Shown: positions 1 to 64,000 of the stretch, in pieces | Position numbering within the stretch: position 1 is the stretch's first letter | Layout of the letters: each line of letters starts with the position of its first letter | DNA from: Cellulomonas composti | GTDB taxonomy: Bacteria; Actinomycetota; Actinomycetes; Actinomycetales; Cellulomonadaceae | Direction of reading: 5' to 3' | NCBI RefSeq assembly: GCF_007990245.1 | Contig: NZ_BJWG01000002.1 | Coordinates: forward strand, 124,001-188,000 | DNA length: 64,000 nt | Position numbers and translations under genes: made by a program | The notes under the pieces: generated by a model | The model's database searches: none | What the model was told of the DNA's origin: nothing | Seen by the model: only the letters and a program-made list of their open reading frames with translations

Positions 1-1289
1 CGCCAGCGCGAGAGCACGCGCATGAGGTGGTAGAGGCCGATCGCGACGGCGGTCCCGAGCGCGATGCCCGTGAACGTCAGGTCGCCCACCTGCCAGGTGA
101 AGTTCGCGATGCCGACGATCAGCGCGATCGCCGCAGGCGTCAGGTTCACCGGGTCGGAGAAGTCGACCTTGTTCTGGATCCAGATGCGGGCGCCGAGCAG
201 GCCGATCATGCCGTAGAGCAGCGTCGCGGCGCCGCCGATGACGCCGGCGGGCACCGTGGCGACTGCGGCCCCGAACTTGGGCGACATGGACAGCAGGAGC
301 GCGGTGAGGCCAGCCACCCAGTACGCCGCGGTCGAGTAGACCTTGGTCGCCGCCATGACGCCGATGTTCTCCGCGTACGTCGTCGTACCTGAACCGCCGC
401 CCAGGCCCGCGAACGTCGTCGCGACGCCGTCCGCGAGCAGCGCACGTCCCGTGTACGGGTCCATGTCGCGGCCCGTCATGGCCGTCACGGACTTCAGGTG
501 GCCGATGTTCTCGGCGATCAGGACGAGCACCACGGGGACGAACAGCGCCAGGACACCCGGCTTGATCGTCGGGGTCACGAAGGTCGGCAGCCCGATCCAC
601 GACGCGCCGCGCATGGCCTCGAACGACACCTCGTCGCGGAGCAGCGCGACGAGGTACCCGACGACGACCCCGACGAGGATCGACAGCCGGCCGAGGATCC
701 CCTTGAACAGCACGGTGCAGAGCACGATCGCGCCGAGTGTGCAGATCGCCGTCACGGGCGCGGCGCGAAAGCCGCTGTCCTCGTTCACGCCCCACGCCGC
801 GGGTGCGAGGTTGAAGCCGATGAGCATGACGATCGTGCCGGTCACGACCGGCGGCATCGTCACCTCGATCCAGTGCGTGCCTACGACGTGCACGAGCACG
901 CCGACGGCCGTCAGCAGGAGCCCGGCGACGAGGATGCCGCCGACCGCGGCGGACTGGCCGCCCGAGAGCGTCGCTGCGCCGATCGGCGCGATGAACGCGA
1001 AGCTCGAGCCGAGGTAGCTGGGCACCCGGTTGCGCGTGATGAGCAGGAAGCCGATCGTGCCGACCGCCGAGAAGAACAGCGTCGTCTGCGGCGAGAAGCC
1101 CGTGATGATCGGCACCAGGAACGTCGCGCCGAACATCGCGACGACGTGCTGCAGCCCGATCCCGATCGTCCTCGGCCACGACAGCCGTTCGTCGGGGGCG
1201 ACCACCCCGCCGGGCGGGATCGTCCGTCCGTCGCCCGCCACGCTCCAGCCCCACTGACGCCGGACCGCGCCCCACGCCTTGCCCGCCAC
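1..1289 (-). CDS. NCS2-family uracil/xanthine permease, C-terminus cut by window edge
   Basis: The minus-strand frame reads open from about 1289 to the window start without a stop, so the C-terminus is missing. The protein has the run of hydrophobic helices typical of NCS2 nucleobase:proton symporters. Diagnostic stretches are GIGLQHVVAMFGATFLVP near the N-terminus, PSYLGSSFAFIAP, and GLGGGSGTTTYAENIG, the last matching the substrate-site region of UraA/PyrP. It probably imports uracil, or possibly xanthine, across the cytoplasmic membrane. I chose the GTG at 1289, preceded by an AGGG-like site, because it keeps the WSVAGDGRTIPPG segment common in actinobacterial members. A GTG at 1241 is the alternative. 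A salvage gene (upp) lies elsewhere in the window, at 19874. Family assignment is firm; the substrate is inferred. Confidence 0.9.
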   Translation of the reverse strand, partial: MAGKAWGAVRRQWGWSVAGDGRTIPPGGVVAPDERLSWPRTIGIGLQHVVAMFGATFLVPIITGFSPQTTLFFSAVGTIGFLLITRNRVPSYLGSSFAFIAPIGAATLSGGQSAAVGGILVAGLLLTAVGVLVHVVGTHWIEVTMPPVVTGTIVMLIGFNLAPAAWGVNEDSGFRAAPVTAICTLGAIVLCTVLFKGILGRLSILVGVVVGYLVALLRDEVSFEAMRGASWIGLPTFVTPTIKPGVLALFVPVVLVLIAENIGHLKSVTAMTGRDMDPYTGRALLADGVATTFAGLGGGSGTTTYAENIGVMAATKVYSTAAYWVAGLTALLLSMSPKFGAAVATVPAGVIGGAATLLYGMIGLLGARIWIQNKVDFSDPVNLTPAAIALIVGIANFTWQVGDLTFTGIALGTAVAIGLYHLMRVLSRW

Positions 1290-1496
1290 GCTCCGCGCCC
1301 TGCCCACAACGCCCACATCGACCTCCGTCGGTCGACGGCTCCGCCGCCGGTTCGTGAGTGAGCCCCGCTCGGCGCCCGCCGTCACCCGAGGCGAGGTTAT
1401 CGGCGACGTTCCGGCTGCACATGGGACCCGGGCGTGCGATCTTCGTGGGGTAGCGTGGCCACTGCCGACGGTGGCCCACGAGCCCTGGAGGCGACC

Positions 1497-1703
1497 ATGC
1501 ACAAGCACGAGGCCGACGAGCCCGCGCTCGTCCCGCCCGCACCGGACCATGTCCTGGACAGCGGCACGCCCGACCCGGTGATCGCGAGCGCACCGCACGC
1601 GGAGCCCGCGTCGCACGAGACCGAGGGTGACGAGCACCCCTTCCCGCCGCTGGTCGGGTCCCAGACCGGTGCGGTCCCGCCGCCGGAGAAGCCCGTCCTC
1701 TGA
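1497..1703 (+). CDS. Small acidic hypothetical protein (68 aa)
   Basis: The ATG at 1497 has a good GGAGG ribosome site six bases upstream. The product starts MHKHEADEPALVPPAP and is rich in Pro, Glu, Asp, His and Ala, with no hydrophobic segment and no cysteine. It looks intrinsically disordered and cytoplasmic. I recognise no family. It lies immediately upstream of a membrane glycosyltransferase-like gene on the same strand, with only 16 bases between its stop and the best start of the next gene, so the two are probably co-transcribed. Strong ribosome-site placement and high-GC codon use support it being real. No function can be proposed. Confidence 0.55.
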   Translation: MHKHEADEPALVPPAPDHVLDSGTPDPVIASAPHAEPASHETEGDEHPFPPLVGSQTGAVPPPEKPVL

Positions 1704-1719
1704 CCCCTGGAGGTACCCG

Positions 1720-3033
1720 CTGGACCGCATCCTGCGTTCGCACGCGGCCCTGTGGTGCGCCTTCGCGCTGGTGCACGGCTGGCTGCTGCTGGTCGGCGTC
1801 GTGCTCGCGCCCGCGCAGACGTTCTGGGACGTCGACCTGTACCGGTGGTGGGCGTGGCAGGGCCTGAACATCGGCGTCTGGCAGGGCATCGACACCGCCT
1901 GGGTGTACCCGATCGGCGCGTTCGTCCCGATGCTGCTCTCCGCGGTCGGGGGGACCGGGTACGGCCACGGCTACGCGCTCGCGTGGAGCCTGTGGGTCAC
2001 GGTGTTCGACGCGCTCGGGGTGGTCGCGCTGCTGCATGCGCCGCGGCTCGTCGGGAACCGGCAGCGGTCCACGACGGGTGCGTGGTGGTGGATCGGGTTC
2101 ACGTTCCTGCTCGGGCCGGTCGCGATGGGCCGGCTCGACGCCGTGGTCGCGCCGATGGTCATCGCCGCTCTGGTGCTCGCGATCCCGCGGCCCCGGCTCG
2201 CGGCCGCGCTGCTCACGCTCGGCGCCTGGGTCAAGGTCGCGCCCGGCGCGCTGCTGCTGGCGGTCGTGCCGCTCGTGCGCCGGCCGTGGCGCGACGTCGT
2301 CGTGCCCGCGCTGCTCGTGTGCGCGGCGATCACCGCGTTCGTGTGGGCCGTCGGCGGGCTGGAGCACCTGGGGTCGTTCCTCACCGAGCAGCACCGCCGC
2401 GGGCTGCAGGTCGAGGCCGTCGGTGCGACGCCGTGGGTGCTCGCCGCGCTGTTCACGCCGCGCGTCACGATCGGCCTGAACGAGCAGATCACGACGTGGG
2501 AGATCTACGGCCCGGGCACGCAGTGGGCCGCGGACGCGCTGGGGGCGGCGTTCGTCGTCGGGCTCGGGCTCGTCGGCGCGTTCCTGTGGTGGTGCTCGCG
2601 CCGCGCCGGCGACCGGCTGTGGGCCGACCGCGTGCTGCGCGCACAGCTCCTGACCCGCGGCGCGCTGCTCGTCGCGACCACACTGATCGTGTTCAACAAG
2701 GTGGGCTCGCCGCAGTACTTGGGCTGGGTCGCGCCGCCCGTGGCCGTGGCCCTCGCGCTGCGGCTGCCCGGCTGGCGCGGCACCTCGGCCCTGGTGGCCG
2801 GGCTCGCGCTGGCCACGCAGGTCATCTTCCCGATCGGCTACACCCAGCTCGTCACGGGCGGCCCGGGCATGGCGCTCGTGCTCGCGGCCCGCAACGTCGG
2901 GCTCGTCGTGCTCGCGGTGACCTGCGTGGTCGCGCTGCTGCGCATCAGTCGAGCGCCGGAGCCACCTGCTCCGCAACCAGCTCCAGGTGCTGCAGATCGG
3001 CCAGATCGAGAACCTGCAGGTACACCCGCGTGA
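1720..3033 (+). CDS. Polytopic membrane protein, GT87/DUF2029-like glycosyltransferase
   Basis: The product is hydrophobic, with roughly ten membrane segments. After the first helix is an acidic motif, FWDVDLYRWW, like the Asp-containing loop of GT-C fold polyprenol-phosphate-mannose-dependent transferases (GT87/DUF2029). It may add a sugar to a lipid or wall polymer on the outer face; the acceptor is unknown. The start is uncertain. A GGAGG site lies six bases before a CTG at 1720, giving LDRILRSHAALW and 437 residues. The in-frame ATG at 1627 would add an Arg/Pro-rich leader overlapping the preceding gene, and a GTG near 1771 would lose part of helix one. The 3' end overlaps the convergent LLM gene by 89 bases, so the tail past the last helix is Pro/Ala-rich and unconserved in appearance. 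Confidence 0.72.
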   Translation: MDRILRSHAALWCAFALVHGWLLLVGVVLAPAQTFWDVDLYRWWAWQGLNIGVWQGIDTAWVYPIGAFVPMLLSAVGGTGYGHGYALAWSLWVTVFDALGVVALLHAPRLVGNRQRSTTGAWWWIGFTFLLGPVAMGRLDAVVAPMVIAALVLAIPRPRLAAALLTLGAWVKVAPGALLLAVVPLVRRPWRDVVVPALLVCAAITAFVWAVGGLEHLGSFLTEQHRRGLQVEAVGATPWVLAALFTPRVTIGLNEQITTWEIYGPGTQWAADALGAAFVVGLGLVGAFLWWCSRRAGDRLWADRVLRAQLLTRGALLVATTLIVFNKVGSPQYLGWVAPPVAVALALRLPGWRGTSALVAGLALATQVIFPIGYTQLVTGGPGMALVLAARNVGLVVLAVTCVVALLRISRAPEPPAPQPAPGAADRPDREPAGTPA

Positions 3034-3883
3034 TCCCGAGGTCGCGCAGCCACGCCAGCCGCTGCACGACCTCGTCGGGCGTCCCCGCCAGACCGTGCTC
3101 GCGCAGCTCGTCGGGCGCGCGGCCGATCGCGGCGGCACGGCGCCCGAACTCCGCCTCGTCGCGCCCGACGCACAGCACGAACGCGGCCGAGAGCACGAGG
3201 TCGTCGGCGGGCCGGCCGATCGCCTCGCACGCGCCGCGGACGACGTCGAGCCGCGGCGCCACGTCCTCGAACGCCGGGAACGACAGGTTGAACTCGCTCG
3301 CGTAGCGGGCCGCGAGCGCGGGCGTGCGCACGGGCCCGCTGCCGCCGACGATCACCGGCACGCCCGGGACCCCGCGCGCCGACTGCACCGGCTTGGGCAG
3401 CGCGGGCGAGTCCGTGAGCGTGTAGTGCTCGCCGGCGAACGAGTAGCGCTCGCCGACCGGCGTGCCCCACAGTCCCGTGACGATCTCGAGCTGCTCGGTG
3501 AGCAGGCCGAACCTCTTGGCCGGGAACGGGATGCCGTACGCCGCGTGCTCCGCCGCGAACCAGCCCGTGCCGAGCCCCAGCTCGACGCGGCCGCCGGACA
3601 TCTCGTCGACCTGCGCGACCTGGATCGCCAGCACGCCCGGGTAGCGGTAGGTCACCGACGAGACGAGCGTGCCGAGCCGGATGCGACTCGTCTCGCGGGC
3701 CAGGCCGGCGAGCGTCGTCCAGGCGTCGGTCGGCCCCGGCAGACCGTCCCCGTCGCCCATCCGCAGGTAGTGGTCCGACCGGAAGAACGCGTCGAAGCCC
3801 AGGTCCTCGGTCGCCTTGGCGACGCGGAGCAGGTCGGAGTAGGACGCCCCCTGCTGGGGCTCGGTGAACACGCGCAGCTGCAT
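2945..3883 (-). CDS. LLM-class F420-dependent oxidoreductase
   Basis: This 312-residue protein has the luciferase-like TIM barrel. It starts MQLRVFTEPQQGASYSDLL and contains DLGFDAFFRSDHYL, the GRVELGLGTGWFAAEH phosphate-loop region and the VPVIVGGSG segment typical of LLM enzymes. Its shape fits the TIGR03560-type subfamily predicted to use coenzyme F420 rather than FMN. Its substrate cannot be read from sequence. It is cytoplasmic and has no signal peptide. The gene converges on the membrane glycosyltransferase-like gene, overlapping it at the 3' end, and is preceded on its own strand by the Nei glycosylase gene with a 36-base gap, so the two may form a short operon. Confidence 0.88.
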   Translation of the reverse strand: MQLRVFTEPQQGASYSDLLRVAKATEDLGFDAFFRSDHYLRMGDGDGLPGPTDAWTTLAGLARETSRIRLGTLVSSVTYRYPGVLAIQVAQVDEMSGGRVELGLGTGWFAAEHAAYGIPFPAKRFGLLTEQLEIVTGLWGTPVGERYSFAGEHYTLTDSPALPKPVQSARGVPGVPVIVGGSGPVRTPALAARYASEFNLSFPAFEDVAPRLDVVRGACEAIGRPADDLVLSAAFVLCVGRDEAEFGRRAAAIGRAPDELREHGLAGTPDEVVQRLAWLRDLGITRVYLQVLDLADLQHLELVAEQVAPALD

Positions 3884-3919
3884 CCCGGCATCCTGCCCCA
3901 GGTCCGCGGCTCAGGCGCG

Positions 3920-4837
3920 TCAGCGCTGGCAGGTCGGGCAGCGGTAGAGCTTGCGGGCGGCCAGCTCCTCGACGACGACGGGCGTGCCGCACACGCGGCA
4001 CGGCAGGCCCGCCCGGCCGTAGATCCAGTGCCGCAGGTCCGGGTCCCTCAGGGCGGCGCGACGCTCGTCGGGCGTGAGGTCCTCGCGCGTGATCATCACG
4101 CCCGTCGCGATGCCGTCGGGCAGTAGCCGCGCCCAGTCGCGCCACAGCGCGGCGGCGACGTCCGGCGGCACCTGGCGGCCCGGCGTCCACGGGTCGAGGC
4201 GAGCGCGGAACAGCAGCTCGGCGCGGTAGATGTTGCCGATCCCGGCCACCACGGTCTGGTCCATGAGGAGCTGCCCGACGGGGACGGCCCGCCGGCGCAG
4301 CCGCCGCACCATCTCCTCGCCCGCGGCCGCGAGGTCGGTCTCCGCAGCCGGGTCGGGTCCGAGCCGGGCGATCACCGCCGCAGTCTCGTCGGGCGTGAGC
4401 ACCTCGCACGCGGACGGACCGCGCAGGTCGGCGACGGTCTCGTCGGACGCCAGGCGCACGCGCACCTGGCCGACGGGCGGCGGCGGGAACTCGGACGGGA
4501 GCACGCCCGTCTCGCGCTCGTCCTCGCCCATCCGGACCGCGCGGCGCAGGCGGGGCGCACCGAGCGAGCCCCACGCGGCCTCGCCCGGAGCCATCGACGA
4601 GAGCCGCCCGTAGAAGTCCCACGCGCCGTACAGGCCCAGGTGCACGCGCAGCACACCGGGGTCGAACTCGAGGAACAGGTGCTTGCCGACGACCGACGAA
4701 CGACGCAGCACGTGCCCGTCGAGGCGTGCGGCACCCGCCGCGAACCGCCCCTGCGGCGACGTCACCGCGAGCGGTCTCCCGACGAGGTCGAGCTCGAGCT
4801 GCCGCGCGACGCGGTGGACGGTATGACCTTCGGGCAC
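3920..4837 (-). CDS. nei: Fpg/Nei-family DNA glycosylase (Nei1-like, Rv2464c type)
   Basis: The protein begins MPEGHTVHRVA; after Met removal Pro2 is the Schiff-base nucleophile and Glu3 the catalytic acid. Further family marks are SPQGRFAAGAARLDG, VVGKHLFLEFDPG with the beta-clamp lysine, the helix-two-turn-helix QTVVAGIGNIYRAELLFRA, and a C-terminal zinc finger with paired Cys (CRVCGT then CPTC). At 305 residues it matches the actinobacterial Nei1 group. It excises oxidised pyrimidines and nicks the abasic site in base-excision repair. It lies nine bases downstream of the FtsH-like protease stop codon on the same strand, so co-transcription is likely. Confidence 0.93.
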   Translation of the reverse strand: MPEGHTVHRVARQLELDLVGRPLAVTSPQGRFAAGAARLDGHVLRRSSVVGKHLFLEFDPGVLRVHLGLYGAWDFYGRLSSMAPGEAAWGSLGAPRLRRAVRMGEDERETGVLPSEFPPPPVGQVRVRLASDETVADLRGPSACEVLTPDETAAVIARLGPDPAAETDLAAAGEEMVRRLRRRAVPVGQLLMDQTVVAGIGNIYRAELLFRARLDPWTPGRQVPPDVAAALWRDWARLLPDGIATGVMITREDLTPDERRAALRDPDLRHWIYGRAGLPCRVCGTPVVVEELAARKLYRCPTCQR

Positions 4838-4846
4838 GCCCGCAGG

Positions 4847-6757
4847 TTACGCGGCGGGGGCGCCCGCGGCGGAGGCGCGGCCGAGGTGCGCGTCGACGAC
4901 GTCGAGCAGCACCTCGCGCGGCGAGCGTGACTCGGCCTTCGCCGTCGCGAGCTCCAGCACGTCCGTGATCTCCAGGCCGATGAGCTCGTGGCGCTCCAGC
5001 AGCGCGTCGCGCAGCGCCTCGACGAGGTGGCGGTTGCGCGACAGCAGCCGGCGCACGGTGCTGCGCGCGTCGTCGAGCACGCCCTCGAGCTGCTCGCGCG
5101 ACGCGGGGTCGGCGAGCACCGCGGAGACGAGGTCGCGGTCGGTCGACAGGAACGACACGAGCGAGCCGGTCATGCCGGCCGCACCGACCATCTGCGCGGC
5201 GGTGCGCGTCGCGGCGGCGAGGTCGCTGGCGGGGCCCGTGGTCGTCTGGCCGAAGAACAGCTCCTCGGAGACCCAGCCGCCCATCGCGATCTGCACGAGC
5301 GCCTGCAGGTCGTACTGCGAGTGCGTCCAGACCTCCTCGCAGTCGCCGTGCGCGAGCAGGCCGAGCGCGTCCCCGCGCCGGATGATCGTCAGCACCTCGA
5401 GCGTGCGGTTCGGGGCGACGAGCCACGCGACCGTCGCATGGCCCGCCTCGTGCGTCGCGATGAGCCGCTGCTCGGCCTCGGTGTAGCGGACCGGTTGGCC
5501 GATGCCGACCATCTCGGTGATGCGCGCCTGCTCGACGTCGTGGAACGACATCGTGGTCGAGCCGCGGCGCAGCGCGTTGACCAGGGCCTCGTCGAGCAGG
5601 TGCTCGATCATCACGGGCGTCCAGCCGTTGGTCGCCGCCGCGATCCGGTCCCGCAGCACCGGGTCGTCGAGGCCCACCTCGTGCGTGCGGCGCTTGAGGA
5701 AGTGGTCGACGAGCGCGCGGCGCCCGTGCGCGTCGGGCGGCGAGAACGTCAGGTGCCGGTCGAAGCGGCCCGGCCGCAGCAGCGCCGGGTCGAGCGAGTC
5801 GGCGCGGTTGGTGGCCGCGATCAGCAGGATCGGCGCGCGGCCCGGCCGGCGCTGCTTGATCTGGCGGTGCGCCGGCAGCAGCAGGTTGATCGCCGCGACC
5901 AGGCGGTTGTAGAGCTTGTCGCTGCCCGTCGGCTCGTCGAACGACTGCATCTGGACCAGCAGCTCGTTGACCACTCCCCCCGTGCCCTCGCTGACCACCG
6001 CGTTCGTCGTCGTACCCCGCAGCCCCGCGAGCGGACCCGGCAGGGCGCCGGACGGCGAGACGCACCCCGACGCGGCCGACGGCCCGTACGCGCGCGACGC
6101 GGGCACCACGCCGCCGCGCCGCAGCGCGATCGCATCGATCTCCTCGATGAACCCGATCGCCCCGCCCTCGGCGCGGGCCGTGCGCCGCAGCGCCCGGAAG
6201 TAGGAGCGGATCTTGCGGGCCGTCGCGCCGTAGTACATCGACTGGAACGACGTGGCGGAGACGAACAGGAACGGCACACCCGCCTCGGCCGCCATCGCCT
6301 TGGCCGTCATCGTCTTGCCCGTGCCGGGCAGTCCCTCGAACAGCAGGCCGCGCCGCGGCGTGCCGCCCATCTGGTCCGCGAACCGGCGGTGCGTCTGGAA
6401 CAGGTCGATCGAGCGCCGCACGTCCTCCTTGACGGGGTCGATGCCGATCACGTCGTCGAGCCCGACGTCGACCTGCTCGGGCCGGTAGGTCAGGTGCGGC
6501 GAGCGGGACGTGCCGACCGTCGTGAACACCGCGAGCAGCATCATCACGAAGAAGAACGCGACGATCGTCATGAGGAACGGGTCGACGTGCGGCACGGGGA
6601 CCAGCGGCACGTCGGCCACCGCCGACCCGATCACCCACGCTTCGAGCGCGATCACGACCGCGGCCCAGCGGTACACGCGCCGCCGGCGCATCCGCTCGCG
6701 CTCCAGCGCGATGTCGTGGGCTCCGACCCGGATCGGCGACTGCAGCTCCTCAGGCAT
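4847..6757 (-). CDS. FtsH-like membrane AAA+ zinc metalloprotease
   Basis: With the ATG at 6757 (GAGAGG nine bases upstream) the product is 636 residues. Two membrane helices lie at about 31-47 and 60-80. Walker A GLPGTGKT is at 142-149, Walker B FIEEID at 203-208, and the ATNRADSLDPALLRPGRFDR second-region-of-homology block at about 315-334. The peptidase motif HEAGH is at 436-440, with a later GPASDLAAAT acidic zinc ligand. It therefore has the full FtsH plan: ATP-driven unfolding and proteolysis at the membrane. Odd points are a short acidic insert and a Ser/Gly/Pro-rich loop of about 50 residues between Walker B and the helix leading to the arginine finger, plus a second basic insert near 295-308. 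It is thus a divergent paralogue rather than the housekeeping FtsH. An upstream in-frame ATG at 6850 is possible but has a poor ribosome site. Confidence 0.9.
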   Translation of the reverse strand: MPEELQSPIRVGAHDIALERERMRRRRVYRWAAVVIALEAWVIGSAVADVPLVPVPHVDPFLMTIVAFFFVMMLLAVFTTVGTSRSPHLTYRPEQVDVGLDDVIGIDPVKEDVRRSIDLFQTHRRFADQMGGTPRRGLLFEGLPGTGKTMTAKAMAAEAGVPFLFVSATSFQSMYYGATARKIRSYFRALRRTARAEGGAIGFIEEIDAIALRRGGVVPASRAYGPSAASGCVSPSGALPGPLAGLRGTTTNAVVSEGTGGVVNELLVQMQSFDEPTGSDKLYNRLVAAINLLLPAHRQIKQRRPGRAPILLIAATNRADSLDPALLRPGRFDRHLTFSPPDAHGRRALVDHFLKRRTHEVGLDDPVLRDRIAAATNGWTPVMIEHLLDEALVNALRRGSTTMSFHDVEQARITEMVGIGQPVRYTEAEQRLIATHEAGHATVAWLVAPNRTLEVLTIIRRGDALGLLAHGDCEEVWTHSQYDLQALVQIAMGGWVSEELFFGQTTTGPASDLAAATRTAAQMVGAAGMTGSLVSFLSTDRDLVSAVLADPASREQLEGVLDDARSTVRRLLSRNRHLVEALRDALLERHELIGLEITDVLELATAKAESRSPREVLLDVVDAHLGRASAAGAPAA

Positions 6758-6900
6758 GCGGGCCCCTCTCGCCAGGCACGGGTCCGACTCCCGCGCGTCG
6801 ATCTGGGCCTTATCGTCCGACCGGGTGACGGAATCGGCAACATCGGACATTTCGGACCACCCGTTCGGGCGTACCCCGACGGGTGACTCCCGCCCGGAGG

Positions 6901-7695
6901 CTAGGCGCGGAGGGTGGCGCGGAGGGTCGAGGTCTCGAGCGGGGACAGGCCCAGGCCGTCGGCCAGGTAGGCGTCGAACGAGCCGAACTCGTCGCGTACC
7001 GCGGCCAGCGCCGCCTGCAGGTACTCCGCGCGGACCTCGAGCAGCGGCGCGAGCAGCGCCCGGTCGATGCCCGCCGCCTCGGCCTGCACGAGCAGCGGCT
7101 CGAACGTGGCGCGCACCGCCGGGTTCACCGCGAGGAACTCGTCGAGCACGCCGTCCTCGTCGACGCCCGCCGCGAGCAGCAGGATCGTCGCCGCCCAGCC
7201 CGTGCGGTCCTTGCCGGCGGTGCAGTGGAACAGCAGCGGCGTGCGCTCGGCGTCGATCGCGAGCCGCACGAACGCCGCGTACGCGCGCCGCGCGGACCCC
7301 GCGAGCACGAGCTGCCGGTAGGTCGCCACCATCTGCGCGGCGAGGTCCGCGCCGCCCAGGGCCGCGACCAGCCGCGACGGGTCGCTCAGCGCCTCGGGGA
7401 TGCCCGCGGCCTGTGCGCCCGGCAGGTCGGCGAGCACGTCGAGCGCGACGAGCCGCGCGCCGGCGGGCACCACGTCCGGCCGCGCCGCCCGCTCGGCGGC
7501 CGTGCGCAGGTCGACGACCGTGCGCACCGCCAGCCGGGCGAGGTCCGGGTCGTCGGCCACGTCCGGCGAGGCCAGCTCGGCGCAGCGGTAGGCCAGCCCG
7601 GTCGCGACCCACCCGCCGTCGGTCGTCGGACGGCCGCCGACGTCGCGCAGGTTGGTCACGCTCGCGGTCGTCAGGACGTGGGGGTCGCCGCTCAC
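6901..7695 (-). CDS. Tyrosine-protein phosphatase (Y_phosphatase3-like)
   Basis: The 264-residue product has the cysteine-phosphatase loop FHCTAGKDRTG (Cys158, Arg164) and the N-terminal VTNLRDVGGRPTTDGG block followed by YRCAELAS and VVDLRTAAE. This combination is characteristic of the PF13350 family that includes mycobacterial PtpB and many actinobacterial paralogues. It would dephosphorylate phosphotyrosine, or possibly phosphoinositide-like substrates, through a Cys-phosphate intermediate. There is no signal peptide, so it is cytoplasmic unless exported without one. The GTG at 7695 was chosen because the conserved block starts soon after it. It is transcribed divergently from the L,D-transpeptidase gene with only 57 bases between the starts. 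Confidence 0.9.
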   Translation of the reverse strand: MSGDPHVLTTASVTNLRDVGGRPTTDGGWVATGLAYRCAELASPDVADDPDLARLAVRTVVDLRTAAERAARPDVVPAGARLVALDVLADLPGAQAAGIPEALSDPSRLVAALGGADLAAQMVATYRQLVLAGSARRAYAAFVRLAIDAERTPLLFHCTAGKDRTGWAATILLLAAGVDEDGVLDEFLAVNPAVRATFEPLLVQAEAAGIDRALLAPLLEVRAEYLQAALAAVRDEFGSFDAYLADGLGLSPLETSTLRATLRA

Positions 7696-7752
7696 CCGAC
7701 GAGCGTGCCACGCCGGGATGACCCGCACAGCCGGACGGGGCACCATGGGCTG

Positions 7753-8664
7753 ATGGGAGCCGCGTCGCGCCGCACGCTCGTCGGACGCGTGCTCGTCGTG
7801 CCCGCGCTCGCCGTGCCGGCCCTGGCGCTCTCCCTGGGCGCGTGCGCGCCCGCACCCGCCGCGGCCCCGCCGCCGCCCCCGCAGGTGGTGACCGTCGAGG
7901 CGCCCGTCGACGTCGCGAAAGCCCAGGTCCCGGCGCCCGAGCCGCGGCCGGACCTGTCGGCGCTGACCGTCGTCGACCCGCTGCACGTCGTCCCGGGGCT
8001 GCCCGGCCTCGACGGCCTCACGCAGCTCGAGAACGACGACCCGACCGCGGGCCGCTGGCGCACCGCCGTGGTCACGCGCGACACCGCCGCCTACGACGCG
8101 CCCGGTGGCACGGCCGTCGGGCGGCTGCCCGCGTACACGCTGGGCGTCCCGACGACGGTGCCCGTGGTCGAGGTCGGCGACGAGGGCTGGCTGCGGGTCA
8201 TGGTCGCCGCGCGCGGCGCGCTGCCGAGCGATGACGCGACGCAGGTCAACGGCCGCACCGCGTGGGTGCGCGCGTTCGACACCCGGCCGGCCGGGACCGA
8301 CTGGCGGATCGAGGTCTCGACGCACGACCAGACGGTCACGATCGACGAGGGCGACGGCCCGACGACCTACGCCGTGATCGCCACCGGGGCCCCGTCGCGA
8401 CCCACGCCGCGCGCGCCGCAGTTCGTCGTGGGCACGTTCTGGGACCAGCCGGGCACGTACACGCCGCGCGTGGTCCTGCTCTCGTCGCAGAGCGAGACCA
8501 TCGACGCGTACGACCGCGAGACGGGCACGTCCGCGACCGCGTTCCACACCACCCCGCTGCGGGGCCGCGGCGAGATCTCGAACGGCTGCATCCGGCTGTC
8601 CGACGACGTGCTCGACGTGCTGTGGCACCGCGTGCCGGCGGGCACGCTCGTGCTGGTCTCCTGA
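7753..8664 (+). CDS. Lipoprotein L,D-transpeptidase (YkuD domain)
   Basis: The 303-residue product has a signal peptide ending in the lipobox SLGAC (Cys31), then a Pro/Ala linker. A middle region may be a degenerate SH3-like fold (VTRDTAAYDAPGGTAVGRLP). The YkuD catalytic domain at the C-terminus carries GRGEISNGCIRLS, with Cys279 as nucleophile and the conserved Arg. It should act outside the membrane, forming 3-3 peptidoglycan cross-links or attaching proteins to meso-DAP. The ATG at 7753 lies just after a second candidate and gives the cleanest signal peptide. It converges on the TetR gene, leaving 25 bases and no strong hairpin. Confidence 0.92.
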   Translation: MGAASRRTLVGRVLVVPALAVPALALSLGACAPAPAAAPPPPPQVVTVEAPVDVAKAQVPAPEPRPDLSALTVVDPLHVVPGLPGLDGLTQLENDDPTAGRWRTAVVTRDTAAYDAPGGTAVGRLPAYTLGVPTTVPVVEVGDEGWLRVMVAARGALPSDDATQVNGRTAWVRAFDTRPAGTDWRIEVSTHDQTVTIDEGDGPTTYAVIATGAPSRPTPRAPQFVVGTFWDQPGTYTPRVVLLSSQSETIDAYDRETGTSATAFHTTPLRGRGEISNGCIRLSDDVLDVLWHRVPAGTLVLVS

Positions 8665-8689
8665 CGGGAGGGGCCCGCCGGGCGGCCGG

Positions 8690-9280
8690 TCAGGCCGGGG
8701 CGGGGGCCGTCCAGCGCAGGCCGTCGAGCACGAGGCGCAGGACGCGCTGGGTGCGCTCGCGGTCGCCGGACTCGACGCCGGCCATGCACACGCCGCTCAC
8801 GGCGCGCATGAGGTCGGCGGGCTCGAGGTCGCTGCGGATCGAGCCGGCCTCGGCGGCGGCGGTGAGCAGACGCGCGGCCGCGCCCTCGAGCTTGGCCCTG
8901 CTCTCGCCCATCACCTGCGCGGCGTCGGGGCCGAGCCCGGCCTTGAGCGCGCTCGCCATGCCCTTCTTGCGCACGACGTAGCCGACGAACCCCATGACCC
9001 ACTCGTCGAGCGCCTCGCCCGCGGGACGGGTCGCCGACAGCTCGTCGGCGCGCGCGACGAACTGGTCGACGCTCGCGCGGTAGACGGCCTCGATGAGCGC
9101 GAGCCTCGTCGGGAAGTGGCGGTACAGCGTGCCGACGCCCACGCCGGCGCGGCGGGCGACCTCCTCGAGCGACGCGTCGGTGCCCTGCTCGTCGAACAGC
9201 TCGGTCGCGGCGTCCAGCACCTTGCGGCGGTTGCGCGCGGCGTCGGCACGCAGCGGGCGCTCGGCCTGCACCTGCGTCAC
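8690..9280 (-). CDS. TetR-family transcriptional repressor
   Basis: This 196-residue protein has the TetR helix-turn-helix near the N-terminus: NRRKVLDAATELFDEQG, then ASLEEVARRAGVGVGTLYRHFPTR. Its C-terminal ligand domain is variable and ends in VLDGLRWTAPAPA. The GTG at 9280 has a GGAG site ten bases upstream and starts just before the DNA-binding domain; a longer reading would run back into the divergent promoter. It is divergent from a drug-efflux MFS gene, and an inverted repeat overlaps that gene's promoter, so it most likely represses the efflux gene and perhaps itself. The ligand is unknown. Confidence 0.92.
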   Translation of the reverse strand: MTQVQAERPLRADAARNRRKVLDAATELFDEQGTDASLEEVARRAGVGVGTLYRHFPTRLALIEAVYRASVDQFVARADELSATRPAGEALDEWVMGFVGYVVRKKGMASALKAGLGPDAAQVMGESRAKLEGAAARLLTAAAEAGSIRSDLEPADLMRAVSGVCMAGVESGDRERTQRVLRLVLDGLRWTAPAPA

Positions 9281-9341
9281 GACTCTGCTCCGTTCGTCGA
9301 CGTCCGGCGGCACTCGTCGTCGGACTCGTGCGCGCGATCGC

Positions 9342-9383
9342 TTGCGTAACCGGAGGGCGCCTCCGTATAGTCCCAACCGGAGG
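9342..9383 (+). promoter_or_regulatory. Promoter and likely TetR operator for the MFS gene
   Basis: A TTGCGT (9342-9347) and TATAGT (9366-9371) are separated by 18 bases, a good -35/-10 pair for the gene starting at 9427. The spacer holds a perfect inverted repeat, CGGAGG-gcg-CCTCCG (9351-9365). The half-site AACCGGAGG occurs again at 9375-9383, just after the -10. A repressor bound there would block RNA polymerase directly. The divergent TetR gene is the obvious candidate regulator. Confidence 0.65.
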
Positions 9384-9426
9384 CATCGTCCGCTTCTCTC
9401 CAGATCCTAACCCCGCGGAGGTCCGC

Positions 9427-10923
9427 ATGTCTGCGACCGCGCTCCCCGTCCGTCCCGCCGGCACCGTCCGGTCGTCCTCGCCGGCCCTCGTGCTGGCCGC
9501 CATCCTCACCACCCAGCTCATGCTCGTGCTCGACACGACGATCGTGAACGTCGCCCTGCCCGACGTGCAGCAGGCCCTCGGCTTCACCCCGACCGGGCTG
9601 TCGTGGGTGCTCAACGCCTACACGCTCGCGTTCGGCGGGCTCCTCCTGCTGGGCGCCCGCGCGGGCGACCTGCTCGGCCGCCGGCGCGTGCTGCTCGCCG
9701 GGATCACGCTGTTCACGCTCGCGTCCTTCGTCGGCGGGCTCGCCGCCCACCCCGGCACGCTGCTCGCCGCCCGCGCGGCCCAGGGCATCGGCGCCGCACT
9801 CGCGGCACCCTCGGCGCTCGCGCTGCTGATGGGCCGCTTCCCCGAAGGGCGTGAGCGTGCCCGCGCGCTCGGCTACTTCTCGGCCGTCTCGATCGGCGGC
9901 TCCGCGATCGGCCTCATCGCCGGCGGCATGCTCACGCAGTGGGCGTCGTGGCGCTGGGTGATGTTCGTCAACGTGCCCATCGGCATCGCCCTCGTCCTGC
10001 TGGCCCGCGCCGTGCTCACCGAGACGCCCCGGCACACCGGCCGGTTCGACCTCGCGGGCGCCGCGACCTCGACCGTCGGGATGACCGCGCTCGTCTACGG
10101 CTTCGTCAGCGCGGCCGAGTCCGGCTGGACCGACCCGCGCACGCTCGCGTCGTTCCTCGTCGGCGGGCTGCTGCTGAGCGCGTTCATCCTCGTCGAGCTG
10201 CGCGCGTCGTCGCCCATCACGCCGCTGCGCCTGTTCGCCGACCGCACGCGCTCGACCGCGCTCGGCGCGCGCCTGCTCCTCATGGCCGCGATGACCGGCC
10301 TGTTCTTCTTCCTCACGCAGTTCCTGCAGGACGTGCTCGCCTACTCGCCACTCGCGACCGGCTTCGCGTTCCTCCCCATCACCGTGATGCTGCTCGTGTT
10401 CTCGCAGGTCAGCGCACGGGCCATGGGACGGGTGGGGATCAAGCCGCTCATGGTCGTCGGGCTGTCGTTCACCACCGTCGCGCTGCTGCTGCTCTCGCGG
10501 CTCACCGCCGACTCGACGTACCCGCAGATCCTGGTGGCGCTGCTGCTGTTCGGCCTCGGCAACGGGCTCGCGTTCGTCCCGCTCACCGCGGCCGGCCTGG
10601 CCGGGGTGGACCCGGCGGACGCCGGCGCCGCCTCCGGGCTGGTCAACGCCGCGCAGCAGATCGGCGGCGCGCTCGGCCTGGCGGTGCTCGTCAGCCTCGC
10701 GCAGTCCGCGGCCCGGGCCGCCGAGCCGCTCGGGACCACGGCCGCCGAGATCGCTCAGCACGCGTTCGTCGTGGGCGCGCAACGCGCGTTCCTCGTCGGG
10801 GCCGGCCTGATCGCGGTGACCGTCGTCCTGCTCGTGACGCTCGTCCGCACGCCGCGGCGCGCGCCGCAGGCCTCGCCGACCGGCGTCGTCGACGAGCGTG
10901 AGCCGGTGCTCGTCCTCGACTGA
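9427..10923 (+). CDS. DHA2-type MFS multidrug efflux transporter
   Basis: The 498-residue protein shows about fourteen membrane helices. It begins with LVLAAILTTQLMLVLDTTIVNVALPDVQ, which contains the DHA2 D1 motif (LDxTIVNVALP). Next come GARAGDLLGRRRVLLAG (motif A) and RAAQGIGAALAAPSALALLM (motif C-like), as in EmrB/QacA proton antiporters. The ATG at 9427 follows a GGAGG site. The divergent TetR gene and the operator over its promoter fit a drug-induced pump. The C-terminus ends shortly before a strong hairpin terminator. The substrate range is not inferable. Confidence 0.93.
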   Translation: MSATALPVRPAGTVRSSSPALVLAAILTTQLMLVLDTTIVNVALPDVQQALGFTPTGLSWVLNAYTLAFGGLLLLGARAGDLLGRRRVLLAGITLFTLASFVGGLAAHPGTLLAARAAQGIGAALAAPSALALLMGRFPEGRERARALGYFSAVSIGGSAIGLIAGGMLTQWASWRWVMFVNVPIGIALVLLARAVLTETPRHTGRFDLAGAATSTVGMTALVYGFVSAAESGWTDPRTLASFLVGGLLLSAFILVELRASSPITPLRLFADRTRSTALGARLLLMAAMTGLFFFLTQFLQDVLAYSPLATGFAFLPITVMLLVFSQVSARAMGRVGIKPLMVVGLSFTTVALLLLSRLTADSTYPQILVALLLFGLGNGLAFVPLTAAGLAGVDPADAGAASGLVNAAQQIGGALGLAVLVSLAQSAARAAEPLGTTAAEIAQHAFVVGAQRAFLVGAGLIAVTVVLLVTLVRTPRRAPQASPTGVVDEREPVLVLD

Positions 10924-10963
10924 GCACGTCCCGACGAACGAGCCCGACGAACGGGCGCCGCAG

Positions 10964-10997
10964 GAGAGCCCGGCCGGTACGCACCGGCCGGGCTCTC
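10964..10997. terminator. Bidirectional hairpin terminator
   Basis: A perfect 15-base-pair stem (10964-10978 with 10983-10997) closes a four-base ACGC loop. It lies between the convergent stops of the MFS gene (10923) and the DsbA-like gene (11003). There is no clear T-run on either side, as is common in high-GC actinobacteria. Confidence 0.8.
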
Positions 10998-11002
10998 GCG
11001 CA

Positions 11003-11917
11003 TCAGCCGGCGGCCTCGATCGCGGCGCGCAGCGCGCCGGGGATCCGGAAGTCGCCCGTCCACGCGGTCCCGTCGATCAGGACGACCGGCGTCGTGACCC
11101 GCCCCCGCTCGTCGCGCGGCGCGAGGTTCGTGGCCGCGGCCACCCACCCGGCGAAGGTCCGCCCGGCCTCCGTGCGGGCCGTGAAGCCGTCGGTCACGGC
11201 GTCGGGGACGCCGACGCCGTGGGCGAGGGCCGCGAGCTCGTCGTCGTCGAGACCCGCCGACCGCTCCGCCGGCTGCGTGCCCTCGGCGAACAACGCCGTG
11301 ACCAGCGCCGGGAAGCGCTCGGGGTCGCCGTCCGCGACGACGCCCAGCGCGTTCGCCGCACGCGTCGAGTAGGCGGAGCTCGACGCGTCGTCGAGGATCG
11401 ACAGCGGGTGGTAGACCACCGTGACACCGTCGTCCGCGACGAGGTCGGCCAGGTCCTCACCGTTCACCTGCTCGAGGATGCCGCAGTACGGGCACATGGC
11501 GTCGAGGTAGAGGTCGACGGTGACCCCGTCGCCCGGGACGCCGACGCCGGCCGCGCTGACCGGGACGCCGCCCGTGCCGGCGTCTGCCGCGCCCGGCACG
11601 GCGACGTCGACGAGCGCCGGGCTCGGGTCGGGGTGGACCACGTCGGCGGCGAGCGCCGCGTCGTGCCGGGAGTGCTGCAGCGCGAGGACCAGTGCCGCGA
11701 CGAACGCGAGCCCGACGAGCCCGAGCAGGCTCGCCACGACGACGCGCCGACGCCGGCGGGCACGCTCCTGGCGGACCCGCGCCTCGCGGGCCTCCTCACG
11801 CGCCTGGTCGCGGCGCTGCTGCTTCGTCGGGCTCCCGGACCCGGGCGGGGACGTGCGTGTCGTGCGGGACATGGACGTGGACGGGGACGGGGACGTGCGG
11901 GGACGGTCGGACGGCAT
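11003..11917 (-). CDS. Membrane-anchored DsbA-like thiol oxidoreductase
   Basis: The 304-residue protein has a long basic, Ser/Thr-rich cytoplasmic N-terminus, one membrane helix at about 59-80, and an extracytoplasmic thioredoxin-fold domain. The active site CPYC (142-145) lies in LYLDAMCPYCGILEQV, and a TTPVVLIDG segment near the C-terminus supplies the cis-proline. This is the Thioredoxin_4/DsbA arrangement of actinobacteria, where such proteins introduce or shuffle disulfides in secreted proteins. The ATG at 11917 has AGGAG seven bases upstream. It is 39 bases downstream of, and co-oriented with, a small two-cysteine membrane protein that may be its redox partner. Confidence 0.88.
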   Translation of the reverse strand: MPSDRPRTSPSPSTSMSRTTRTSPPGSGSPTKQQRRDQAREEAREARVRQERARRRRRVVVASLLGLVGLAFVAALVLALQHSRHDAALAADVVHPDPSPALVDVAVPGAADAGTGGVPVSAAGVGVPGDGVTVDLYLDAMCPYCGILEQVNGEDLADLVADDGVTVVYHPLSILDDASSSAYSTRAANALGVVADGDPERFPALVTALFAEGTQPAERSAGLDDDELAALAHGVGVPDAVTDGFTARTEAGRTFAGWVAAATNLAPRDERGRVTTPVVLIDGTAWTGDFRIPGALRAAIEAAG

Positions 11918-11956
11918 GGCGTACTCCTGGTGGTCGAAAGGGGTGTCGGGCGCGGT

Positions 11957-12409
11957 TCAGACGAACCGCGGCGGACCCCGGTGCGACCAGACGAAGGAGT
12001 GCCCCGTGCGGGCGGGAAGCGGCACGGACCGGGCGAGGTGCTCGACCGGTCCGACGACGAGGGCGGCGCGCGGTGCCGGCTCCAGCACGAGCCCGACGAG
12101 CCGGCGGACGACCGCGACCAGCGGCGCGACCAGTCGGGCGACCCGCGACCCGCGGGTCAGCTCGACGAGCAGCGCGAGCGGGAGCAGCACGACGACGCCG
12201 GCCAGCCACGCACGCGTCAGCGGGTCGGCGCCCACCTGCCCGGGCGCACAACCCGTCGCCTGCGCGACGAGCGCGAGCCGCGACTCGAGGAGCCCGAGCA
12301 CGTCGGGCGGCAGGCACGCCTGCGCCGTGGCGCGCAGCCGCGCCAGCGAGGCCGCCCACACCAGGACGGCGCCCGCCAGCAGCACCGCACGTGCGCTCCG
12401 GCCGACCAT
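11957..12409 (-). CDS. Small membrane protein with two extracytoplasmic cysteines
   Basis: This 150-residue protein is not a family I recognise. It has a hydrophobic helix at about 7-22 and another at about 68-84, and a Pro/Arg-rich tail ending HSFVWSHRGPPRFV. Cys32 and Cys54 lie in the loop between the two helices, predicted to be outside the membrane if the basic N-terminus is inside. The gene is the first of a likely two-gene operon with the DsbA-like protein. A role in electron exchange with that protein, as DsbB or VKOR serve DsbA, is only an inference, since no CxxC or quinone-site motif is visible. Confidence 0.65.
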   Translation of the reverse strand: MVGRSARAVLLAGAVLVWAASLARLRATAQACLPPDVLGLLESRLALVAQATGCAPGQVGADPLTRAWLAGVVVLLPLALLVELTRGSRVARLVAPLVAVVRRLVGLVLEPAPRAALVVGPVEHLARSVPLPARTGHSFVWSHRGPPRFV

Positions 12410-12610
12410 CGTCGCGAGCCTATGCCTCCCGCGCCGACGGCGAGCCCTGACCGGACCTTGGTCCGGGCGCGGGCCCGTCGGTGCACGCCACTCTGGACGC
12501 GCGTTGCCAGCGGGTGCGTTGCCGTGCCATCGTCTCGTGGGAGCGCACCCACCGGCCGCAAGGCGCGCGTGGCCGCACCGACGACGACGTCACGAATGAG
12601 GTGTCCCTGC

Positions 12611-15600
12611 ATGTCGACGCAGACCGGAACGACCCCGCACACCGCCGCGGCCACGGCCCCCACGGCGACGAGCGGACCCGTCGAGCTCGACGGGCGGCCC
12701 TTCTACCGCATCGCCGCGTACGACGAGCTCCCGGCCTTCTTCATGACGCTCGTGAGCGCGAGCGACCTGTGGCTGTTCGTGTCGAGCACGGGCGGCCTGA
12801 CGGCGGGCCGCGAGCACGCCGACCGCGCGCTGTTCCCGTACGCCACCGAGGACAAGGTCTCCGCCGGCGCCGGCCGCACCGGCGGGCTCACGCTCCTGCG
12901 CGTGCGGACCGACGACGGGGTCCGGTTCTGGCAGCCCTTCGCCGAGCGCCGCCCCGACGACCCGACGGTCGAGCGCGACCTGTACAAGGACCCCCTCGGC
13001 ACCACGCTGGTGTTCGAGGAGACCCGCCCGGACGTCGGCCTGCGCGTGCGGGTCACGTGGACGACGAGCGCGCGGTTCGGGGTGGTGCGCGAGGTCGAGC
13101 TGGCGTCCGTCGTGGACCGGCCCGTCGACGTCGAGGTGCTCGACGGCCTCGTCGACCTCCTGCCGCCGGGCGTGACGGTGCAGACGCAGGGCGAGTTCAG
13201 CAGCCTGCTCGACGCGTACAAGCGCGCCGAGGTCGACGACGCCACGGGACTCGGCCTGCTCTACCTCAACTCCACGCTCACCGACCGGTCGGACCCGAGC
13301 GAGTCGCTCGCCGCCACCGTCGTCTGGCAGGTCGGGCTCGAGGACGTCGACCACCTGCTGTCCACGCGGCAGGTCGGCGCGTTCGCGGCGGGCCGGCCCG
13401 TGCACGCCGATCGCGAGGTGCGCGGCGAGAAGGGCGCCTACCTCGTGCGCGCGGCGCTCACCCTCGCGCCGGGCGAACGCCGCGCGTGGAGCGTCGTCGC
13501 CGACGTCGACCACAGCGCGGCCGACGTCGTCGGCCTCCTCGCCCAGCTCGCCGACCCCGTCGCGGCGGGTGCAGCCCTCGCCGCGGACGTCGAGGCCACG
13601 CGCGCGGACCTCGAGGGGATCGTCGCGCGCGCCGACGCCGCCCAGCAGACCGGCGACGAGCTCGCGACAGCCCACCACGGCGCGAACGTGCTGTTCAACG
13701 TCATGCGCGGCGGCATCCCGCTCGAGGGGTACCACGTCGAGACGGCCGACCTGCGCGCGTTCGTCGGGCAGCGCAGCCCGCGGACCGCGGCCCGGTGCGC
13801 GGACCTGCTGGCCGCGCTGCCGCCGACGCAGGAGATCGACGCGCTCGTCGAGCAGGCCGACGCGAGCGGCGACCCGGACCTGCTGCGGCTCGTGCGCGAG
13901 TACCTGCCCCTGACGTTCAGCCGCCGGCACGGCGACCCGAGCAGGCCGTGGAACAAGTTCCGCATCGCGCTGCGCGACGCCGACGGGCGCACGCGCGTGG
14001 ACTTCCAGGGCAACTGGCGCGACATCTTCCAGAACTGGGAGGCCCTCGCATGGTCCTTCCCGGAGTACGTCGAGTCGATGGTCGCGGTGTTCCTCGACGC
14101 GACGACGGCCGACGGCTACAACCCGTACCGCATCTCCCGCTCGGGCATCGACTGGGAGGTGCCGGAGCCGTCGAACCCGTGGGCGAACATCGGCTACTGG
14201 AGCGATCACCAGGTCGTCTACCTCGTCAAGCTCGTCGAGGCGTCCCGCCGGTTCCACCCCGGCCGGCTCGACGCGCTCGTCGACCGCGCGCTGTTCACGC
14301 ACGCCGACGTGCCGTACCGCATCGCGTCCTACGAGCAGACGCTCGCGGAGCCGGTCGCGACGATCACGTTCGACGACGACGCGCAGGAGCGCGTGCTGCG
14401 CCGGGTCGAGACCGAAGGCGCCGACGGCCGGCTCGTGCACGACTCCGCGGGCGACCTGGTGCGCGTCACGCTCGGCGAGAAGCTGCTACTCACCGTGCTG
14501 GCGAAGGTGGTCAACCTGGTCCCCGACGGCGGGATCTGGATGAACACGCAGCGCCCCGAGTGGAACGACGCCAACAACGCGCTCGTCGGCAAGGGCCTGT
14601 CCGTCGTCACGCTCGCGTACCTGCGCCGCGCCCTGACGCTCGCGCGGGACCTGCTCGACCGCGACCTCACGCTGACCGACGAGCTCGCGGCCCTGCTCGC
14701 GGACGTGCGCACGGCTCTCGACGAGCACGTCGCGCACGTCGAGAGCTTCGACGACCGCGGCCGACGCACCGTGATGGACGCGCTCGGTGCGGCGGGGACC
14801 GCCTACCGCGAGCGCGTGTACGCCGGGTTCTCGGGCGAGCACGCGGACGTGCCGGCCGCGGCGGTGCGCGCCTTCGTCGACGTCGCGCAGCGCTACGTCG
14901 ACGCCACGCTGCACGCGAACCGCCGCGACGACGGCCTGTACCACTCCTACAACCTGCTCGAGCTGGGCGACGGGGTCGCGCGCGTCGGGCGGCTGCAGGA
15001 GATGCTCGAGGGTCAGGTCGCCGTGCTCTCCTCGGGCGCGCTCACGCCGGCCGAGGCGCTCGACCTGCTGCGCGCGCTGCGCACGAGCGCGCTCTACCGC
15101 GCCGACCAGCACAGCTACCAGCTCTACCCCGACAAGGACCTGCCGACGTTCCTCACGCGCAACCGCATCTCCGACGAGCAGGCCGCGAGCGCACCGCTGC
15201 TCGGCGCCCTGGTCCGGGCCGGCGACTCGTCGCTCGTCGAGCGCGACGTGCACGGCACCTACCGGTTCGGCCCCGACCTGCACAACGCGCGCGACGTCGA
15301 GGCCGCGCTCGACTCCGTCCCGGCCCGCGTGCCGGGGCTGACCGCGCAGGACGTGGCCGACGGCCGCGCCGCGCTGCTCGACGTCTTCGAGCAGGTGTTC
15401 CGGCACGCCGAGTTCACCGGGCGGTCGGGCTCGTTCTTCGCGTACGAGGGCCTCGGCAGCATCTACTGGCACATGGTCTCCAAGCTGCTGCTCGCGGTGC
15501 AGGAGAACCTGGAGCAGGCCGTCGCCGAGGACGCCGACCCGGACGTGCTCGTCGGGCTCGCCGACGCGTACGAGGACGTCCGGCGCGGCCTGGGCTACTG

Positions 15601-16057
15601 CAAGACGCCCGAGGTCTACGGCGCGTTCCCCGTCGACCCGTACTCCCACACGCCCGCGGGCCGCGGCGCGCGCCAGCCCGGCATGACCGGGCAGGTCAAG
15701 GAGGAGGTCCTCACCCGGTTCGGCGAGCTCGGGCTGCGGGTCGAGGACGGGCGGATCGTCGTGCGGCCGCTGCTGCTGCGCGCCGACGAGTGGACCACCG
15801 GCCCGACGACGTTCCGGTACGACGACGTCGCGCAGGTCTCCCACTCGCTGGAGCTCGACCCCGGCTCGCTGGCGTTCACGTTCTGCCAGGTTCCCGTGGT
15901 CTACCGGCGCGGTGCGGCGCTGTCCGTCGTCGCGCACCTGGCCGACGGCACCGCCGTGCCCGCCGCGGACGGCGTGCTCGACGCCGACGTCAGCGCGCAC
16001 GTGTTCCGCCGCACCGGCACCGTCACGCGCATCGACGTCGAGGTCCCCGCCGGCTGA
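12611..16057 (+). CDS. Clan GH-Q (GH94/GH161-like) large carbohydrate-active protein
   Basis: The 1148-residue protein has no signal peptide and reads as a beta-sandwich N-terminal half followed by an (alpha/alpha)6 barrel. Supporting stretches are WNKFRIALRDADGRTRVDFQGNW without any membrane segment, DGYNPYRISRSG, NPWANIGYWSDHQ and QRPEWNDANNALVGKG. The WND Asp653 aligns with the catalytic Asp of GH94 phosphorylases (the DWND motif of cellobiose phosphorylase). A C-terminal PSDPYSHTP-like block (PVDPYSHTPAGRG) is also typical of the clan. It could phosphorolyse a beta-glucan oligosaccharide in the cytoplasm. GH94, GH149 and GH161 cannot be separated by eye, and activity is unproven. The ATG at 12611 has GAGGTG eight bases upstream. 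It converges on a membrane protein, their stops sharing a 14-base palindrome. Confidence 0.7.
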   Translation: MSTQTGTTPHTAAATAPTATSGPVELDGRPFYRIAAYDELPAFFMTLVSASDLWLFVSSTGGLTAGREHADRALFPYATEDKVSAGAGRTGGLTLLRVRTDDGVRFWQPFAERRPDDPTVERDLYKDPLGTTLVFEETRPDVGLRVRVTWTTSARFGVVREVELASVVDRPVDVEVLDGLVDLLPPGVTVQTQGEFSSLLDAYKRAEVDDATGLGLLYLNSTLTDRSDPSESLAATVVWQVGLEDVDHLLSTRQVGAFAAGRPVHADREVRGEKGAYLVRAALTLAPGERRAWSVVADVDHSAADVVGLLAQLADPVAAGAALAADVEATRADLEGIVARADAAQQTGDELATAHHGANVLFNVMRGGIPLEGYHVETADLRAFVGQRSPRTAARCADLLAALPPTQEIDALVEQADASGDPDLLRLVREYLPLTFSRRHGDPSRPWNKFRIALRDADGRTRVDFQGNWRDIFQNWEALAWSFPEYVESMVAVFLDATTADGYNPYRISRSGIDWEVPEPSNPWANIGYWSDHQVVYLVKLVEASRRFHPGRLDALVDRALFTHADVPYRIASYEQTLAEPVATITFDDDAQERVLRRVETEGADGRLVHDSAGDLVRVTLGEKLLLTVLAKVVNLVPDGGIWMNTQRPEWNDANNALVGKGLSVVTLAYLRRALTLARDLLDRDLTLTDELAALLADVRTALDEHVAHVESFDDRGRRTVMDALGAAGTAYRERVYAGFSGEHADVPAAAVRAFVDVAQRYVDATLHANRRDDGLYHSYNLLELGDGVARVGRLQEMLEGQVAVLSSGALTPAEALDLLRALRTSALYRADQHSYQLYPDKDLPTFLTRNRISDEQAASAPLLGALVRAGDSSLVERDVHGTYRFGPDLHNARDVEAALDSVPARVPGLTAQDVADGRAALLDVFEQVFRHAEFTGRSGSFFAYEGLGSIYWHMVSKLLLAVQENLEQAVAEDADPDVLVGLADAYEDVRRGLGYCKTPEVYGAFPVDPYSHTPAGRGARQPGMTGQVKEEVLTRFGELGLRVEDGRIVVRPLLLRADEWTTGPTTFRYDDVAQVSHSLELDPGSLAFTFCQVPVVYRRGAALSVVAHLADGTAVPAADGVLDADVSAHVFRRTGTVTRIDVEVPAG

Positions 16058-16066
16058 CCGGTCAGC
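16053..16066. repeat. 14-bp palindrome spanning two convergent stop codons
   Basis: GCTGACCGGTCAGC is a perfect palindrome containing the TGA of the GH94-like gene (16055-16057) and the TGA of the convergent membrane-protein gene (16062-16064 on the other strand). It is too short and loopless to be a good terminator by itself. Confidence 0.5.
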
Positions 16067-17228
16067 GTGACGAGTCGGCCCCGGCGGTGAGCGGGGCCGG
16101 CTCGCCTCGCCGCGCGGTCCACGACTCGGGCGCCCACCGGTCGTACAACGCCGTCATGAGCCCAACGACGAACGCCATCAGCAGCGCGTCGACCAGCGCG
16201 ACGTCGCCCGTGCGCCCGTCCGCGACGAGCGCGGCAAGGACGCTCATCGCGACGAGGCTGATCGCGGTGTTGAGCGCGACCAGCCCGGGCAGGCTCGTCG
16301 GACCCGTGCGGGACGTACGCACCCGCCAGACCTGCACCGCGGCGTGCACCAGGACCACCCCGGCGACCACGACCCAGGCTGCCCACCACCGCGCGTCGAT
16401 GCGCGGGTAGGACAGCACGAGGATCGTCGTGACGAGCCCGACGAGCACGACCTTCTCGACCACCGCCCAGCGCGTGACTGCGGCCCGCACCCCCGCCGGA
16501 CGCACGGGCGCCCCGCTGCGCCGCGCGACCTCGTCGGCGTCGAGCGTGAAGGCCCAGTCCGCGGCAGGCAGCCGCGGCCACAGCCAACGCAACCCGAGCG
16601 CGAGCGCGACGACGAGCCCGACGAGCGCCGCGAGCACCCACGGGCGGTTCGCGAACCCGGCCGCCCACCCCTCGTCCGGGTCGACGCCGAGCACACGCGT
16701 GAGGAACTCGTCGGTGAAGTCCAGCTGGGCGACGTGGATCCACCACTCCTGCGGCAGCTTGATCACGATCCACACGAACGCCGTCAACCCCAGCACCGCG
16801 CGGTGCGACAGCCGACGCTGGTCCCAGCGCGTGCGCACGACCTCGAGCGCGATCACGACGTACTCGAACGTGTTCGGGAACACCAGCAGCAGCCATCGCA
16901 GCCCCGTCAGCTCAAACAGCAGCACGCCGACGAGCCGGTAGTACCAGAGTGCCGCGACCACGTTCACCGCGTACCGGTCGCGCCAGTTGCGCAGCACCGC
17001 GAGGTAGGTGATCGACAGGTAGTAGATGTCGAGCGCCTTGTCGTACGACTGGTAGTTCGTCAGGTCCAGGCCCGTGAACGCCTGCAGGATCGACTTGTCC
17101 AGCCCGTCGACGACGAGCGAGGCAAGGATCGCCGGCAGCGGGAACCGCCCGATGAACAGCGGCACGACGAGTCGCACGCCGACCACCAGCGCGACGACGA
17201 TCCCGTCGACCGTCGACGCGTGAGTCAC
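16062..17228 (-). CDS. Polytopic membrane protein of unknown function
   Basis: The 388-residue product has about eight to nine hydrophobic segments and no signal peptide. Conserved-looking stretches are FPLPAILASLVVDGLDKSI and YDKALDIYYLSITYLAVLRNWRD, which give the impression of an actinobacterial family of its own, but I cannot name it. A soluble stretch rich in Asp and Trp (LPAADWAFTLDADEVARRSG) interrupts the helices around residue 220-240. It converges on the GH94-like gene with a four-base gap. The start is the ATG at 17228. Nothing in the sequence shows a catalytic motif or transport signature. Confidence 0.7.
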   Translation of the reverse strand: MTHASTVDGIVVALVVGVRLVVPLFIGRFPLPAILASLVVDGLDKSILQAFTGLDLTNYQSYDKALDIYYLSITYLAVLRNWRDRYAVNVVAALWYYRLVGVLLFELTGLRWLLLVFPNTFEYVVIALEVVRTRWDQRRLSHRAVLGLTAFVWIVIKLPQEWWIHVAQLDFTDEFLTRVLGVDPDEGWAAGFANRPWVLAALVGLVVALALGLRWLWPRLPAADWAFTLDADEVARRSGAPVRPAGVRAAVTRWAVVEKVVLVGLVTTILVLSYPRIDARWWAAWVVVAGVVLVHAAVQVWRVRTSRTGPTSLPGLVALNTAISLVAMSVLAALVADGRTGDVALVDALLMAFVVGLMTALYDRWAPESWTARRGEPAPLTAGADSSR

Positions 17229-17460
17229 GCCGCGATGCTAGCCGCCCGCGCACGGCAAGAAGTCGAGGGCCGGCGACACGTTCTTGTCGACGGGGAGGTC
17301 GTCGATGAGTGCTCACCGCAGGGCTGTGGCGTGCTGGGTGTGCTGCTCGTCGGCGGCTGCGCGGCGCGGTCGTCGACGACGCTCCGACCGGGGATGCGAG
17401 GTGGAATTGGACCGCTCCCGAAGTGATGCGGTGATGCGCTGGTGCGGTTAGCATCGAGCC

Positions 17461-17682
17461 GTGCGAACCACCCTCGACCTCGACGACACCGTGCTTGCGG
17501 CCGCTCGTGCTCTCGCTGCGCAGGAGCACACATCACTCGGGCGTGCGGTCTCCACTCTCGCCCTGCGCGGCCTGATCGGGACGACCCCGGCACACACCGT
17601 CCGCGGATTTCCCGTGTTCCGCACACCCGAGGGCCACACGATCACCGGCGAGCTGGTCGCACTGCACCGCGACGATGACTGA
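17461..17682 (+). CDS. vapB: VapB-type antitoxin
   Basis: This 73-residue protein starts RTTLDLDDTVLAAARALAAQ, a ribbon-helix-helix-like N-terminus of the VapB family, and continues with SLGRAVSTLALRGL. The C-terminal half (GFPVFRTPEGHTITGELVALH) would wrap the toxin. The GTG at 17461 is the best start. It overlaps the vapC start by eight bases, giving translational coupling. Upstream, an eight-base tandem repeat (GTGATGCG twice, 17423-17438) close to the start may be an autoregulatory site. The remaining 17229-17422 stretch shows no gene or clear promoter that I can support. Base use looks slightly less GC-biased than the neighbours, consistent with a mobile module. Confidence 0.85.
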   Translation: MRTTLDLDDTVLAAARALAAQEHTSLGRAVSTLALRGLIGTTPAHTVRGFPVFRTPEGHTITGELVALHRDDD

Positions 17683-18109
17683 CACGTACCTGCTCGACGT
17701 CAACGTCCTGATCGCTCTCGCCAACGACGGGCACATCCACCATCGCGCTGCGCACCGCTGGTTCGCCACGGTCGATTCGTGGGCCACGACACCGATCACC
17801 GAATCGGCATTCGTCCGGCTGCAGTCCACACCAGCCGTCACGGGCACGACGATCCTGCCTGGTGAAGCGATCGCAGCACTGTCGCAGATGCGGTCCCTGC
17901 CAGGTCATCGTTGGCTACCGGACGATGCATCGTTCGCCGAACCCGTCATCGACCTGACCGCCCTCGTGGGCCGTGCGCAGGTCACTGACTTCCACCTCGT
18001 GAACCTGGCTCGCCGCACGAGCTCACGGCTCGCGACCTTCGACGGGAAGCTGTGTGCGGCACTCGCCGCGCCGGACCGGGAGCTCGCCACACTGATTGCC
18101 GTGGACTGA
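17675..18109 (+). CDS. vapC: VapC-type PIN-domain ribonuclease toxin
   Basis: The 144-residue product has the complete PIN acidic set: Asp8 in TYLLDVNVLIAL, Glu43 in ITESAFVRL, Asp105 in QVTDFHLVNLA and Asp123 in RLATFDGKL. These bind Mg2+ or Mn2+ for RNA cleavage; known VapC toxins usually cut tRNA or rRNA. It is coupled to the antitoxin gene by an eight-base overlap (ATG at 17675). The pair lies just beyond the 3' end of a tRNA-Ser gene, a usual insertion position for mobile modules. The toxin looks intact. The actual RNA target is unknown. Confidence 0.93.
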   Translation: MTDTYLLDVNVLIALANDGHIHHRAAHRWFATVDSWATTPITESAFVRLQSTPAVTGTTILPGEAIAALSQMRSLPGHRWLPDDASFAEPVIDLTALVGRAQVTDFHLVNLARRTSSRLATFDGKLCAALAAPDRELATLIAVD

Positions 18110-18191
18110 GAGCGCGCACGCGCTCCGGTGCCGTGCGGTCCGCCGTGGGTCACGGTGCGCGCATGACCTCGACGGCGAGCCGGCACGACGA

Positions 18192-18233
18192 AACCCCTCG
18201 CTCGGAGCCCTTCCGGGCCCCTCACGAGGGGTT
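18192..18233 (-). terminator. Terminator downstream of tRNA-Ser
   Basis: A nine-base-pair stem AACCCCTCG / CGAGGGGTT (18192-18200 with 18225-18233) closes a loop with a further GC-rich inner pairing. On the minus strand it lies about 38 bases after the tRNA 3' end and is followed by TTTCG, fitting a tRNA terminator. It may also serve vapC from the other side. Confidence 0.7.
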
Positions 18234-18270
18234 CTGTCACTACAAGGGCCTGAGCTTCGTCAGTACCCCG

Positions 18271-18360
18271 TGGCGGTAGCGGTGGGATTTGAACCCACGG
18301 TGGACTTTCACCCACACACGCTTTCGAGGCGTGCTCCTTAGGCCGCTCGGACACGCTACC
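18271..18360 (-). tRNA. tRNA-Ser, anticodon CGA
   Basis: On the minus strand the gene runs GGTAGCGTGTCCGAGCGG and on to a 3' acceptor strand CGCTACC. The seven-base acceptor stem pairs 18354-18360 with 18275-18281. A discriminator G at 18274 is followed by an encoded CCA (18273-18271). The anticodon loop is CTCGAAA, giving CGA, which reads UCG serine codons. A long variable arm lies between the anticodon and T arms, as expected for class II tRNA-Ser, and the T loop GTTCAAATC is normal. UCG is one of the commonest serine codons in such a GC-rich genome. Confidence 0.96.
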
Positions 18361-18457
18361 TCGCGGGCAAGGGTACCCGGTCGGCGGCCGTGCTCCGAAA
18401 TCGTCCCGTCGACCCGCGGCCAGGACGAGCAGCCCCGGACAGGCTTACCGTGCAGGT

Positions 18458-19315
18458 GTGAGCAGCGAGGCGCGAGCACTGACGACCGGCACGCTCGCCG
18501 ACGTCGTCGCGCTGCTGTCCGGGCACCGTCTGGCGGTGCTCACGGGTGCGGGGGTCTCGACGGACTCGGGCATCCCCGACTACCGCGGGCCGGGCTCGCC
18601 GCCGCGCACGCCCATGACGTACCAGCAGTTCGTCGGCGACGAGGCGTTCCGCCGGCACTACTGGGCGCGCAACCACGTGGGCTGGCGGCACGTGAACCGC
18701 ACGCTGCCCAACGCCGGGCACCGCGCGCTCGCGACGCTCGAGCACCGCGGAGTCGTGCTCGGCGTGATCACGCAGAACGTGGACCTGCTGCACGAGGCCG
18801 CCGGGTCGCGGCACGTGATCGACCTGCACGGCCGCTACGACCGCGTGGTGTGCCTCGCGTGCGGCACGGTGATCTCCCGGGCCGAGCTGGCGGACCGGCT
18901 CGACGCCCTGAACCCCGGCTTCGTCGCGGCGGTCGGCGCGGTCGCGGACGTCGAGATCGCGCCCGAGGCCGACGCGGTGATCGAGTCGACGAGCCAGTTC
19001 ACCGTCGCCGCGTGCGCGCGGTGCGGCGGGATCCTCAAGCCGGACATCGTCTACTTCGGCGAGACGGTGCCGCGCGAGCGGGTCGAGCGCGCGTACGCGC
19101 TGGTCGACGCCGCGGACGCGCTGCTCGTGGCGGGCTCGTCGCTGACGGTGCAGTCCGGGCTGAGGTTCGTGCGGCACGCGGCCGGCACCGGCAAGCCCGT
19201 CGTCGTCGTGAACCGCGGCGCGACCCGCGGCGACCGCTACGCGGCGCTCACGCTGGACGCGGGGACCTCAGAGACGCTCGTCGAGCTCGTGGACGTCCTG
19301 GCCGCCGTCCACTGA
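18458..19315 (+). CDS. Sir2-family NAD-dependent protein deacylase
   Basis: The 285-residue protein has the Rossmann motif GAGVSTDSGIPDYRGPGS, then TQNVDLLHEAAGSRHVIDLHG with the catalytic His. A zinc site follows with CLACGT and CARCGG pairs, then LKPDIVYFGE and GSSLTVQSGLRF. These are the standard sirtuin signatures, so it removes acetyl or related acyl groups from lysines using NAD+, in the cytoplasm. The insert between the two cysteine pairs is somewhat long (about 45 residues). The GTG at 18458 was taken as start. Its 3' end overlaps the convergent tadA gene by 48 bases. Confidence 0.93.
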   Translation: MSSEARALTTGTLADVVALLSGHRLAVLTGAGVSTDSGIPDYRGPGSPPRTPMTYQQFVGDEAFRRHYWARNHVGWRHVNRTLPNAGHRALATLEHRGVVLGVITQNVDLLHEAAGSRHVIDLHGRYDRVVCLACGTVISRAELADRLDALNPGFVAAVGAVADVEIAPEADAVIESTSQFTVAACARCGGILKPDIVYFGETVPRERVERAYALVDAADALLVAGSSLTVQSGLRFVRHAAGTGKPVVVVNRGATRGDRYAALTLDAGTSETLVELVDVLAAVH

Positions 19316-19801
19316 CGCGTTCCACTCGCGCTGGGCCTCGAAGAAGTTGCGCAGCAGGATGCTGCTCTCCTCCTCGCGCACGCCGCCGATCACCTCGACG
19401 CGGTGGTTCACCCGCCGGTCGCGCACCACGTCCCACTGCGAGCCGCAGGCGCCCGCCTTGGGGTCCCACGCGCCGAGGACCAGCCGGGGGATGCGCGCCA
19501 GGACGAGCGCGCCCGCGCACATCAAGCACGGTTCCAGGGTCACGACGAGCGTGCAGTCGTCCAGCCGCCAGCGGTCCAGCGTCACCGCCGCGGCGCGCAG
19601 CGCGAGCACCTCGGCGTGCGCCGTCGGGTCGTCGTCGGCCTCGCGCTGGTTGTGGCCGCGTCCGACGACGACGCCCGCCGGATCCAGGACGACGGCGCCG
19701 ACCGGGACGTCCATCGTCGCGACCGTGCGACGTGCCTCGTCGAGAGCCAGGCCCATCGCCCACAGCTCGACCGCCGGCACCGGGCGTCCGATGCTGCTCA
19801 T
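19268..19801 (-). CDS. tadA: tRNA-specific adenosine deaminase TadA
   Basis: The 177-residue product carries the cytidine-deaminase-fold zinc motifs: HAEVLALRAAA (His ligand and proton-shuttling Glu) and LEPCLMCAGALV (two Cys ligands). The later DPKAGACGS and NHRVEVIGGV blocks are typical of TadA. It converts A34 to inosine in tRNA-Arg(ACG). The ATG at 19801 gives a normal length. It is divergent from upp, whose start is 72 bases away, and overlaps sir2 at the 3' end. Confidence 0.92.
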   Translation of the reverse strand: MSSIGRPVPAVELWAMGLALDEARRTVATMDVPVGAVVLDPAGVVVGRGHNQREADDDPTAHAEVLALRAAAVTLDRWRLDDCTLVVTLEPCLMCAGALVLARIPRLVLGAWDPKAGACGSQWDVVRDRRVNHRVEVIGGVREEESSILLRNFFEAQREWNASVDGGQDVHELDERL

Positions 19802-19873
19802 CGCGTCATCATGGCGCAACCGCGAGGACCAAGGGGTCACCCACGCGGGGTGAGCGGCGAGTAGCCTGCCGCC

Positions 19874-20509
19874 ATGCGCCTGCACGTCGCGGACCACCCG
19901 CTCGTCGCCCACAAGCTCGCGGTCCTGCGCGACGCCTCCACCCCCTCGGTCACGTTCCGGCTCCTCGTCGACGAGCTCGTCACGCTGCTCGCCTACGAGG
20001 CGACCCGGGACGTGCGCGTCGACACCGTCGAGATCGTCACGCCGGTCGCGACGACGACGGGCGTCAAGCTCGCGCAGCCCCGACCGCTCGTCGTGCCGAT
20101 CCTGCGCGCGGGCCTCGGGATGCTCGACGGCATGACGCGGCTGCTGCCGTCCGCCGAGGTCGGCTTCCTGGGCATGCAGCGCGACGAGGAGACGCTCGAG
20201 GCGATCACCTACGCCAACCGCCTGCCCGACGACCTGTCCGGCCGGCAGTGCTTCCTGCTCGACCCGATGCTCGCCACCGGCGGCACCCTGGTCGCCGCGA
20301 TCGACTACCTGACCGCGCGCGGCGCGCGCGACGTCACGTGCGTGTGCCTCATCGCCGCGCCCGAGGGGCTGGCCGTCGTCGAGAAGGCCGTCGGTGAGCG
20401 CGCCGACGTCTCGGTCGTCGTGGCCGCGGTCGACGAGCGGCTCAACGAGAAGGCGTACATCGTGCCCGGCCTGGGCGACGCGGGCGACCGCCTGTACGGC
20501 GTCGTCTGA
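19874..20509 (+). CDS. upp: Uracil phosphoribosyltransferase
   Basis: The 211-residue protein matches Upp throughout: [38 protein letters not shown], and the PRPP-binding loop [12 protein letters not shown], ending [20 protein letters not shown]. It makes UMP from uracil and PRPP in pyrimidine salvage, in the cytoplasm. The ATG at 19874 lies close to the divergent tadA start, so the shared 72-base gap must hold both promoters. A uracil-permease-like gene at the window start would supply its substrate, though it is not adjacent. Confidence 0.97.
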
Positions 20510-20553
20510 CGCCACCGGTCGCCGTCCACCGGCGGCCTGCCTACCGTGGCGTC

Positions 20554-21240
20554 ATGCGGATCGCGATCGCGGGTGGCCACGGCAGGGTCGCCCGCCGACT
20601 CTCCCGGGCCCTCGTCGAGCACGGTGACGTGCCCGTGGCGCTCGTGCGGACCCTCGAGCACGTCGACGACGTCGTCGACGACGGCGCCGAGGCGGTCGTG
20701 CTCGACCTGGAGCGATGCAACGTCAACGACGTCGCGCAGGCGGTCGGCGGCGCCGACGCCGTCGTGTTCGCCGCCGGTGCCGGTGTGGGCAGCGGGGCCC
20801 CGCGCAAGGACAGCGTGGACCGCGGCGCCGCCGCACTGCTCGCCGACGCCGCGCACCGGGCCGGCGTCGGACGGTACGTGCTCGTCTCGTCGCTCGGCGT
20901 GGAGAAGGTCGGCGGGCTCGGCTTCCCCCCGCTCGACATGGATCCCGTGTTCGTCGCCTACCTGCGTGCCAAGGCGGCGAGCGAGGCGGACCTCGTGCGG
21001 CGGGAGATCGCGTGGACGGTCCTGCGGCCGGGCCGCCTCACCGACGACGAGGGCACCGGCCGGGTGCGGCTCGCGGCCGCGGCCGACTCACCGTCGCTCG
21101 GTGGGAGCGTGTCGCGCGACGACGTCGCCACGGTGCTCGTCGCGCTCGCGCACGCACCCACGACTGCGGGCCAGGTGCTCACGCTCGTGGCCGGCGACAC
21201 GCACATCCCGGACGCCGTGGCCGGTCTGGCCGCCGGCTGA
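20554..21240 (+). CDS. NAD(P)-binding, atypical SDR-family protein
   Basis: The 228-residue product begins with a Rossmann fingerprint, MRIAIAGGHGRVARRLSRAL, then VVFAAGAGVGSGAPRKDSVDRGA, RYVLVSSLGV and WTVLRPGRLTDDEGTGRVRLA. It matches the NAD(P)H-binding group of atypical short-chain dehydrogenases (NmrA/YwnB-like). The usual Tyr-x3-Lys pair is only loosely represented by YLRAKAASE, so it may bind a nucleotide without reducing a substrate. It follows upp by 44 bases and may be co-transcribed. It is cytoplasmic, and no specific reaction can be assigned. Confidence 0.82.
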   Translation: MRIAIAGGHGRVARRLSRALVEHGDVPVALVRTLEHVDDVVDDGAEAVVLDLERCNVNDVAQAVGGADAVVFAAGAGVGSGAPRKDSVDRGAAALLADAAHRAGVGRYVLVSSLGVEKVGGLGFPPLDMDPVFVAYLRAKAASEADLVRREIAWTVLRPGRLTDDEGTGRVRLAAAADSPSLGGSVSRDDVATVLVALAHAPTTAGQVLTLVAGDTHIPDAVAGLAAG

Positions 21241-21261
21241 ACGACGCGCCGGACTCGACGA

Positions 21262-24200
21262 TCAGCGCTCCTGCGCCGGTTGGGTCCGCAGCGTCACAGC
21301 TCCGACGAAGTACTGGTCGCCCGTCGTCATCGGCGTCAGCGCGTCGACGTCGCACGGCAGCCGCGTCGGCACGAAGCCCTTCGCGTCGACGCCCAGCGAG
21401 GACGCCCAGCGCCAACCCGTCGCGGACGAGTCGAACGCGTTGGCCGCGCTGCCCGTGGTCCCGTCGCCGCGCAGCGGCGTCAGGTCCGTCGTCGCGTCCG
21501 TGCACGCGCCCGCCAGCCGCAGCCGGTCGCCGGTCAGCCCACGGTCGCCCTCCCAGCCGACGACGCCGAACCGCGCGAGCGAGCCCGCAGGAGCGGCGAA
21601 GTGGAACGCCGGCGGCGGCGCCGACGTGCCCACCCACAGGCCGCCGTCGTAGATCGTGACCTGCGCGTCGCCGGGCGCGGAGTACACGACGACCAGCGAC
21701 CAGCCCGCGTAGTACGTCGGGTCGCTGTCGGTGCGCTTCGCGCTGACGGCGGCGTCGGCGACCGACCACTCTCCGGGCCCGAGCTTGGTCACCAGCGCCG
21801 TCACGTCGGCGAACGACGAGTAGTACAGGCGGTCCGAGCTGTCGGTGCGCGTCGTCGGCTCGCCCGTCGCGGTCACCGGCACGTACGCGGCACCCGGTCC
21901 GCGCAGCAGCACCACATCGGTGGGTCCGCTCCACGTGTCCTTCGCGCCGCGGTTCGCCGACCAGTACAGGCCGGCGAACACGATCTTGCGGTCCGCGGGG
22001 ACCGAGACCTTCGTCGACGACGAGACCGGCACGCTCGCGCGCGGACCCTCGGGCGGCGCCTCGTCGAGCGCGACCATCGTCTGGCTGTTGTTGTCGGCGC
22101 CGCCCGCGAGCGCCTGCGTGCACGTGGTCGTGCCCGCCTTGCACGTGAGCAGCGGCGCACCCGCCTCGGTGACGTCCCAGCCGCTGCCGGCCGGCGTGCT
22201 GAACCGCGTCGCCAGCCCGCCCGAGCGACCCGGGACCGGAGCGCTGGTGGTGACCGGCTCGGCGACCCCCGCCGCGGTCGCCGAGATCTCGACGGCGCCC
22301 GGGACGACGTACTGCGAGCGCACGGGCAGCAGGACCTCGACGACCTCGCCCGCCGCGAGCACCGGCCACGAGCAGACGACCGTCCGCAGCGACTCGGAGC
22401 CGGACGCGACGCACGCCGACGGCCACGCAGCCGACTTCACGTCGGCGACAAGGTTGGCGGGCAGCTCGACGGTGGCCCGGACCTTCGCCGCGTCCGCCTC
22501 GGGCGGTGCGGCAGCGGCCACCGCGAAGGCGATCTGACCGGTGTCGTCGGCCTGCAGCGCGACGCCTGCGTTCTGCAGCGCGAGCACGGGCGCCAGCCCG
22601 GTGACCGGCAGGGCCAGGTGCTCGCCGGCGTCCGCATCCCGCGCCGAGGCCCGCACGACCAGGTCGCCGAGATCACCCGTCGCGCCCGCGTCGACGGTCA
22701 CGGACACGACGAGCGAGCTCGTCGCACCCGGCTCGAGCTCCGGTCCCGTGCACCACAGCCGGTCCGACGCCTGGATGCGGACCAGCGGCTCGCGCGCCTC
22801 CTCGACGGGCACCCCGCACGCCCACCCGTCACCCACGGCGCCGGTCCAGGTGACACCGACCGGCAGGGTCACATCGAGGTTCGCGGCCTGCGCGGACAGG
22901 TCGCCGTCGTTCGCGACGACGAGCTGCAGCGACGACGTGCGGCCGCCCGCGACCGTGAGCGTCGAGTCCGGCGAGGTCACGGTCATCCGGGCGGGTCGCA
23001 GCACGTCGAACGGCACGACGAGGGCCGGTCGGCCGCCCGCCGGCGTCACGTCCACCGTGAGCTCCGCGCTCCCCAGCTCACCCGGGTCCGGGGCGACGAG
23101 CGTCAGCGCGAGCGGCGCGGTCGCGCGTGCGGCGAGCTCACCCCGGGCGCACGTCACGTCGGCGCCCTCGGCCTGCGGTCCGACCACGCCGACCTGGTCA
23201 CCGGGCGGCGTCGCGCACGTCCAGTCACCGGTCTCGCCACCCGCCCAGAGGACGCCCGCCGGCAGGTGGACGGTCGCGGTCGGGGCGGACGCCGGCAGTC
23301 CCCCCGCGTTGCGCAGCGCGATCGTCGCGGTCACCGGACGCCCCGCGACGAGCGTCGGCACCTGCTGGTCCGCCGCGAGCGCGATTCGCGCGGGCGCGGG
23401 GCGCACGACGACCTCGATCGGCTCCGGCTGGTAGTCGATGTCCTCGCCGACGACGCTGAGCTGCACGTCCGCACCCGACGCGTCGAAGGACTCGTCGATG
23501 CTCACGCGCACCGACAGGCGTGACGTCGCCCCGCCGGGCAGCGCGTCGAGCGTGCAGCGGGCGTGCTGGCTGTCGGCGACCGTGCACGACCACCCCGGGT
23601 CGGCCGCAAGGAAGCCCCAGGCCGTCGCGGCGCGCGACATCCCGGTCGTGAGGCTGTCGACCGTCACGCCGGTGGGCGTCGTGAGCTCGGCGACCAGCGA
23701 GCGCGCCGGCTCGTCGCCGCTGTTGCGCAGGGTCAGCGCGAGCTCCTGACCCGCGCTGCCCGCGTCGAGCGCGAGGCCGTCCGACGGGAGCTCGACCGAG
23801 ACGTCCGCGGGAGCCGGCGGAGGCGTCGTCGGCTCGACCGTGGGTTCGACCGTGGGCTCGATCGTCGGCTCGACGGTGGGTTCGATCGTCGGCTCAGTTG
23901 TCGGCTCGCTCGTCGGTTCAGTGGTCGGTTCAGTGGTCGGCTCGCTCGTCGGCTCCGCCGTGGGGCCCGCCGTGGGGCCCGCGGTGGGACGGGACGTCGG
24001 GTCGGCACTCGGGTCGGATCCCGGGCCCGGGTCGAAGATCGGTGCGTTCGTCGGGCCCTGCGTCGGGTCGCCCGGGTCGTTCGTCGGGAGCGGTCCCGCG
24101 GACGGGTCGGCCGACGAGGACGGCTCGCCGCCCGGTGTCGTCGCCGACGGGGAGCTCGTGGCAGCGACCGGGCCGAGGTCCGGGTCGTCGGAGCCGGAGC

Positions 24201-25296
24201 GCAGGCCGGTGACGACCGCGACCGCGACCGCGGCGACCACGATCGTGCCCGCGAGCACACCGACCACTCCTGCCGGGATGCTCGCGAGGAACGCCGCGAC
24301 GCCGCCGACCGAGCTCGCCGCCGAACTGCCCGCAGCACCACCTGCCGCTGCCGCGCCTGCCGCGGCACCGCCGCCCGCACCGCCGGCTCCCGCCTCCTTG
24401 CCGAGCTGTCCGAGCGTCGCGCCACCGGCACCGCCGGCACCGCCCGCCGCCGCACCCCACGCACCGGCGGCCGCGAGACCGCCGCCGACGGGCAGCGCGT
24501 GCGACAGCGCGCCGACGCCGACAAGACCGAGCACGAGCGGCGCGACGACCGCGCGCATGCCGTGGTTGACGTCGCCCAGCTCCAGCACCAGCGCCCGGCA
24601 GTCACCGCACCCGTCGAGGTGCGCCTCGACCTTCGTGGTGTCACGCGCGCTGAGCCCGCCGCGCACGTACGAGCCGAGCTGCCCGGCGAACGCCCGGCAC
24701 TCCTGCTCGAGCGGGTCCTGCAGGTGCTGCTGCAGGTACGCCTGCCGCAGTCCCTCGCGCGCGCGGTAGGACAGGGCAGCGACACCGTTGGCCGTCAGAC
24801 CGAGGATCGGCGCGATCTCGGCGGGCGTCAGCCCCTCGACCTCGGTGTGCCACAGCACCGCCTGCCACCGCTGCGGCAACGAGTGGAACGCACGCGCGAC
24901 GACGCCCCGCTCGAAGCCCGCCAGGGCGGGTTCCTCCGCCGTACCCGCGAGCGCGGTGCCCGCCTCGAGCTCCGCGACGTCGTCGGTGGGTCGTGCACGC
25001 CGCGCGCCCTCGCGCCGCACCGCCGCGACCCGGCGCACCACGGTGAACAGGTAGGCGCGGAACGCCTCGTCGGGACCGTGCCCACGGCCCAGCGCGCCGT
25101 ACACGGCGGTGAACGAGTCCGCGACGACGTCCTCGGCGTCCGCGTCGCCGTCGACGTACCGGCGCGCGACGACGAGGGCCGCACCGGCGTGCCGCTCGTA
25201 CAGCCCGGCGAAGCCCGCGGGGTCGCCTGCGCGCGCGGAAGCGATCAGCTCCGCGTCGCTGCGGACGACGTCCTCGACATCGGTGTGCGCGGTCAA
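21262..25296 (-). CDS. Single-chain ECF sigma factor / zinc-finger anti-sigma / membrane / surface protein
   Basis: One uninterrupted frame of 1344 residues joins modules that are normally separate. Residues 12-90 are sigma region 2 (SDAELIASARAGDPAGFAGLY, DAEDVVADSFTAVY). Residues 135-185 are region 4 (LPQRWQAVLWHTEVEGLTPAEIA with LGLTANGVAALSYRAREGLR). Next comes a zinc-finger anti-sigma motif HLDGCGDC (HxxxCxxC, about 226-233). Two hydrophobic segments follow near 250 and 330-355, and a Pro/Thr/Glu repeat stalk. The outer part, about 850 residues, has several DUF11/CARDB-like beta-sandwich domains and a C-terminal domain with LYWSANRGAKDTW. The TTG at 25296 follows GAGAGG; an ATG at 25335 lacks a ribosome site. 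The outside part probably senses a wall or carbohydrate signal and the inside part acts on transcription, perhaps after release by proteolysis. It resembles the fused ECF groups reported in actinobacteria (from memory, ECF48/ECF53-like). Confidence 0.9.
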   Translation of the reverse strand: MTAHTDVEDVVRSDAELIASARAGDPAGFAGLYERHAGAALVVARRYVDGDADAEDVVADSFTAVYGALGRGHGPDEAFRAYLFTVVRRVAAVRREGARRARPTDDVAELEAGTALAGTAEEPALAGFERGVVARAFHSLPQRWQAVLWHTEVEGLTPAEIAPILGLTANGVAALSYRAREGLRQAYLQQHLQDPLEQECRAFAGQLGSYVRGGLSARDTTKVEAHLDGCGDCRALVLELGDVNHGMRAVVAPLVLGLVGVGALSHALPVGGGLAAAGAWGAAAGGAGGAGGATLGQLGKEAGAGGAGGGAAAGAAAAGGAAGSSAASSVGGVAAFLASIPAGVVGVLAGTIVVAAVAVAVVTGLRSGSDDPDLGPVAATSSPSATTPGGEPSSSADPSAGPLPTNDPGDPTQGPTNAPIFDPGPGSDPSADPTSRPTAGPTAGPTAEPTSEPTTEPTTEPTSEPTTEPTIEPTVEPTIEPTVEPTVEPTTPPPAPADVSVELPSDGLALDAGSAGQELALTLRNSGDEPARSLVAELTTPTGVTVDSLTTGMSRAATAWGFLAADPGWSCTVADSQHARCTLDALPGGATSRLSVRVSIDESFDASGADVQLSVVGEDIDYQPEPIEVVVRPAPARIALAADQQVPTLVAGRPVTATIALRNAGGLPASAPTATVHLPAGVLWAGGETGDWTCATPPGDQVGVVGPQAEGADVTCARGELAARATAPLALTLVAPDPGELGSAELTVDVTPAGGRPALVVPFDVLRPARMTVTSPDSTLTVAGGRTSSLQLVVANDGDLSAQAANLDVTLPVGVTWTGAVGDGWACGVPVEEAREPLVRIQASDRLWCTGPELEPGATSSLVVSVTVDAGATGDLGDLVVRASARDADAGEHLALPVTGLAPVLALQNAGVALQADDTGQIAFAVAAAAPPEADAAKVRATVELPANLVADVKSAAWPSACVASGSESLRTVVCSWPVLAAGEVVEVLLPVRSQYVVPGAVEISATAAGVAEPVTTSAPVPGRSGGLATRFSTPAGSGWDVTEAGAPLLTCKAGTTTCTQALAGGADNNSQTMVALDEAPPEGPRASVPVSSSTKVSVPADRKIVFAGLYWSANRGAKDTWSGPTDVVLLRGPGAAYVPVTATGEPTTRTDSSDRLYYSSFADVTALVTKLGPGEWSVADAAVSAKRTDSDPTYYAGWSLVVVYSAPGDAQVTIYDGGLWVGTSAPPPAFHFAAPAGSLARFGVVGWEGDRGLTGDRLRLAGACTDATTDLTPLRGDGTTGSAANAFDSSATGWRWASSLGVDAKGFVPTRLPCDVDALTPMTTGDQYFVGAVTLRTQPAQER
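23829..23991 (-). repeat. Tandem 12-bp repeat coding a xEPT/xGPT stalk
   Basis: About thirteen imperfect 12-base units encode a run of EPT(x) and GPT(x) tetrapeptides in the sigma-fusion protein. Units differ at one or two bases (Thr, Ser, Ile, Val in the variable place). The stretch links the membrane segment to the outer domains and is the type of Pro/Thr-rich stalk that spans peptidoglycan and is often O-glycosylated. Copy number is likely to vary between strains. Confidence 0.85.
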
Positions 25297-25368
25297 GGCC
25301 CTCTCTTCTCGGAGTCGTACCTTCCAGGGTGGCATACCAGACCAACAGGGAGGAAACGCCCTGGACGG

Positions 25369-25377
25369 TTGTCCACA
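25369..25377 (+). promoter_or_regulatory. Perfect DnaA-box-like 9-mer
   Basis: TTGTCCACA, the preferred actinobacterial DnaA box, lies once in the 147-base divergent gap between the sigma-fusion start and the GGDEF-like gene. A single site may be chance. Confidence 0.35.
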
Positions 25378-25443
25378 GCGTCCGATCGGGTGAAAAGCCC
25401 CCGGTCCGCGTCACGACGGGGCCGCAGGTGCCTCTCATGCGGC

Positions 25444-26196
25444 GTGACCATCGATACCGGCCCCCCTGCCGCTGCGCTCCCGCGCGCCCTGCGCGAGCGG
25501 TGGCGCGACGAGAGCACGGCGTCCGTCTGGCGGCGACCGTCGGACTGGTACCACCCCGCCGTCGACGAGCTCGCGACCGCACTGCTGCTCGCCGAGGACC
25601 CCGCTCCCGCCGCGGAGCTCCTCGGTGCCGCGCGCGCGGAGGCCGGTGTCGGCATCGGCGAGAGCATCGACGACCTGGCCTGCCTGTACCGCAGCACCAC
25701 CGGCGGCGAACCGCCGCTCCAGGTCGTCCGCGCGCTGTGCGCGGGCTGGACCGACGCACAGGCCGCGGGCTTCGTCGCGTCGGGCCTCACGGACCCGGAG
25801 TCGGGCCTGCCCCGGCGCGACTACCTCGAGCTGCGGCTCGCGGAGTGCTTCCACGACGGCACGGCGGCCGACCACCGGCTGCTGGTCCTCGACGTGGCGG
25901 CGGGCGTGCCGGACCCGTTCGCGCGCATGGCACGTTCGGCGGCGGTCGGATCGGCCCTGCAGGACACGTTCGGCGCTGGTCAGCCGATGGCGAGCCTCGG
26001 CGGCGGCGTGTTCGTCGTGCTGCTGCGCCCGCAGGACGACGACGGGCAGCCGCTCGCGGCCGAGCTGATCACCGAACGTGCCGCCGCGCTCGACGCCGCG
26101 GCCGTCACGCGGTCCCCCGTTCGCTCGTGGACCGAGCCGCTCGCGTCGTCGGCGGTGCTCGCGGTCGACCGGCTCGCGCACCTGCTGCGCGTCTGA
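25444..26196 (+). CDS. Cytoplasmic protein with a degenerate GGDEF-like domain
   Basis: The 250-residue protein has an alpha-helical N-terminal half (about 1-115) and a C-terminal domain that begins LTDPESGLPRRDYLELRLAE. That closely follows the DxLTGLxNRxxLxxRL start of diguanylate cyclases. Further on, ASLGGGVFVVLL sits where the GGDEF signature (RLGGDEFxVLL) should be, but the catalytic acidic pair is gone. It therefore probably cannot make cyclic di-GMP and may be a regulatory or binding domain. There is no membrane segment. The GTG at 25444 is the chosen start. It is divergent from the giant sigma-fusion gene across 147 bases, suggesting shared regulation. The GGDEF assignment is by pattern and needs a profile search. 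Confidence 0.65.
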   Translation: MTIDTGPPAAALPRALRERWRDESTASVWRRPSDWYHPAVDELATALLLAEDPAPAAELLGAARAEAGVGIGESIDDLACLYRSTTGGEPPLQVVRALCAGWTDAQAAGFVASGLTDPESGLPRRDYLELRLAECFHDGTAADHRLLVLDVAAGVPDPFARMARSAAVGSALQDTFGAGQPMASLGGGVFVVLLRPQDDDGQPLAAELITERAAALDAAAVTRSPVRSWTEPLASSAVLAVDRLAHLLRV

Positions 26197-26285
26197 CGCG
26201 CCGCTCGTCGGCCGCGGACGCCCGTGCCCGACGAGTTCGTATCTCTCGGGGGACAAACGCGCGTGCGGGCGTCTACCGTCGAAGG

Positions 26286-27074
26286 ATGACCCCCACCGGC
26301 GTGGCTCCTCCCGACCCGGAGACCCACGGCACCGTGCCGAGCTTCGAGTCGATCGACCTCGACGACCCGGGCCCGCTCCTGGCCGCCGGGGTGTGCGCCG
26401 ACGTCTTCGCCCTGTCCGACGAGTACGTGCTGCGCCGCTACCGCTCGGGACGCGACGCAGGGGCCGAGGTCGCGGTGCTCGAGCACGTCGTCGGGCTCGG
26501 GTTCCCTGCGCCGCGGGTCTACGCCTCGCAGGGGCCGCTGCTGCTCATGGAGCGGCTGCACGGCCCGACGCTGCTGCAGGCGCTCGCCGCCGGCGAGGTC
26601 TCGCTGACCGACGGTGCCGCGGTGCTCGCGGACCTGCACGCGCGGCTGCACGCGCTCCCGGTCCCGGCGGCGTGGGACGGCGGCGACGAGTCGTGGCCGC
26701 ACGCGACCGGCGGCCCCGCGATCGTGCACCTGGACCTGCACCCCGGCAACGTCATCCTCACGTCGACCGGCCCCGCGGTGGTCGACTGGGCCAACGCCCG
26801 CACCGGAACACCCGCGCTCGACGTCGTCGTCACCGCGCTCGTGCTCGCCGAGGTCGCGGTCGACGCCGGCGGCGACTACTCGCACGCGGCCCGCGCGCTG
26901 CTCGTCGCCTACCTTGCCCACACGGATCTGGCCCATGCGGACACCGACGTGCTCGCCGTGCTCGACGACGCCGCCGCACTGCGCCACCAGGACCCGGCGC
27001 TCGTCTCGGGCGAGTACGAGCTCGTCGCGCCGGCCGTGGCGCTCGTCCGCACCCTCGTCGAGCTCGCGCGCTGA
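26286..27074 (+). CDS. Aminoglycoside-phosphotransferase-family kinase-like protein
   Basis: The 262-residue product has an APH/choline-kinase fold. An N-lobe (DEYVLRRYRSGRDAGAEVAVLEHVVGL) is followed by the catalytic loop IVHLDLHPGNVIL (HxDxxxxN intact) and the metal-binding Asp in AVVDWANARTG. Length is normal for small family members. Both catalytic blocks are present, so it should transfer phosphate from ATP to a small molecule. Most chromosomal members in actinobacteria do not confer antibiotic resistance, and the acceptor cannot be predicted. The ATG at 26286 follows GAAGG. It is downstream of the GGDEF-like gene by 89 bases on the same strand. Confidence 0.87.
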   Translation: MTPTGVAPPDPETHGTVPSFESIDLDDPGPLLAAGVCADVFALSDEYVLRRYRSGRDAGAEVAVLEHVVGLGFPAPRVYASQGPLLLMERLHGPTLLQALAAGEVSLTDGAAVLADLHARLHALPVPAAWDGGDESWPHATGGPAIVHLDLHPGNVILTSTGPAVVDWANARTGTPALDVVVTALVLAEVAVDAGGDYSHAARALLVAYLAHTDLAHADTDVLAVLDDAAALRHQDPALVSGEYELVAPAVALVRTLVELAR

Positions 27075-27145
27075 TCGCACGCCGACCGGGCTGACCTCTC
27101 GCCAAACGCCTCCCCGTACGCCTCCCGGCGTGGTGGGATGCGTGC

Positions 27146-27892
27146 ATGACGCAGGCCGACGAGACGCTGACCCCCGCCGGCTGGTACCCCCGGCCCGCCG
27201 AGCCAGGCTTCGTGCAGTTCTGGACGGGCGTCGAGTGGGCGGACGTGCGCCTGCCGGAGCGGTTGCCCGACGGGCGCCCGGTGCGCACCGGTCCCCTGCC
27301 GTTCGGGGCGGGTGACGCGATCAGCTTCGTCGTGGACCAGGTCGCCGGTGACACCGCGGCACGGGACCGCACGCCGCAGACGCGGGCCACCACCGCGCTC
27401 ATGCGGCTGACCGACCTCGACGACGTGCTCGCCGCCGCCGAGGCGTACGCGACGGGTGCGGAGGTCGCCGAGCGACTGCCCTTGGTCGCGGGCGGCGTGA
27501 TGGTCACCGACGCGCTCGTCGGGTTCGACGTCAAGAGCCCGTTCGGCATGCGCCTCGGCCTGATCGGGGCGGTGTGGCTCGGGCTCTGGGGAATCGGGCT
27601 GCTGGTCGCCGGTGTCGTCTGGAACGTCGTGCCGTGGGGTCATGCGGCGCTGCCTGCTCTGCTGGACATCGCCGTGCGGGCGCTGCTCCCGCTCGTCGGG
27701 GTCGCCCTGGTCGGCGCCGCGGTCGTCGTGGCGGTCGCGCGCATCTCCGGGCTCGGGAAGGGCAGCGTCCTGTTGGCGCGCGGCGGTCGCGACGCCGTGC
27801 GGTACGCCGCCGGCTGGCGGCCCTCTGACCTGCGACGAGGGCTCGCCGAGACTATTTACGCAACACGGTCTTTTCGCAAAAGACGCCTCTGA
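27146..27892 (+). CDS. DUF2510 membrane protein
   Basis: The 248-residue product starts with a DUF2510 module, PAGWYPRPAEPGFVQFWTGVEW, the short Trp-rich N-terminal domain common in actinobacterial membrane proteins. A soluble middle part follows, then two membrane helices (LGLIGAVWLGLWGIGLLVAGVVW and LLPLVGVALVGAAVVVAVARI). The last 20 residues (ETIYATRSFRKRRL) come from an unusually AT-rich stretch flanked by a 14-base direct repeat, so the natural C-terminus may once have been different. The ATG at 27146 is the start. Function is unknown; DUF2510 is thought to mediate protein contacts near the membrane. Confidence 0.8.
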   Translation: MTQADETLTPAGWYPRPAEPGFVQFWTGVEWADVRLPERLPDGRPVRTGPLPFGAGDAISFVVDQVAGDTAARDRTPQTRATTALMRLTDLDDVLAAAEAYATGAEVAERLPLVAGGVMVTDALVGFDVKSPFGMRLGLIGAVWLGLWGIGLLVAGVVWNVVPWGHAALPALLDIAVRALLPLVGVALVGAAVVVAVARISGLGKGSVLLARGGRDAVRYAAGWRPSDLRRGLAETIYATRSFRKRRL

Positions 27893-27899
27893 CCTGCGA
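27822..27899 (+). repeat. 14-bp direct repeats flanking an AT-rich gene end, with inner hairpin
   Basis: CCTCTGACCTGCGA occurs at 27822-27835 and again at 27886-27899. The 50 bases between are much more AT-rich than anything near, and include a perfect hairpin GTCTTTT-cgc-AAAAGAC (27868-27884). The second copy holds the stop codon of the DUF2510 gene. ATTTACG also occurs at 27854-27860 and 27929-27935. The hairpin with its A/T-rich arms could act as a terminator. Confidence 0.6.
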
Positions 27900-27998
27900 T
27901 GTTAGTCAGTCTTGCCTTGCTAGCGCCCATTTACGAAAGGGTCTAGCGTCGGTCGGGACGGAGCCCCCCCAGCCCGCCCCACCACCCGGAGGTGCCAC

Positions 27999-28298
27999 AT
28001 GACCGACCTCATGGAGCTGCCCACGATCACCGAGTGTTCGGTGTCGGGCTGCTCGTACAACGACCACTCCAACTGCCACGCGGCCGCAATCACCGTCGGC
28101 GGCAGCAACGGCGACGCGAAGTGCGCGACCTTCATCCCGCTGGGCATCAAGGGCGGCCTCGACAAGGTCATCTCGCACGTCGGCGCCTGCCAGCGCGCGG
28201 ACTGCACGCACAACTCGTCGCTCGAGTGCACCGCCTCGTCCGTGCGCGTCGGCGCCGGCCACGACATCGCCGACTGCCTCACCTACGACCCCAGCTGA
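27999..28298 (+). CDS. DUF1540 cysteine-rich protein
   Basis: The 99-residue product holds two DUF1540-type units. The first is TECSVSGCSYNDHSNCHAAA with a later KCATF; the second is ACQRADCTHNSSLECTASS with DCLTY. Each has four regularly spaced cysteines, so each probably binds a metal ion such as Zn2+. It is small, soluble and without a signal peptide. The ATG at 27999 follows a good GGAGG. The upstream AT-rich stretch probably contains its promoter, although no clear -35/-10 pair can be fixed. A long hairpin lies downstream. DUF1540 proteins have no established function. Confidence 0.9.
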   Translation: MTDLMELPTITECSVSGCSYNDHSNCHAAAITVGGSNGDAKCATFIPLGIKGGLDKVISHVGACQRADCTHNSSLECTASSVRVGAGHDIADCLTYDPS

Positions 28299-28381
28299 CC
28301 CCACCCAGCTCACCCCCACCCGAGCCGCCCCGCCCCCGCCGCCCGTCCCGTCCCGCCCCTGTCCCGTCCCCGTCCCTGACG

Positions 28382-28439
28382 GCAGGGATGGATGCAGCAT
28401 CCGGCGGGTGCACCGGCCGGGAGCTGCATCCATGCCTGC
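28382..28439 (+). terminator. Long hairpin terminator after the DUF1540 gene
   Basis: A 17-base arm at 28382-28398 pairs with 28423-28439 with one mismatch, closing a 24-base loop that can itself fold (CCGGCGGGTGCACCGG). It follows the DUF1540 stop by 84 bases of C-rich, low-complexity sequence. This is a strong structure able to end transcription in either direction. Confidence 0.65.
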
Positions 28440-28455
28440 ATCGACGTGCAGTCGC

Positions 28456-28488
28456 GGGTGGGTGGGACGTGCGTGGGTGGGTTGTGGG
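28456..28488 (+). promoter_or_regulatory. G-quadruplex-capable G-rich tract
   Basis: On the plus strand, five or more GGG runs are separated by short loops (GGGTGGGTGGG, then GTGGGTGGG and TGTGGG). It matches the canonical G3N1-8 pattern. It lies about 70-100 bases before the start of the McrA-head-like gene, so it may affect that gene's promoter or leader. The opposite side of the same gap (28299-28380) is correspondingly C-rich. Confidence 0.5.
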
Positions 28489-28556
28489 TGGCGGGTCGGT
28501 CGGGGGGTGGGACCTCGGGCGTCCGGGGGGCGGGGCCCGCGACGTAGGCTCGTGCC

Positions 28557-28970
28557 GTGGCAACCTTCTCCAGCGTGACGCGGCAGAACATCCTCCAGGC
28601 GATCGCGGAGTACGACAGCCGCGGTGAGAGCGACTTCCTCGGGGTGTACGGCTTCGACCCGCTGGCCGACTACTCGTTGCTCCACGACGGCCGCCGCTAC
28701 GACCCGCGGGCCGTCCTCGGCGTCGCGCACCGCTTCGCGACCGGGCGCCTGGCAGCCGCGAACGAGATGAGCGGCGGGGCCCACGGCGCGGCCGGCATCC
28801 TGCGCAAGCGTGGCTTCGAGGTCACCGAGCCGCCGCGCTCGGCGCGCACCCCGGCACCGGCCCGCCGCGCGCCCGTCCGCCGCTCCGCGACCCCCGAACG
28901 CGTCGAGGCCATCTGCCCGACCTGCTCGATGACGCTGCCGGGCACCGGCGTGTGCGACTACTGCGGCTGA
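28557..28970 (+). CDS. ScoMcrA-like head-domain protein with C-terminal zinc ribbon
   Basis: The 137-residue protein has an N-terminal domain (about 1-85: ILQAIAEYDSRGESDFLGVYGF, YDPRAVLGVAHRFATG, LRKRGFEV). It resembles the N-terminal head domain of Streptomyces McrA-type modification-dependent restriction enzymes. Here it has no HNH nuclease attached. Instead a Pro/Arg linker leads to a zinc ribbon, CPTCSMTLPGTGVCDYCG, at the very C-terminus. It may bind nucleic acid or a protein partner, and no catalytic centre is seen. The GTG at 28557 is the start. The next gene begins 16 bases after its stop, so the two are probably one transcript. The domain name is from memory and needs a profile search. 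Confidence 0.65.
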   Translation: MATFSSVTRQNILQAIAEYDSRGESDFLGVYGFDPLADYSLLHDGRRYDPRAVLGVAHRFATGRLAAANEMSGGAHGAAGILRKRGFEVTEPPRSARTPAPARRAPVRRSATPERVEAICPTCSMTLPGTGVCDYCG

Positions 28971-28986
28971 CGTCCGGGAGGGTCCG

Positions 28987-29964
28987 GTGACCAGCGCACC
29001 GAGCACCGAGTACGACCGGTTCGGCCCGTGGATCGACCGCGTCGAGTCGCCCGACGACGTGCCGCGGCTCTTCCGGGGCCACGAGATCGACTTCGGGTCG
29101 TCGCCGACGGTCCTGAAGGTGCCGCGCAACGTCGCGCGCCGCGACGCCCACCCGGCGATGGACCTGTACGACCACCTCGTGGTCCTCCAGGGGCGGACGC
29201 TGACGTGCCTGAGCCGCCGGACGACGGTCGCGGACGGCCCGGGCTTCGACCGGACCGACGTCCCGGTCGACGACGTCGTGGCGATCCGGGATGCCGTCAG
29301 CCTGCTCGACGGCAGCCTGACCATCAGGTCGCGCACGGGTGCGCAGGTGCGGTTCGCCTACAACGGCTCGGCCCGCTCGGCGGTGACCGGTCTCGTCGAC
29401 GAGCTCCGCGGACTCCTGACGCCGGCCGCGCCCGCGAGCCTCGGGGGCCGGCTGCGGGCCGCGACCGCCGAGCATGCGCTGCCGACGAGCGCCATCGCCC
29501 TGCAGGCCGTCGACGTGGCGCTCGTCTCCGACCACCGCGCCGCGGCCCGCGCGCTGCCGGGGCTGACCGCCTGGGCCTGCCACGACCGGGTCGTCGTGAC
29601 CCCTCGGCCCGGCGGGCTCGTCGGGTCCGTCCGGCGGGCGCTGCACGCGCTGAACCCGATGACCCTGCACGGCGGCGTGCTCGCGGGCGACGACGTCGCG
29701 CTCGAGGTGTTCGGCCGGCACGCGTCGCTGATCCGCGGCCGGGCCCCGGCGCTGTCCGCGTCCCGCCTGGTCGTGCCCTGGGCCGGCCTCGACCGGGTCG
29801 AGGTCGAGCCGCACCCCGTGTACGAGGGGGTGTCGGACGTCGTGCTCGTCGGAGGCGCCTCGACGAGCACGCTCCACCTCCCGTCCGGCTCGCGCACCAC
29901 CCGGGTGCTCACCGCGGCCGTCGAACGCGCGCAGCAGAGCCCGCCCCGCACCCCCAGGGACTGA
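28987..29964 (+). CDS. Hypothetical soluble protein (325 aa), possibly PH-like repeats
   Basis: I do not recognise this protein. It has no signal peptide, membrane helix or cysteine-rich motif. Two segments look alike in general shape: one near the N-terminus (DLYDHLVVLQGRTLTCLSRRT with DVVAIRDAVSLLDGSLTIRSRTGAQVRFAYNG) and one later (GLTAWACHDRVVVTPRPGG with LVVPWAGLDRVEVEPHPVY). Both read as beta-strand-rich, like bacterial PH-type domains that follow an expressed value with a small loop. That is an impression only. The GTG at 28987 follows GGGAGGGT. It is likely co-transcribed with the preceding McrA-head-like gene. Confidence 0.6.
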   Translation: MTSAPSTEYDRFGPWIDRVESPDDVPRLFRGHEIDFGSSPTVLKVPRNVARRDAHPAMDLYDHLVVLQGRTLTCLSRRTTVADGPGFDRTDVPVDDVVAIRDAVSLLDGSLTIRSRTGAQVRFAYNGSARSAVTGLVDELRGLLTPAAPASLGGRLRAATAEHALPTSAIALQAVDVALVSDHRAAARALPGLTAWACHDRVVVTPRPGGLVGSVRRALHALNPMTLHGGVLAGDDVALEVFGRHASLIRGRAPALSASRLVVPWAGLDRVEVEPHPVYEGVSDVVLVGGASTSTLHLPSGSRTTRVLTAAVERAQQSPPRTPRD

Positions 29965-30055
29965 AGGCCCTGGCACGCCCGGGTCCCCGGGCGTTGCCTG
30001 AAGAGAGCGGGACCGCGTCGACCGGTCGCGGCTCCCCCTCTCGGAGGTGGGAAGC

Positions 30056-30910
30056 ATGAGGCGCATCATCGTCGGGATCGAAAGGTCCGCCCACAGCGGC
30101 GCGGCGCTCGACTGGGCCGCCCGCCGGTGCGAGCACCCGACCGCACGGCTCGTCGTGGTGCACTGCACCGGGTACACGCTCACGGAGTTCGACCTGCCGA
30201 ACAACCTGCTGGACCCGGACGCCGCGGACCTGCTCGCGAACGCGGAGGCCCGCGCGCGCGAGCTCGTGCCGGGCCTGGAGGTCGAGACGCGCCTGGACCG
30301 GCGTCGCCCCGCACAGGCGCTGGTCGAGCTCGCCGGACCCGACGACCTGCTCGTCGTCGGCACGCACCGGCTCAGCCCCGCCGAGCGTGCCTTCGCCGGA
30401 TCGCTCGCCTACCAGGTCGCCGCGCACGCGCCGTGCCCCGTCGCGGTCGTGCCCGGGCCACCTCGTGCGGATGCGACGGGCATCGTCGTCGGCGTGGACG
30501 ACTCGTCGTACAGCGTCGCGGCGCTCGACGTGGCCGCGAGTTTGTGCGAGTGGACGGGTCACGACCTGCACGTGGTGCACGCGCTGTCCGACGCGTCCGT
30601 CTACGCCGGTCGCGAGAGCTTTCCCACCGAGGTCGTCGCGACCTACCACCAGTCGCAGCGCCTGATCCTCAGCGAGGTGATGGCCGGCCTCGCCGAACGG
30701 CACCCCGACGTCCGGGTGCACGCGGACCTCTCGAACGAACGGCCGGCCAAGGCGCTCCTGACCGCCGCGAGCAGCGCCTGGCTCCTCGTGGTCGGCAGCC
30801 GCGGCCGGCACGGTCTGCCCCGGCTGCTGCTCGGCTCCACGAGCCACACCGTCGTGCTGAACGCCCGGTGCCCCGTGCTCGTCGTCCGCGCTCGTGAGGG
30901 CGCTCAGTGA
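30056..30910 (+). CDS. Tandem universal stress protein
   Basis: The 284-residue protein contains two Usp domains. The first begins MRRIIVGIERSAHSGAALDWAARR; the second begins TGIVVGVDDSSYSVAALDVAASL and ends with the ATP-binding signature VGSRGRHGLPRLLLGSTSHTVV (GxxGxxG...GS). The first domain has a weaker ATP loop (VGTHRLSPAERAFAGSLAYQV). Such proteins respond to starvation, hypoxia or redox stress in actinobacteria. The ATG at 30056 follows GGAGGTGGGAAGC. A four-copy 13-base tandem repeat begins within its last codons and runs into the convergent gene. Confidence 0.9.
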   Translation: MRRIIVGIERSAHSGAALDWAARRCEHPTARLVVVHCTGYTLTEFDLPNNLLDPDAADLLANAEARARELVPGLEVETRLDRRRPAQALVELAGPDDLLVVGTHRLSPAERAFAGSLAYQVAAHAPCPVAVVPGPPRADATGIVVGVDDSSYSVAALDVAASLCEWTGHDLHVVHALSDASVYAGRESFPTEVVATYHQSQRLILSEVMAGLAERHPDVRVHADLSNERPAKALLTAASSAWLLVVGSRGRHGLPRLLLGSTSHTVVLNARCPVLVVRAREGAQ

Positions 30911-30945
30911 GGGCGCTCAGTGAGGGCGCTCGGTGAGGGCGCTCA
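30894..30945. repeat. Four-copy 13-bp tandem repeat bridging two stop codons
   Basis: GTGAGGGCGCTCA is repeated four times (30894, 30907, 30920, 30933), with one changed base in the third copy. The junction of copies one and two supplies the TGA of the Usp gene, and the last copy contains the TGA of the convergent MFS gene. Confidence 0.9.
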
Positions 30946-32193
30946 GGCGACGCCGCGGATCCGCACCACGAGCACCGAACCGAGCACGCTGACCAGCGCG
31001 GCCAAGGTGTACAGCCCGCGGTAGCCGAGGCCCGCGCCGATCACGCCTGCCGCGACCACGGGCGCGAGCACCTGCGGCAGCGTGTTGGCGATGTTGATGA
31101 CGCCCAGGTCCTTGGCGCGGTCCCCCGCGGCAGGCAGCACCTGCGTGATGAGCGCGAAGTCCACCGCGGTGTACGTGCCGAACCCGATGCCGAGCACCAC
31201 CGCCGCGACGTAGGCCGCCGGCAGGGTCGGCACCAGGGCGAAGAGCTGCAGCGCCACCGCCGTCACGATCCCTGACCAGATGACGAACACCTTGCGCCGG
31301 CCCATGCGGTCCGACCACCGCCCACCGAGGTAGGCCGTGATCACCGTCGTGACGCCGTACACCGCGGTCAGCGTGAACACCGCGCTCTCGGCCGCGTCGT
31401 CGGCCAGGCCCACCTCGTCGGTCAGGTAGTAGAGCAGGTAGAGCACCAGCAGCGCGTTGCCGAGGTTCATGAGGAAGCGCGTGATCCACGCCCAGCCGTA
31501 GTCCGGGTGCCGGCGGGGCGAGACCCAGAAGCCGCGCAGGAACGCGCGCCAGCGCATCGGCGGGCGCAGCTCGCGGGGCAGTGCGACGTCCCGCGAGTCC
31601 AGCGCGTACGGGATCGTCGTCACGACGAGCACCGCGGCGAGCGTCAGGTAGCCGGCGGCGATGCTGCCGGTGGCCGCGGCCACGCCCGAGCCGGCGATGA
31701 CGCCGACGGTCTGGGCGATCGCGAGCACGCCTCCGACGACGCCGCGCTCGCGTTCCGGCACCTGGTCGGGCACCACCGCGGTGATCGCGGCCAGCATCGC
31801 GTTGAGCCCCGCCTGCGCGAGCGCCCAGGCGAGCACCATCGTCGGGACGCTGTGCGCACCCGCGAGCAGCAGCATCGCGACCGCGCCGGCCCCCGCGCCG
31901 CCCACCACCCACGGCAGCCGGCGGCCGACGCGGAGCACGGTGCGGTCCGAGAACGCGCCCCACACGGGGTTGAGCACCATCGAGACGGCTGCACCCACGC
32001 CCGTGACCAGCGAGAGCACGGCCTCCTTGTGGTCGGGCGAGACCGCCTCGGCCTGCTGCGCGAGCAGCACCTGGATGGGCCCGAAGAAGCCCGACCACAG
32101 CCCGATGCTCGCGAGCACCAGCCACGCGACCCACACGCGCGACGTGCGCGCGGTCGGCTCCGCGAGCGCTCGGTCCACGGCCGGGACGCTCAT
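30943..32193 (-). CDS. MFS transporter, probable sugar/glycoside permease
   Basis: The 416-residue protein has twelve membrane helices and MFS loop motifs (NPVWGAFSDRTVLRVGRRLPWV in the 2-3 loop and GGRWSDRMGRRKVFVI in the 8-9 loop). The second loop motif and the NPVWG block recall GPH-like and SLC45-like sugar:cation symporters. The ATG at 32193 overlaps the stop of the GH1 beta-glucosidase gene by four bases, so both are translated from one message. This makes import of a beta-glucoside such as cellobiose the likely job, although the substrate is inferred only from the neighbour. Confidence 0.85.
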   Translation of the reverse strand: MSVPAVDRALAEPTARTSRVWVAWLVLASIGLWSGFFGPIQVLLAQQAEAVSPDHKEAVLSLVTGVGAAVSMVLNPVWGAFSDRTVLRVGRRLPWVVGGAGAGAVAMLLLAGAHSVPTMVLAWALAQAGLNAMLAAITAVVPDQVPERERGVVGGVLAIAQTVGVIAGSGVAAATGSIAAGYLTLAAVLVVTTIPYALDSRDVALPRELRPPMRWRAFLRGFWVSPRRHPDYGWAWITRFLMNLGNALLVLYLLYYLTDEVGLADDAAESAVFTLTAVYGVTTVITAYLGGRWSDRMGRRKVFVIWSGIVTAVALQLFALVPTLPAAYVAAVVLGIGFGTYTAVDFALITQVLPAAGDRAKDLGVINIANTLPQVLAPVVAAGVIGAGLGYRGLYTLAALVSVLGSVLVVRIRGVA

Positions 32194-33533
32194 GCGCGGG
32201 CCCGGTGCGCCCGGATGACGTCGGCGTACCAGCCGAACGAGCGCTTGGGCGTGCGGGCGAGCGTCCCGTAGTCCACGTGGACGAGCCCGAATCGTTGCGT
32301 GAAGCCGTCGGCCCACTCGAAGTTGTCGAGCAGCGACCAGCAGCAGTAGCCGCGCACGTCGACGCCGCGCCGGACGGCGTCCGCGACCGCTCGCAGGTGC
32401 CCGTCGAGGTAGTCGATCCGCGCCTGGTCGTCGACGACGCCGTTCTCGTCGGGTCCGGTGCCGTACGAGCAGCCGTTCTCGGTCACGACGATCGGCGGGA
32501 TCCCCGGGTAGCGCTCGGCGAGCCCGACGAGAAGGTCCGTGAACGCCGCCGGTACCACGGGCCAGCCGAAGTCGGTCGTCGGGTAACCGGGGACCACGTC
32601 CACCTCGAACGGGACGGGCGCGCCGGGCGCGGCCGCCCGGACGCCCTGCGGGTTGTAGTAGTTCACGCCGTAGAAGTCGAGGGGCTGCGAGATCACCGCC
32701 AGGTCGTCGGCCACCGGCCCCGGCAACGCCTCCGCGATGCCCTCGGGGTACGTGCCGAGCAGCACCGGGTCCGCGAACAGCCGGTTCCAGAGCGTGTCGA
32801 ACAGGCCCGCGGCGGCCACGTCCGCATCGTCGTCGGACAGCGGCCACACGGGTGCGTGGTTCGTCGCGGTGCCGATGCCGCTCGCACCCGCGGCGCGCAG
32901 CGCCTGCACCGCGAGCCCGTGCGCGAGCAGCGCGTGGTGCGCGACCGGCAGCGCGCCGAACGCGAGCGCCTTGCCCGGCGCGAGCGAGCCGTCGCCGTAC
33001 CCGTTGAGCGCCAGCACGTTCGGCTCGTTGACCGGGCACCAGTGCGTCACGCGGTCGCCGAGCAGCTCGCCCATGATCCCGGCGTACTCGCCGAGCCGCA
33101 GCGCGGTCTCCCGCACCTGCCAGCCGCCCTCGTCCTCGAGCGCCTGCGGCAGGTCCCAGTGGTACAGCGTCGCCATCGGGCGGATGCCCGCCGCGAGCAG
33201 CGCGTCGACGAGGCGGTCGTAGAAGTCCAGACCCGCGCGGTTCGCCGGCCCCCGCCCGTCGGGCTGGATGCGCGGCCAGGCGATCGAGAACCGGTAGACG
33301 TCCAGCCCCAGCTCGCGCATGAGGGCCACGTCCTGCGGCCAGCGGTGGTAGTGGTCGCACGTGACCGCGCCCGTGCTGCCGTCGCGCACGCGCCCCGGCT
33401 CGGCGGTGAACGTGTCCCAGATGCTCCGGCCGCGCCCGTCCTCGGCGACCGCACCCTCGATCTGGTACGCCGCGGTGCTCGCGCCGAACAGGAAGTCCGG
33501 GCGAAGCCCCCGGGTCGGGTCGCTGCTGTTCAC
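32190..33533 (-). CDS. GH1 beta-glucosidase
   Basis: The 447-residue protein is a complete family GH1 enzyme. It has the N-terminal FLFGASTAAYQIEGA block, the acid/base Glu170 in WCPVNEPN, the nucleophile Glu352 in IVVTENGCS, and the aglycone-side SLLDNFEWADGF block. There is no signal peptide, so it works in the cytoplasm on imported cellobiose or aryl-glucosides, retaining configuration. It is the first gene of a two-gene operon with an MFS transporter (four-base overlap). The ATG at 33533 is standard. Its upstream gap is shared with the divergent ECF sigma gene. Confidence 0.96.
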   Translation of the reverse strand: MNSSDPTRGLRPDFLFGASTAAYQIEGAVAEDGRGRSIWDTFTAEPGRVRDGSTGAVTCDHYHRWPQDVALMRELGLDVYRFSIAWPRIQPDGRGPANRAGLDFYDRLVDALLAAGIRPMATLYHWDLPQALEDEGGWQVRETALRLGEYAGIMGELLGDRVTHWCPVNEPNVLALNGYGDGSLAPGKALAFGALPVAHHALLAHGLAVQALRAAGASGIGTATNHAPVWPLSDDDADVAAAGLFDTLWNRLFADPVLLGTYPEGIAEALPGPVADDLAVISQPLDFYGVNYYNPQGVRAAAPGAPVPFEVDVVPGYPTTDFGWPVVPAAFTDLLVGLAERYPGIPPIVVTENGCSYGTGPDENGVVDDQARIDYLDGHLRAVADAVRRGVDVRGYCCWSLLDNFEWADGFTQRFGLVHVDYGTLARTPKRSFGWYADVIRAHRARA

Positions 33534-33609
33534 GGGCGGCTCCTGCCTGCGAGGTCGTCACGCGCAACGTACTGCGCCGCGTGCTCCGCGCGTGGCAGCC
33601 ACGTCCGGG

Positions 33610-33654
33610 TCGCGGCCCGGCCCGTCGACGTTCCCCCGTCCGGCCGGGCCGCGA
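33610..33654. repeat. 13-bp perfect inverted repeat in a divergent promoter gap
   Basis: TCGCGGCCCGGCC (33610-33622) is matched by its complement at 33642-33654 across 19 bases. It lies between the divergent GH1 and ECF sigma genes, so it is either a regulator site or an RNA hairpin in one leader. I cannot tell which. Confidence 0.5.
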
Positions 33655-33702
33655 TGATGACGGGGCGCGTCACGCTCGGCCGGCCCGGGGCATAGGAGGG
33701 GT

Positions 33703-34263
33703 ATGAGCACCGACGAACCGCCGGACGACGAGCTGCTCGCCCGACTCCGGCTCCATCCCGACGCGATCGGGCTGCTCTTCGAGCGGCACGCCCGCGCGGT
33801 CCACCGCTTCCTCGCCCGCCGCACCGGCCCCCAGGCCGCCGACGACCTGCTCGCCGAGGTCTTCGTCGCGGCGACCACCGCACGCGAACGCGTCCACGCG
33901 CACCCCTCCGGTTCGGCGCTGCCGTGGCTGTACGGGATCGCGCGCAACGTCGTGCGGGCCCATCTGCGCCGGCGGGCACCGACCCCCGGGTGGCCACCGG
34001 ACGACCACATGGACTGGGCGGCGGTCGACGACCGTCTCGACGCCCTCGGCCGTCGCGACGAGCTGCGACGCGCACTGGCCGCGCTCACCCCCGACGAGCG
34101 TGACGTGCTGCTGCTCGTCGCCTGGGACGGCCTCACCCCCGCCGAGGCCGGTTCGGTGCTCGGCATCAGCGGCGACGCCGCGCGCTCCCGCCTGGCGCGG
34201 GCCCGCCGCCGCGCCCAGGCCGCCCTCGACTCCGCTCCCCGGAAGGACATCTCATGGACCTGA
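33703..34263 (+). CDS. ECF-type RNA polymerase sigma factor
   Basis: The 186-residue protein has sigma region 2 (AIGLLFERHARAVHRFLARRTG, AADDLLAEVFVAATTA, LPWLYGIARNVVRAHLRRR) and region 4 (ALAALTPDERDVLLLVAWDGLTPAEAGSVLGISGDAARSRLARARRR). It is a normal-length ECF factor that directs polymerase to stress-type promoters. The ATG at 33703 follows AGGAGGGG. Its 3' end overlaps the next gene, a membrane protein of the CU044_5270 type, by ten bases, the usual coupling of a sigma factor with its membrane regulator. Confidence 0.94.
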   Translation: MSTDEPPDDELLARLRLHPDAIGLLFERHARAVHRFLARRTGPQAADDLLAEVFVAATTARERVHAHPSGSALPWLYGIARNVVRAHLRRRAPTPGWPPDDHMDWAAVDDRLDALGRRDELRRALAALTPDERDVLLLVAWDGLTPAEAGSVLGISGDAARSRLARARRRAQAALDSAPRKDISWT

Positions 34264-35210
34264 CCACGCTTCTCGACGAGACCGCCCCGACGATCTCGGC
34301 ACCGTCCGACACCACGCTCCGGCGCGCCCGGGCCGCGCTCGACACCCAGGTGCGCGTCTCCCAGCTGCACGTGGCCACCGCCCGCCGCTCGCGACGCCGG
34401 CGCACCGGGCTCGTCGCGCTGGTGTCCGTGGCGGCCGCGGGCGCGCTCGTCGTCGCGCCCACCGTGGGCCTCGGCGGCCACGCGCCGCAGGACTCCGCGC
34501 AGGCGGCCGCCGTGCTCGTCGCTGCCGGGGCCGCGGCGGCCGGGCAGCCGGACACGGTCGACGCGCCCTTCTGGCACGTCGACCTGGAGTTCGCGTACGC
34601 GGGCAAGGAGCCGTTGCGGACCCAGCTCTGGATCGACCACGACGGGATCGCCCGCGTCCAGAACGAGGAGCTCCAGGCCGAGCCCCGCGCCGTGCCCGGC
34701 GACGACGGCGTCTACACGTCGTCGTTCGCGGGCTCGTCGCTCGACGACGGCCGGACCACGGACTGGGCGGGGATCGCGGCGCTGCCCACCGATCCGGCCG
34801 CGCTCGAGGCGCTGCTGCGCGCCCGGATCGGCCAGGACCGTGGACCCACCCCGGACGTCGAGCTGTGGTCCGTGGTGACCGGGCTGCTCAGCGGAGCCCC
34901 GGCGACGCCCGCGCTGCGTGCGGCCCTCTGGGAGGTCGCCGCCGCCGTGCCGGGCGTCGAGCTCGTCGGCACCACCACCGACCACGCCGGACGCACCGGC
35001 ACCGCCGTCGAGCTCGACCAGACGGGCATCGGCTGGTACCGCGAGCGGCTGATCCTCGACCCGGCCGACGGCCGCCTGCTCGAGCAGGTCGCGTTCGACG
35101 CGAGCGGCGCGGTGGACCACTGGTCGACGTACCTGGAGCAGGGCCCCGCACAGTCGGCGCCCGACATCGACCCGCCGCTGTGCGGACCGGGTTCCGGAGT
35201 GTCCTGCTGA
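34254..35210 (+). CDS. CU044_5270-type membrane protein, putative anti-sigma partner
   Basis: The 318-residue protein has a short N-terminal cytoplasmic region (TLLDETAPTISAPSDTTLRRARAAL), a basic stretch RRSRRRR, one membrane helix (LVALVSVAAAGALVVAPTVGL) and an extracytoplasmic domain ending with two cysteines (LCGPGSGVSC). This is the plan of CU044_5270 proteins, which are regularly encoded straight after ECF sigma factors in actinobacteria. It overlaps the sigma gene by ten bases. A role as anti-sigma factor or signal receptor is inferred from position and topology; no zinc-finger motif is present. Confidence 0.8.
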   Translation: MDLTTLLDETAPTISAPSDTTLRRARAALDTQVRVSQLHVATARRSRRRRTGLVALVSVAAAGALVVAPTVGLGGHAPQDSAQAAAVLVAAGAAAAGQPDTVDAPFWHVDLEFAYAGKEPLRTQLWIDHDGIARVQNEELQAEPRAVPGDDGVYTSSFAGSSLDDGRTTDWAGIAALPTDPAALEALLRARIGQDRGPTPDVELWSVVTGLLSGAPATPALRAALWEVAAAVPGVELVGTTTDHAGRTGTAVELDQTGIGWYRERLILDPADGRLLEQVAFDASGAVDHWSTYLEQGPAQSAPDIDPPLCGPGSGVSC

Positions 35211-35230
35211 CCGACCGCCGGCACGCACGT

Positions 35231-35274
35231 CGGAGCCACGCGCCGGGCGATCACTCGCCCCGCGCGTGGCTCCG
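35231..35274. terminator. Strong bidirectional hairpin terminator
   Basis: A 13-base-pair perfect stem (35231-35243 with 35262-35274) encloses a second inner stem GGGCGA/TCGCCC with a four-base TCAC loop. It lies between the convergent ends of the anti-sigma-like gene and the sugar ABC operon. Confidence 0.85.
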
Positions 35275-35339
35275 GCGCGTCAGCCGGCCGACGACCTGCG
35301 ACGTGCTCGTGGTCGAGCTGCGCCGCACGCTCGCGCCGC

Positions 35340-36212
35340 TCAGTCCTTGACCGCACCCGCGGTCACGCCGGCCGCGACGTACCGCTGCGCGACGACCAGC
35401 AGGACCGCCGTGGGGATCGAGGCGATCACCGCGGTCGCCATCATCGGACCCCACTCCTGGTTCTGCGCGCCGATGAAGTCGTAGATGCCCATGGTGATCG
35501 GGCGCAGGTTCCCGCCCTCGCGGTTCAGCGTGGACGCGAACAGGAAGTCCGACCACGCCCACAGGAAGGCGAAGAGCGCGACCGTCACCGCCGAGTTCCG
35601 CGAGATCGGGAGGACCACCGACCGGAAGGTGCGCCAGTGCGACGCGCCGTCGATCTGCGCGGCCTGGAGCAGCTCGCCCGGGATCCCGGCCATGAACGCC
35701 GAGAAGAGCATCACCGCGAACGGCACGGCGATCGTCGAGTCCGCCAGGATCAGGCCCGGGACGGTGTTGAGGATGTCGAGCCGGGAGTAGATCTGGTAGA
35801 AGCCCAGCGCCATCACCACCGCGGGGATCATCTGCGCCACGATCAGCGAGAAGTTCAGCACGCGTCGACCGGGGACGAACAGCCGTGACACGGCGAACCC
35901 CGCGGGCGCGGAGATCAGGAGCGTCAGCGCCACGGTGCCGAGCCCGACGAGCAGGCTCGTCCCGAGGTACGGGAGCTGCTGGCTCAACGCCTGCGAGTAG
36001 TGCTCGAACGTCGGGTTGTGGGGGAACAGGTCCGCACTGCGGATCGCGTCCCGGGGAGTCAGGGAGACGTTCACCATCCAGTAGACGGGGAACAGCATCA
36101 CCGCGGTCAGGATCACGCCGATGGTCGTCTTCCACCACGCCCGGCGCACCCGGTTGTCCCGACCGGCGGGCGCTGTGCCCGTGCTGCTGAGGGTTGCCAC
36201 GGACGTGCTCAT
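35340..36212 (-). CDS. Sugar ABC transporter permease (MalG type)
   Basis: The 290-residue protein has six membrane helices and the inner-membrane coupling motif EAA-loop at LLQAAQIDGASHWRTFRSVVLPISR, characteristic of the MalG subfamily (CUT1). It pairs with the MalF-type permease whose stop overlaps its start by four bases. No ATPase gene is in the operon, so like most actinobacterial CUT1 systems it would share a multi-sugar ATPase (MsiK) encoded elsewhere. It is the last gene of the LacI-controlled operon and ends before a strong terminator. Confidence 0.94.
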   Translation of the reverse strand: MSTSVATLSSTGTAPAGRDNRVRRAWWKTTIGVILTAVMLFPVYWMVNVSLTPRDAIRSADLFPHNPTFEHYSQALSQQLPYLGTSLLVGLGTVALTLLISAPAGFAVSRLFVPGRRVLNFSLIVAQMIPAVVMALGFYQIYSRLDILNTVPGLILADSTIAVPFAVMLFSAFMAGIPGELLQAAQIDGASHWRTFRSVVLPISRNSAVTVALFAFLWAWSDFLFASTLNREGGNLRPITMGIYDFIGAQNQEWGPMMATAVIASIPTAVLLVVAQRYVAAGVTAGAVKD

Positions 36213-37195
36213 CGGTCAGCCTCCTGCCGGCGCTGCACTGCGAGATAGATGAAGCCCATCGCGAGCGCGATGACGAGAAGGATCGTGCCGACCACCGAGG
36301 CCTCCGAGTAGCGGATGACGCCGGACGAGCCCTTGCCGAACGCCATCGAGTACGCCCACGTCGCGAGGGTCTGCGAGGTGCCCGTGCCCATCGTCATGAT
36401 CCAGATGATGTCGACGACCTTGAGCGTGTAGACGAAGCCCAGCAGCAGCGTGATCGCCGTGACCGGCTTGAGCAGCGGGAAGGTGATCGACCAGAACTGC
36501 CGCCACGGGCCGGCCCCGTCGAGCGAGGCGGCCTCGTACAGGTCGCCGGAGATGTTCTGCAGGCCCGAGTAGAGGATCACGAGGTTGAACGGGATGCCCA
36601 GCCAGATGTTCGCGATGGTCACGGACATCAGGGAGTTCTCCGCGTTGAGCCACCAGACGGGGTCGACGCCGAAGATGCCGAGGAACTGGTTGAGGATGCC
36701 GGAGTCGGCGTCCATCATCCACTGCCACGTCGTGCCGGACACGATGATCGGCAGCAGCCACGGCACGAGGAACAGGCCTCGGAGCACCGCCGACAGCGGG
36801 AAGACCCGTCGGAAGAACACCGCGAGGGCCAGCCCGATGACGTACTGGAACGTGAGCGACACGATCACGAAGATGGCCGTCTGGCGCACGGTCGGCCAGA
36901 ACTGCGGCGACGAGATCACCTCGCCGAAGATGTCGAACCCGACGAACGGCGCCTCACCCGTGACGAACGACGCCCTGGTGAACCTGTGCAGGCTCATCGA
37001 GACGTTCTCGACGAGTGGGTACAGGTAGAAGATCAACAGGTAGGCGAGCAGCGGGAGCGCGAAGGCGAGCCCGACCCAGGTGGTCGGTCGCAGGTTCCTC
37101 AGCCGGCCGGTCCGAGCGCCCGGGGCTCGCCCCGGGCCCTCCGTCACGAGCTCCCCCGCAGGCATCGGGGGTGTGTGGAGTGCCACTGCAGTCAC
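36209..37195 (-). CDS. Sugar ABC transporter permease (MalF type)
   Basis: The 328-residue protein has six helices and the EAA loop LYEAASLDGAGPWRQFWSITFPLLKP. Its N-terminus reads VTAVALHTPPMPAG before the first helix (TTWVGLAFALPLLAYLLIFYLYPL). The GTG at 37195 overlaps the GH31 stop by four bases (GTGA), which favours this start over more upstream codons. With the following MalG-type permease it forms the channel for the sugar delivered by the lipoprotein encoded upstream. Confidence 0.94.
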   Translation of the reverse strand: MTAVALHTPPMPAGELVTEGPGRAPGARTGRLRNLRPTTWVGLAFALPLLAYLLIFYLYPLVENVSMSLHRFTRASFVTGEAPFVGFDIFGEVISSPQFWPTVRQTAIFVIVSLTFQYVIGLALAVFFRRVFPLSAVLRGLFLVPWLLPIIVSGTTWQWMMDADSGILNQFLGIFGVDPVWWLNAENSLMSVTIANIWLGIPFNLVILYSGLQNISGDLYEAASLDGAGPWRQFWSITFPLLKPVTAITLLLGFVYTLKVVDIIWIMTMGTGTSQTLATWAYSMAFGKGSSGVIRYSEASVVGTILLVIALAMGFIYLAVQRRQEADR

Positions 37196-39246
37196 CCTTC
37201 CTTCGACGTGCGCCGGGCGCCGACCAGGCCGAGCAGCCCGTGGTGGCGGTCGTCCCGCGCGAAGACGGGAATGGTGGCGAGCGGTGCCTCGACGTCGAGC
37301 CACCGCCCGCCGTCGTGGACCTCACCGGTCGTCAGGTTCGTCCAGAGTGCGCCATCCGGCAGGTACACGCTGCGCGCGGTGGCGTGCGGTTCGAGCACGG
37401 GGGCGACCAGGAGGTCGGGTCCGTACATGTACTGGTCGCCGAGGTCCCAGCACACCGGGTCGGCGGGGAACTCGTGGAACATGCCGCGCATCACGGGCTG
37501 CCCGTTCTCGTGCGCGTCCCGCATGAGCTCACGCGAGTAGGGCCGCAGCTCCTCGCGCAGGTGCACGTAGTCGGCGAGGATCTCGTAGACGTCCTCGCCG
37601 AAGCTCCAGAGCTCGTTCGGTGCACCGCTCTCGAGCCGACGCGATCCGTCGCTCGCCGTGACCCGCTCGGTCGGCTTCCGGTCGCCGTGCATCCGCATGA
37701 CCGGGCAGAAGGCGCCGAACTGGAACCACCGCACGAGCAGGTCCCGGAAGTCCGGGTCCTCGATGTTGCCGTCGTGGAAGCCACCGATGTCGGTCGTGAA
37801 CCAGGGGATCCCCGCGACACCCATGTGGATCCCGGCCGTGATCTGGCGCCGGAAGTCCTCGTACGTCGAGTGGATGTCGCCGGACCACACGAGCGCGCCG
37901 TAGCGCTGGCTCCCGGCCCACGCGCACCGCAGCAGGTTCACGACGTCGCCCTGACCCGCTGCGGTCTGGCCCTCGTAGAACGCGCGGGCGTACGCCTGCG
38001 GGTACAGGTTGCCGACCTGCAGGTTCGACCCGTCGTGGTACCGGTAGTTGTCGAAGTGGTACTCGCTGTACTCCGGCTCGGCCTCGTCGAGCCAGAACAG
38101 CCGGACGCCGAGGTCGTAGTAGTTCTTCCGGCACAGCTCCCACGTGAGGGCGCGGGCCTCGGGGTTCGTCGCGTCGAGGAAGACGCTCGGACCCTCGAAG
38201 GCCATCTGGATGTCGAGCCCGCGTTCGGTCCGCACGAGGGCGTTGCGGCGCTTGTACTCGTCGAAGTTCTCCGACTCGATCGAGATCTGCGGCCACACGG
38301 AGACCATGAGCTCGATCCCGAGGTCGTTCAGCTCGGCGACCATCGCCGCCGGATCGGGCCAGAACTCCGCGTCGAACCGGAAGTCACCCATCTTCGGCCA
38401 GTGGAAGAAGTCCGCCACGATGACGTCCATCGGCAGGCCTCGGCGCTTGTGCTCCCGTGCGACGTCGAGGAGCTGCTCCTGGTTCCAGTAGCGGAGCTTG
38501 CACTGCCAGTACCCGAGTCCGTACTCGGGCATCATCGGCGCGTGCCCCGTCGCGTCCGCGTACGAGGCGGTGATGGCGGCGGGCGTCGCACCGGCGGTGA
38601 TCCAGTAGTCGAGCTGGACCGACGACTCGGCGTGCCACTCGGTGCGGTTGGCGGCGAACGTCGCGCGACCGATCGCGGGGTTGTGCCACAGGAAGCCGTA
38701 GCCACGGCTCGAGAGCACGAACGGGATGCTTGCCTGGGAGTTGCGGTGGGCGAGCTCGAACGAGCACCCCTTGATGTCGAGGATGTCCTGCTGGTACTGA
38801 CCCATCCCGTAGAGCTTCTCGCCGGGGTTCGCCTCGAACGAGGCCGTCAGCTGGTGGTCCCCGCCGATGATCGGCCGGTACCCACGGGCGCGGAGCTTGA
38901 GCGAGCCACCGGTGTCCTGCTCCTTGAGCAGCACGTTCCCGGCTTCGTCGCGGAACTCGATCGTGGAGGTGGGGACGCGGTAGCCGACCTGGATGTCGAA
39001 GGCCGTCCGAGCGTGCAGGACCGCGGTGATCGAGCCGTTGGTCACGACCGCACGGCCGTCCTCGACGCGCACCTGTGCGTCCCGCAGGCCCGACGGGAGC
39101 AGGGCGTACTCCGTGTCGGCGATCTGGCCGGCTCTCGTCGCCCGGACGCGCAGGGCGTTCGGCCCCCACGCCTGGACGAGGATGGTCTCACCGTCGCCCC
39201 GCCACCGGACGCCGTCGGTCCGAGCCTCGAATGCACTCGCGGTCAT
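37192..39246 (-). CDS. GH31 alpha-glucosidase/alpha-xylosidase
   Basis: The 684-residue protein is a full GH31 enzyme. It has the YGMGQYQQDILDIKG N-terminal block, the nucleophile Asp387 in RLFWLDEAEPEYSEY, and the acid/base Asp457 in ALVWSGDIHSTY. It also has IPWFTTDIGGFHDGN and the beta-sandwich tail. The WLDEAEPE form and the long active-site loops resemble alpha-xylosidase-type members more than starch glucosidases, but this is tentative. It lacks a signal peptide and so acts on sugar brought in by the ABC system encoded around it. The ATG at 39246 is separated from the binding-protein stop by a 110-base gap with a hairpin. Confidence 0.9.
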   Translation of the reverse strand: MTASAFEARTDGVRWRGDGETILVQAWGPNALRVRATRAGQIADTEYALLPSGLRDAQVRVEDGRAVVTNGSITAVLHARTAFDIQVGYRVPTSTIEFRDEAGNVLLKEQDTGGSLKLRARGYRPIIGGDHQLTASFEANPGEKLYGMGQYQQDILDIKGCSFELAHRNSQASIPFVLSSRGYGFLWHNPAIGRATFAANRTEWHAESSVQLDYWITAGATPAAITASYADATGHAPMMPEYGLGYWQCKLRYWNQEQLLDVAREHKRRGLPMDVIVADFFHWPKMGDFRFDAEFWPDPAAMVAELNDLGIELMVSVWPQISIESENFDEYKRRNALVRTERGLDIQMAFEGPSVFLDATNPEARALTWELCRKNYYDLGVRLFWLDEAEPEYSEYHFDNYRYHDGSNLQVGNLYPQAYARAFYEGQTAAGQGDVVNLLRCAWAGSQRYGALVWSGDIHSTYEDFRRQITAGIHMGVAGIPWFTTDIGGFHDGNIEDPDFRDLLVRWFQFGAFCPVMRMHGDRKPTERVTASDGSRRLESGAPNELWSFGEDVYEILADYVHLREELRPYSRELMRDAHENGQPVMRGMFHEFPADPVCWDLGDQYMYGPDLLVAPVLEPHATARSVYLPDGALWTNLTTGEVHDGGRWLDVEAPLATIPVFARDDRHHGLLGLVGARRTSKEG

Positions 39247-39313
39247 GATTGTCGGTCCCTCCTGATCAGGTCGGTTCGGTCGGGGCGCGCACGCTCGCGA
39301 CCATCGGTCGCCG

Positions 39314-39351
39314 GTGCGGTGGGGCGCGCGTCGGTGCGCCCCCCACCGCAC
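39314..39351 (-). promoter_or_regulatory. Intercistronic hairpin after the binding-protein gene
   Basis: A 14-base arm (39314-39327) pairs with 39336-39351 with a two-base bulge around an eight-base loop. It begins five bases after the binding-protein stop codon. Such hairpins protect the 3' end of binding-protein mRNA and cut down read-through, giving more binding protein than permease. Confidence 0.6.
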
Positions 39352-39356
39352 CGCGT

Positions 39357-40619
39357 TCAGCTGCCGGCCGCGGTCCTGAACGCGTCCTCGACGCCCGCGG
39401 CGTCACCGGCCGCGTTCAGCGCGCCCTGGAGCGCCTCCGAGAGCTGCGCGGAGACGGCCGGGTAGTCGGCGCCGAGCTCCGTCGTGCGGCCCTGTGCGCC
39501 CTCGACGATCGGCGCCCACGGGGTCCACTGGTCGTTCGCCGCGACCTGCTCGGCGCGCACGTCCGGCTTGGCGGACAGGTAGCCGAGCGTCTCGCTGGTC
39601 TGCATGGCGTTCTCACCGCCGATGAGGCAGCCGATCACCGCGGACGCGTTCGCGTAGTGGTCCGAGGCGTCCTTCGACTGCAGCGGCGCCACGGCGAACT
39701 CGCCGCCCGTCGGCACCGGGGCCAGGCCGGAGTCCTTGCCCGGGATCGGCACCATGCCGACCTCGAAGCCCTCGTTCGCGGCGGCCGCGGCGGCGAACCA
39801 CGAGCCGTTCTCCGCGAAGCCGTACTCGCCGGTCAGGAACAGGTCCCACGACGCCGACTGGTTGTCCGTCAGCGCCGACTTCGGCGCGTAGCCGTTCCCG
39901 ATCCAGTCCGACACGAGCTGACCGGCGCTGATCGCCTCGGGCGAGTCGAGCGCGGACAGGTCGGCGCCGGCGCCCCAGAACCAGGGCTGGAACTGGAACA
40001 CGCCCTCCTCGCCGGCGATGCCGGAGAAGGTGATGCCCTTGCTTCCGGTCGCGACGACCTGCTCGATCGCGGAGTTGAGCGCATCCCAGCTCGTGATCGA
40101 CGCGGGGTCCACCCCGGCGGCCTCCAGGATGTCGGCGTTGTAGTAGAGGCCGAGCGCGTTCGATCCCATCGGGACGCCGTACGTGACGCCGTCGACGATG
40201 CCGGGGCCGAGCAGGTTCTCGTCGATGCCGGTCGTGTCGATGCCCGCCTGCTCCGCGGTCGCGAGCAGGCTCGACAACGCCGCCTCGGGCATCATCGGGT
40301 TGTCCAGCAGCACGACGTCGGGCGCGTTGCCCTCCTTGACGGCGGTCGTCAGCTGGTTGAACAGGTCGGTCTGCGGGGCGCTCGACCGGGTGATCGTCGA
40401 ACCCTCGGGCGCGCACGCCTTCACGACGTTGTCCCAGTCCGAGCCGGACTGGTGCTGCGGGTAGGGGTCCCAGAACGTGATCTCGGCGGTGGTGGTGCCT
40501 TCCGAGGCCGCACCGGTCTCGCCGGGGTTCGGCGTGCTGCCCCCGGAGCACGCCGTCAGGGCCAGACCCGTCACCATCGCCAGGCCGATCCCCGCCACTC
40601 GCAGGTTCTGCTTCGTCAT
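39357..40619 (-). CDS. Sugar-binding lipoprotein of an ABC transporter
   Basis: The 420-residue protein has a lipoprotein signal (LRVAGIGLAMVTGLALTACSGG) with the lipid-modified Cys in LTAC. The mature part is a CUT1 solute-binding fold (EITFWDPYPQ, PDVVLLDNPMMPEAALSSLL, GLYYNADILEAAGVDPASITSWD, AENGSWFAAAAAANEGFEVGMVPIPG). It is tethered outside the membrane and hands its sugar to the MalF/MalG permeases. The ATG at 40619 is preceded by an AAGGGCAAGGCG leader and gives a proper signal peptide. The partner GH31 enzyme suggests an alpha-linked glucoside or xyloside. Its promoter holds two LacI-type operators. Confidence 0.93.
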   Translation of the reverse strand: MTKQNLRVAGIGLAMVTGLALTACSGGSTPNPGETGAASEGTTTAEITFWDPYPQHQSGSDWDNVVKACAPEGSTITRSSAPQTDLFNQLTTAVKEGNAPDVVLLDNPMMPEAALSSLLATAEQAGIDTTGIDENLLGPGIVDGVTYGVPMGSNALGLYYNADILEAAGVDPASITSWDALNSAIEQVVATGSKGITFSGIAGEEGVFQFQPWFWGAGADLSALDSPEAISAGQLVSDWIGNGYAPKSALTDNQSASWDLFLTGEYGFAENGSWFAAAAAANEGFEVGMVPIPGKDSGLAPVPTGGEFAVAPLQSKDASDHYANASAVIGCLIGGENAMQTSETLGYLSAKPDVRAEQVAANDQWTPWAPIVEGAQGRTTELGADYPAVSAQLSEALQGALNAAGDAAGVEDAFRTAAGS

Positions 40620-40684
40620 CGCCTTGCCCTTCTCGTCGTCGAGTTCGCACTGGACCGCTTGGCGTCCGCCGCCCATCCGAACGC

Positions 40685-40700
40685 AGCGAACCGCTTCGCT
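40685..40700 (-). promoter_or_regulatory. LacI-type operator 1 of the sugar operon
   Basis: AGCGAACCGCTTCGCT is a palindrome with six-base arms around a central CG, the classic LacI/GalR operator form. It lies 66 bases before the binding-protein start, at or just after the likely transcription start. Confidence 0.8.
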
Positions 40701-40704
40701 CAGC

Positions 40705-40730
40705 ATGCTACGCGGATGCGGGTACGTCAA
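40705..40730 (-). promoter_or_regulatory. Promoter of the sugar operon
   Basis: On the minus strand TTGACG (40725-40730) is followed by TAGCATGCT around 40702-40710. With a 17-base spacer the -10 would be CATGCT (40702-40707). It lies exactly between the two operators. Confidence 0.6.
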
Positions 40731-40745
40731 GCGAACCGATTCGCT
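40730..40745 (-). promoter_or_regulatory. LacI-type operator 2 of the sugar operon
   Basis: AGCGAACCGATTCGCT repeats operator 1 with a single base change; its palindrome centre is 45 bases away. It touches the -35 hexamer, so a repressor dimer here would block polymerase, and two dimers could loop the promoter. Confidence 0.8.
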
Positions 40746-40829
40746 GGATAGGTCACAGTTTGATAACGCGGGCGACGCGACCCGGCGCGCCGCCTGGCGC
40801 GGGCGCTCGACGGCGCCCCGTGCAGGGGC

Positions 40830-41834
40830 CTACTCGGCCACGCTGCTCCGCTCGGTGAGCAGCGCCGCGACCAGCGTCGCCGCACCGTTCGGGGCGCCCG
40901 ATCCGGCGAGACGGCGCACGAGCGCCTCGACGGCGAGCGTGGCCACGTGCTCGGGCTCGGACTCGACGGCGGTGTACGGCAACGCGTACAGCCTGCCGAG
41001 CTCGGACGAGTAGAGCGAGACGACCGAGTGGTCCGCCGGCACCTGCAGGCCGAGCTCGTGCATCACCAGGGGGAGGAAGGCGACCGCGGCATCGTTGTGC
41101 ACCAGGAGGGCGCGCGGTGCCTCGTCGTCGCGGAGGATCTCCCGGAGGGCACCGAGGGCCTCGTCCGGCTCCGCCGAGCAGGGCACCACGTGGAGCTCGA
41201 CGCCGAGCCGGGCGGCCGCCTCCAGCGCCGCGTCACGGAACCGCAGGGCGAAGGTCCGCCGGGACTCGTACACGTCATCAGGCCAGGTCACGAAGGTGAT
41301 CCGGTCGTGGCCGGCGTCCGCCAGACGCTTGACGAGCTTGCGCGCAGCACCCGCGAAGTCGAGGTCGACGGCGTCCAGTCCACGCGCCTCCTCGGGCATG
41401 CCGATCAGCACGGCCGGGAAGCCGGCCGCCGCGATCGCCTCGATCCGCGGGTCGTCCTCCGTGACGCTCATCAGGATGAGTCCGTCCACCTCACGGGTCG
41501 CGATCGCGTGCCGGACCGCGGCGACCCCGTCGGGCTGCGTCAGCAGCAGGACGCCGTAGCCGTGCTCCCGCGCCGCATCGGTGATCGCGAAGATGTACGT
41601 CGCGAGCGCGGGGCTGAACTCCAGCCCGTGGAAGCTGACGACGAGCCCGAGGTTCATCGTCCGACGAGTCGCGAGCGCGCGGGCGCCGGAGTTCACCGAG
41701 TAGTCGAGCTTGGCGATCGCGGCCTCGACGCGGGCACGCGTCTCGGGCTGCACGAACTTGCGGCCGGTCAGCACCGCGGAGACGGTGCTGCGCGCTACTC
41801 CTGCCTCGCTGGCGACGTCGCCGATCGTTGCCAC
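40830..41834 (-). CDS. LacI-family transcriptional regulator of the sugar operon
   Basis: The 334-residue protein has a LacI helix-turn-helix (TIGDVASEAGVARSTVSAVLTGRKFVQPETRARVEAAIAKLDY) with the hinge helix GARALATRRT. A periplasmic-binding-protein-like ligand domain follows (GLVVSFHGLEFSPALATYIFAITDAAREHGYGVLLL, ALLVHNDAAVAF). It is encoded directly upstream of the sugar operon in the same direction and should bind the two AGCGAA-NCGN-TTCGCT operators there, releasing them when the imported sugar binds. The GTG at 41834 has GGGGAGG four to five bases upstream. Confidence 0.94.
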   Translation of the reverse strand: MATIGDVASEAGVARSTVSAVLTGRKFVQPETRARVEAAIAKLDYSVNSGARALATRRTMNLGLVVSFHGLEFSPALATYIFAITDAAREHGYGVLLLTQPDGVAAVRHAIATREVDGLILMSVTEDDPRIEAIAAAGFPAVLIGMPEEARGLDAVDLDFAGAARKLVKRLADAGHDRITFVTWPDDVYESRRTFALRFRDAALEAAARLGVELHVVPCSAEPDEALGALREILRDDEAPRALLVHNDAAVAFLPLVMHELGLQVPADHSVVSLYSSELGRLYALPYTAVESEPEHVATLAVEALVRRLAGSGAPNGAATLVAALLTERSSVAE

Positions 41835-41871
41835 AGGACCTCCCCGTTTCGACTACCGCGTGGTCCGCCCA

Positions 41872-41885
41872 GCGTACCGGTACGC
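41872..41885 (-). promoter_or_regulatory. Palindrome upstream of lacI-type gene
   Basis: GCGTACCGGTACGC is a perfect 14-base palindrome with a central CG, 38 bases before the regulator start. It could be an operator for autoregulation or for another LacI protein. Its arms differ from the AGCGAA sites of the sugar operon. Confidence 0.45.
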
Positions 41886-41930
41886 CAGCCGATCCCGGGA
41901 AAGGCACCCCCACGCCGGCCCGCTCGGGTG

Positions 41931-43571
41931 TTACCCGGCCGACGACATGCGACGTGCGGCCCGCAGACCGAACACCGCCGCGGGGCCGATGGTCGAACCC
42001 GGCCCGGGATAGGTGCGGCCCATCACCGACGCGGAGCAGTTGCCCGCGGCGTACAGACCCTCGATGACGGATCCGTCCTCGCGCAGCGCTCGCCCGTCCT
42101 CGTCGGTGAGCACGCCGCCCTTGGTGCCCAGGTCACCGAGTACCACCTTGATCGCCGTGAACGGGCCCTTCTCGATCGGGGCCAGGTTGGGGTTCGGGCG
42201 GATCGTCGGGTCGCCGTAGTACCGGTCGTAGGCCGAGTTGCCGCGGCCGAAGTCGCCGTCCACGCCGGCCCGCGCGAACCCGTTGAACCGCTCGATCGTG
42301 GCGCGGAAGGCCGTCGGGTCCACGCCCATCTCGTCGGCCAGGCCCGCGAGCGTGCCGGACTTCAGCGCGATCCCGGCCCCACGCATCTGCTTGTTCACGC
42401 GCGGGTCCATCGCGAAGGTGCGCAGGTAGCGCCGGGCGTTGCGCGCATCCGCGACGAGCCAGTACGGACCCTGCCCGCCGTCGTGCTCGAGCATGTGGTG
42501 CCCGAGGTCCACGTAGGACTCGGACTCGTTCGCGAACCGCGCGCCGCGCGCGTCCACCATGAGCGTGAACGGCATCGAGCGTTCTGAGACGAGGAAGCCC
42601 GGCGAGCCGCCGTCGACGGGCGCGACCGAGGCGCCCCACCACGCGTCGTCCATGAGCTCGAGCGCCGCGCCGTGCCGCTGCGCGATCTCGATCGGCACGC
42701 CGAGGTTGCCGGGGTTGCCGGACGGGTACCCCTCGACGCCCTGCAGCTCCAGCCGCTTGGCCTTGTTCGCCTCGAAGCCACCCGCCGCCAGCATGACGCC
42801 GAGCCGCGCGCCGACGGTCACGGTCCGGCCGTCGCGCCGGACCTGCACGCCGACGACCCGGCCGTCCTCGACCACGAGGTCCTCGAGCGGGCTCTCGAGC
42901 CACAGCGGCACGTGGTGCTGCACGAGCACGGCCTGCCCGAACGCCGTCGCGAGCGCGTTCCCGATGCCGACCAGACGCTTGCCGGTCACCGCACCGCCGA
43001 GCGCGCGGAAGACGAACTGCGCACCGCGCACGAAGCCACCGGGCGTCGACCATGCGCGCCCGAGCAGCCACACGTCGTCGGTCTTGGCCGGCAGCGGGAC
43101 CGCACCGCGCAGCGTCTCCCACAGACCGCCGAGCACCTTGGAGTCCAGCGGTTCGACCTCGATCGCGCGGCCGATCTTCCCGCCCGGCAGCTCGGGGTAG
43201 TAGTCGGGGTAGTCCGTCGCGCGGGCGAACACCATGCCGAACTTCTCGGCCGTGGTGACGAAGTCCTCGACGCCGTCGACGAACGCCTCCTTGCGGGCCC
43301 GGCTCGTGGCGCGGCCCTCGTCGCCGATCGTCGCCTCCATGTAGGTGAGCGCCTCGTCGCGCGAGTCCGCGGCGCCGTCGCGCGCCATCAGCGGGTTGTC
43401 CGGGAGCCAGAGACCGCCGCCGGACATCGCGGTGCTGCCGCCCCACTTGTCGGTGCTCTCGATCAGCAGGACCGAGCGGCCCTCGTCGAGCGCGCCGATC
43501 GCGGTGGCGAACCCGGCCCCGCCCGTGCCCACCACGACGACGTCGTACTCGTGGTCGAAGGTCTGCGGCAT
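41931..43571 (-). CDS. KstD-like FAD-dependent oxidoreductase
   Basis: The 546-residue flavoprotein starts with the dinucleotide-binding motif YDVVVVGTGGAGFATAIGALDEG, then STDKWGGSTAMSGGGLWLP, typical of 3-ketosteroid delta1-dehydrogenases and the fumarate-reductase-like family. It ends with the FAD-contact block GLYAAGNCSASVMGRTYPGPGSTIGPAAVFGLRAARRM, also of KstD type. It would dehydrogenate a cyclic ketone or steroid-like compound in the cytoplasm. No other steroid-degradation gene is in the window, so the real substrate may differ. It is divergent from a TetR gene across a 48-base gap with an operator-like palindrome. Confidence 0.88.
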   Translation of the reverse strand: MPQTFDHEYDVVVVGTGGAGFATAIGALDEGRSVLLIESTDKWGGSTAMSGGGLWLPDNPLMARDGAADSRDEALTYMEATIGDEGRATSRARKEAFVDGVEDFVTTAEKFGMVFARATDYPDYYPELPGGKIGRAIEVEPLDSKVLGGLWETLRGAVPLPAKTDDVWLLGRAWSTPGGFVRGAQFVFRALGGAVTGKRLVGIGNALATAFGQAVLVQHHVPLWLESPLEDLVVEDGRVVGVQVRRDGRTVTVGARLGVMLAAGGFEANKAKRLELQGVEGYPSGNPGNLGVPIEIAQRHGAALELMDDAWWGASVAPVDGGSPGFLVSERSMPFTLMVDARGARFANESESYVDLGHHMLEHDGGQGPYWLVADARNARRYLRTFAMDPRVNKQMRGAGIALKSGTLAGLADEMGVDPTAFRATIERFNGFARAGVDGDFGRGNSAYDRYYGDPTIRPNPNLAPIEKGPFTAIKVVLGDLGTKGGVLTDEDGRALREDGSVIEGLYAAGNCSASVMGRTYPGPGSTIGPAAVFGLRAARRMSSAG

Positions 43572-43584
43572 CGTGCCCTCCTAA

Positions 43585-43602
43585 CCGGACAACAGTGTCC
43601 GG
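43585..43602. promoter_or_regulatory. Probable TetR operator between kstD-like and tetR genes
   Basis: CCGGACAACAGTGTCCGG has perfect seven-base arms around ACAG. It fills the centre of the 48-base gap between divergent starts and is followed by a possible -10 (TAGGCT, 43608-43613) for the TetR gene. Confidence 0.7.
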
Positions 43603-43619
43603 ATCGCTAGGCTCTCAGC

Positions 43620-44186
43620 ATGCCTCTCGCTCCAGGACGCATCAACCGAGGCCCCGCCGCGGCCGCCGACAACCGCCGGGCCGTCCTCGCCGCCGCCCGT
43701 CGCCTCTTCGCCGAGCAGGGCTTCCGCGTCCCGCTCAGCGCCGTCGCGCGCGAGGCGGGCGTGGGCCAGGGTGTGCTCTACCGGCACTTCCCGACGAGGT
43801 TCGACCTCGCCTTCGCCGTCTTCGAGGACAACTTCGCCGAGCTCGAGGCGGCGGCCGCCGCGTCCGGGCCTGGCGTGTTCGCGCACGTGTGGCAGCTCCT
43901 GCTCGACCTCACCGTCGACGAGGCGGCGTTCGTCGAGATGGTCATCGACGCGCGCCGGACACTGCCGGCGTACGACGGCGACGAGCGGCTGCGCACCCTC
44001 GTCGGGCGGGCGATCTGCGCAGGTCACGACACCGGCGAGGTTGACGCCTACCTGACCGTCGAGACCGTGCTGCTCGCGTGGCGGATGTGCTTCGGTGTGG
44101 TCGTGACCGTCGCCGACGACGACCGCGCACAGGTGCGCGCCGCGCTCGAAGCAGCCCGCGAACTGCTACCCGCCGTCCTGCGCTGA
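43620..44186 (+). CDS. TetR-family transcriptional regulator
   Basis: The 188-residue protein has a TetR DNA-binding region (NRRAVLAAARRLFAEQGFRVPLSAVAREAGVGQGVLYRHFPTRFDLAFAVF) and a divergent ligand domain. The layout, with a palindrome centred in the divergent gap, suggests it represses the KstD-like gene and itself until its ligand appears. The ATG at 43620 leaves only 17 bases to the palindrome edge. Its 3' end faces the flippase-like gene, with 14 bases between the stops. Confidence 0.92.
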   Translation: MPLAPGRINRGPAAAADNRRAVLAAARRLFAEQGFRVPLSAVAREAGVGQGVLYRHFPTRFDLAFAVFEDNFAELEAAAAASGPGVFAHVWQLLLDLTVDEAAFVEMVIDARRTLPAYDGDERLRTLVGRAICAGHDTGEVDAYLTVETVLLAWRMCFGVVVTVADDDRAQVRAALEAARELLPAVLR

Positions 44187-44200
44187 GGGCCCGAGCGCCG

Positions 44201-46639
44201 TCAGACGCACTCGTGGCGGCGCAGCCAGCCCATCGCCGGAGCGCCCCAGATGGGCGGCAGGTAGAAGGTCGCGAGCCGGAACGTGATGGCGGTCGACACG
44301 GCGATCGGGCCCGGGATGCCGATGGCCTGCAGCCCCCACGTGAACCCGGCCTCGGCCACGCCCATCCCACCCGGAACCGGCATGAGCCCCGAGAACAGGC
44401 TCACGGCCGTGTTGATGAGGACGAGCTGCGAGAAGTGCGCGGACTCGCCGAAGGCGCTCAGGCAGAGGGCCAGCACTCCGGCCTGCAGCATCTGCACGCC
44501 GAAGTTGCCGCCCAGCATCGCGGCGACCTTGCCGGGCCGGCGCAGCACGCCGAACGCCGACCGCGCCGACTCCCCGTGCGTGGCGAGCGCGGCCCGCAGC
44601 TCGGGGAGCCGCGCGGTGAGGCGCCGGCGCAGCCGCGGGACCAGCAGGCAGATCGCCGCGGTGAGCACCATGAGCCCGACCAGGACGACGAGCAGCGACG
44701 TGCTCGACCCGTCGGAACCGGAGTCTGAGCCGAGCGAGAGCCCCGACGTGAACCCGGGCAGGCCGCCGACGACGATCAGGAGCATCAGCGCGATCTGCAC
44801 GACGAAGCCGCTCACGCTGTCGATGACGCCGAACGACACCGCCGTGGCCGCAGGGATCCCGAACCGCTGGAAGAACCGCACCTCCAGCGCGAGCCGCGCC
44901 GCCGACGCCGGCAGCACCAGCGCGATGAACTGGATCGCGTACTGCAGCATGAGCACCGGGAAGTACCGCAGCCGTGCGGTCGTCGAGCCGAGCGTCGCCC
45001 CCGCGGACGAGAGCTGGATGATCGGCGAGACCAGGAGCGCGGCGAGCAGCCACGGCCACTGCGCGGACCGCAGCGCGTCGGCCACGCTCGCGAAGTCGAT
45101 CCCCGAGAGCGCCGTGACCAGCAGGTACGCGAAGACCGTGACCAGCGCGAGCATCCCGATCGAGCGCGGCGTCACGCGGCGCAGCCGCTCGAGCGGCGGC
45201 TCCTCGATGCCCGCGGCGGTCGCCGCGGCCGCGCGCAGCTCGTCGATCGACCAGCTCTGCGTGCGCACGTCGACGCGCAGCCTGCGCCCGACGGCCGCGG
45301 GCTGCAGGTACGGGATCGTCTGCGCGAGCCCGTCGGCTCCGAGGGCCGCGAGCGCCGCGGCGACGGCCCGCTCCGGCCCGACGGCCACGGCGGTCGCCAC
45401 GAGCAGCCGCGCACGGTCCGTGCACCGGTCGGACTCCGGCGCCGACGACTCCGCGGCGTCGAAGTCCATCAGCGTCGCGGTCCCGTCGCCACGGACGACC
45501 AGTCGCGCACCGTCGACCTCGCCGTGCGCGATGCCCGCGGCGCCGAGCCCGACGACCATCCTCCACAGCTCGGCGAGCGCATCGTCGTCCAGGGTCTCGC
45601 CCGCGGCGCGGCGCTCGTCGAGCGAGATGCCGGGCGCGCTCGTCACGAGCAGCGCGTCACCCTGTTCGGCGACCCCCACGGCGACGATCTCGAGGGTCGG
45701 CACGCCTGCCCTGGCCGCGAGCAGCGTCTGGAGCGCCTCGTGCTCGACCCGTGAGCGCCGGCTGCTACCGATCCGCGCGCGCTCGCCGCGGACCGTGAGC
45801 GCGGTCCACACCGAGCCGACGACCTGGCTGTCCCACGCGTCGCGGCCGTAGACCTTGACGAGCAGCTCGGCGCCGTCCGCGGCACGGGCGACGAACCGCG
45901 CCGTGCCGGCCTGCGCGCTCGGCAGCGGCCGGACGTCCACGGCAGGCACGCCGAGGTCGTCGAGCGCGACCGTCACCTGCTCGACGGTCAGCCACCCCGG
46001 GGGCGAGCCCAGCAGCAGGTGCGTGATCGCCGCGGCCGCGACGCCGATCGCTATCGCGGCGAGTGCCCCGAGCAGGTTCGTCGTCCCCAGGCCGATCGCG
46101 GCGAGCGCCCCGAGCGCGACGACGAACCGCCCCGCGAACCGCCAGGGGCGGGCCAGGTGCGAGGACGCGGTCGCGAGCACCGCCGTCAGGACCGCGACGC
46201 GTGTCGGCACGTAGACGACGGGCGGACCCGACGACAGCAGCGCGGCGACGCTCTGCGACGCGTCGGTGCCCACCAGCGCACCGACCCCCACCGCGAGGGC
46301 GAAGGCCAGCACCGCCGCGACGGCGAGGTCGACCAGCACACGCCGGCGGCCGCGGGTGAACGCGGCGAGGAGCACCACGCCGACCGCCCAGATCGCGAGC
46401 AGTGCGTACGCGGCCGACCACAACCAGCCGAACACCGGCTCGAGCCACGCGAGGAAGGTCTCGAAGGAGGTGTCCGCCCCCGTCGGTCCGGGAGCCGCCA
46501 GGCTCAGCACGCCGAGCACGACGAGCGCCGCGACCAGCAGGATGACGTCCGTCGGGCGGCGCAGCCGTGACGCGTCGGGCGCCGACGACCACACGCGCAT
46601 ACCGCTACCGCTGCCCGATCGGGCCCACTTGACCGCCAT
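44201..46639 (-). CDS. LPG-synthase-TM/flippase-like protein with kinase-like domain
   Basis: The 812-residue product has three parts. An N-terminal membrane region of about six helices (to about residue 230) comes first. A soluble kinase-like domain follows (about 240-460), with a Lys in ELLVKVYGRDAWD, a catalytic-loop position reading GIAHGEVDGARLVV and a metal Asp in ATLMDFDAAE. The C-terminal membrane domain is of the lysylphosphatidylglycerol-synthase TM (UPF0104) type, ending GLMPVPGGMGVAEAGFTWGLQAIGIPG. The catalytic loop lacks the Asp and Asn of HxDxxxxN, so the kinase part is probably inactive and may bind a lipid-linked substrate. The C-terminal fold suggests lipid or polyprenol flipping. 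The ATG at 46639 has GGAGG upstream. Confidence 0.82.
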   Translation of the reverse strand: MAVKWARSGSGSGMRVWSSAPDASRLRRPTDVILLVAALVVLGVLSLAAPGPTGADTSFETFLAWLEPVFGWLWSAAYALLAIWAVGVVLLAAFTRGRRRVLVDLAVAAVLAFALAVGVGALVGTDASQSVAALLSSGPPVVYVPTRVAVLTAVLATASSHLARPWRFAGRFVVALGALAAIGLGTTNLLGALAAIAIGVAAAAITHLLLGSPPGWLTVEQVTVALDDLGVPAVDVRPLPSAQAGTARFVARAADGAELLVKVYGRDAWDSQVVGSVWTALTVRGERARIGSSRRSRVEHEALQTLLAARAGVPTLEIVAVGVAEQGDALLVTSAPGISLDERRAAGETLDDDALAELWRMVVGLGAAGIAHGEVDGARLVVRGDGTATLMDFDAAESSAPESDRCTDRARLLVATAVAVGPERAVAAALAALGADGLAQTIPYLQPAAVGRRLRVDVRTQSWSIDELRAAAATAAGIEEPPLERLRRVTPRSIGMLALVTVFAYLLVTALSGIDFASVADALRSAQWPWLLAALLVSPIIQLSSAGATLGSTTARLRYFPVLMLQYAIQFIALVLPASAARLALEVRFFQRFGIPAATAVSFGVIDSVSGFVVQIALMLLIVVGGLPGFTSGLSLGSDSGSDGSSTSLLVVLVGLMVLTAAICLLVPRLRRRLTARLPELRAALATHGESARSAFGVLRRPGKVAAMLGGNFGVQMLQAGVLALCLSAFGESAHFSQLVLINTAVSLFSGLMPVPGGMGVAEAGFTWGLQAIGIPGPIAVSTAITFRLATFYLPPIWGAPAMGWLRRHECV

Positions 46640-46834
46640 CGGGCCTCCCACCACCTCGCCGGACCCCGCGCCGGCATCGCCCGGCAGTACACCGGTCCGC
46701 GACGAGGCTACTGGCGCGCGGTGCGCCGGGGGCACCAAGTCCGTCCGACGCGCAGATCCCGTGCACGACGAACCTACGGACCAGCACCCGCGCGCAGTCG
46801 CGTCACGCCGGCCCTGCGCCTCGTCGGGCTCCCG

Positions 46835-47848
<1,014 letters not shown>

Positions 47849-47883
47849 TTACGCCCCACCGTCGGCGGCGGGGCTCCCGCAGA

Positions 47884-47972
47884 GCGGGGTGGAGGTGGCG
47901 CGACCTCCGGTGTGGTGGGCGTCAAGCGCCCCGCAGGGGCGCCGGGCAGAGGTCGCGCCACCTCCGCCCCGC
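47884..47972 (-). terminator. Large nested hairpin between nrdE and nrdF
   Basis: A 24-base arm (47884-47907) pairs with 47949-47972 with one mismatch; the inner 17 pairs (47891-47907 with 47949-47965) are perfect. Within the loop a second perfect hairpin pairs GCGCCCC (47926-47932) with GGGGCGC (47936-47942). It begins five bases after the nrdE stop. It can act as an attenuator or mRNA stabiliser that makes nrdE and nrdF levels differ. Confidence 0.75.
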
Positions 47973-47977
47973 GGGCG

Positions 47978-50125
47978 TCACAACATGCAGCTGACGCAGC
48001 CCTCCACGGCGGTTCCTTCGAGCGCGAGCTGGCGGAGGCGGATGTAGTAGATGGTCTTGATGCCCTTGCGCCAGGCGTAGATCTGGGCCTTGTTCAGGTC
48101 CCGCGTGGTGGCCGTGTCCTTGAAGAAGAGGGTCAGCGACAGGCCCTGGTCCACGTGCTGCGTGGCCTCGGCGTAGGTGTCGATGACCTTCTCGAAGCCG
48201 ATCTCGTACGCGTCCTGGTAGTACTCGAGGTTGTCGTTCGTCATGAACGGCGCCGGGTAGTAGACGCGGCCGATCTTGCCTTCCTTGCGGATCTCGATCT
48301 TCGACGCGATCGGGTGGATCGAGCTCGTCGAGTGGTTGATGTAGGAGATCGAGCCGGTCGGCGGGACGGCCTGCAGGTTCTGGTTGTACAGACCGTGCTC
48401 CTGGACCGCGGCCGACAGCGCGCGCCAGTCGTCCTGCGTGGGGATGTGGACGCCTGCGTTCGCGAACAGCTCGCGGACACGCTCGGTCCGGGGGGCCCAC
48501 TCGCGCTCGGTGTACTTCTCGAAGTACTCGCCCGTGGCGTACTTCGAGCGCTCGAAGCCGTAGAACGCCTGCTTGCGCTCCTGCGCCAGCAGGTTCGACG
48601 CCCGGATCGCGTGGTAGGCCACCGTGTAGAAGTAGATGTTCGTGAAGTCGAGGCCCTCGTCGGAGCCGTAGAAGATCCGCTCGCGGGCGAGGTACCCGTG
48701 CAGGTTCATCTGGCCGAGGCCGATGGCGTGCCCACCACGGTTGGCCCGCTTGATCGACGGCACCGACTCGATGTCCGTCTGGTCGGAGACGGCCGTCAGC
48801 GCGCGGATCGCCGTCTCGACGGACTTGCCGAAGTCCGGCGAGTCCATCGACAGCGCGATGTTCATCGAGCCGAGGTTGCAGGAGATGTCCCGGCCGACGT
48901 GGTCGTAGGACAGGTCCTCGTTGTACGTCGACGGCGTCGAGACCTGCAGGATCTCCGAGCACAGGTTCGAGTGCGTGATCTTGCCCTCGATCGGGTTGGC
49001 CCGGTTCACCGTGTCCTCGAACATGACGTACGGGTAGCCCGACTCGAACTGGAGCTCCGCGAGCGTCTGGAAGAACTCGCGTGCGCTGATCTTCGTCTTG
49101 CGGATCCGTGCGTCGTCGACCATCTCGTGGTACTTCTCGGTCACGTTGATGTCCGCGAACGGCACGCCGTAGACCCGCTCGACGTCGTACGGCGAGAACA
49201 GGTACATCGGCTCGTTCTTCTTCGCGAGCTCGAACGTGATGTCCGGGATCACGACGCCCAGGGAGAGCGTCTTGATGCGGATCTTCTCGTCGGCGTTCTC
49301 GCGCTTGGTGTCGAGGAACCGGTAGATGTCCGGGTGGTGCGCGTGCAGGTAGACGGCGCCGGCGCCCTGACGCGCGCCGAGCTGGTTGGCGTACGAGAAC
49401 GAGTCCTCGAGCAGCTTCATCACGGGGATGACGCCCGAGCTCTGGTTCTCGATGTGCTTGATCGGCGCACCGTGCTCGCGGACGTTGGACAGGAGCAGCG
49501 CGACGCCGCCGCCGCGCTTGGAGAGCTGCAGCGCGGAGTTGATCCCCCGCGCGATCGACTCCATGTTGTCCTCGATCCTCAGCAGGAAGCAGCTGACCGG
49601 CTCGCCGCGCTGCGCCTTGCCGAGGTTGAGGAACGTGGGGGTCGCGGGCTGGAACCGGCCCGCGATGATCTCGTCGACGAGCGACGTCGCGAAGTCCTCG
49701 TCGCCCTCGGCCAGGCTCAGGGCCACCATGCAGACGCGGTCCTCGAACCGCTCGAGGTAGCGCTTCCCGTCGAACGTCTTGAGCGTGTACGACGTGTAGT
49801 ACTTGAACGCGCCCAGGAACGTCTGGAACCGGAACTTCTTCGAGTACGCGTAGTCGTACAGCGACTTGACGAACGCGCGGTCGTACTGCGCGAGCACGGC
49901 CGGGTCGTAGTACTTGTTCTCGACGAGGTAGTCCAGCTTCTCGTCGAGGTTGTGGAAGAAGACCGTGTTCTGGTTGACGTGCTGCAGGAAGTACGCGCGC
50001 GCCGCCTCACGGTCCTTGTCGAACTGGATCTCCCCGTTCGGGCCGTACAGGTTGAGCATCGCGTTGAGGGCGTGGTAGTCGAGCCCCGACGTGTCTACGC
50101 GGAAATCAGTGACTGTCGCTGCCAA
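47978..50125 (-). CDS. nrdE: Ribonucleotide reductase class Ib large subunit NrdE
   Basis: The 715-residue protein has the NrdE active-site set: the first redox Cys in [25 protein letters not shown] with the thiyl-radical Cys, and the tail cysteines in EGCVSCML that take electrons from NrdH. It reduces ribonucleoside diphosphates to deoxy forms. The TTG at 50125 is the best start, overlapping the nrdI end by 31 bases. It is the third gene of nrdHIE, and its end lies five bases before a strong hairpin that separates it from nrdF. Confidence 0.97.
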
Positions 50126-50511
50126 AACCGTTCCAATCCCTCGCGGACGTGTCGCACGTCCTCAGTGGTTCCCATGAGTTCGAAGCCGTACAGGTAGGGC
50201 ACGTGGCACTTGGCCGCGATGATGCTCCCCGCGATGCAGTACGCCTCGCCGAAGTTGGTGTTGCCGGCGGCGATCACGCCCCGGATGAGGGCGCGGTTGC
50301 CCTCGTCGTTGAGGAACCTGATCACCTGCCGCGGCACCGCGCCGCCCTCGTTCCCGCCCCCGTAGGTCGGGACGACGAGCACGTACGGCTCGTCGACCCG
50401 CAGGAACGGGTCGGCGGGCCGCAGCGGGATCCGCCGGGCCGGCAGGCCCAGCTTCTCCACGAACCGGTGCGTGTTGTTCGAGGCCGACGAGAAGTAGACG
50501 AGCGAATTCAT
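50095..50511 (-). CDS. nrdI: NrdI flavodoxin-like protein
   Basis: The 138-residue protein has the NrdI flavodoxin fold: [20 protein letters not shown] with the FMN phosphate loop, [24 protein letters not shown] and [22 protein letters not shown]. It supplies the superoxide-level oxidant used to assemble the manganese-tyrosyl radical of NrdF. The ATG at 50511 gives normal length. It overlaps nrdE by 31 bases at its end, and the nrdH stop lies 83 bases upstream. Confidence 0.96.
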
Positions 50512-50594
50512 CGCGGTCCCCCTCAGACTCGGACGGTGGTGCTGGTGGCCGGCCGCGACAGGTGCGCGCGGCGGCCGGGCTGACGCCTCAGACG

Positions 50595-50843
50595 TCAGGC
50601 GACGGTGACCGTCGCGAGACGCTCGGCCAGGGCCTTGATGCGGTCCGGCCGGTAGCCCGACCAGTGCTCGCCGTCGACGATGACGACGGGCGCCTGCAGG
50701 TGGCCCAGCGACATCACGTAGTCGCGGGCGTCCGCGTCCTCGGAGATGTCCACGACCGTGTACTCCGCGTCCAGCTTGTCGAGAGCACGGTAGGTCGCGT
50801 TGCACTGCACGCACGCGGGCTTGCTGTAGACCGTGATCGTCAT
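50595..50843 (-). CDS. nrdH: Glutaredoxin-like NrdH redoxin
   Basis: The 82-residue protein has [23 protein letters not shown] with the CVQC active site and the later [23 protein letters not shown], the standard NrdH form. It passes electrons from thioredoxin reductase to NrdE. It is the first gene of the nrdHIE operon. The leader between its promoter (near 51000) and its start is about 150 bases and includes a seven-base-pair GC-rich hairpin (50939-50958). Confidence 0.96.
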
Positions 50844-50998
50844 GGTGGGCTCTCCCGGAGACTCAATGAAAGAACTGTGGCGCGCAGGGGTCTGACCGAC
50901 CCCCTGACGATCCTCGGAACCGGCCCGGAGATCGTCCGGGAGCCCCGCGGAGGGCTCCTGGCGAACATCCCGGCGCCTCCGCCGATCGCGTGAGGAAG

Positions 50999-51046
50999 AC
51001 ACTACACCTAGTGTCTCACGTCGCAACTGACCACTAGGTGTTGTGT
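50999..51046 (-). promoter_or_regulatory. nrd promoter with two NrdR boxes
   Basis: Two NrdR-box-like sites are present. ACACTACACCTAGTGT (50999-51014) and CCACTAGGTGTTGTGT (51031-51046) have centres 32 bases apart, three helical turns. On the minus strand TTGCGA (51021-51026) and TAGTGT (50999-51004) are separated by 16 bases, so one box overlaps the -10 and the other lies above the -35. The ATP/dATP-sensing repressor NrdR would block the promoter when dATP is plentiful. Confidence 0.85.
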
Positions 51047-51080
51047 TACATCCGTGTCGTTTTTCACCCCTCGGTACCAC

Positions 51081-51257
51081 TCGTCCACAGTACCTGCGAC
51101 CACCGACACGCCCCTGGCCAGTGCCTTCGCGTCGATCGGTGGCCCCGCCCGCGAGGCCGCCCACACCCGGCCCACAGCCCGTCCACAGCGACACGCCGTC
51201 GGTCCCCAAGGACGTCCACAGCACCCCCCGGGACGACCCCGACGAGGTTCATCCACA
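51081..51257. promoter_or_regulatory. Cluster of four DnaA-box-like sites upstream of nrdHIE
   Basis: The 455-base gap between nrdH and the DUF5684-like gene holds four TCCACA-cored 9-mers: TCGTCCACA (51081), CCGTCCACA (51179), ACGTCCACA (51212) and TCATCCACA (51249). The first and last differ from TTRTCCACA at one place. They lie 55-230 bases above the nrd -35 and just before the divergent gene at 51300, so DnaA could tune either. No gene is seen in the gap. Confidence 0.5.
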
Positions 51258-51299
51258 GAACCTCCCCCCACCCTGGTCGCGTACCGCTACGGTGCGGGC

Positions 51300-51707
51300 A
51301 TGACGACTCTCGTGGCCGCCCTCGCCGCCTCCGTGACACCGATCTCGAGCGACCCCAACCCCGGTCCGGCGCTCGTCGGGGGGCTGGTGGGCTACCTCCT
51401 CGTCAGCCTCGGCATCATGGGCGTGTTCGTGAAGGCCGGCCAGCCCGGCTGGATGGGCTTCGTGCCGATCCTCAACACGTTCGTTCTGCTCAAGGTCGCG
51501 GGCAAGCCGCTGTGGTGGTTCGTGCTCCTGCTGATCCCGCTCGTCAACCTCGTCGTCGCGATCCTGATCTGGGTCTCGCTGTCCGAGGCGTTCGGTCACG
51601 GAGCCGGGTTCGCGATCGGGCTCCTGTTCCTGCCCGTGATCTTCCTGTGGGTCCTGTGGCTCGGCTCCAGCCGCTACACGGCCCCGCGCGGGTCGGCCTT
51701 CGCATAG
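51300..51707 (+). CDS. Small DUF5684-like membrane protein
   Basis: The 135-residue protein has four hydrophobic segments and the recognisable stretch VKAGQPGWMGFVPILNTFVLLKVAGKPLWWFVLLLIPLVN, typical of DUF5684 membrane proteins of actinobacteria and others. No catalytic motif is present. The ATG at 51300 was chosen because it starts just before the first hydrophobic segment. It is divergent from nrdHIE and shares the gap with the DnaA-like sites. A three-copy 14-base tandem repeat begins in its last codon. Function is unknown. Confidence 0.82.
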   Translation: MTTLVAALAASVTPISSDPNPGPALVGGLVGYLLVSLGIMGVFVKAGQPGWMGFVPILNTFVLLKVAGKPLWWFVLLLIPLVNLVVAILIWVSLSEAFGHGAGFAIGLLFLPVIFLWVLWLGSSRYTAPRGSAFA

Positions 51708-51744
51708 TCACCGCCGCGTAGTCACCGCCGCATAGTCACCGCCA
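51703..51744 (+). repeat. Three-copy 14-bp tandem repeat starting on a stop codon
   Basis: CATAGTCACCGCCG is repeated at 51703, 51717 and 51731 with one or two base changes. Each copy carries a TAG; the first is the stop of the DUF5684-like gene. Confidence 0.85.
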
Positions 51745-51823
51745 CGTTCGTCGTCGCCCGTCGCGACGACGGGCGAGCGGCGCGGCCGCTGCCGTGCACC
51801 TTCACGTGGGGGATGCTTGCCCC

Positions 51824-54800
51824 GTGCGGATCACCACCCTCGGCTCGCTCGCGCTCGACGGCCGCCCGGTCCGCGGCGAGCGTCTCGCGACCATCGTCCG
51901 CGAGCTGATCGCCGCACGCGGCAGGGCGGTCTCCGTCGGCGCGCTCGTCGACGCCGTGTGGGACGACGAGCCGCCCGAGGACGCGACCGGCGCGGTGCAG
52001 GCGCTCGTCTCACGCACGCGGCGCCTCGGTCTGCCCGTGCACGCGGTACCCGGCGGTTACCGCGTGCCGTTCGACGACCCCGCGCTCGACCTGCGGGTCG
52101 ACGAGGTCGACGCGCGCGCCGGCGTCGAACAGGCCCGCCGTTCGCTGCGGGCCGGCGACCCCGCCGGGGCGCTGAGCGCGGCGCAGGCGGCGCGCGCGCT
52201 GCTGCCGGCCGTGCCCGGCGACGACGCTGCGACGACCGCGCGGTTGCTCGGCGACGTCGCGGAGCTGCGCGCCCTCGCACAGCTCGCGCTCGGCGGTCCC
52301 TACGACGAGACCGACCTGCGGGTGCTCGCGACCCGCACCCCACCCGACGAGCCGGCGGCGGCGCTGCTCGTGCGCGTCCTGGCCGCGCAGGGGCGCGACG
52401 CCGAGGCGCTCGAGGTCGTCGAGCACCTGCGCGGCGAGCTAGCGGAGCGGTACGGCACCGACCCGTCGCCCGTCGTGGCGCAGGCGCACCTCGCGCTGCT
52501 GCGCGGCGAGCTGGGACCACGCCCCGGTGATGGTCAGGGTGATGGTCAGCGCGACGAGCAGGTGGTCGAGCAGGTCTCCGCCCCTGCCCCGCAGCCGGTG
52601 CCGGCGAACCCCCCGGACCCGTCGGTCGCCCCGCGGCGCCCGACCCCTCCGCTGCCGCCGTCGTGGCGCCGCCCGCCGACGAGCCTCGTCGGGCGTGAGG
52701 ACGACGTCGGCGCCGTGCTCGACGCGCTCCGCCACGCACCCGCGGTGACGATCGTTGCGACCGGCGGCGCGGGCAAGACCCGGCTCGCCGTCGAGGTGGT
52801 GCACAGGCTCGCCCTCGAGGGACGGCCCGCCGTCGTCGTCGAGCTCGCCGGTCTGCGAACGCCCGACGAGGTGCTGCCCGCCGTGGTCGGAGCGCTCGGC
52901 GGCGCGGAGACTGCCGCGAACCGGCCCGAGCTCGTGCCGGTCCGGCGCGTGCTGTCGGTCTCGGAGCGGCTCGGTGCCGCCGTGCAGGACCTCGAGGGCG
53001 TCGTCGTGCTCGACAACTGCGAGCACGTCCTCGCCGCGGCGGCCGAGGTCGTCGCCGAGCTCGTGGCAGTCGTCGGTCCCGACGTCGCCGTGCTGGCGAC
53101 GTCGCGAGCCGCACTCGGCGTGGTCGGCGAGGAGGTGCACCTGTTGCGTGCGCTGCCGGACGACGACGCGCTCGACCTGCTGGAGGCCCGCGCGCGAGCC
53201 GGCCGGCCCGGCCTGGCGTGGGACCCCGACGCCGCACGCGAGCTGTGCCACCGCCTCGACAACCTGCCGCTCGCGCTCGAGCTCGCGGCGGCACGGCTGC
53301 GCACCATGCCGGTCACGGACGTCCTGGCGGGGCTCGACAACCGCTTCAAGCTCCTGGACAGCGCGCTACGCGGGCTGCCGGAGCGGCACGCCAGCCTGTG
53401 GACCCTGGTCGACTGGAGCCGCGACCTGCTCGACGACGACGAGCGCGACCTCCTGCAGCGGCTCGCAGTGTTCCCGGCGCCGTTCACGGCTCCCGCAGCC
53501 GCGGCCGTCGCCGGTCGGCCCGAGGCGGCGGTGCGGCTCGGGCTGGCGATCCTCGTCGACCAGTCCCTGCTGACGCTCGACGACTCCGGCACCGTCGCGC
53601 GCTACCGGATGCTCGAGACCGTGCGCGAGTACGGCGACGCGCGGCTCGACACGGCGGGCGATCGCGCCGCGTCGATGGACGCGTTGACGCGGTGGGCTGC
53701 GACCGAGAGCCTGCGGCTGGAGGCGCACTTCGTCGGACCCGACCAGATCGAGGCGTTCGCCACGTGCTCCGACGAGCAGGAGACGTTCGTCGCCGCGCTG
53801 CGCTGGGCGCTCGAGCACGACGACGAGGCCGCCGCGATCGACGTCGCGGTCGCCCTGTTCCACTCGTGGAGCGTGCGCGGCCTGCACATCGAGGTCATCG
53901 CCTGGTCGGAACGTGTCCTGGCGGCGCACGACCCGGCCGCGCGACGCAGGTCGGCGCTCTACCGCGGGAGCACGGGCCCGCGGCCCCTGCCGAACGCGAA
54001 CAGCGCGGCGTACGTCGCACTGTTCGCCGCGATCAACGGCGGCGTGGCCTCGGCCCTGCGGCTCGCCGTGCTCGCCATGCGCGTGCTGCGCCGCATCGAG
54101 AGCGAGCGGCCGGACGAGGTGAGCCCGCGCGTCCGGGAGATCGTCGCAGCGCTCCCCCACCTCTCGCTGCTCGACGACCGGCTCAGCGAGGAGGCCGCGG
54201 ACAGGATGACGCGGTCCGCCGATGCGTACGTGCGCGCGCTCGGGCTCTTCCTGAGAGCGGCGGTCCGGGAGAACGGCGGCAACCCCGGGTCGTCGGCCGA
54301 GGACGCCCGCGCGGCCTACCGGGTGTTCGAGGAGGTCGGCGACCACTGGGGCATGGGGATGGCCGCGCAGGGAGTCGCACAGTGGTCGGCGTCGCGCGGC
54401 GACCCGGGCGCCGCGGAGTGGGTGCGCCGCGGCGTCCACCACCTCGAGCTCGTCGGCGCCGTGCAGGACGCGCGCAGCCTGCGGGTCCTGCTCGACGTGC
54501 AGCAGGCGCTCCTGGGCGAGCCCGACGCGATCGAGGCGCTGCGCGAGCTCGTCGCCGGCCAGGGCGACCCGCTGGACGCGATCCAGGCGTTGATCGGCCT
54601 CGGACGCGTCGCGCTGCGCGACGGTGACACCGAGCTGGCCCGTGCCGACGCCCGCGAGGCGGCGGCGCGGGCGTCGCACGAGCGGCAGGCGGTCCCGCAG
54701 GCGCGGGTCGTCTACGCCGTCGCCGCGTGCGGGCTGCTGCTGCAGGCGTCGGTCGACGAGTCCGCCGACGTGCGCGCGGCGACCGACGCCGAGGTGCGGA

Positions 54801-55120
54801 ACCTGCTGATCGGCGCCCGCGCGGACGTCGAGGGCATGAGCGACATGCCCGTCGTCGGGTCGTGGGCGCTGGGCGGCGCCGAGCTCGCGGCGTCGCGTGG
54901 CGACGTCCCGGCGGCGACCGAGCTGTGGGCTCTCGGCCTGCGGTTCGGCGCCAACCTCGCCGCGCTCTCGTTCGAGCTCGGCGCCGTCCCGTCGCTCGGC
55001 GACACGCTCGTCGACGCGACCGAGCGCGTCGCCGAGCTCCGGTCGCTCACCGTCGCCGAGGTGTCCGCACTGATCCAGGCGGGCATGGCCGAGCTGCTCG
55101 GCACGGACGTCGGCCGGTAG
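51824..55120 (+). CDS. AfsR/SARP-like STAND regulator (wHTH-BTAD-NB-ARC-TPR)
   Basis: The 1098-residue protein begins with a winged-helix region (RITTLGSLALDGRPVRGERLATIV, SVGALVDAVWDDEPPEDATGAVQALVSRTRRLG), then a BTAD domain (to about 230) and a Pro-rich linker. An NB-ARC ATPase follows with Walker A GGAGKT (314-319), Walker B VVVLDNCEHVL and the LPLALELAAARL block. The last 450 residues are helical TPR-type repeats. This is the AfsR/GutR-like class of signal-transduction ATPases, in which a ligand frees the ATPase to oligomerise and activate transcription. The GTG at 51824 fits the conserved start. It converges on the Trypco1/trypsin-CHAT/TPR operon, sharing a stop-codon tandem repeat, and may be its sensor or regulator, but that link is inferred from position only. 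Confidence 0.88.
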   Translation: MRITTLGSLALDGRPVRGERLATIVRELIAARGRAVSVGALVDAVWDDEPPEDATGAVQALVSRTRRLGLPVHAVPGGYRVPFDDPALDLRVDEVDARAGVEQARRSLRAGDPAGALSAAQAARALLPAVPGDDAATTARLLGDVAELRALAQLALGGPYDETDLRVLATRTPPDEPAAALLVRVLAAQGRDAEALEVVEHLRGELAERYGTDPSPVVAQAHLALLRGELGPRPGDGQGDGQRDEQVVEQVSAPAPQPVPANPPDPSVAPRRPTPPLPPSWRRPPTSLVGREDDVGAVLDALRHAPAVTIVATGGAGKTRLAVEVVHRLALEGRPAVVVELAGLRTPDEVLPAVVGALGGAETAANRPELVPVRRVLSVSERLGAAVQDLEGVVVLDNCEHVLAAAAEVVAELVAVVGPDVAVLATSRAALGVVGEEVHLLRALPDDDALDLLEARARAGRPGLAWDPDAARELCHRLDNLPLALELAAARLRTMPVTDVLAGLDNRFKLLDSALRGLPERHASLWTLVDWSRDLLDDDERDLLQRLAVFPAPFTAPAAAAVAGRPEAAVRLGLAILVDQSLLTLDDSGTVARYRMLETVREYGDARLDTAGDRAASMDALTRWAATESLRLEAHFVGPDQIEAFATCSDEQETFVAALRWALEHDDEAAAIDVAVALFHSWSVRGLHIEVIAWSERVLAAHDPAARRRSALYRGSTGPRPLPNANSAAYVALFAAINGGVASALRLAVLAMRVLRRIESERPDEVSPRVREIVAALPHLSLLDDRLSEEAADRMTRSADAYVRALGLFLRAAVRENGGNPGSSAEDARAAYRVFEEVGDHWGMGMAAQGVAQWSASRGDPGAAEWVRRGVHHLELVGAVQDARSLRVLLDVQQALLGEPDAIEALRELVAGQGDPLDAIQALIGLGRVALRDGDTELARADAREAAARASHERQAVPQARVVYAVAACGLLLQASVDESADVRAATDAEVRNLLIGARADVEGMSDMPVVGSWALGGAELAASRGDVPAATELWALGLRFGANLAALSFELGAVPSLGDTLVDATERVAELRSLTVAEVSALIQAGMAELLGTDVGR

Positions 55121-55153
55121 ACGGTCGCCAGGACGGTCGCTAGGACGGCTCGG
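55118..55153. repeat. Three-copy 12-bp tandem repeat bridging convergent TAG stops
   Basis: TAGACGGTCGCC, AGGACGGTCGCT and AGGACGGCTCGG follow one another. The first holds the TAG of the AfsR-like gene (55118-55120). The join of the second and third gives the minus-strand TAG (55140-55142) of the TPR gene. Confidence 0.8.
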
Positions 55154-58100
55154 TCGAACCGTCCAGGTCGACGGCGGACAGCTCGACGGCCGACGGGTCG
55201 AGCGTCAGGCCCCACGGCGCGGGGTCGATCCCCTCGGCGGTGCACGCGGCGAGGTACGCCTCCCGCAGCTGCTCGCTGTCGGCGGCCGGGACGTACGACG
55301 CGGCGCGCCGGACCTCGAACTCGAGCGCGAACGCCGCGTCGTCCCCTGCCGCGAAGGCCCGCAGTGCGCTCGCGAGGTACCCGACGATCTCGTCGGACGG
55401 ACCGCCGGTGGCGACGAGCAGCACCCCGAGGCGCGCGTCGATCCGTGCGGTGAGCTCGAGGTCGTCGAGGAACTCGACCGCGCGCGCGGCGTCCCGCAGC
55501 CACGCCAGGCCGCGCTCGGGCGACTCCTCAGCCTCGCGCATGCCCAGCCACAGGTTGACCTGCCCCCGGGTCGACGGGTCCGGGTGCTCGGCGGCCTCCG
55601 CGAGCGCCTCGAACGCGTCGAGCGGCCGGCCGGCGTTGTCGTACGCGGTCGCCGCGGCCATCGCCGACGTCAGATAGGGCGACCAGTCCTCCCGCGCGAG
55701 CAGCTCGTGCAGCAGGCGCGCCTCGGTCGCCCGGCCCGCGTCCACCGCGGCGGCGAGCTGGCCGCGCAGCACCTCGTGCAGCGCGTACGACGACTCGGGG
55801 TCGAACGCGGTTCCGACGAGCAGGCGGTAGGCGTCCGCCGCCTGCTCGAACGCCCCCGCCTCGCGGGACAGCCGCGCCTGCACCGCGAGCAGCGCGGTCA
55901 GCGCGTCGGTGTCCGCGCCGTAGCGCTCGGCGAGCTGTCCGAGCTGCGCGTCGTCCTCCGGCGGCTCGACCCCCGCACCGGAGACGAGCGCCCGCGCGCG
56001 CTCAAGGGTCTCGGCCACGGAACGGGTCGCCGCCTCCTGTGCGAGCAGTGCCTGCGCGTCGATCCACAGCTCGGCGGCGTCGAGCAGCTCGCCGGCGTGG
56101 GCGGCCCGCTGCGGCAGCTCGGCGGCGTGCGCGAGCGCCTCCGCGTCCCGGCCGAGCGTCGCCTCCGCGAGGACCAGCGTGGCGAGCCGCTCGGCGGTGT
56201 CCGGCAGCCCGAGCAGGTGCAGGTCGCGTTCGACCTCCTGCGAGCGCCCGAGGATCGCGAGCGCCTCGGCGCGGCGCAGCGCGCGGTAGGGGTCGAGCGG
56301 TTCCAGGGCCGCGAGCTCGGCGAGCGCGGCCCGCGCCTCCTCGAAGCGCCCCTGCCGCACGAGGAGCCCCCAGCGCACGCCCAGCACCATCGCGGGGTCC
56401 CACACGTCCGGATCCACCGCACCGAGGTCCGCGCTCGCGCCCGTCAGCTCTCCCACCTCCTTGCGGCACCACGCGCGCAGCAGGATCTGGACGCCGCGCG
56501 GTTCCTCGCCGAGCCCCTCGAGGTAGGCGAGCGCCTCGGCCGGCTGGTGGGCCCGCACGAGGTCGACGAAGCGTTCGTTGCTCGCCTCGCCCTGCGTCGG
56601 GTCGAGCTCCAGGGCGCGGCCGCGCGCGTCCCGGGCGGCCACCGTGAGCCCGACCGAGTGCAGGAGACGCGCCAGGGTCGCCCACGTCGCCGCGTCGCCC
56701 GGGTCGAGCAGGGCCGCCTTCTCCGCGCGCTGGAGCGCACGCCACCGCAGGCCGGGGACCGGCGGCAGCGCGAACGGGTCCTCGGGCGGTTCGGCCGCGG
56801 GCCGGACGGCGTCGAGGTCCTCGGCGATGTTGGCGCCGCTCCAGTACACCCACGCGTGCTCGGTGCCCGGTGACGTGCCGTCCGCCGACATCCGCGTCGT
56901 CCACGACTGCCACGCCTCCTCCGCCGCGCCGGCAGCGTCGAGGTCGGGGCGGGTCTCGCCGACCCAGCCGCGCAGACGCAGCGCCTCCGCGAGGTACCAG
57001 CCGGCCAGGGCGTTCGGTCGCTCGGTGTCCAGGAGCCCGCGCAGCAGGCCGATCGCCGCGTCGAGCCGCTCGGCGTCGCCGAGCCCGCCCCACACGTCGC
57101 GCTTCGCGACCTCGAGCTCGGCCTCGTCGAGGAGCGCGCGCGACGCGCCCAGCTCCCGCAACGCGGCGGCGCGCACCCGGTGCACCTGTTCGTCCGGATA
57201 GGTCTCCGGACCGCGGACCCCGCGGCTCAACGCCTCGTCACAGGCCCCGAGCGCCTCGGCCGCGAGACCGGCCCGCAGCCGGGCGACCGCGAGCTCACGC
57301 AGGTACAGCCCGCTCTCCTGGCGCAGGTTGACGCGTTCGGCGAACAGGAGACGCCGGACGCCCCACTGCGCGAACGCGTCCCGGTAGAGCTCGGCGGCGG
57401 CCGCGACCTCACCCTGCGCCTCCGCCACGAGGGCCAGCGCGAGCGCGCCGTCGCCGCCGTTGGCGTCGTCCTCCGCCACGGCGGCCGCGTGCCGCGCCGC
57501 CTCCTCGACCGCGCCCCGCCACAGCAGCGCGGCGGCGAGCTCGCACCGCACGCGCGGACCCGGGTGCTCGTCGAGGTAGGCGGCCAGCCCTGCCTCCGCC
57601 TCCTCGTTGCGCTCGAGGAACATCAGCGCGAACGCGCACAGCACGGCGAGCTGGGCCCCCGCGTCCGACGTCGGCGTCCCTCGTCGTGCGTTCGGTGCCA
57701 GCCAGGTGCGGAGCGACTCGAACCGCACGACCACGTCGTGCCAGTCGTGCATGGCGATGGCCGGCGCGATGCCGCCGAGCACCGCCAGCAGGTCGTCGTC
57801 CCGGCCCGCGAGCTCGACGTCCGCGCGGTCGTCGTCGAGCGCGTCCCGCACGGTGCGCACGAGCTCGCTCGCCACCGCGAACCCCGCCGTCACCGCGGTG
57901 TCGGCGTACTCCTCGACGAGCAGGCCGTCCGCCCGTCGGGCGTCGCGCAGGCGCATGCGGCGGATCCGGTCGGCCGTCGTCCGGAGCCCTTCGTCGGAGA
58001 ACCGTCGCCGCGACGACTCGACCTCTGTCGCCGCGTCGCAGCGCGCGACGAGCTCGTCGAGCCTGGCCTGCAGACCGACGGCCGTCCGCCGGAGCTCACG

Positions 58101-58226
58101 CAGCTCGTCGAGGCCCCCGACGCGCTCCAGCAACGTCGAGATGGACACCGCGAGCGCGTCGTCCACCGCCTCCGTGCCGCCGCGCAGCGTCGTCGTGACG
58201 GCCGCCGGCACCGTCGCCTCGCTCAT
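55140..58226 (-). CDS. Large TPR-type helical protein of the Trypco/CHAT operon
   Basis: The 1028-residue protein is almost wholly alpha-helical and Ala/Leu/Glu-rich, with many degenerate tetratricopeptide units. An example is the region around ALLDPGDAATWATLARLLHSVGLTVAARDARGRALELDPTQGEASNERFVDL. The first 110 residues (TLLERVGGLDELRELRRTAVGLQARLDELVARCDAATEVESSRRRF) look like a coiled-coil. There is no membrane segment or catalytic motif. Its ATG overlaps the protease-CHAT stop by four bases (ATGA), so it is the third gene of a coupled operon. In TPR-CHAT systems the TPR part binds the regulator or substrate; here that role would be on a separate polypeptide. That is inference. Confidence 0.82.
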   Translation of the reverse strand: MSEATVPAAVTTTLRGGTEAVDDALAVSISTLLERVGGLDELRELRRTAVGLQARLDELVARCDAATEVESSRRRFSDEGLRTTADRIRRMRLRDARRADGLLVEEYADTAVTAGFAVASELVRTVRDALDDDRADVELAGRDDDLLAVLGGIAPAIAMHDWHDVVVRFESLRTWLAPNARRGTPTSDAGAQLAVLCAFALMFLERNEEAEAGLAAYLDEHPGPRVRCELAAALLWRGAVEEAARHAAAVAEDDANGGDGALALALVAEAQGEVAAAAELYRDAFAQWGVRRLLFAERVNLRQESGLYLRELAVARLRAGLAAEALGACDEALSRGVRGPETYPDEQVHRVRAAALRELGASRALLDEAELEVAKRDVWGGLGDAERLDAAIGLLRGLLDTERPNALAGWYLAEALRLRGWVGETRPDLDAAGAAEEAWQSWTTRMSADGTSPGTEHAWVYWSGANIAEDLDAVRPAAEPPEDPFALPPVPGLRWRALQRAEKAALLDPGDAATWATLARLLHSVGLTVAARDARGRALELDPTQGEASNERFVDLVRAHQPAEALAYLEGLGEEPRGVQILLRAWCRKEVGELTGASADLGAVDPDVWDPAMVLGVRWGLLVRQGRFEEARAALAELAALEPLDPYRALRRAEALAILGRSQEVERDLHLLGLPDTAERLATLVLAEATLGRDAEALAHAAELPQRAAHAGELLDAAELWIDAQALLAQEAATRSVAETLERARALVSGAGVEPPEDDAQLGQLAERYGADTDALTALLAVQARLSREAGAFEQAADAYRLLVGTAFDPESSYALHEVLRGQLAAAVDAGRATEARLLHELLAREDWSPYLTSAMAAATAYDNAGRPLDAFEALAEAAEHPDPSTRGQVNLWLGMREAEESPERGLAWLRDAARAVEFLDDLELTARIDARLGVLLVATGGPSDEIVGYLASALRAFAAGDDAAFALEFEVRRAASYVPAADSEQLREAYLAACTAEGIDPAPWGLTLDPSAVELSAVDLDGSTEPS

Positions 58227-60007
58227 GTATCCACCTTGTCGTGCGGCCCACCGCCCAGCACGAGCGCACCCGGTACGAGGGTGACGAGCACGGGGAACGA
58301 CCAGTGCCGACGCCCCTGAGCCAGCAGCCGGCGGCCCTTCTGGACCGCGACGTGCACGGGCAACCCCTCGCCGACCCGGCGGTAGAACTCCTCGAAGAAG
58401 GCGCGCGCCGCGTCGGCGTCGACCGGCAGCGGGAACGCGAGCACCGCGCGCACGCCGGCCGCCAGCAGGGTGGCGGCGAACACCGAGAGGTCCGGGGGCA
58501 CCTCCGTGTCCGAGACGCGCACGGGCTGCAGCACGACGAGGGCGGGTTGGTCGTCGGCCTCGGCGAACGCCTCCGCCAGCTCCTCGACCGGCAGGCTCAC
58601 GCGCGAGCTCCACGGGTAGTCGTCGACGTCGACGACGTCGATCGAGTTCTCGACGCGGGCGCGGGCGACCATGTGCAGGATCGTCGGGCCGGCCCGCAGC
58701 ACGTCGCGCAGCGCGAGCGCGGTCGCGTGCTCGTCGCCCGACGACGGCATCAGCGTGACGGGGCCTGCGGCCTTCGCGAGCCGCACCACGTCGTCGGCCG
58801 CCTGACCCAGCAGGCGGTCCTCCTGGTCGCCGGGCGACCGGAAGACGGCGATCCGCGTCGGCCCCGGGATCGTCAGCGCCTCGGGGACGACGGCGCGCAT
58901 GGTCCGCACCAGCGTCGTGCGCGGGTCGGCACCGAGCCAGACCGCGGCGGGGTCGGCCGCCCCGGTCCCGTTACCGGGCAGGTGCAGCGCCTCCCACGGC
59001 AGGTAGAGCAGGTCCTCGTCGACGTCGTCGCGGAAGTGCAGCGCGACGTCGAGCACCTGCGCGTCGTGCGTGAGCAGGTCGCGCAACCGCGCGCGCGCCT
59101 CGTCGTTCCACAGGGCTTTCGCGAGCGTCTCCCCGACGACCTGGGACTGCTGCGTCTGGGTCAGCCGGTTCGTGGCCTTCAGCATCCGGAACAGCTTCGC
59201 GACGTCCGGCCGCAGGGTGTTGAGGTCGATGCGGAACTCGTCGGCCCAGTCGAGGTCCGGCGACGGCGAGGACAACGTGACGGTCCAGCGCTCCTCGACC
59301 TGGCCGATGTCGACGAGCAGCGTCCGCGACCCGACGGCCGGGAGCCGGTCCAGCCCGGCGAGCGTGTCGCGCTGCTGCGCCGTCATCCGGTCCCGCCAGC
59401 GGCGGTCCACCCGGCGCGCGTCGGAGTTCTCGAACCGGAGCCGGTCGAACGCGGTGAACGCCGCCTCGACCGGGACGGCCAGCCCACCGAGGGTCGACTC
59501 GACGTCACGCGACCGTCGGATCACGCCGACCACGGTGCCCGTGCGCAGGTCGAGCAGCGGCGCACCGCTCAGGCCCGACTGCACCTGACCCGCCTTGATC
59601 TTGAGCTGTCGCGGGGGGCCACCCTCCGGACCCTCGTAGCTGTAGGTCCCGGAGGTGCCCTCGGCCTTGGTCGGCGGGTAGCCGTAGGTGTACAGGTCGT
59701 CACCGATGCGCGGCACGTCCCCCAGCGACGCGACGGGTTGGTGCCCCCTCGTCGTGACGGTCAGCAGCGCGAGGTCGTTGCGCGTGTCGAGCAGCGGCGC
59801 GCTCAACGGCCGGGTCGACTCACCCGTGCGCGGGTCGACCACGTCGATGATCGCCCGGTCCCCCGGCCGCTCGAGCGCGCGCTTGACGACGTGGTGGCAG
59901 GTCAGGACCTTGCCAGGGGCGACGAGGAAACCCGTCCCGCTGACCTCGCTGTCGACGTCGATCCTGACGGTGGCCTGCCGCAGGAGGTCGGCGAGCTCGT
60001 CGCTCAC
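58223..60007 (-). CDS. Trypsin-like protease fused to a catalytically dead CHAT domain
   Basis: The 594-residue protein has an N-terminal S1 trypsin-like domain with an intact triad: His39 in VLTCHHVV, Asp78 in TRNDLALL and Ser147 in QSGLSGAPLLD. It has no signal peptide, so the protease is cytoplasmic. After a helical linker, residues 375-580 match a CHAT (caspase-like) domain: TRIAVFRSPG, HATALALRDVLRAGPTILHMVARA, QPALVVLQPVRVSD, AATLLAAGVRAVLAFPLPVD and FYRRVGEGLPVHVAVQKGRR. The catalytic His (usually HG) is Arg449 and the Cys position is Val496, so CHAT activity is lost. The GTG at 60007 overlaps the Trypco1 stop (GTGA). The CHAT part may now bind a partner that switches the trypsin on. 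Confidence 0.85.
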   Translation of the reverse strand: MSDELADLLRQATVRIDVDSEVSGTGFLVAPGKVLTCHHVVKRALERPGDRAIIDVVDPRTGESTRPLSAPLLDTRNDLALLTVTTRGHQPVASLGDVPRIGDDLYTYGYPPTKAEGTSGTYSYEGPEGGPPRQLKIKAGQVQSGLSGAPLLDLRTGTVVGVIRRSRDVESTLGGLAVPVEAAFTAFDRLRFENSDARRVDRRWRDRMTAQQRDTLAGLDRLPAVGSRTLLVDIGQVEERWTVTLSSPSPDLDWADEFRIDLNTLRPDVAKLFRMLKATNRLTQTQQSQVVGETLAKALWNDEARARLRDLLTHDAQVLDVALHFRDDVDEDLLYLPWEALHLPGNGTGAADPAAVWLGADPRTTLVRTMRAVVPEALTIPGPTRIAVFRSPGDQEDRLLGQAADDVVRLAKAAGPVTLMPSSGDEHATALALRDVLRAGPTILHMVARARVENSIDVVDVDDYPWSSRVSLPVEELAEAFAEADDQPALVVLQPVRVSDTEVPPDLSVFAATLLAAGVRAVLAFPLPVDADAARAFFEEFYRRVGEGLPVHVAVQKGRRLLAQGRRHWSFPVLVTLVPGALVLGGGPHDKVDT

Positions 60008-60339
60008 TGCGGTTCCGGCGCGACCGGGTCGGAGCTCTTCCACAGGAGCCGGACCTGGAACGTGGCCGTGGCGCCGCCCTTCACGACGAGCGACGTCAGC
60101 CGCCCCGCCTCGACCGCGACGTCGAGCCCGAACGTCACCTCGGCCTCGTCGGGCCGGGCACGCCGCAGCGCGTCCGTCATGGCACGCGCGACACGACCCA
60201 CCGACTCGGTGAGGTCGCTGAACGCGAGGACGTCGCCGAGCGCGGAGACGTCCTGCTCGCGGTCGCCTCCCCGGGCGACGACCTCGATCTTGACTGGCGG
60301 AGCTCCGGCCTCGAGCTCCGCGGTGACGACCCGGTCCAT
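60004..60339 (-). CDS. Trypsin-co-occurring domain 1 (CU044_2847-type) protein
   Basis: The 111-residue protein (DRVVTAELEAGAPPVKIEVVARG, DVLAFSDLTESVGRVARAMTDALRRARPDEAEVTFGLDVAVEAGRLTSLVVKGGATATFQVRLLW) is an all-domain Trypco1/CU044_2847 member. Two beta-rich parts flank a helix, and the end carries the conserved-looking KGG and FxVRLxW. Such small proteins are regularly encoded beside trypsin-like proteases and effector-associated-domain proteins in predicted conflict systems. It is the first gene of the operon and overlaps the protease gene by four bases. It is probably a regulatory adaptor or substrate of the protease. Its ribosome site is the GGAGGGG stretch upstream of the ATG at 60339. 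Confidence 0.82.
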   Translation of the reverse strand: MDRVVTAELEAGAPPVKIEVVARGGDREQDVSALGDVLAFSDLTESVGRVARAMTDALRRARPDEAEVTFGLDVAVEAGRLTSLVVKGGATATFQVRLLWKSSDPVAPEPQ

Positions 60340-60454
60340 CTCGACCCCGCCCCTCCGGAGGTGATTGCGACCTTTCGGACACGCTACTCTCGCGCGGTCC
60401 GTGGGGGCACGGGTGAGATCGACCGGGTCGTCCAGCGGTCGTCGAGCGGTGTGG

Positions 60455-61284
60455 TCAGACCTTGCGGCGGTAGGCGCGCAGCGCGAGCGGCATGAACACC
60501 GCGACCAGGCCGACGCACCACGCCAGCGTCCACCACACGTGGTTGCCCATCGGCGTACCGAGGAACAGCCCCCGCATCGAGCCGACGAGGTGCGTCAGCG
60601 GGTTCACCGCGACGAAGCCCTGCATCCAGCCGGGCAGGTCGGAGGTCTCGACGAAGACGTTCGAGCCGAACGACAGCGGCATGATGATGAGGAACATCAC
60701 GCCCTGCACGGCGCCCGAGGTCCGCACGAGCATGCCGACCCACACGCTGACCCAGCTCAGGCACACGGCGAACAGCACGGCCAGCAGGCAGCCGGCGGTC
60801 GCCTGCAGCGCGTTCGTCTGGATCCGGAAGCCCATCGCGTAGCCGGTCAGCAGCGTGACGACCGTGACGATCACGTAGCGCACGATGTCGCCCGTGACGG
60901 CGCCGAGCAGCGGCGCGACGCGCGGGATGGGCAGCGACTTGAAGCGGTCGAAGATGCCCTTCTCGATGTCGGTGTTGAGGTTCACGCCGATCGCGATCGC
61001 GCCCATCGCGATCGTCTGGCCGAGGATCCCGGGCAGCAGGAACTGCAGGTACTGGCTCGTCGAGCCGGCCACCGCGTTGCCGAAGATCGTCACGAAGATC
61101 GCGAGGAAGATGATCGGCTGCAGCGTGACGTCGATGAGCGCCTCGGGCGTGCGCCAGGTCTTGATGAGCGAGCGCTTGGTGAGCGCCAGCGAGTGCCGCA
61201 CCAGCGGGAACGGACGGCTCGGCGCCGCCGCCCTCACCTGCGGGCCCGAGCCGGTGGCCGGGCGGTCCAGGGTCGCGGTCGTGG

Positions 61285-61288
<4 letters not shown>
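60455..61288 (-). CDS. ABC-2 type permease (DrrB-like)
   Basis: The 277-residue protein has six membrane helices and ABC-2 marks: SLIKTWRTPEALIDVTLQPIIFLAIFVTIFGN, FDRFKSLPIPRVAPLLGAVTGDIVRYV and FGSNVFVETSDLPGWMQGFVAVNPLTHLV. It belongs to the daunorubicin-exporter (DrrB) type. Its ATG at 61288 overlaps the ATPase stop by four bases. Together the two form an exporter for a drug or lipid. No biosynthetic gene is adjacent, so the cargo is unknown. Confidence 0.94.
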
Positions 61289-62271
<983 letters not shown>

Positions 62272-62343
62272 GGGACCACCTTCGGCCGCAGCGCTGACAC
62301 CGCGCCGACATGCGACCGACAGCGGACCGACAAGGAGACGGGC

Positions 62344-63609
62344 TCAGCCGCAGGTCGGGGCCGTCGTCGTGCCCGGCGAGGGCGTCGCGCGGACCGTCGG
62401 CGTCGCGCGATCCGTCGGCGTCGCGCGGACCGTGGGCCCCGACGCGCGCGGACGTGGCCTGGGGGAAGCGGTGGGCCGGTCCGTGAGCGGCTCGTCGGCG
62501 AGGAGCCTGGCCCAGAGCTGATCGGCGGCCGTCGTCCACACGACCCGGTTGCGGTTCTGGCGCGCCTCGGTGACCGGGACCATCACGCGCTCGATCACGT
62601 CGAGGTCGCGCAGGCTGTAGGCGAGGCCGAGCACGGTCCGCGGGTCCGCCAGCGCAGGGCTGACGCTGAGCGACCGCGCGACCGCGTCGAGGACGCGGAG
62701 CAGCTCGACCGGGTCGCGCAGCAGGTCCTCGGAGCGCACCTGGGCGCCGAGCGCGTCGATCATCTGCTGCTGGCGGGCGATCCGGGCGAGGTCCGAACCG
62801 AGCTCCAGGCCGTTCCCCTTGCCTGTCCGTGCCCGCAGGAACTGGATCGCGGTCCGCCCGTCCAGGTGGTTCCAGCCCGCGTCGAGCACCAGGTGCCCCG
62901 CCTTCGGCGACTCCATGCGCTCCGGGAGGCAGAGGTCGAGCCCGTCCAGCTCGTCGATCACGGCCGCGACGCCGTCCATCTTGACGACGACGCTCGCATC
63001 GATCAGCACGCCCGTGCTCTGCTCGACCGTCCTGATCACGCACGCGGCTCCCGACGCGAGGTCCTCCGTCGGGCCGCCGCCGAACCACAGCGCGTCGTTG
63101 AAGATGTGCGCGCGGACCGCGGTGCTGCTCGTGCCGTCCGGGCGCAGGCAGGCCGGGATGTCGACCAGCGAGTCTCGCGGGATGGAGACCACCGAGACGC
63201 GCGTCCGGTCGGCCGAGACGTGCACGACCATCGTCGTGTCGTTGTGCATGCCGCCGACCGGCCCGCCGATCTGCTCGTTCTCGCCGTCGCGCATGTCGGT
63301 GCCGACCACGAGCACGTTGACGGCCCGACCCCCGAAGCCGTCCGACGGCAGCACCGGCGCGCCGGCTCCGGTGGTCGACGTGGGACGCGGGCCGGCCAGG
63401 TACCGGTCGACGTCCGCGACCTCCATGGAGCCGCGCAGCCGGTGCGCGGCCGTCGCGACGGCCGCGCACGAGAACGCCAGGGCGCCGACGACGACGAGGC
63501 CCGCGACCCGCCACCCCCGACGGCGCCGCGACGGACCGCGGGCGTGCCGCGCGACGGCGGCCGCGGCGCCGTCTTCCTGCAGGTCACGAGAGTGACGCGG
63601 ACTGCTCAC
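62344..63609 (-). CDS. LytR-CpsA-Psr (LCP) family cell-wall glycopolymer ligase
   Basis: The 421-residue protein has a short cytoplasmic N-terminus with RRRRGWRV, one membrane helix (AGLVVVGALAFSCAAVATAA) and an external LCP domain. LCP marks are NVLVVGTDMRDGENEQIGGPVGGMHNDTTMVVHV, VVSIPRDSLVDIPA and GRTAIQFLRAR. It transfers teichoic-acid-like or arabinogalactan-like polymers from polyprenol phosphate to peptidoglycan. The C-terminal tail is Pro/Thr/Arg-rich and coded by three 18-base tandem repeats (62381-62434, TVRATP/TDRATP/TVRATP). The ATG at 63609 is standard. Confidence 0.93.
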   Translation of the reverse strand: MSSPRHSRDLQEDGAAAAVARHARGPSRRRRGWRVAGLVVVGALAFSCAAVATAAHRLRGSMEVADVDRYLAGPRPTSTTGAGAPVLPSDGFGGRAVNVLVVGTDMRDGENEQIGGPVGGMHNDTTMVVHVSADRTRVSVVSIPRDSLVDIPACLRPDGTSSTAVRAHIFNDALWFGGGPTEDLASGAACVIRTVEQSTGVLIDASVVVKMDGVAAVIDELDGLDLCLPERMESPKAGHLVLDAGWNHLDGRTAIQFLRARTGKGNGLELGSDLARIARQQQMIDALGAQVRSEDLLRDPVELLRVLDAVARSLSVSPALADPRTVLGLAYSLRDLDVIERVMVPVTEARQNRNRVVWTTAADQLWARLLADEPLTDRPTASPRPRPRASGPTVRATPTDRATPTVRATPSPGTTTAPTCG

Positions 63610-63719
63610 GTCGCGACGCTAGCGACGCCGGCGACCGCCCGGGGCGCCGCGGTGCGCAGGTTCGGCGCAGGGTTGCGGGGCGGTTCGTGAACGTTCGGCG
63701 CAGGCCTGCCCGCGTCCGC

Positions 63720-64000
63720 TCACGCAGGTCCCGTCGCGGCGGCGACGAACCGCTCCAGCAGCCGTCGGACCGTCTCCGGATCGAGCCGAACCGGATCGGT
63801 CTGGCGCGGGTCGGTCTGGCGCGGATCGGTCGGGCCCTCCGACGTCGCCAGCTCGGGCGCGTCCTCGACGAGTCCCGCCCGCTCGGCCGCGAGGAGCGCC
63901 GCGCCCGCCGCGACCGCCTGCCCCTCGGCGACCAGGTCCACGGGGACCGGCGAGCACCACCGTTTGAGCGCCGCCCACGCGGGGTTGGCGATGAGGGGTC
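63720..64000 (-). CDS. C-terminal fragment of a probable FGGY-family sugar kinase
   Basis: The minus-strand frame runs in from the window edge and ends at 63720. The visible part, LIANPAWAALKRWCSPVPVDLVAEGQAVAAGAALLAAERAGLV, looks like the C-terminal ATPase lobe of xylulokinase or gluconokinase-like FGGY kinases, where a GAALLA helix follows a short Pro-rich strand. A 15-base tandem repeat codes the TDPRQ TDPRQ TDP linker near the end. Only the last 93 codons are present, with no substrate or ATP-loop motif in view, so the family call is moderate. A separate GTG start at 63941 would give a stand-alone 73-residue protein and is less likely. Confidence 0.5.
   Translation of the reverse strand, partial: PLIANPAWAALKRWCSPVPVDLVAEGQAVAAGAALLAAERAGLVEDAPELATSEGPTDPRQTDPRQTDPVRLDPETVRRLLERFVAAATGPA

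Follow-up and report, generated by a model that had tools for sequence, protein, structure and literature searches.

What does a cell do with a trypsin-like protease that is fused to a CHAT domain and encoded between a Trypco1 gene and a giant helical protein? Three overlapping genes of this kind lie on the minus strand at 55140-60339 of the window, the 64,000-nucleotide stretch of the Cellulomonas composti genome that was analysed as a whole. Here we ask which of the parts look functional, how the cassette is distributed, and which kind of system it may represent.

Layout of the cassette

The three-gene layout and both 4-nt junctions of the original prediction (GTGA and ATGA) were recovered, with coordinates and overlaps reconfirmed, and the Trypco1, trypsin and CHAT domains that it had named were found by profile search, at the Pfam E values given in the feature lists.

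55121..60454, no strand: whole insert, 5334 bp, between the convergent SARP gene, which ends at 55120, and the ABC permease gene, which ends at 60455
55140..58226, minus strand: gene for the giant TPR-type helical protein, 1028 aa, ATG start
58223..58226, minus strand: ATGA overlap of the protease and TPR genes, 4 nt
58223..60007, minus strand: trypsin::pseudo-CHAT gene, 594 aa, GTG start
60004..60007, minus strand: GTGA overlap of the Trypco1 and protease genes, 4 nt
60004..60339, minus strand: Trypco1 gene, 111 aa, ATG start; Pfam PF19493 E=3.6e-15, NCBIfam CU044_2847 family E=1e-15
60381..60415, minus strand: upstream element CACCCGTG...TAGCGT (TAnCGT across genomes), a possible promoter, similar in G059, G032 and G041 and not in G024

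A single 4-nt overlap is unremarkable, because 5 of the 32 same-strand neighbour pairs in the window have one; the stronger point is conservation, as the overlaps are kept at all eight junctions of the four Cellulomonas cassettes described below. The proposal of a coupled operon stands as far as the operon and its conserved junctions go, but the overlaps themselves are not rare here and are absent from two distant cassettes (G275 and G794), where 1 to 24 nt separate the genes. An inverted repeat with 35-nt arms, 80% complementary, spans the Trypco1 start codon and upstream region at 60325-60432; the aligned sequences upstream of the other cassettes show no evident counterpart.

The 1028-residue product had been described as a helical TPR protein, and this description holds despite weak Pfam TPR matches for the single sequence (best E=0.0027, below the curated cut-off). 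The profile of its four-member family finds consensus TPR proteins in the PDB (best 4e-33), and AlphaFold2 predicts a long, entirely helical array (mean pLDDT 76.6, pTM 0.54) whose nearest structures are TPR proteins, among them SKI complex subunits, Ctr9 and OGT.

An apparently intact trypsin fused to a CHAT unit without its dyad

59423..60007, minus strand: trypsin-like domain, about residues 1-195; Trypsin_2 E=7.3e-17 at residues 24-162
59891-59893, 59774-59776 and 59567-59569, minus strand: trypsin triad, H39, D78 and S147, invariant in 6/6 fusions
58253..59332, minus strand: CHAT unit, about residues 226-585; Pfam CHAT E=6.2e-10 at residues 291-567
58661-58663 and 58520-58522, minus strand: CHAT catalytic positions by sequence comparison, R449 at the His position and V496 at the Cys position

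To judge from its residues, the trypsin domain is apparently an intact protease, and in PADLOC it resembles the Avs1b, LmuA and RT-protease domains. The His/Cys dyad of the CHAT unit is lost in all six fusions: His has become Arg (Phe in two), and the Cys position is without Cys in every one. The window's whole CHAT unit is free of cysteine. Because of these losses the window's CHAT, as read from its sequence, is not a CHAT protease, and the active CHAT protease of the original prediction is rejected. That the unit has the CHAT/caspase fold follows from the Pfam match, which lies above cut-off, together with the model and the fold matches; the predicted structure, which covers the CHAT unit alone rather than the whole fusion, resembles Csx29 and separase, and the fold matches include DdvA, an anti-sigma factor with the same fold. 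In a CHAT tree, dead CHATs need two changes, 20% of bootstrap trees allow one, and G017b forms a long branch (3 partial sequences among the 10 CHAT proteins without trypsin were left out of the alignment). The dyad may have been lost once or more often, both being compatible with the tree.

Distribution and insertion site in Cellulomonas

The trio recurs in the same order and with the same 4-nt overlaps in three other genomes of the genus (G059, G032 and G024), making 4/81 genus genomes in all. A TPR profile search of the same 81 genomes returned four full-length copies and one fragment, and Trypco1 passes its cut-off in 6/81. Compared pairwise, the 20-kb stretches around the G059, G032 and G024 cassettes (17, 14 and 18 genes called) have only the trio in common, and against the window genes they add to the trio only two ABC ATPase cross-matches of 30% identity. 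The gap between the SARP and permease genes, 5334 bp in the window, measures -19 to +85 bp in 21 of 23 loci elsewhere in the genus and 420 and 432 bp at the two remaining loci; the permease search behind these numbers had matches in 51/81 genomes, and of the 30 loci listed, 28 (our own included) belong to the close permease group, with a SARP gene inside the fetched flank in 23.

At the site occupied in G032, genome G041 carries a relic that has lost the protease, with Trypco1 continuing into the final portion of the TPR gene; of the 11 flanking proteins matched between the two sites, nine share 89-98% identity, whereas the outermost two share 61%. In G041 the relic and three other genes, one of them an ABC ATPase, come before the flanking exchanger gene (L065:6148-10006). 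Since the site is empty in other loci of the genus and G041 holds a deletion relic, the trio is, on these comparisons, a dispensable unit that is gained and lost together. Between the same genomes, protease and TPR protein are 42-63% identical, Trypco1 67-74% and the ABC permease 79-86%. Being patchy, located at different sites and more divergent than a neighbouring gene, the cassette is accessory rather than core.

The distribution counts from our searches are lower bounds: the class search, with fusion-profile matches in 7/394 genomes, reported G275 for the trypsin part only, yet the full trio is there. A genome scan with the fusion profile gave 20 loci, where only C. terrae covers the whole fusion and the other 19 stay within residues 1-227. 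The TPR profile matched 1/347 genomes across the order, our own, with misses possible as two candidates per genome were scored; a short TPR profile matched 14/384 across the class, mostly in generic TPR stretches. Plasmid and phage carriage were both rejected. Trypsin-domain matches occurred in five plasmid records, none covering 80% of the query, and there was no TPR match; the fusion had no phage match, and 40 pattern matches on viral contigs contained no relatives.

Distant cassettes and a parallel arrangement

The original prediction had proposed to check whether the three genes co-occur elsewhere, and the trio was found in five other genomes, one of which has Trypco2 instead of Trypco1. 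Two of these genomes belong to another family. G794 encodes Trypco1 (E=1.6e-12), a trypsin::CHAT protein of 655 aa and a TPR protein of 1045 aa in genes 1 nt apart, and within its genus the fusion occurs in 2 of the 59 genomes searched. G275 begins with Trypco2 (E=2e-26), followed by a 676-aa fusion and its 1058-aa TPR partner; in the available text of Kaur et al. (PMC7159879), Trypco1 and Trypco2 beside trypsin genes are described as mutually exclusive. The G794 fusion aligns with the Cellulomonas fusion profile over 552 columns (hhalign E=6.7e-20) and the G275 fusion over 532 (E=8e-15). Pfam CHAT falls below cut-off in both (G275 E=0.0035, G794 E=0.0044), and their CHAT assignment comes from aligning the C-terminal part by profile, which gave E=9.7e-14 for G275 (shuffle minimum 0.029) and 4.2e-14 for G794 (0.09) against an 11-member CHAT profile, with 20 shuffles each, and E=0.0012 and 5.4e-8, respectively, against the four Cellulomonas CHAT units alone. 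The two distant TPR partners match each other at 8.3e-23, and their matches to the Cellulomonas TPR protein are weak (G275 E=1.3e-5, probability 81; G794 E=1e-3, probability 21; shuffles at least 0.057). FlhA-like C-terminal ends in G275 and G794 are only suggestive (hhalign probability 29 and E=6e-4, where the lowest shuffle value was 0.04).

A related arrangement with other proteases is found in G017, a genome of the same genus as our own that is without the trio. At L020:7052-16132 it encodes, in a row, a 405-aa subtilase, a 372-aa active CHAT, a 470-aa dead CHAT, a 1279-aa TPR protein and a 494-aa protein. The 1279-aa protein aligns with the window's TPR family over 924 columns (hhalign probability 96.5, E=8.6e-10; two unrelated large control proteins scored below 1%, and 20 shuffles gave 0.06 or more), a homology not picked up by the genome profile search or by HMMER at E<=0.01 and reaching E=0.045 in BLASTP. 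As an unexpected domain in this setting, the 1279-aa and 494-aa proteins each have a FlhA/FHIPEP C-terminal-like segment (Pfam E=3.6e-12 for the former and 2.1e-6, just short of the cut-off, for the latter). Because G017 pairs them with a subtilase and an active CHAT, the dead CHAT and related TPR family recur with different active proteases, and the combination supports reading the cassette as a protease switch.

Trypco1 itself matches in 70/394 genomes across the class. It lies directly beside intact-dyad CHAT proteins without trypsin in three genomes (L066:2059-4472, L073:7879-10192 and L068:9238-12409), so it is not tied to trypsin alone. Forty Trypco1 loci were hand-picked from the class matches rather than drawn at random; our own gene finder called no Trypco1 gene in 5, and among the 35 regained, a trypsin gene is directly adjacent in 24. 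None of the 40 loci gave a match to the CHAT profile, which was built from dead CHATs and may miss distant ones. Conversely, among 40 trypsin proteins with long C-terminal regions, four match the CHAT profile, all of them cassette members contained in it (two being the same C. terrae protein), and the remaining 36 have E values of 0.04 or more. Trypsin domains also occur beside Trypco1 within very large proteins of 1343 and 1421 aa (L133:9037-13068 and L143:9255-13520).

Genomic neighbourhood

The gene convergent with the cassette had been taken for a STAND ATPase. It encodes an AfsR/SARP-type regulator (BTAD E=1e-7, AAA_22 E=1.2e-7; nSTAND6/NB-ARC weak and below cut-off), and as no SARP counterpart lies beside the other three Cellulomonas cassettes, we rule it out as a cassette component. 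The window neighbours scanned were this SARP gene, an ABC permease, an ABC ATPase, LytR, DUF5684 and ribonucleotide reductase. Among 20 chosen neighbour proteins, PADLOC gave one SduA-like match (E=4e-8), one weak Csa3 match (E=1.8e-4) and one ABC ATPase with generic ATPase matches; judged by these sequences, no clear defence island was seen among the neighbours tested. The SduA-like (DUF4263) protein, of a defence type, is separated from the C. terrae cassette by one gene (L017:4744-5439). The window's cassette itself contains neither a recognisable dedicated toxin nor a nuclease, and no MBL-fold nuclease partner was found among its three proteins or the scanned window neighbours. A separate observation in the window is a 1344-aa frame on the minus strand (21262-25296) with sigma-70 region 2, a zf-HC2 anti-sigma zinc finger, a PT-rich stretch and DUF11, a sigma and anti-sigma factor fused to a likely surface domain.

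Discussion

We read the cassette, by analogy, as a split switch resembling Craspase or separase, in which the dead CHAT and a separate helical scaffold would gate the trypsin. In separase, a helical part acts on the caspase-fold part, and the enzyme is an active cysteine protease; the cassette differs in having a dead CHAT to which a serine protease is joined. From the domains, residues, modelled fold and conservation as a unit, we infer an assembly, its gating, its trigger and its outcome along the following lines. The TPR superhelix would dock on the dead CHAT unit, by analogy with Csx29, whose TPR part acts on its CHAT. The resulting TPR-pseudoCHAT platform would sense a trigger and until then keep the trypsin inactive or away from its substrate, with Trypco1 perhaps serving as adaptor or inhibitor. 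Upon the trigger, the trypsin might be released or allosterically switched on and would cleave its target, leading most likely to growth arrest or death of the attacked or stressed cell. We put the chance that the cassette is such a cytoplasmic protease switch, with dead CHAT and TPR protein gating the trypsin and arrest or death as the outcome, at about even, and consider a role in defence plausible; the abortive infection suggested at first may be one form of it.

The main rival shares this gating anatomy without any role in conflict: the cassette could be a housekeeping or stress-response module for regulated proteolysis, for example in the turnover of a regulator. Most flanking genes that could be identified look like housekeeping genes (exchanger, SDR, ABC, ribonucleotide reductase, LytR) with little defence signal, no toxin or nuclease partner was recognised, and an anti-sigma factor, DdvA, has the same fold. 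Against it stand the patchy occurrence (an intact copy in 4/81 genomes and a relic in 1/81), the different sites and a divergence greater than that of the neighbouring permease, and we regard this explanation as somewhat unlikely, although a serious competitor. Another conceivable role of the trypsin is to switch on, in trans, a nuclease or other pro-effector, in the manner of the Hachiman and AVAST nuclease-protease pairs, for which the available text of PMC12799240 offers a precedent. The trypsin-like domain is indeed related to those of the Avs1b (AVAST), LmuA and RT-protease systems (PADLOC; PMC12799240, as far as its available text goes), but the cassette has a different fusion partner and no recognised nuclease partner. 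With no second effector gene in the conserved trio we think this improbable, though the trypsin could still act on the TPR protein or Trypco1 as its substrate.

Could the trio instead be a reduced VMAP ternary conflict system that borrows its MoxR and vWA partners from genes in other parts of the genome? The available text of Kaur et al. 2020 (PMC7159879) presents the Trypco1-trypsin pairing as typical of VMAP systems, and our comparator Trypco1 locus L130 is of this type, with trypsin::VMAP-C followed by an AAA ATPase. As in the MoxR-vWA ternary systems described there, Trypco1 lies directly upstream of an N-terminal trypsin in a larger fusion, which bears out the originally proposed kinship with Trypco/trypsin conflict systems, Trypco1 or Trypco2 standing beside a trypsin-like domain. 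Unlike in those systems, CHAT replaces VMAP-C, the giant TPR protein replaces the MoxR ATPase and vWA protein, and no NTPase domain was found in the trio. VMAP-C is not detected in the window fusion by Pfam at E<=1 (L130 VMAP-C E=2.5e-34), the third gene is TPR-type in 6/6 cassettes, and no MoxR ATPase or vWA was found among the window neighbours scanned, the Cellulomonas cassettes having only the trio in common. We consider the reduced-VMAP reading more improbable still, and the NTP dependence proposed at first is not borne out, since no MoxR, vWA, VMAP-C or STAND domain was found in the trio.

A close structural parallel is Csx29, the TPR-CHAT protein of the type III-E CRISPR Craspase (PMC10028731, in its available text), with which the cassette's modelled CHAT fold agrees. 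The cassette differs from it in that the dyad is lost, the TPR part is a separate protein (6/6), a trypsin is appended, and no RAMP was found: a search for a Cas7-11/RAMP partner with PF03787 gave 0/6 carrier genomes, with a control positive in 4/14. That the CHAT is a working cysteine protease as in Craspase, with the trypsin secondary, has the Pfam match and the Csx29-like fold in its favour, but with Arg or Phe for the His, no catalytic Cys in 6/6 and a Cys-free unit in the window we give it almost no credence. The cassette thus has components in common with VMAP systems and its fold in common with Craspase, yet it misses features that define each: VMAP-C, MoxR and vWA were not found with it on the one side, and on the other it has no dyad and no fused TPR, with no RAMP in the six carrier genomes.

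Going beyond this one cassette, we speculate, with slightly less than even confidence, that there is a distinct NTPase-free class of switch, in which the dead CHAT and separate helical scaffold form a constant sensor-and-gate, while the proteases (fused trypsin, or subtilase and active CHAT) are exchangeable and Trypco1 and Trypco2 are interchangeable adaptors. In the open-licence PMC literature, which has Trypco/trypsin systems and TPR-CHAT Craspases, we found no description of a trypsin::CHAT and TPR trio, nor of a pseudoprotease logic for CHAT domains. To the Trypco/trypsin conflict systems the cassette adds a compact three-gene arrangement with no recognised NTPase, and at about 5.3 kb it is small enough to be moved into a laboratory host. 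If our reading is true, the caspase/separase fold would here have been reused as a non-catalytic control platform for another protease.
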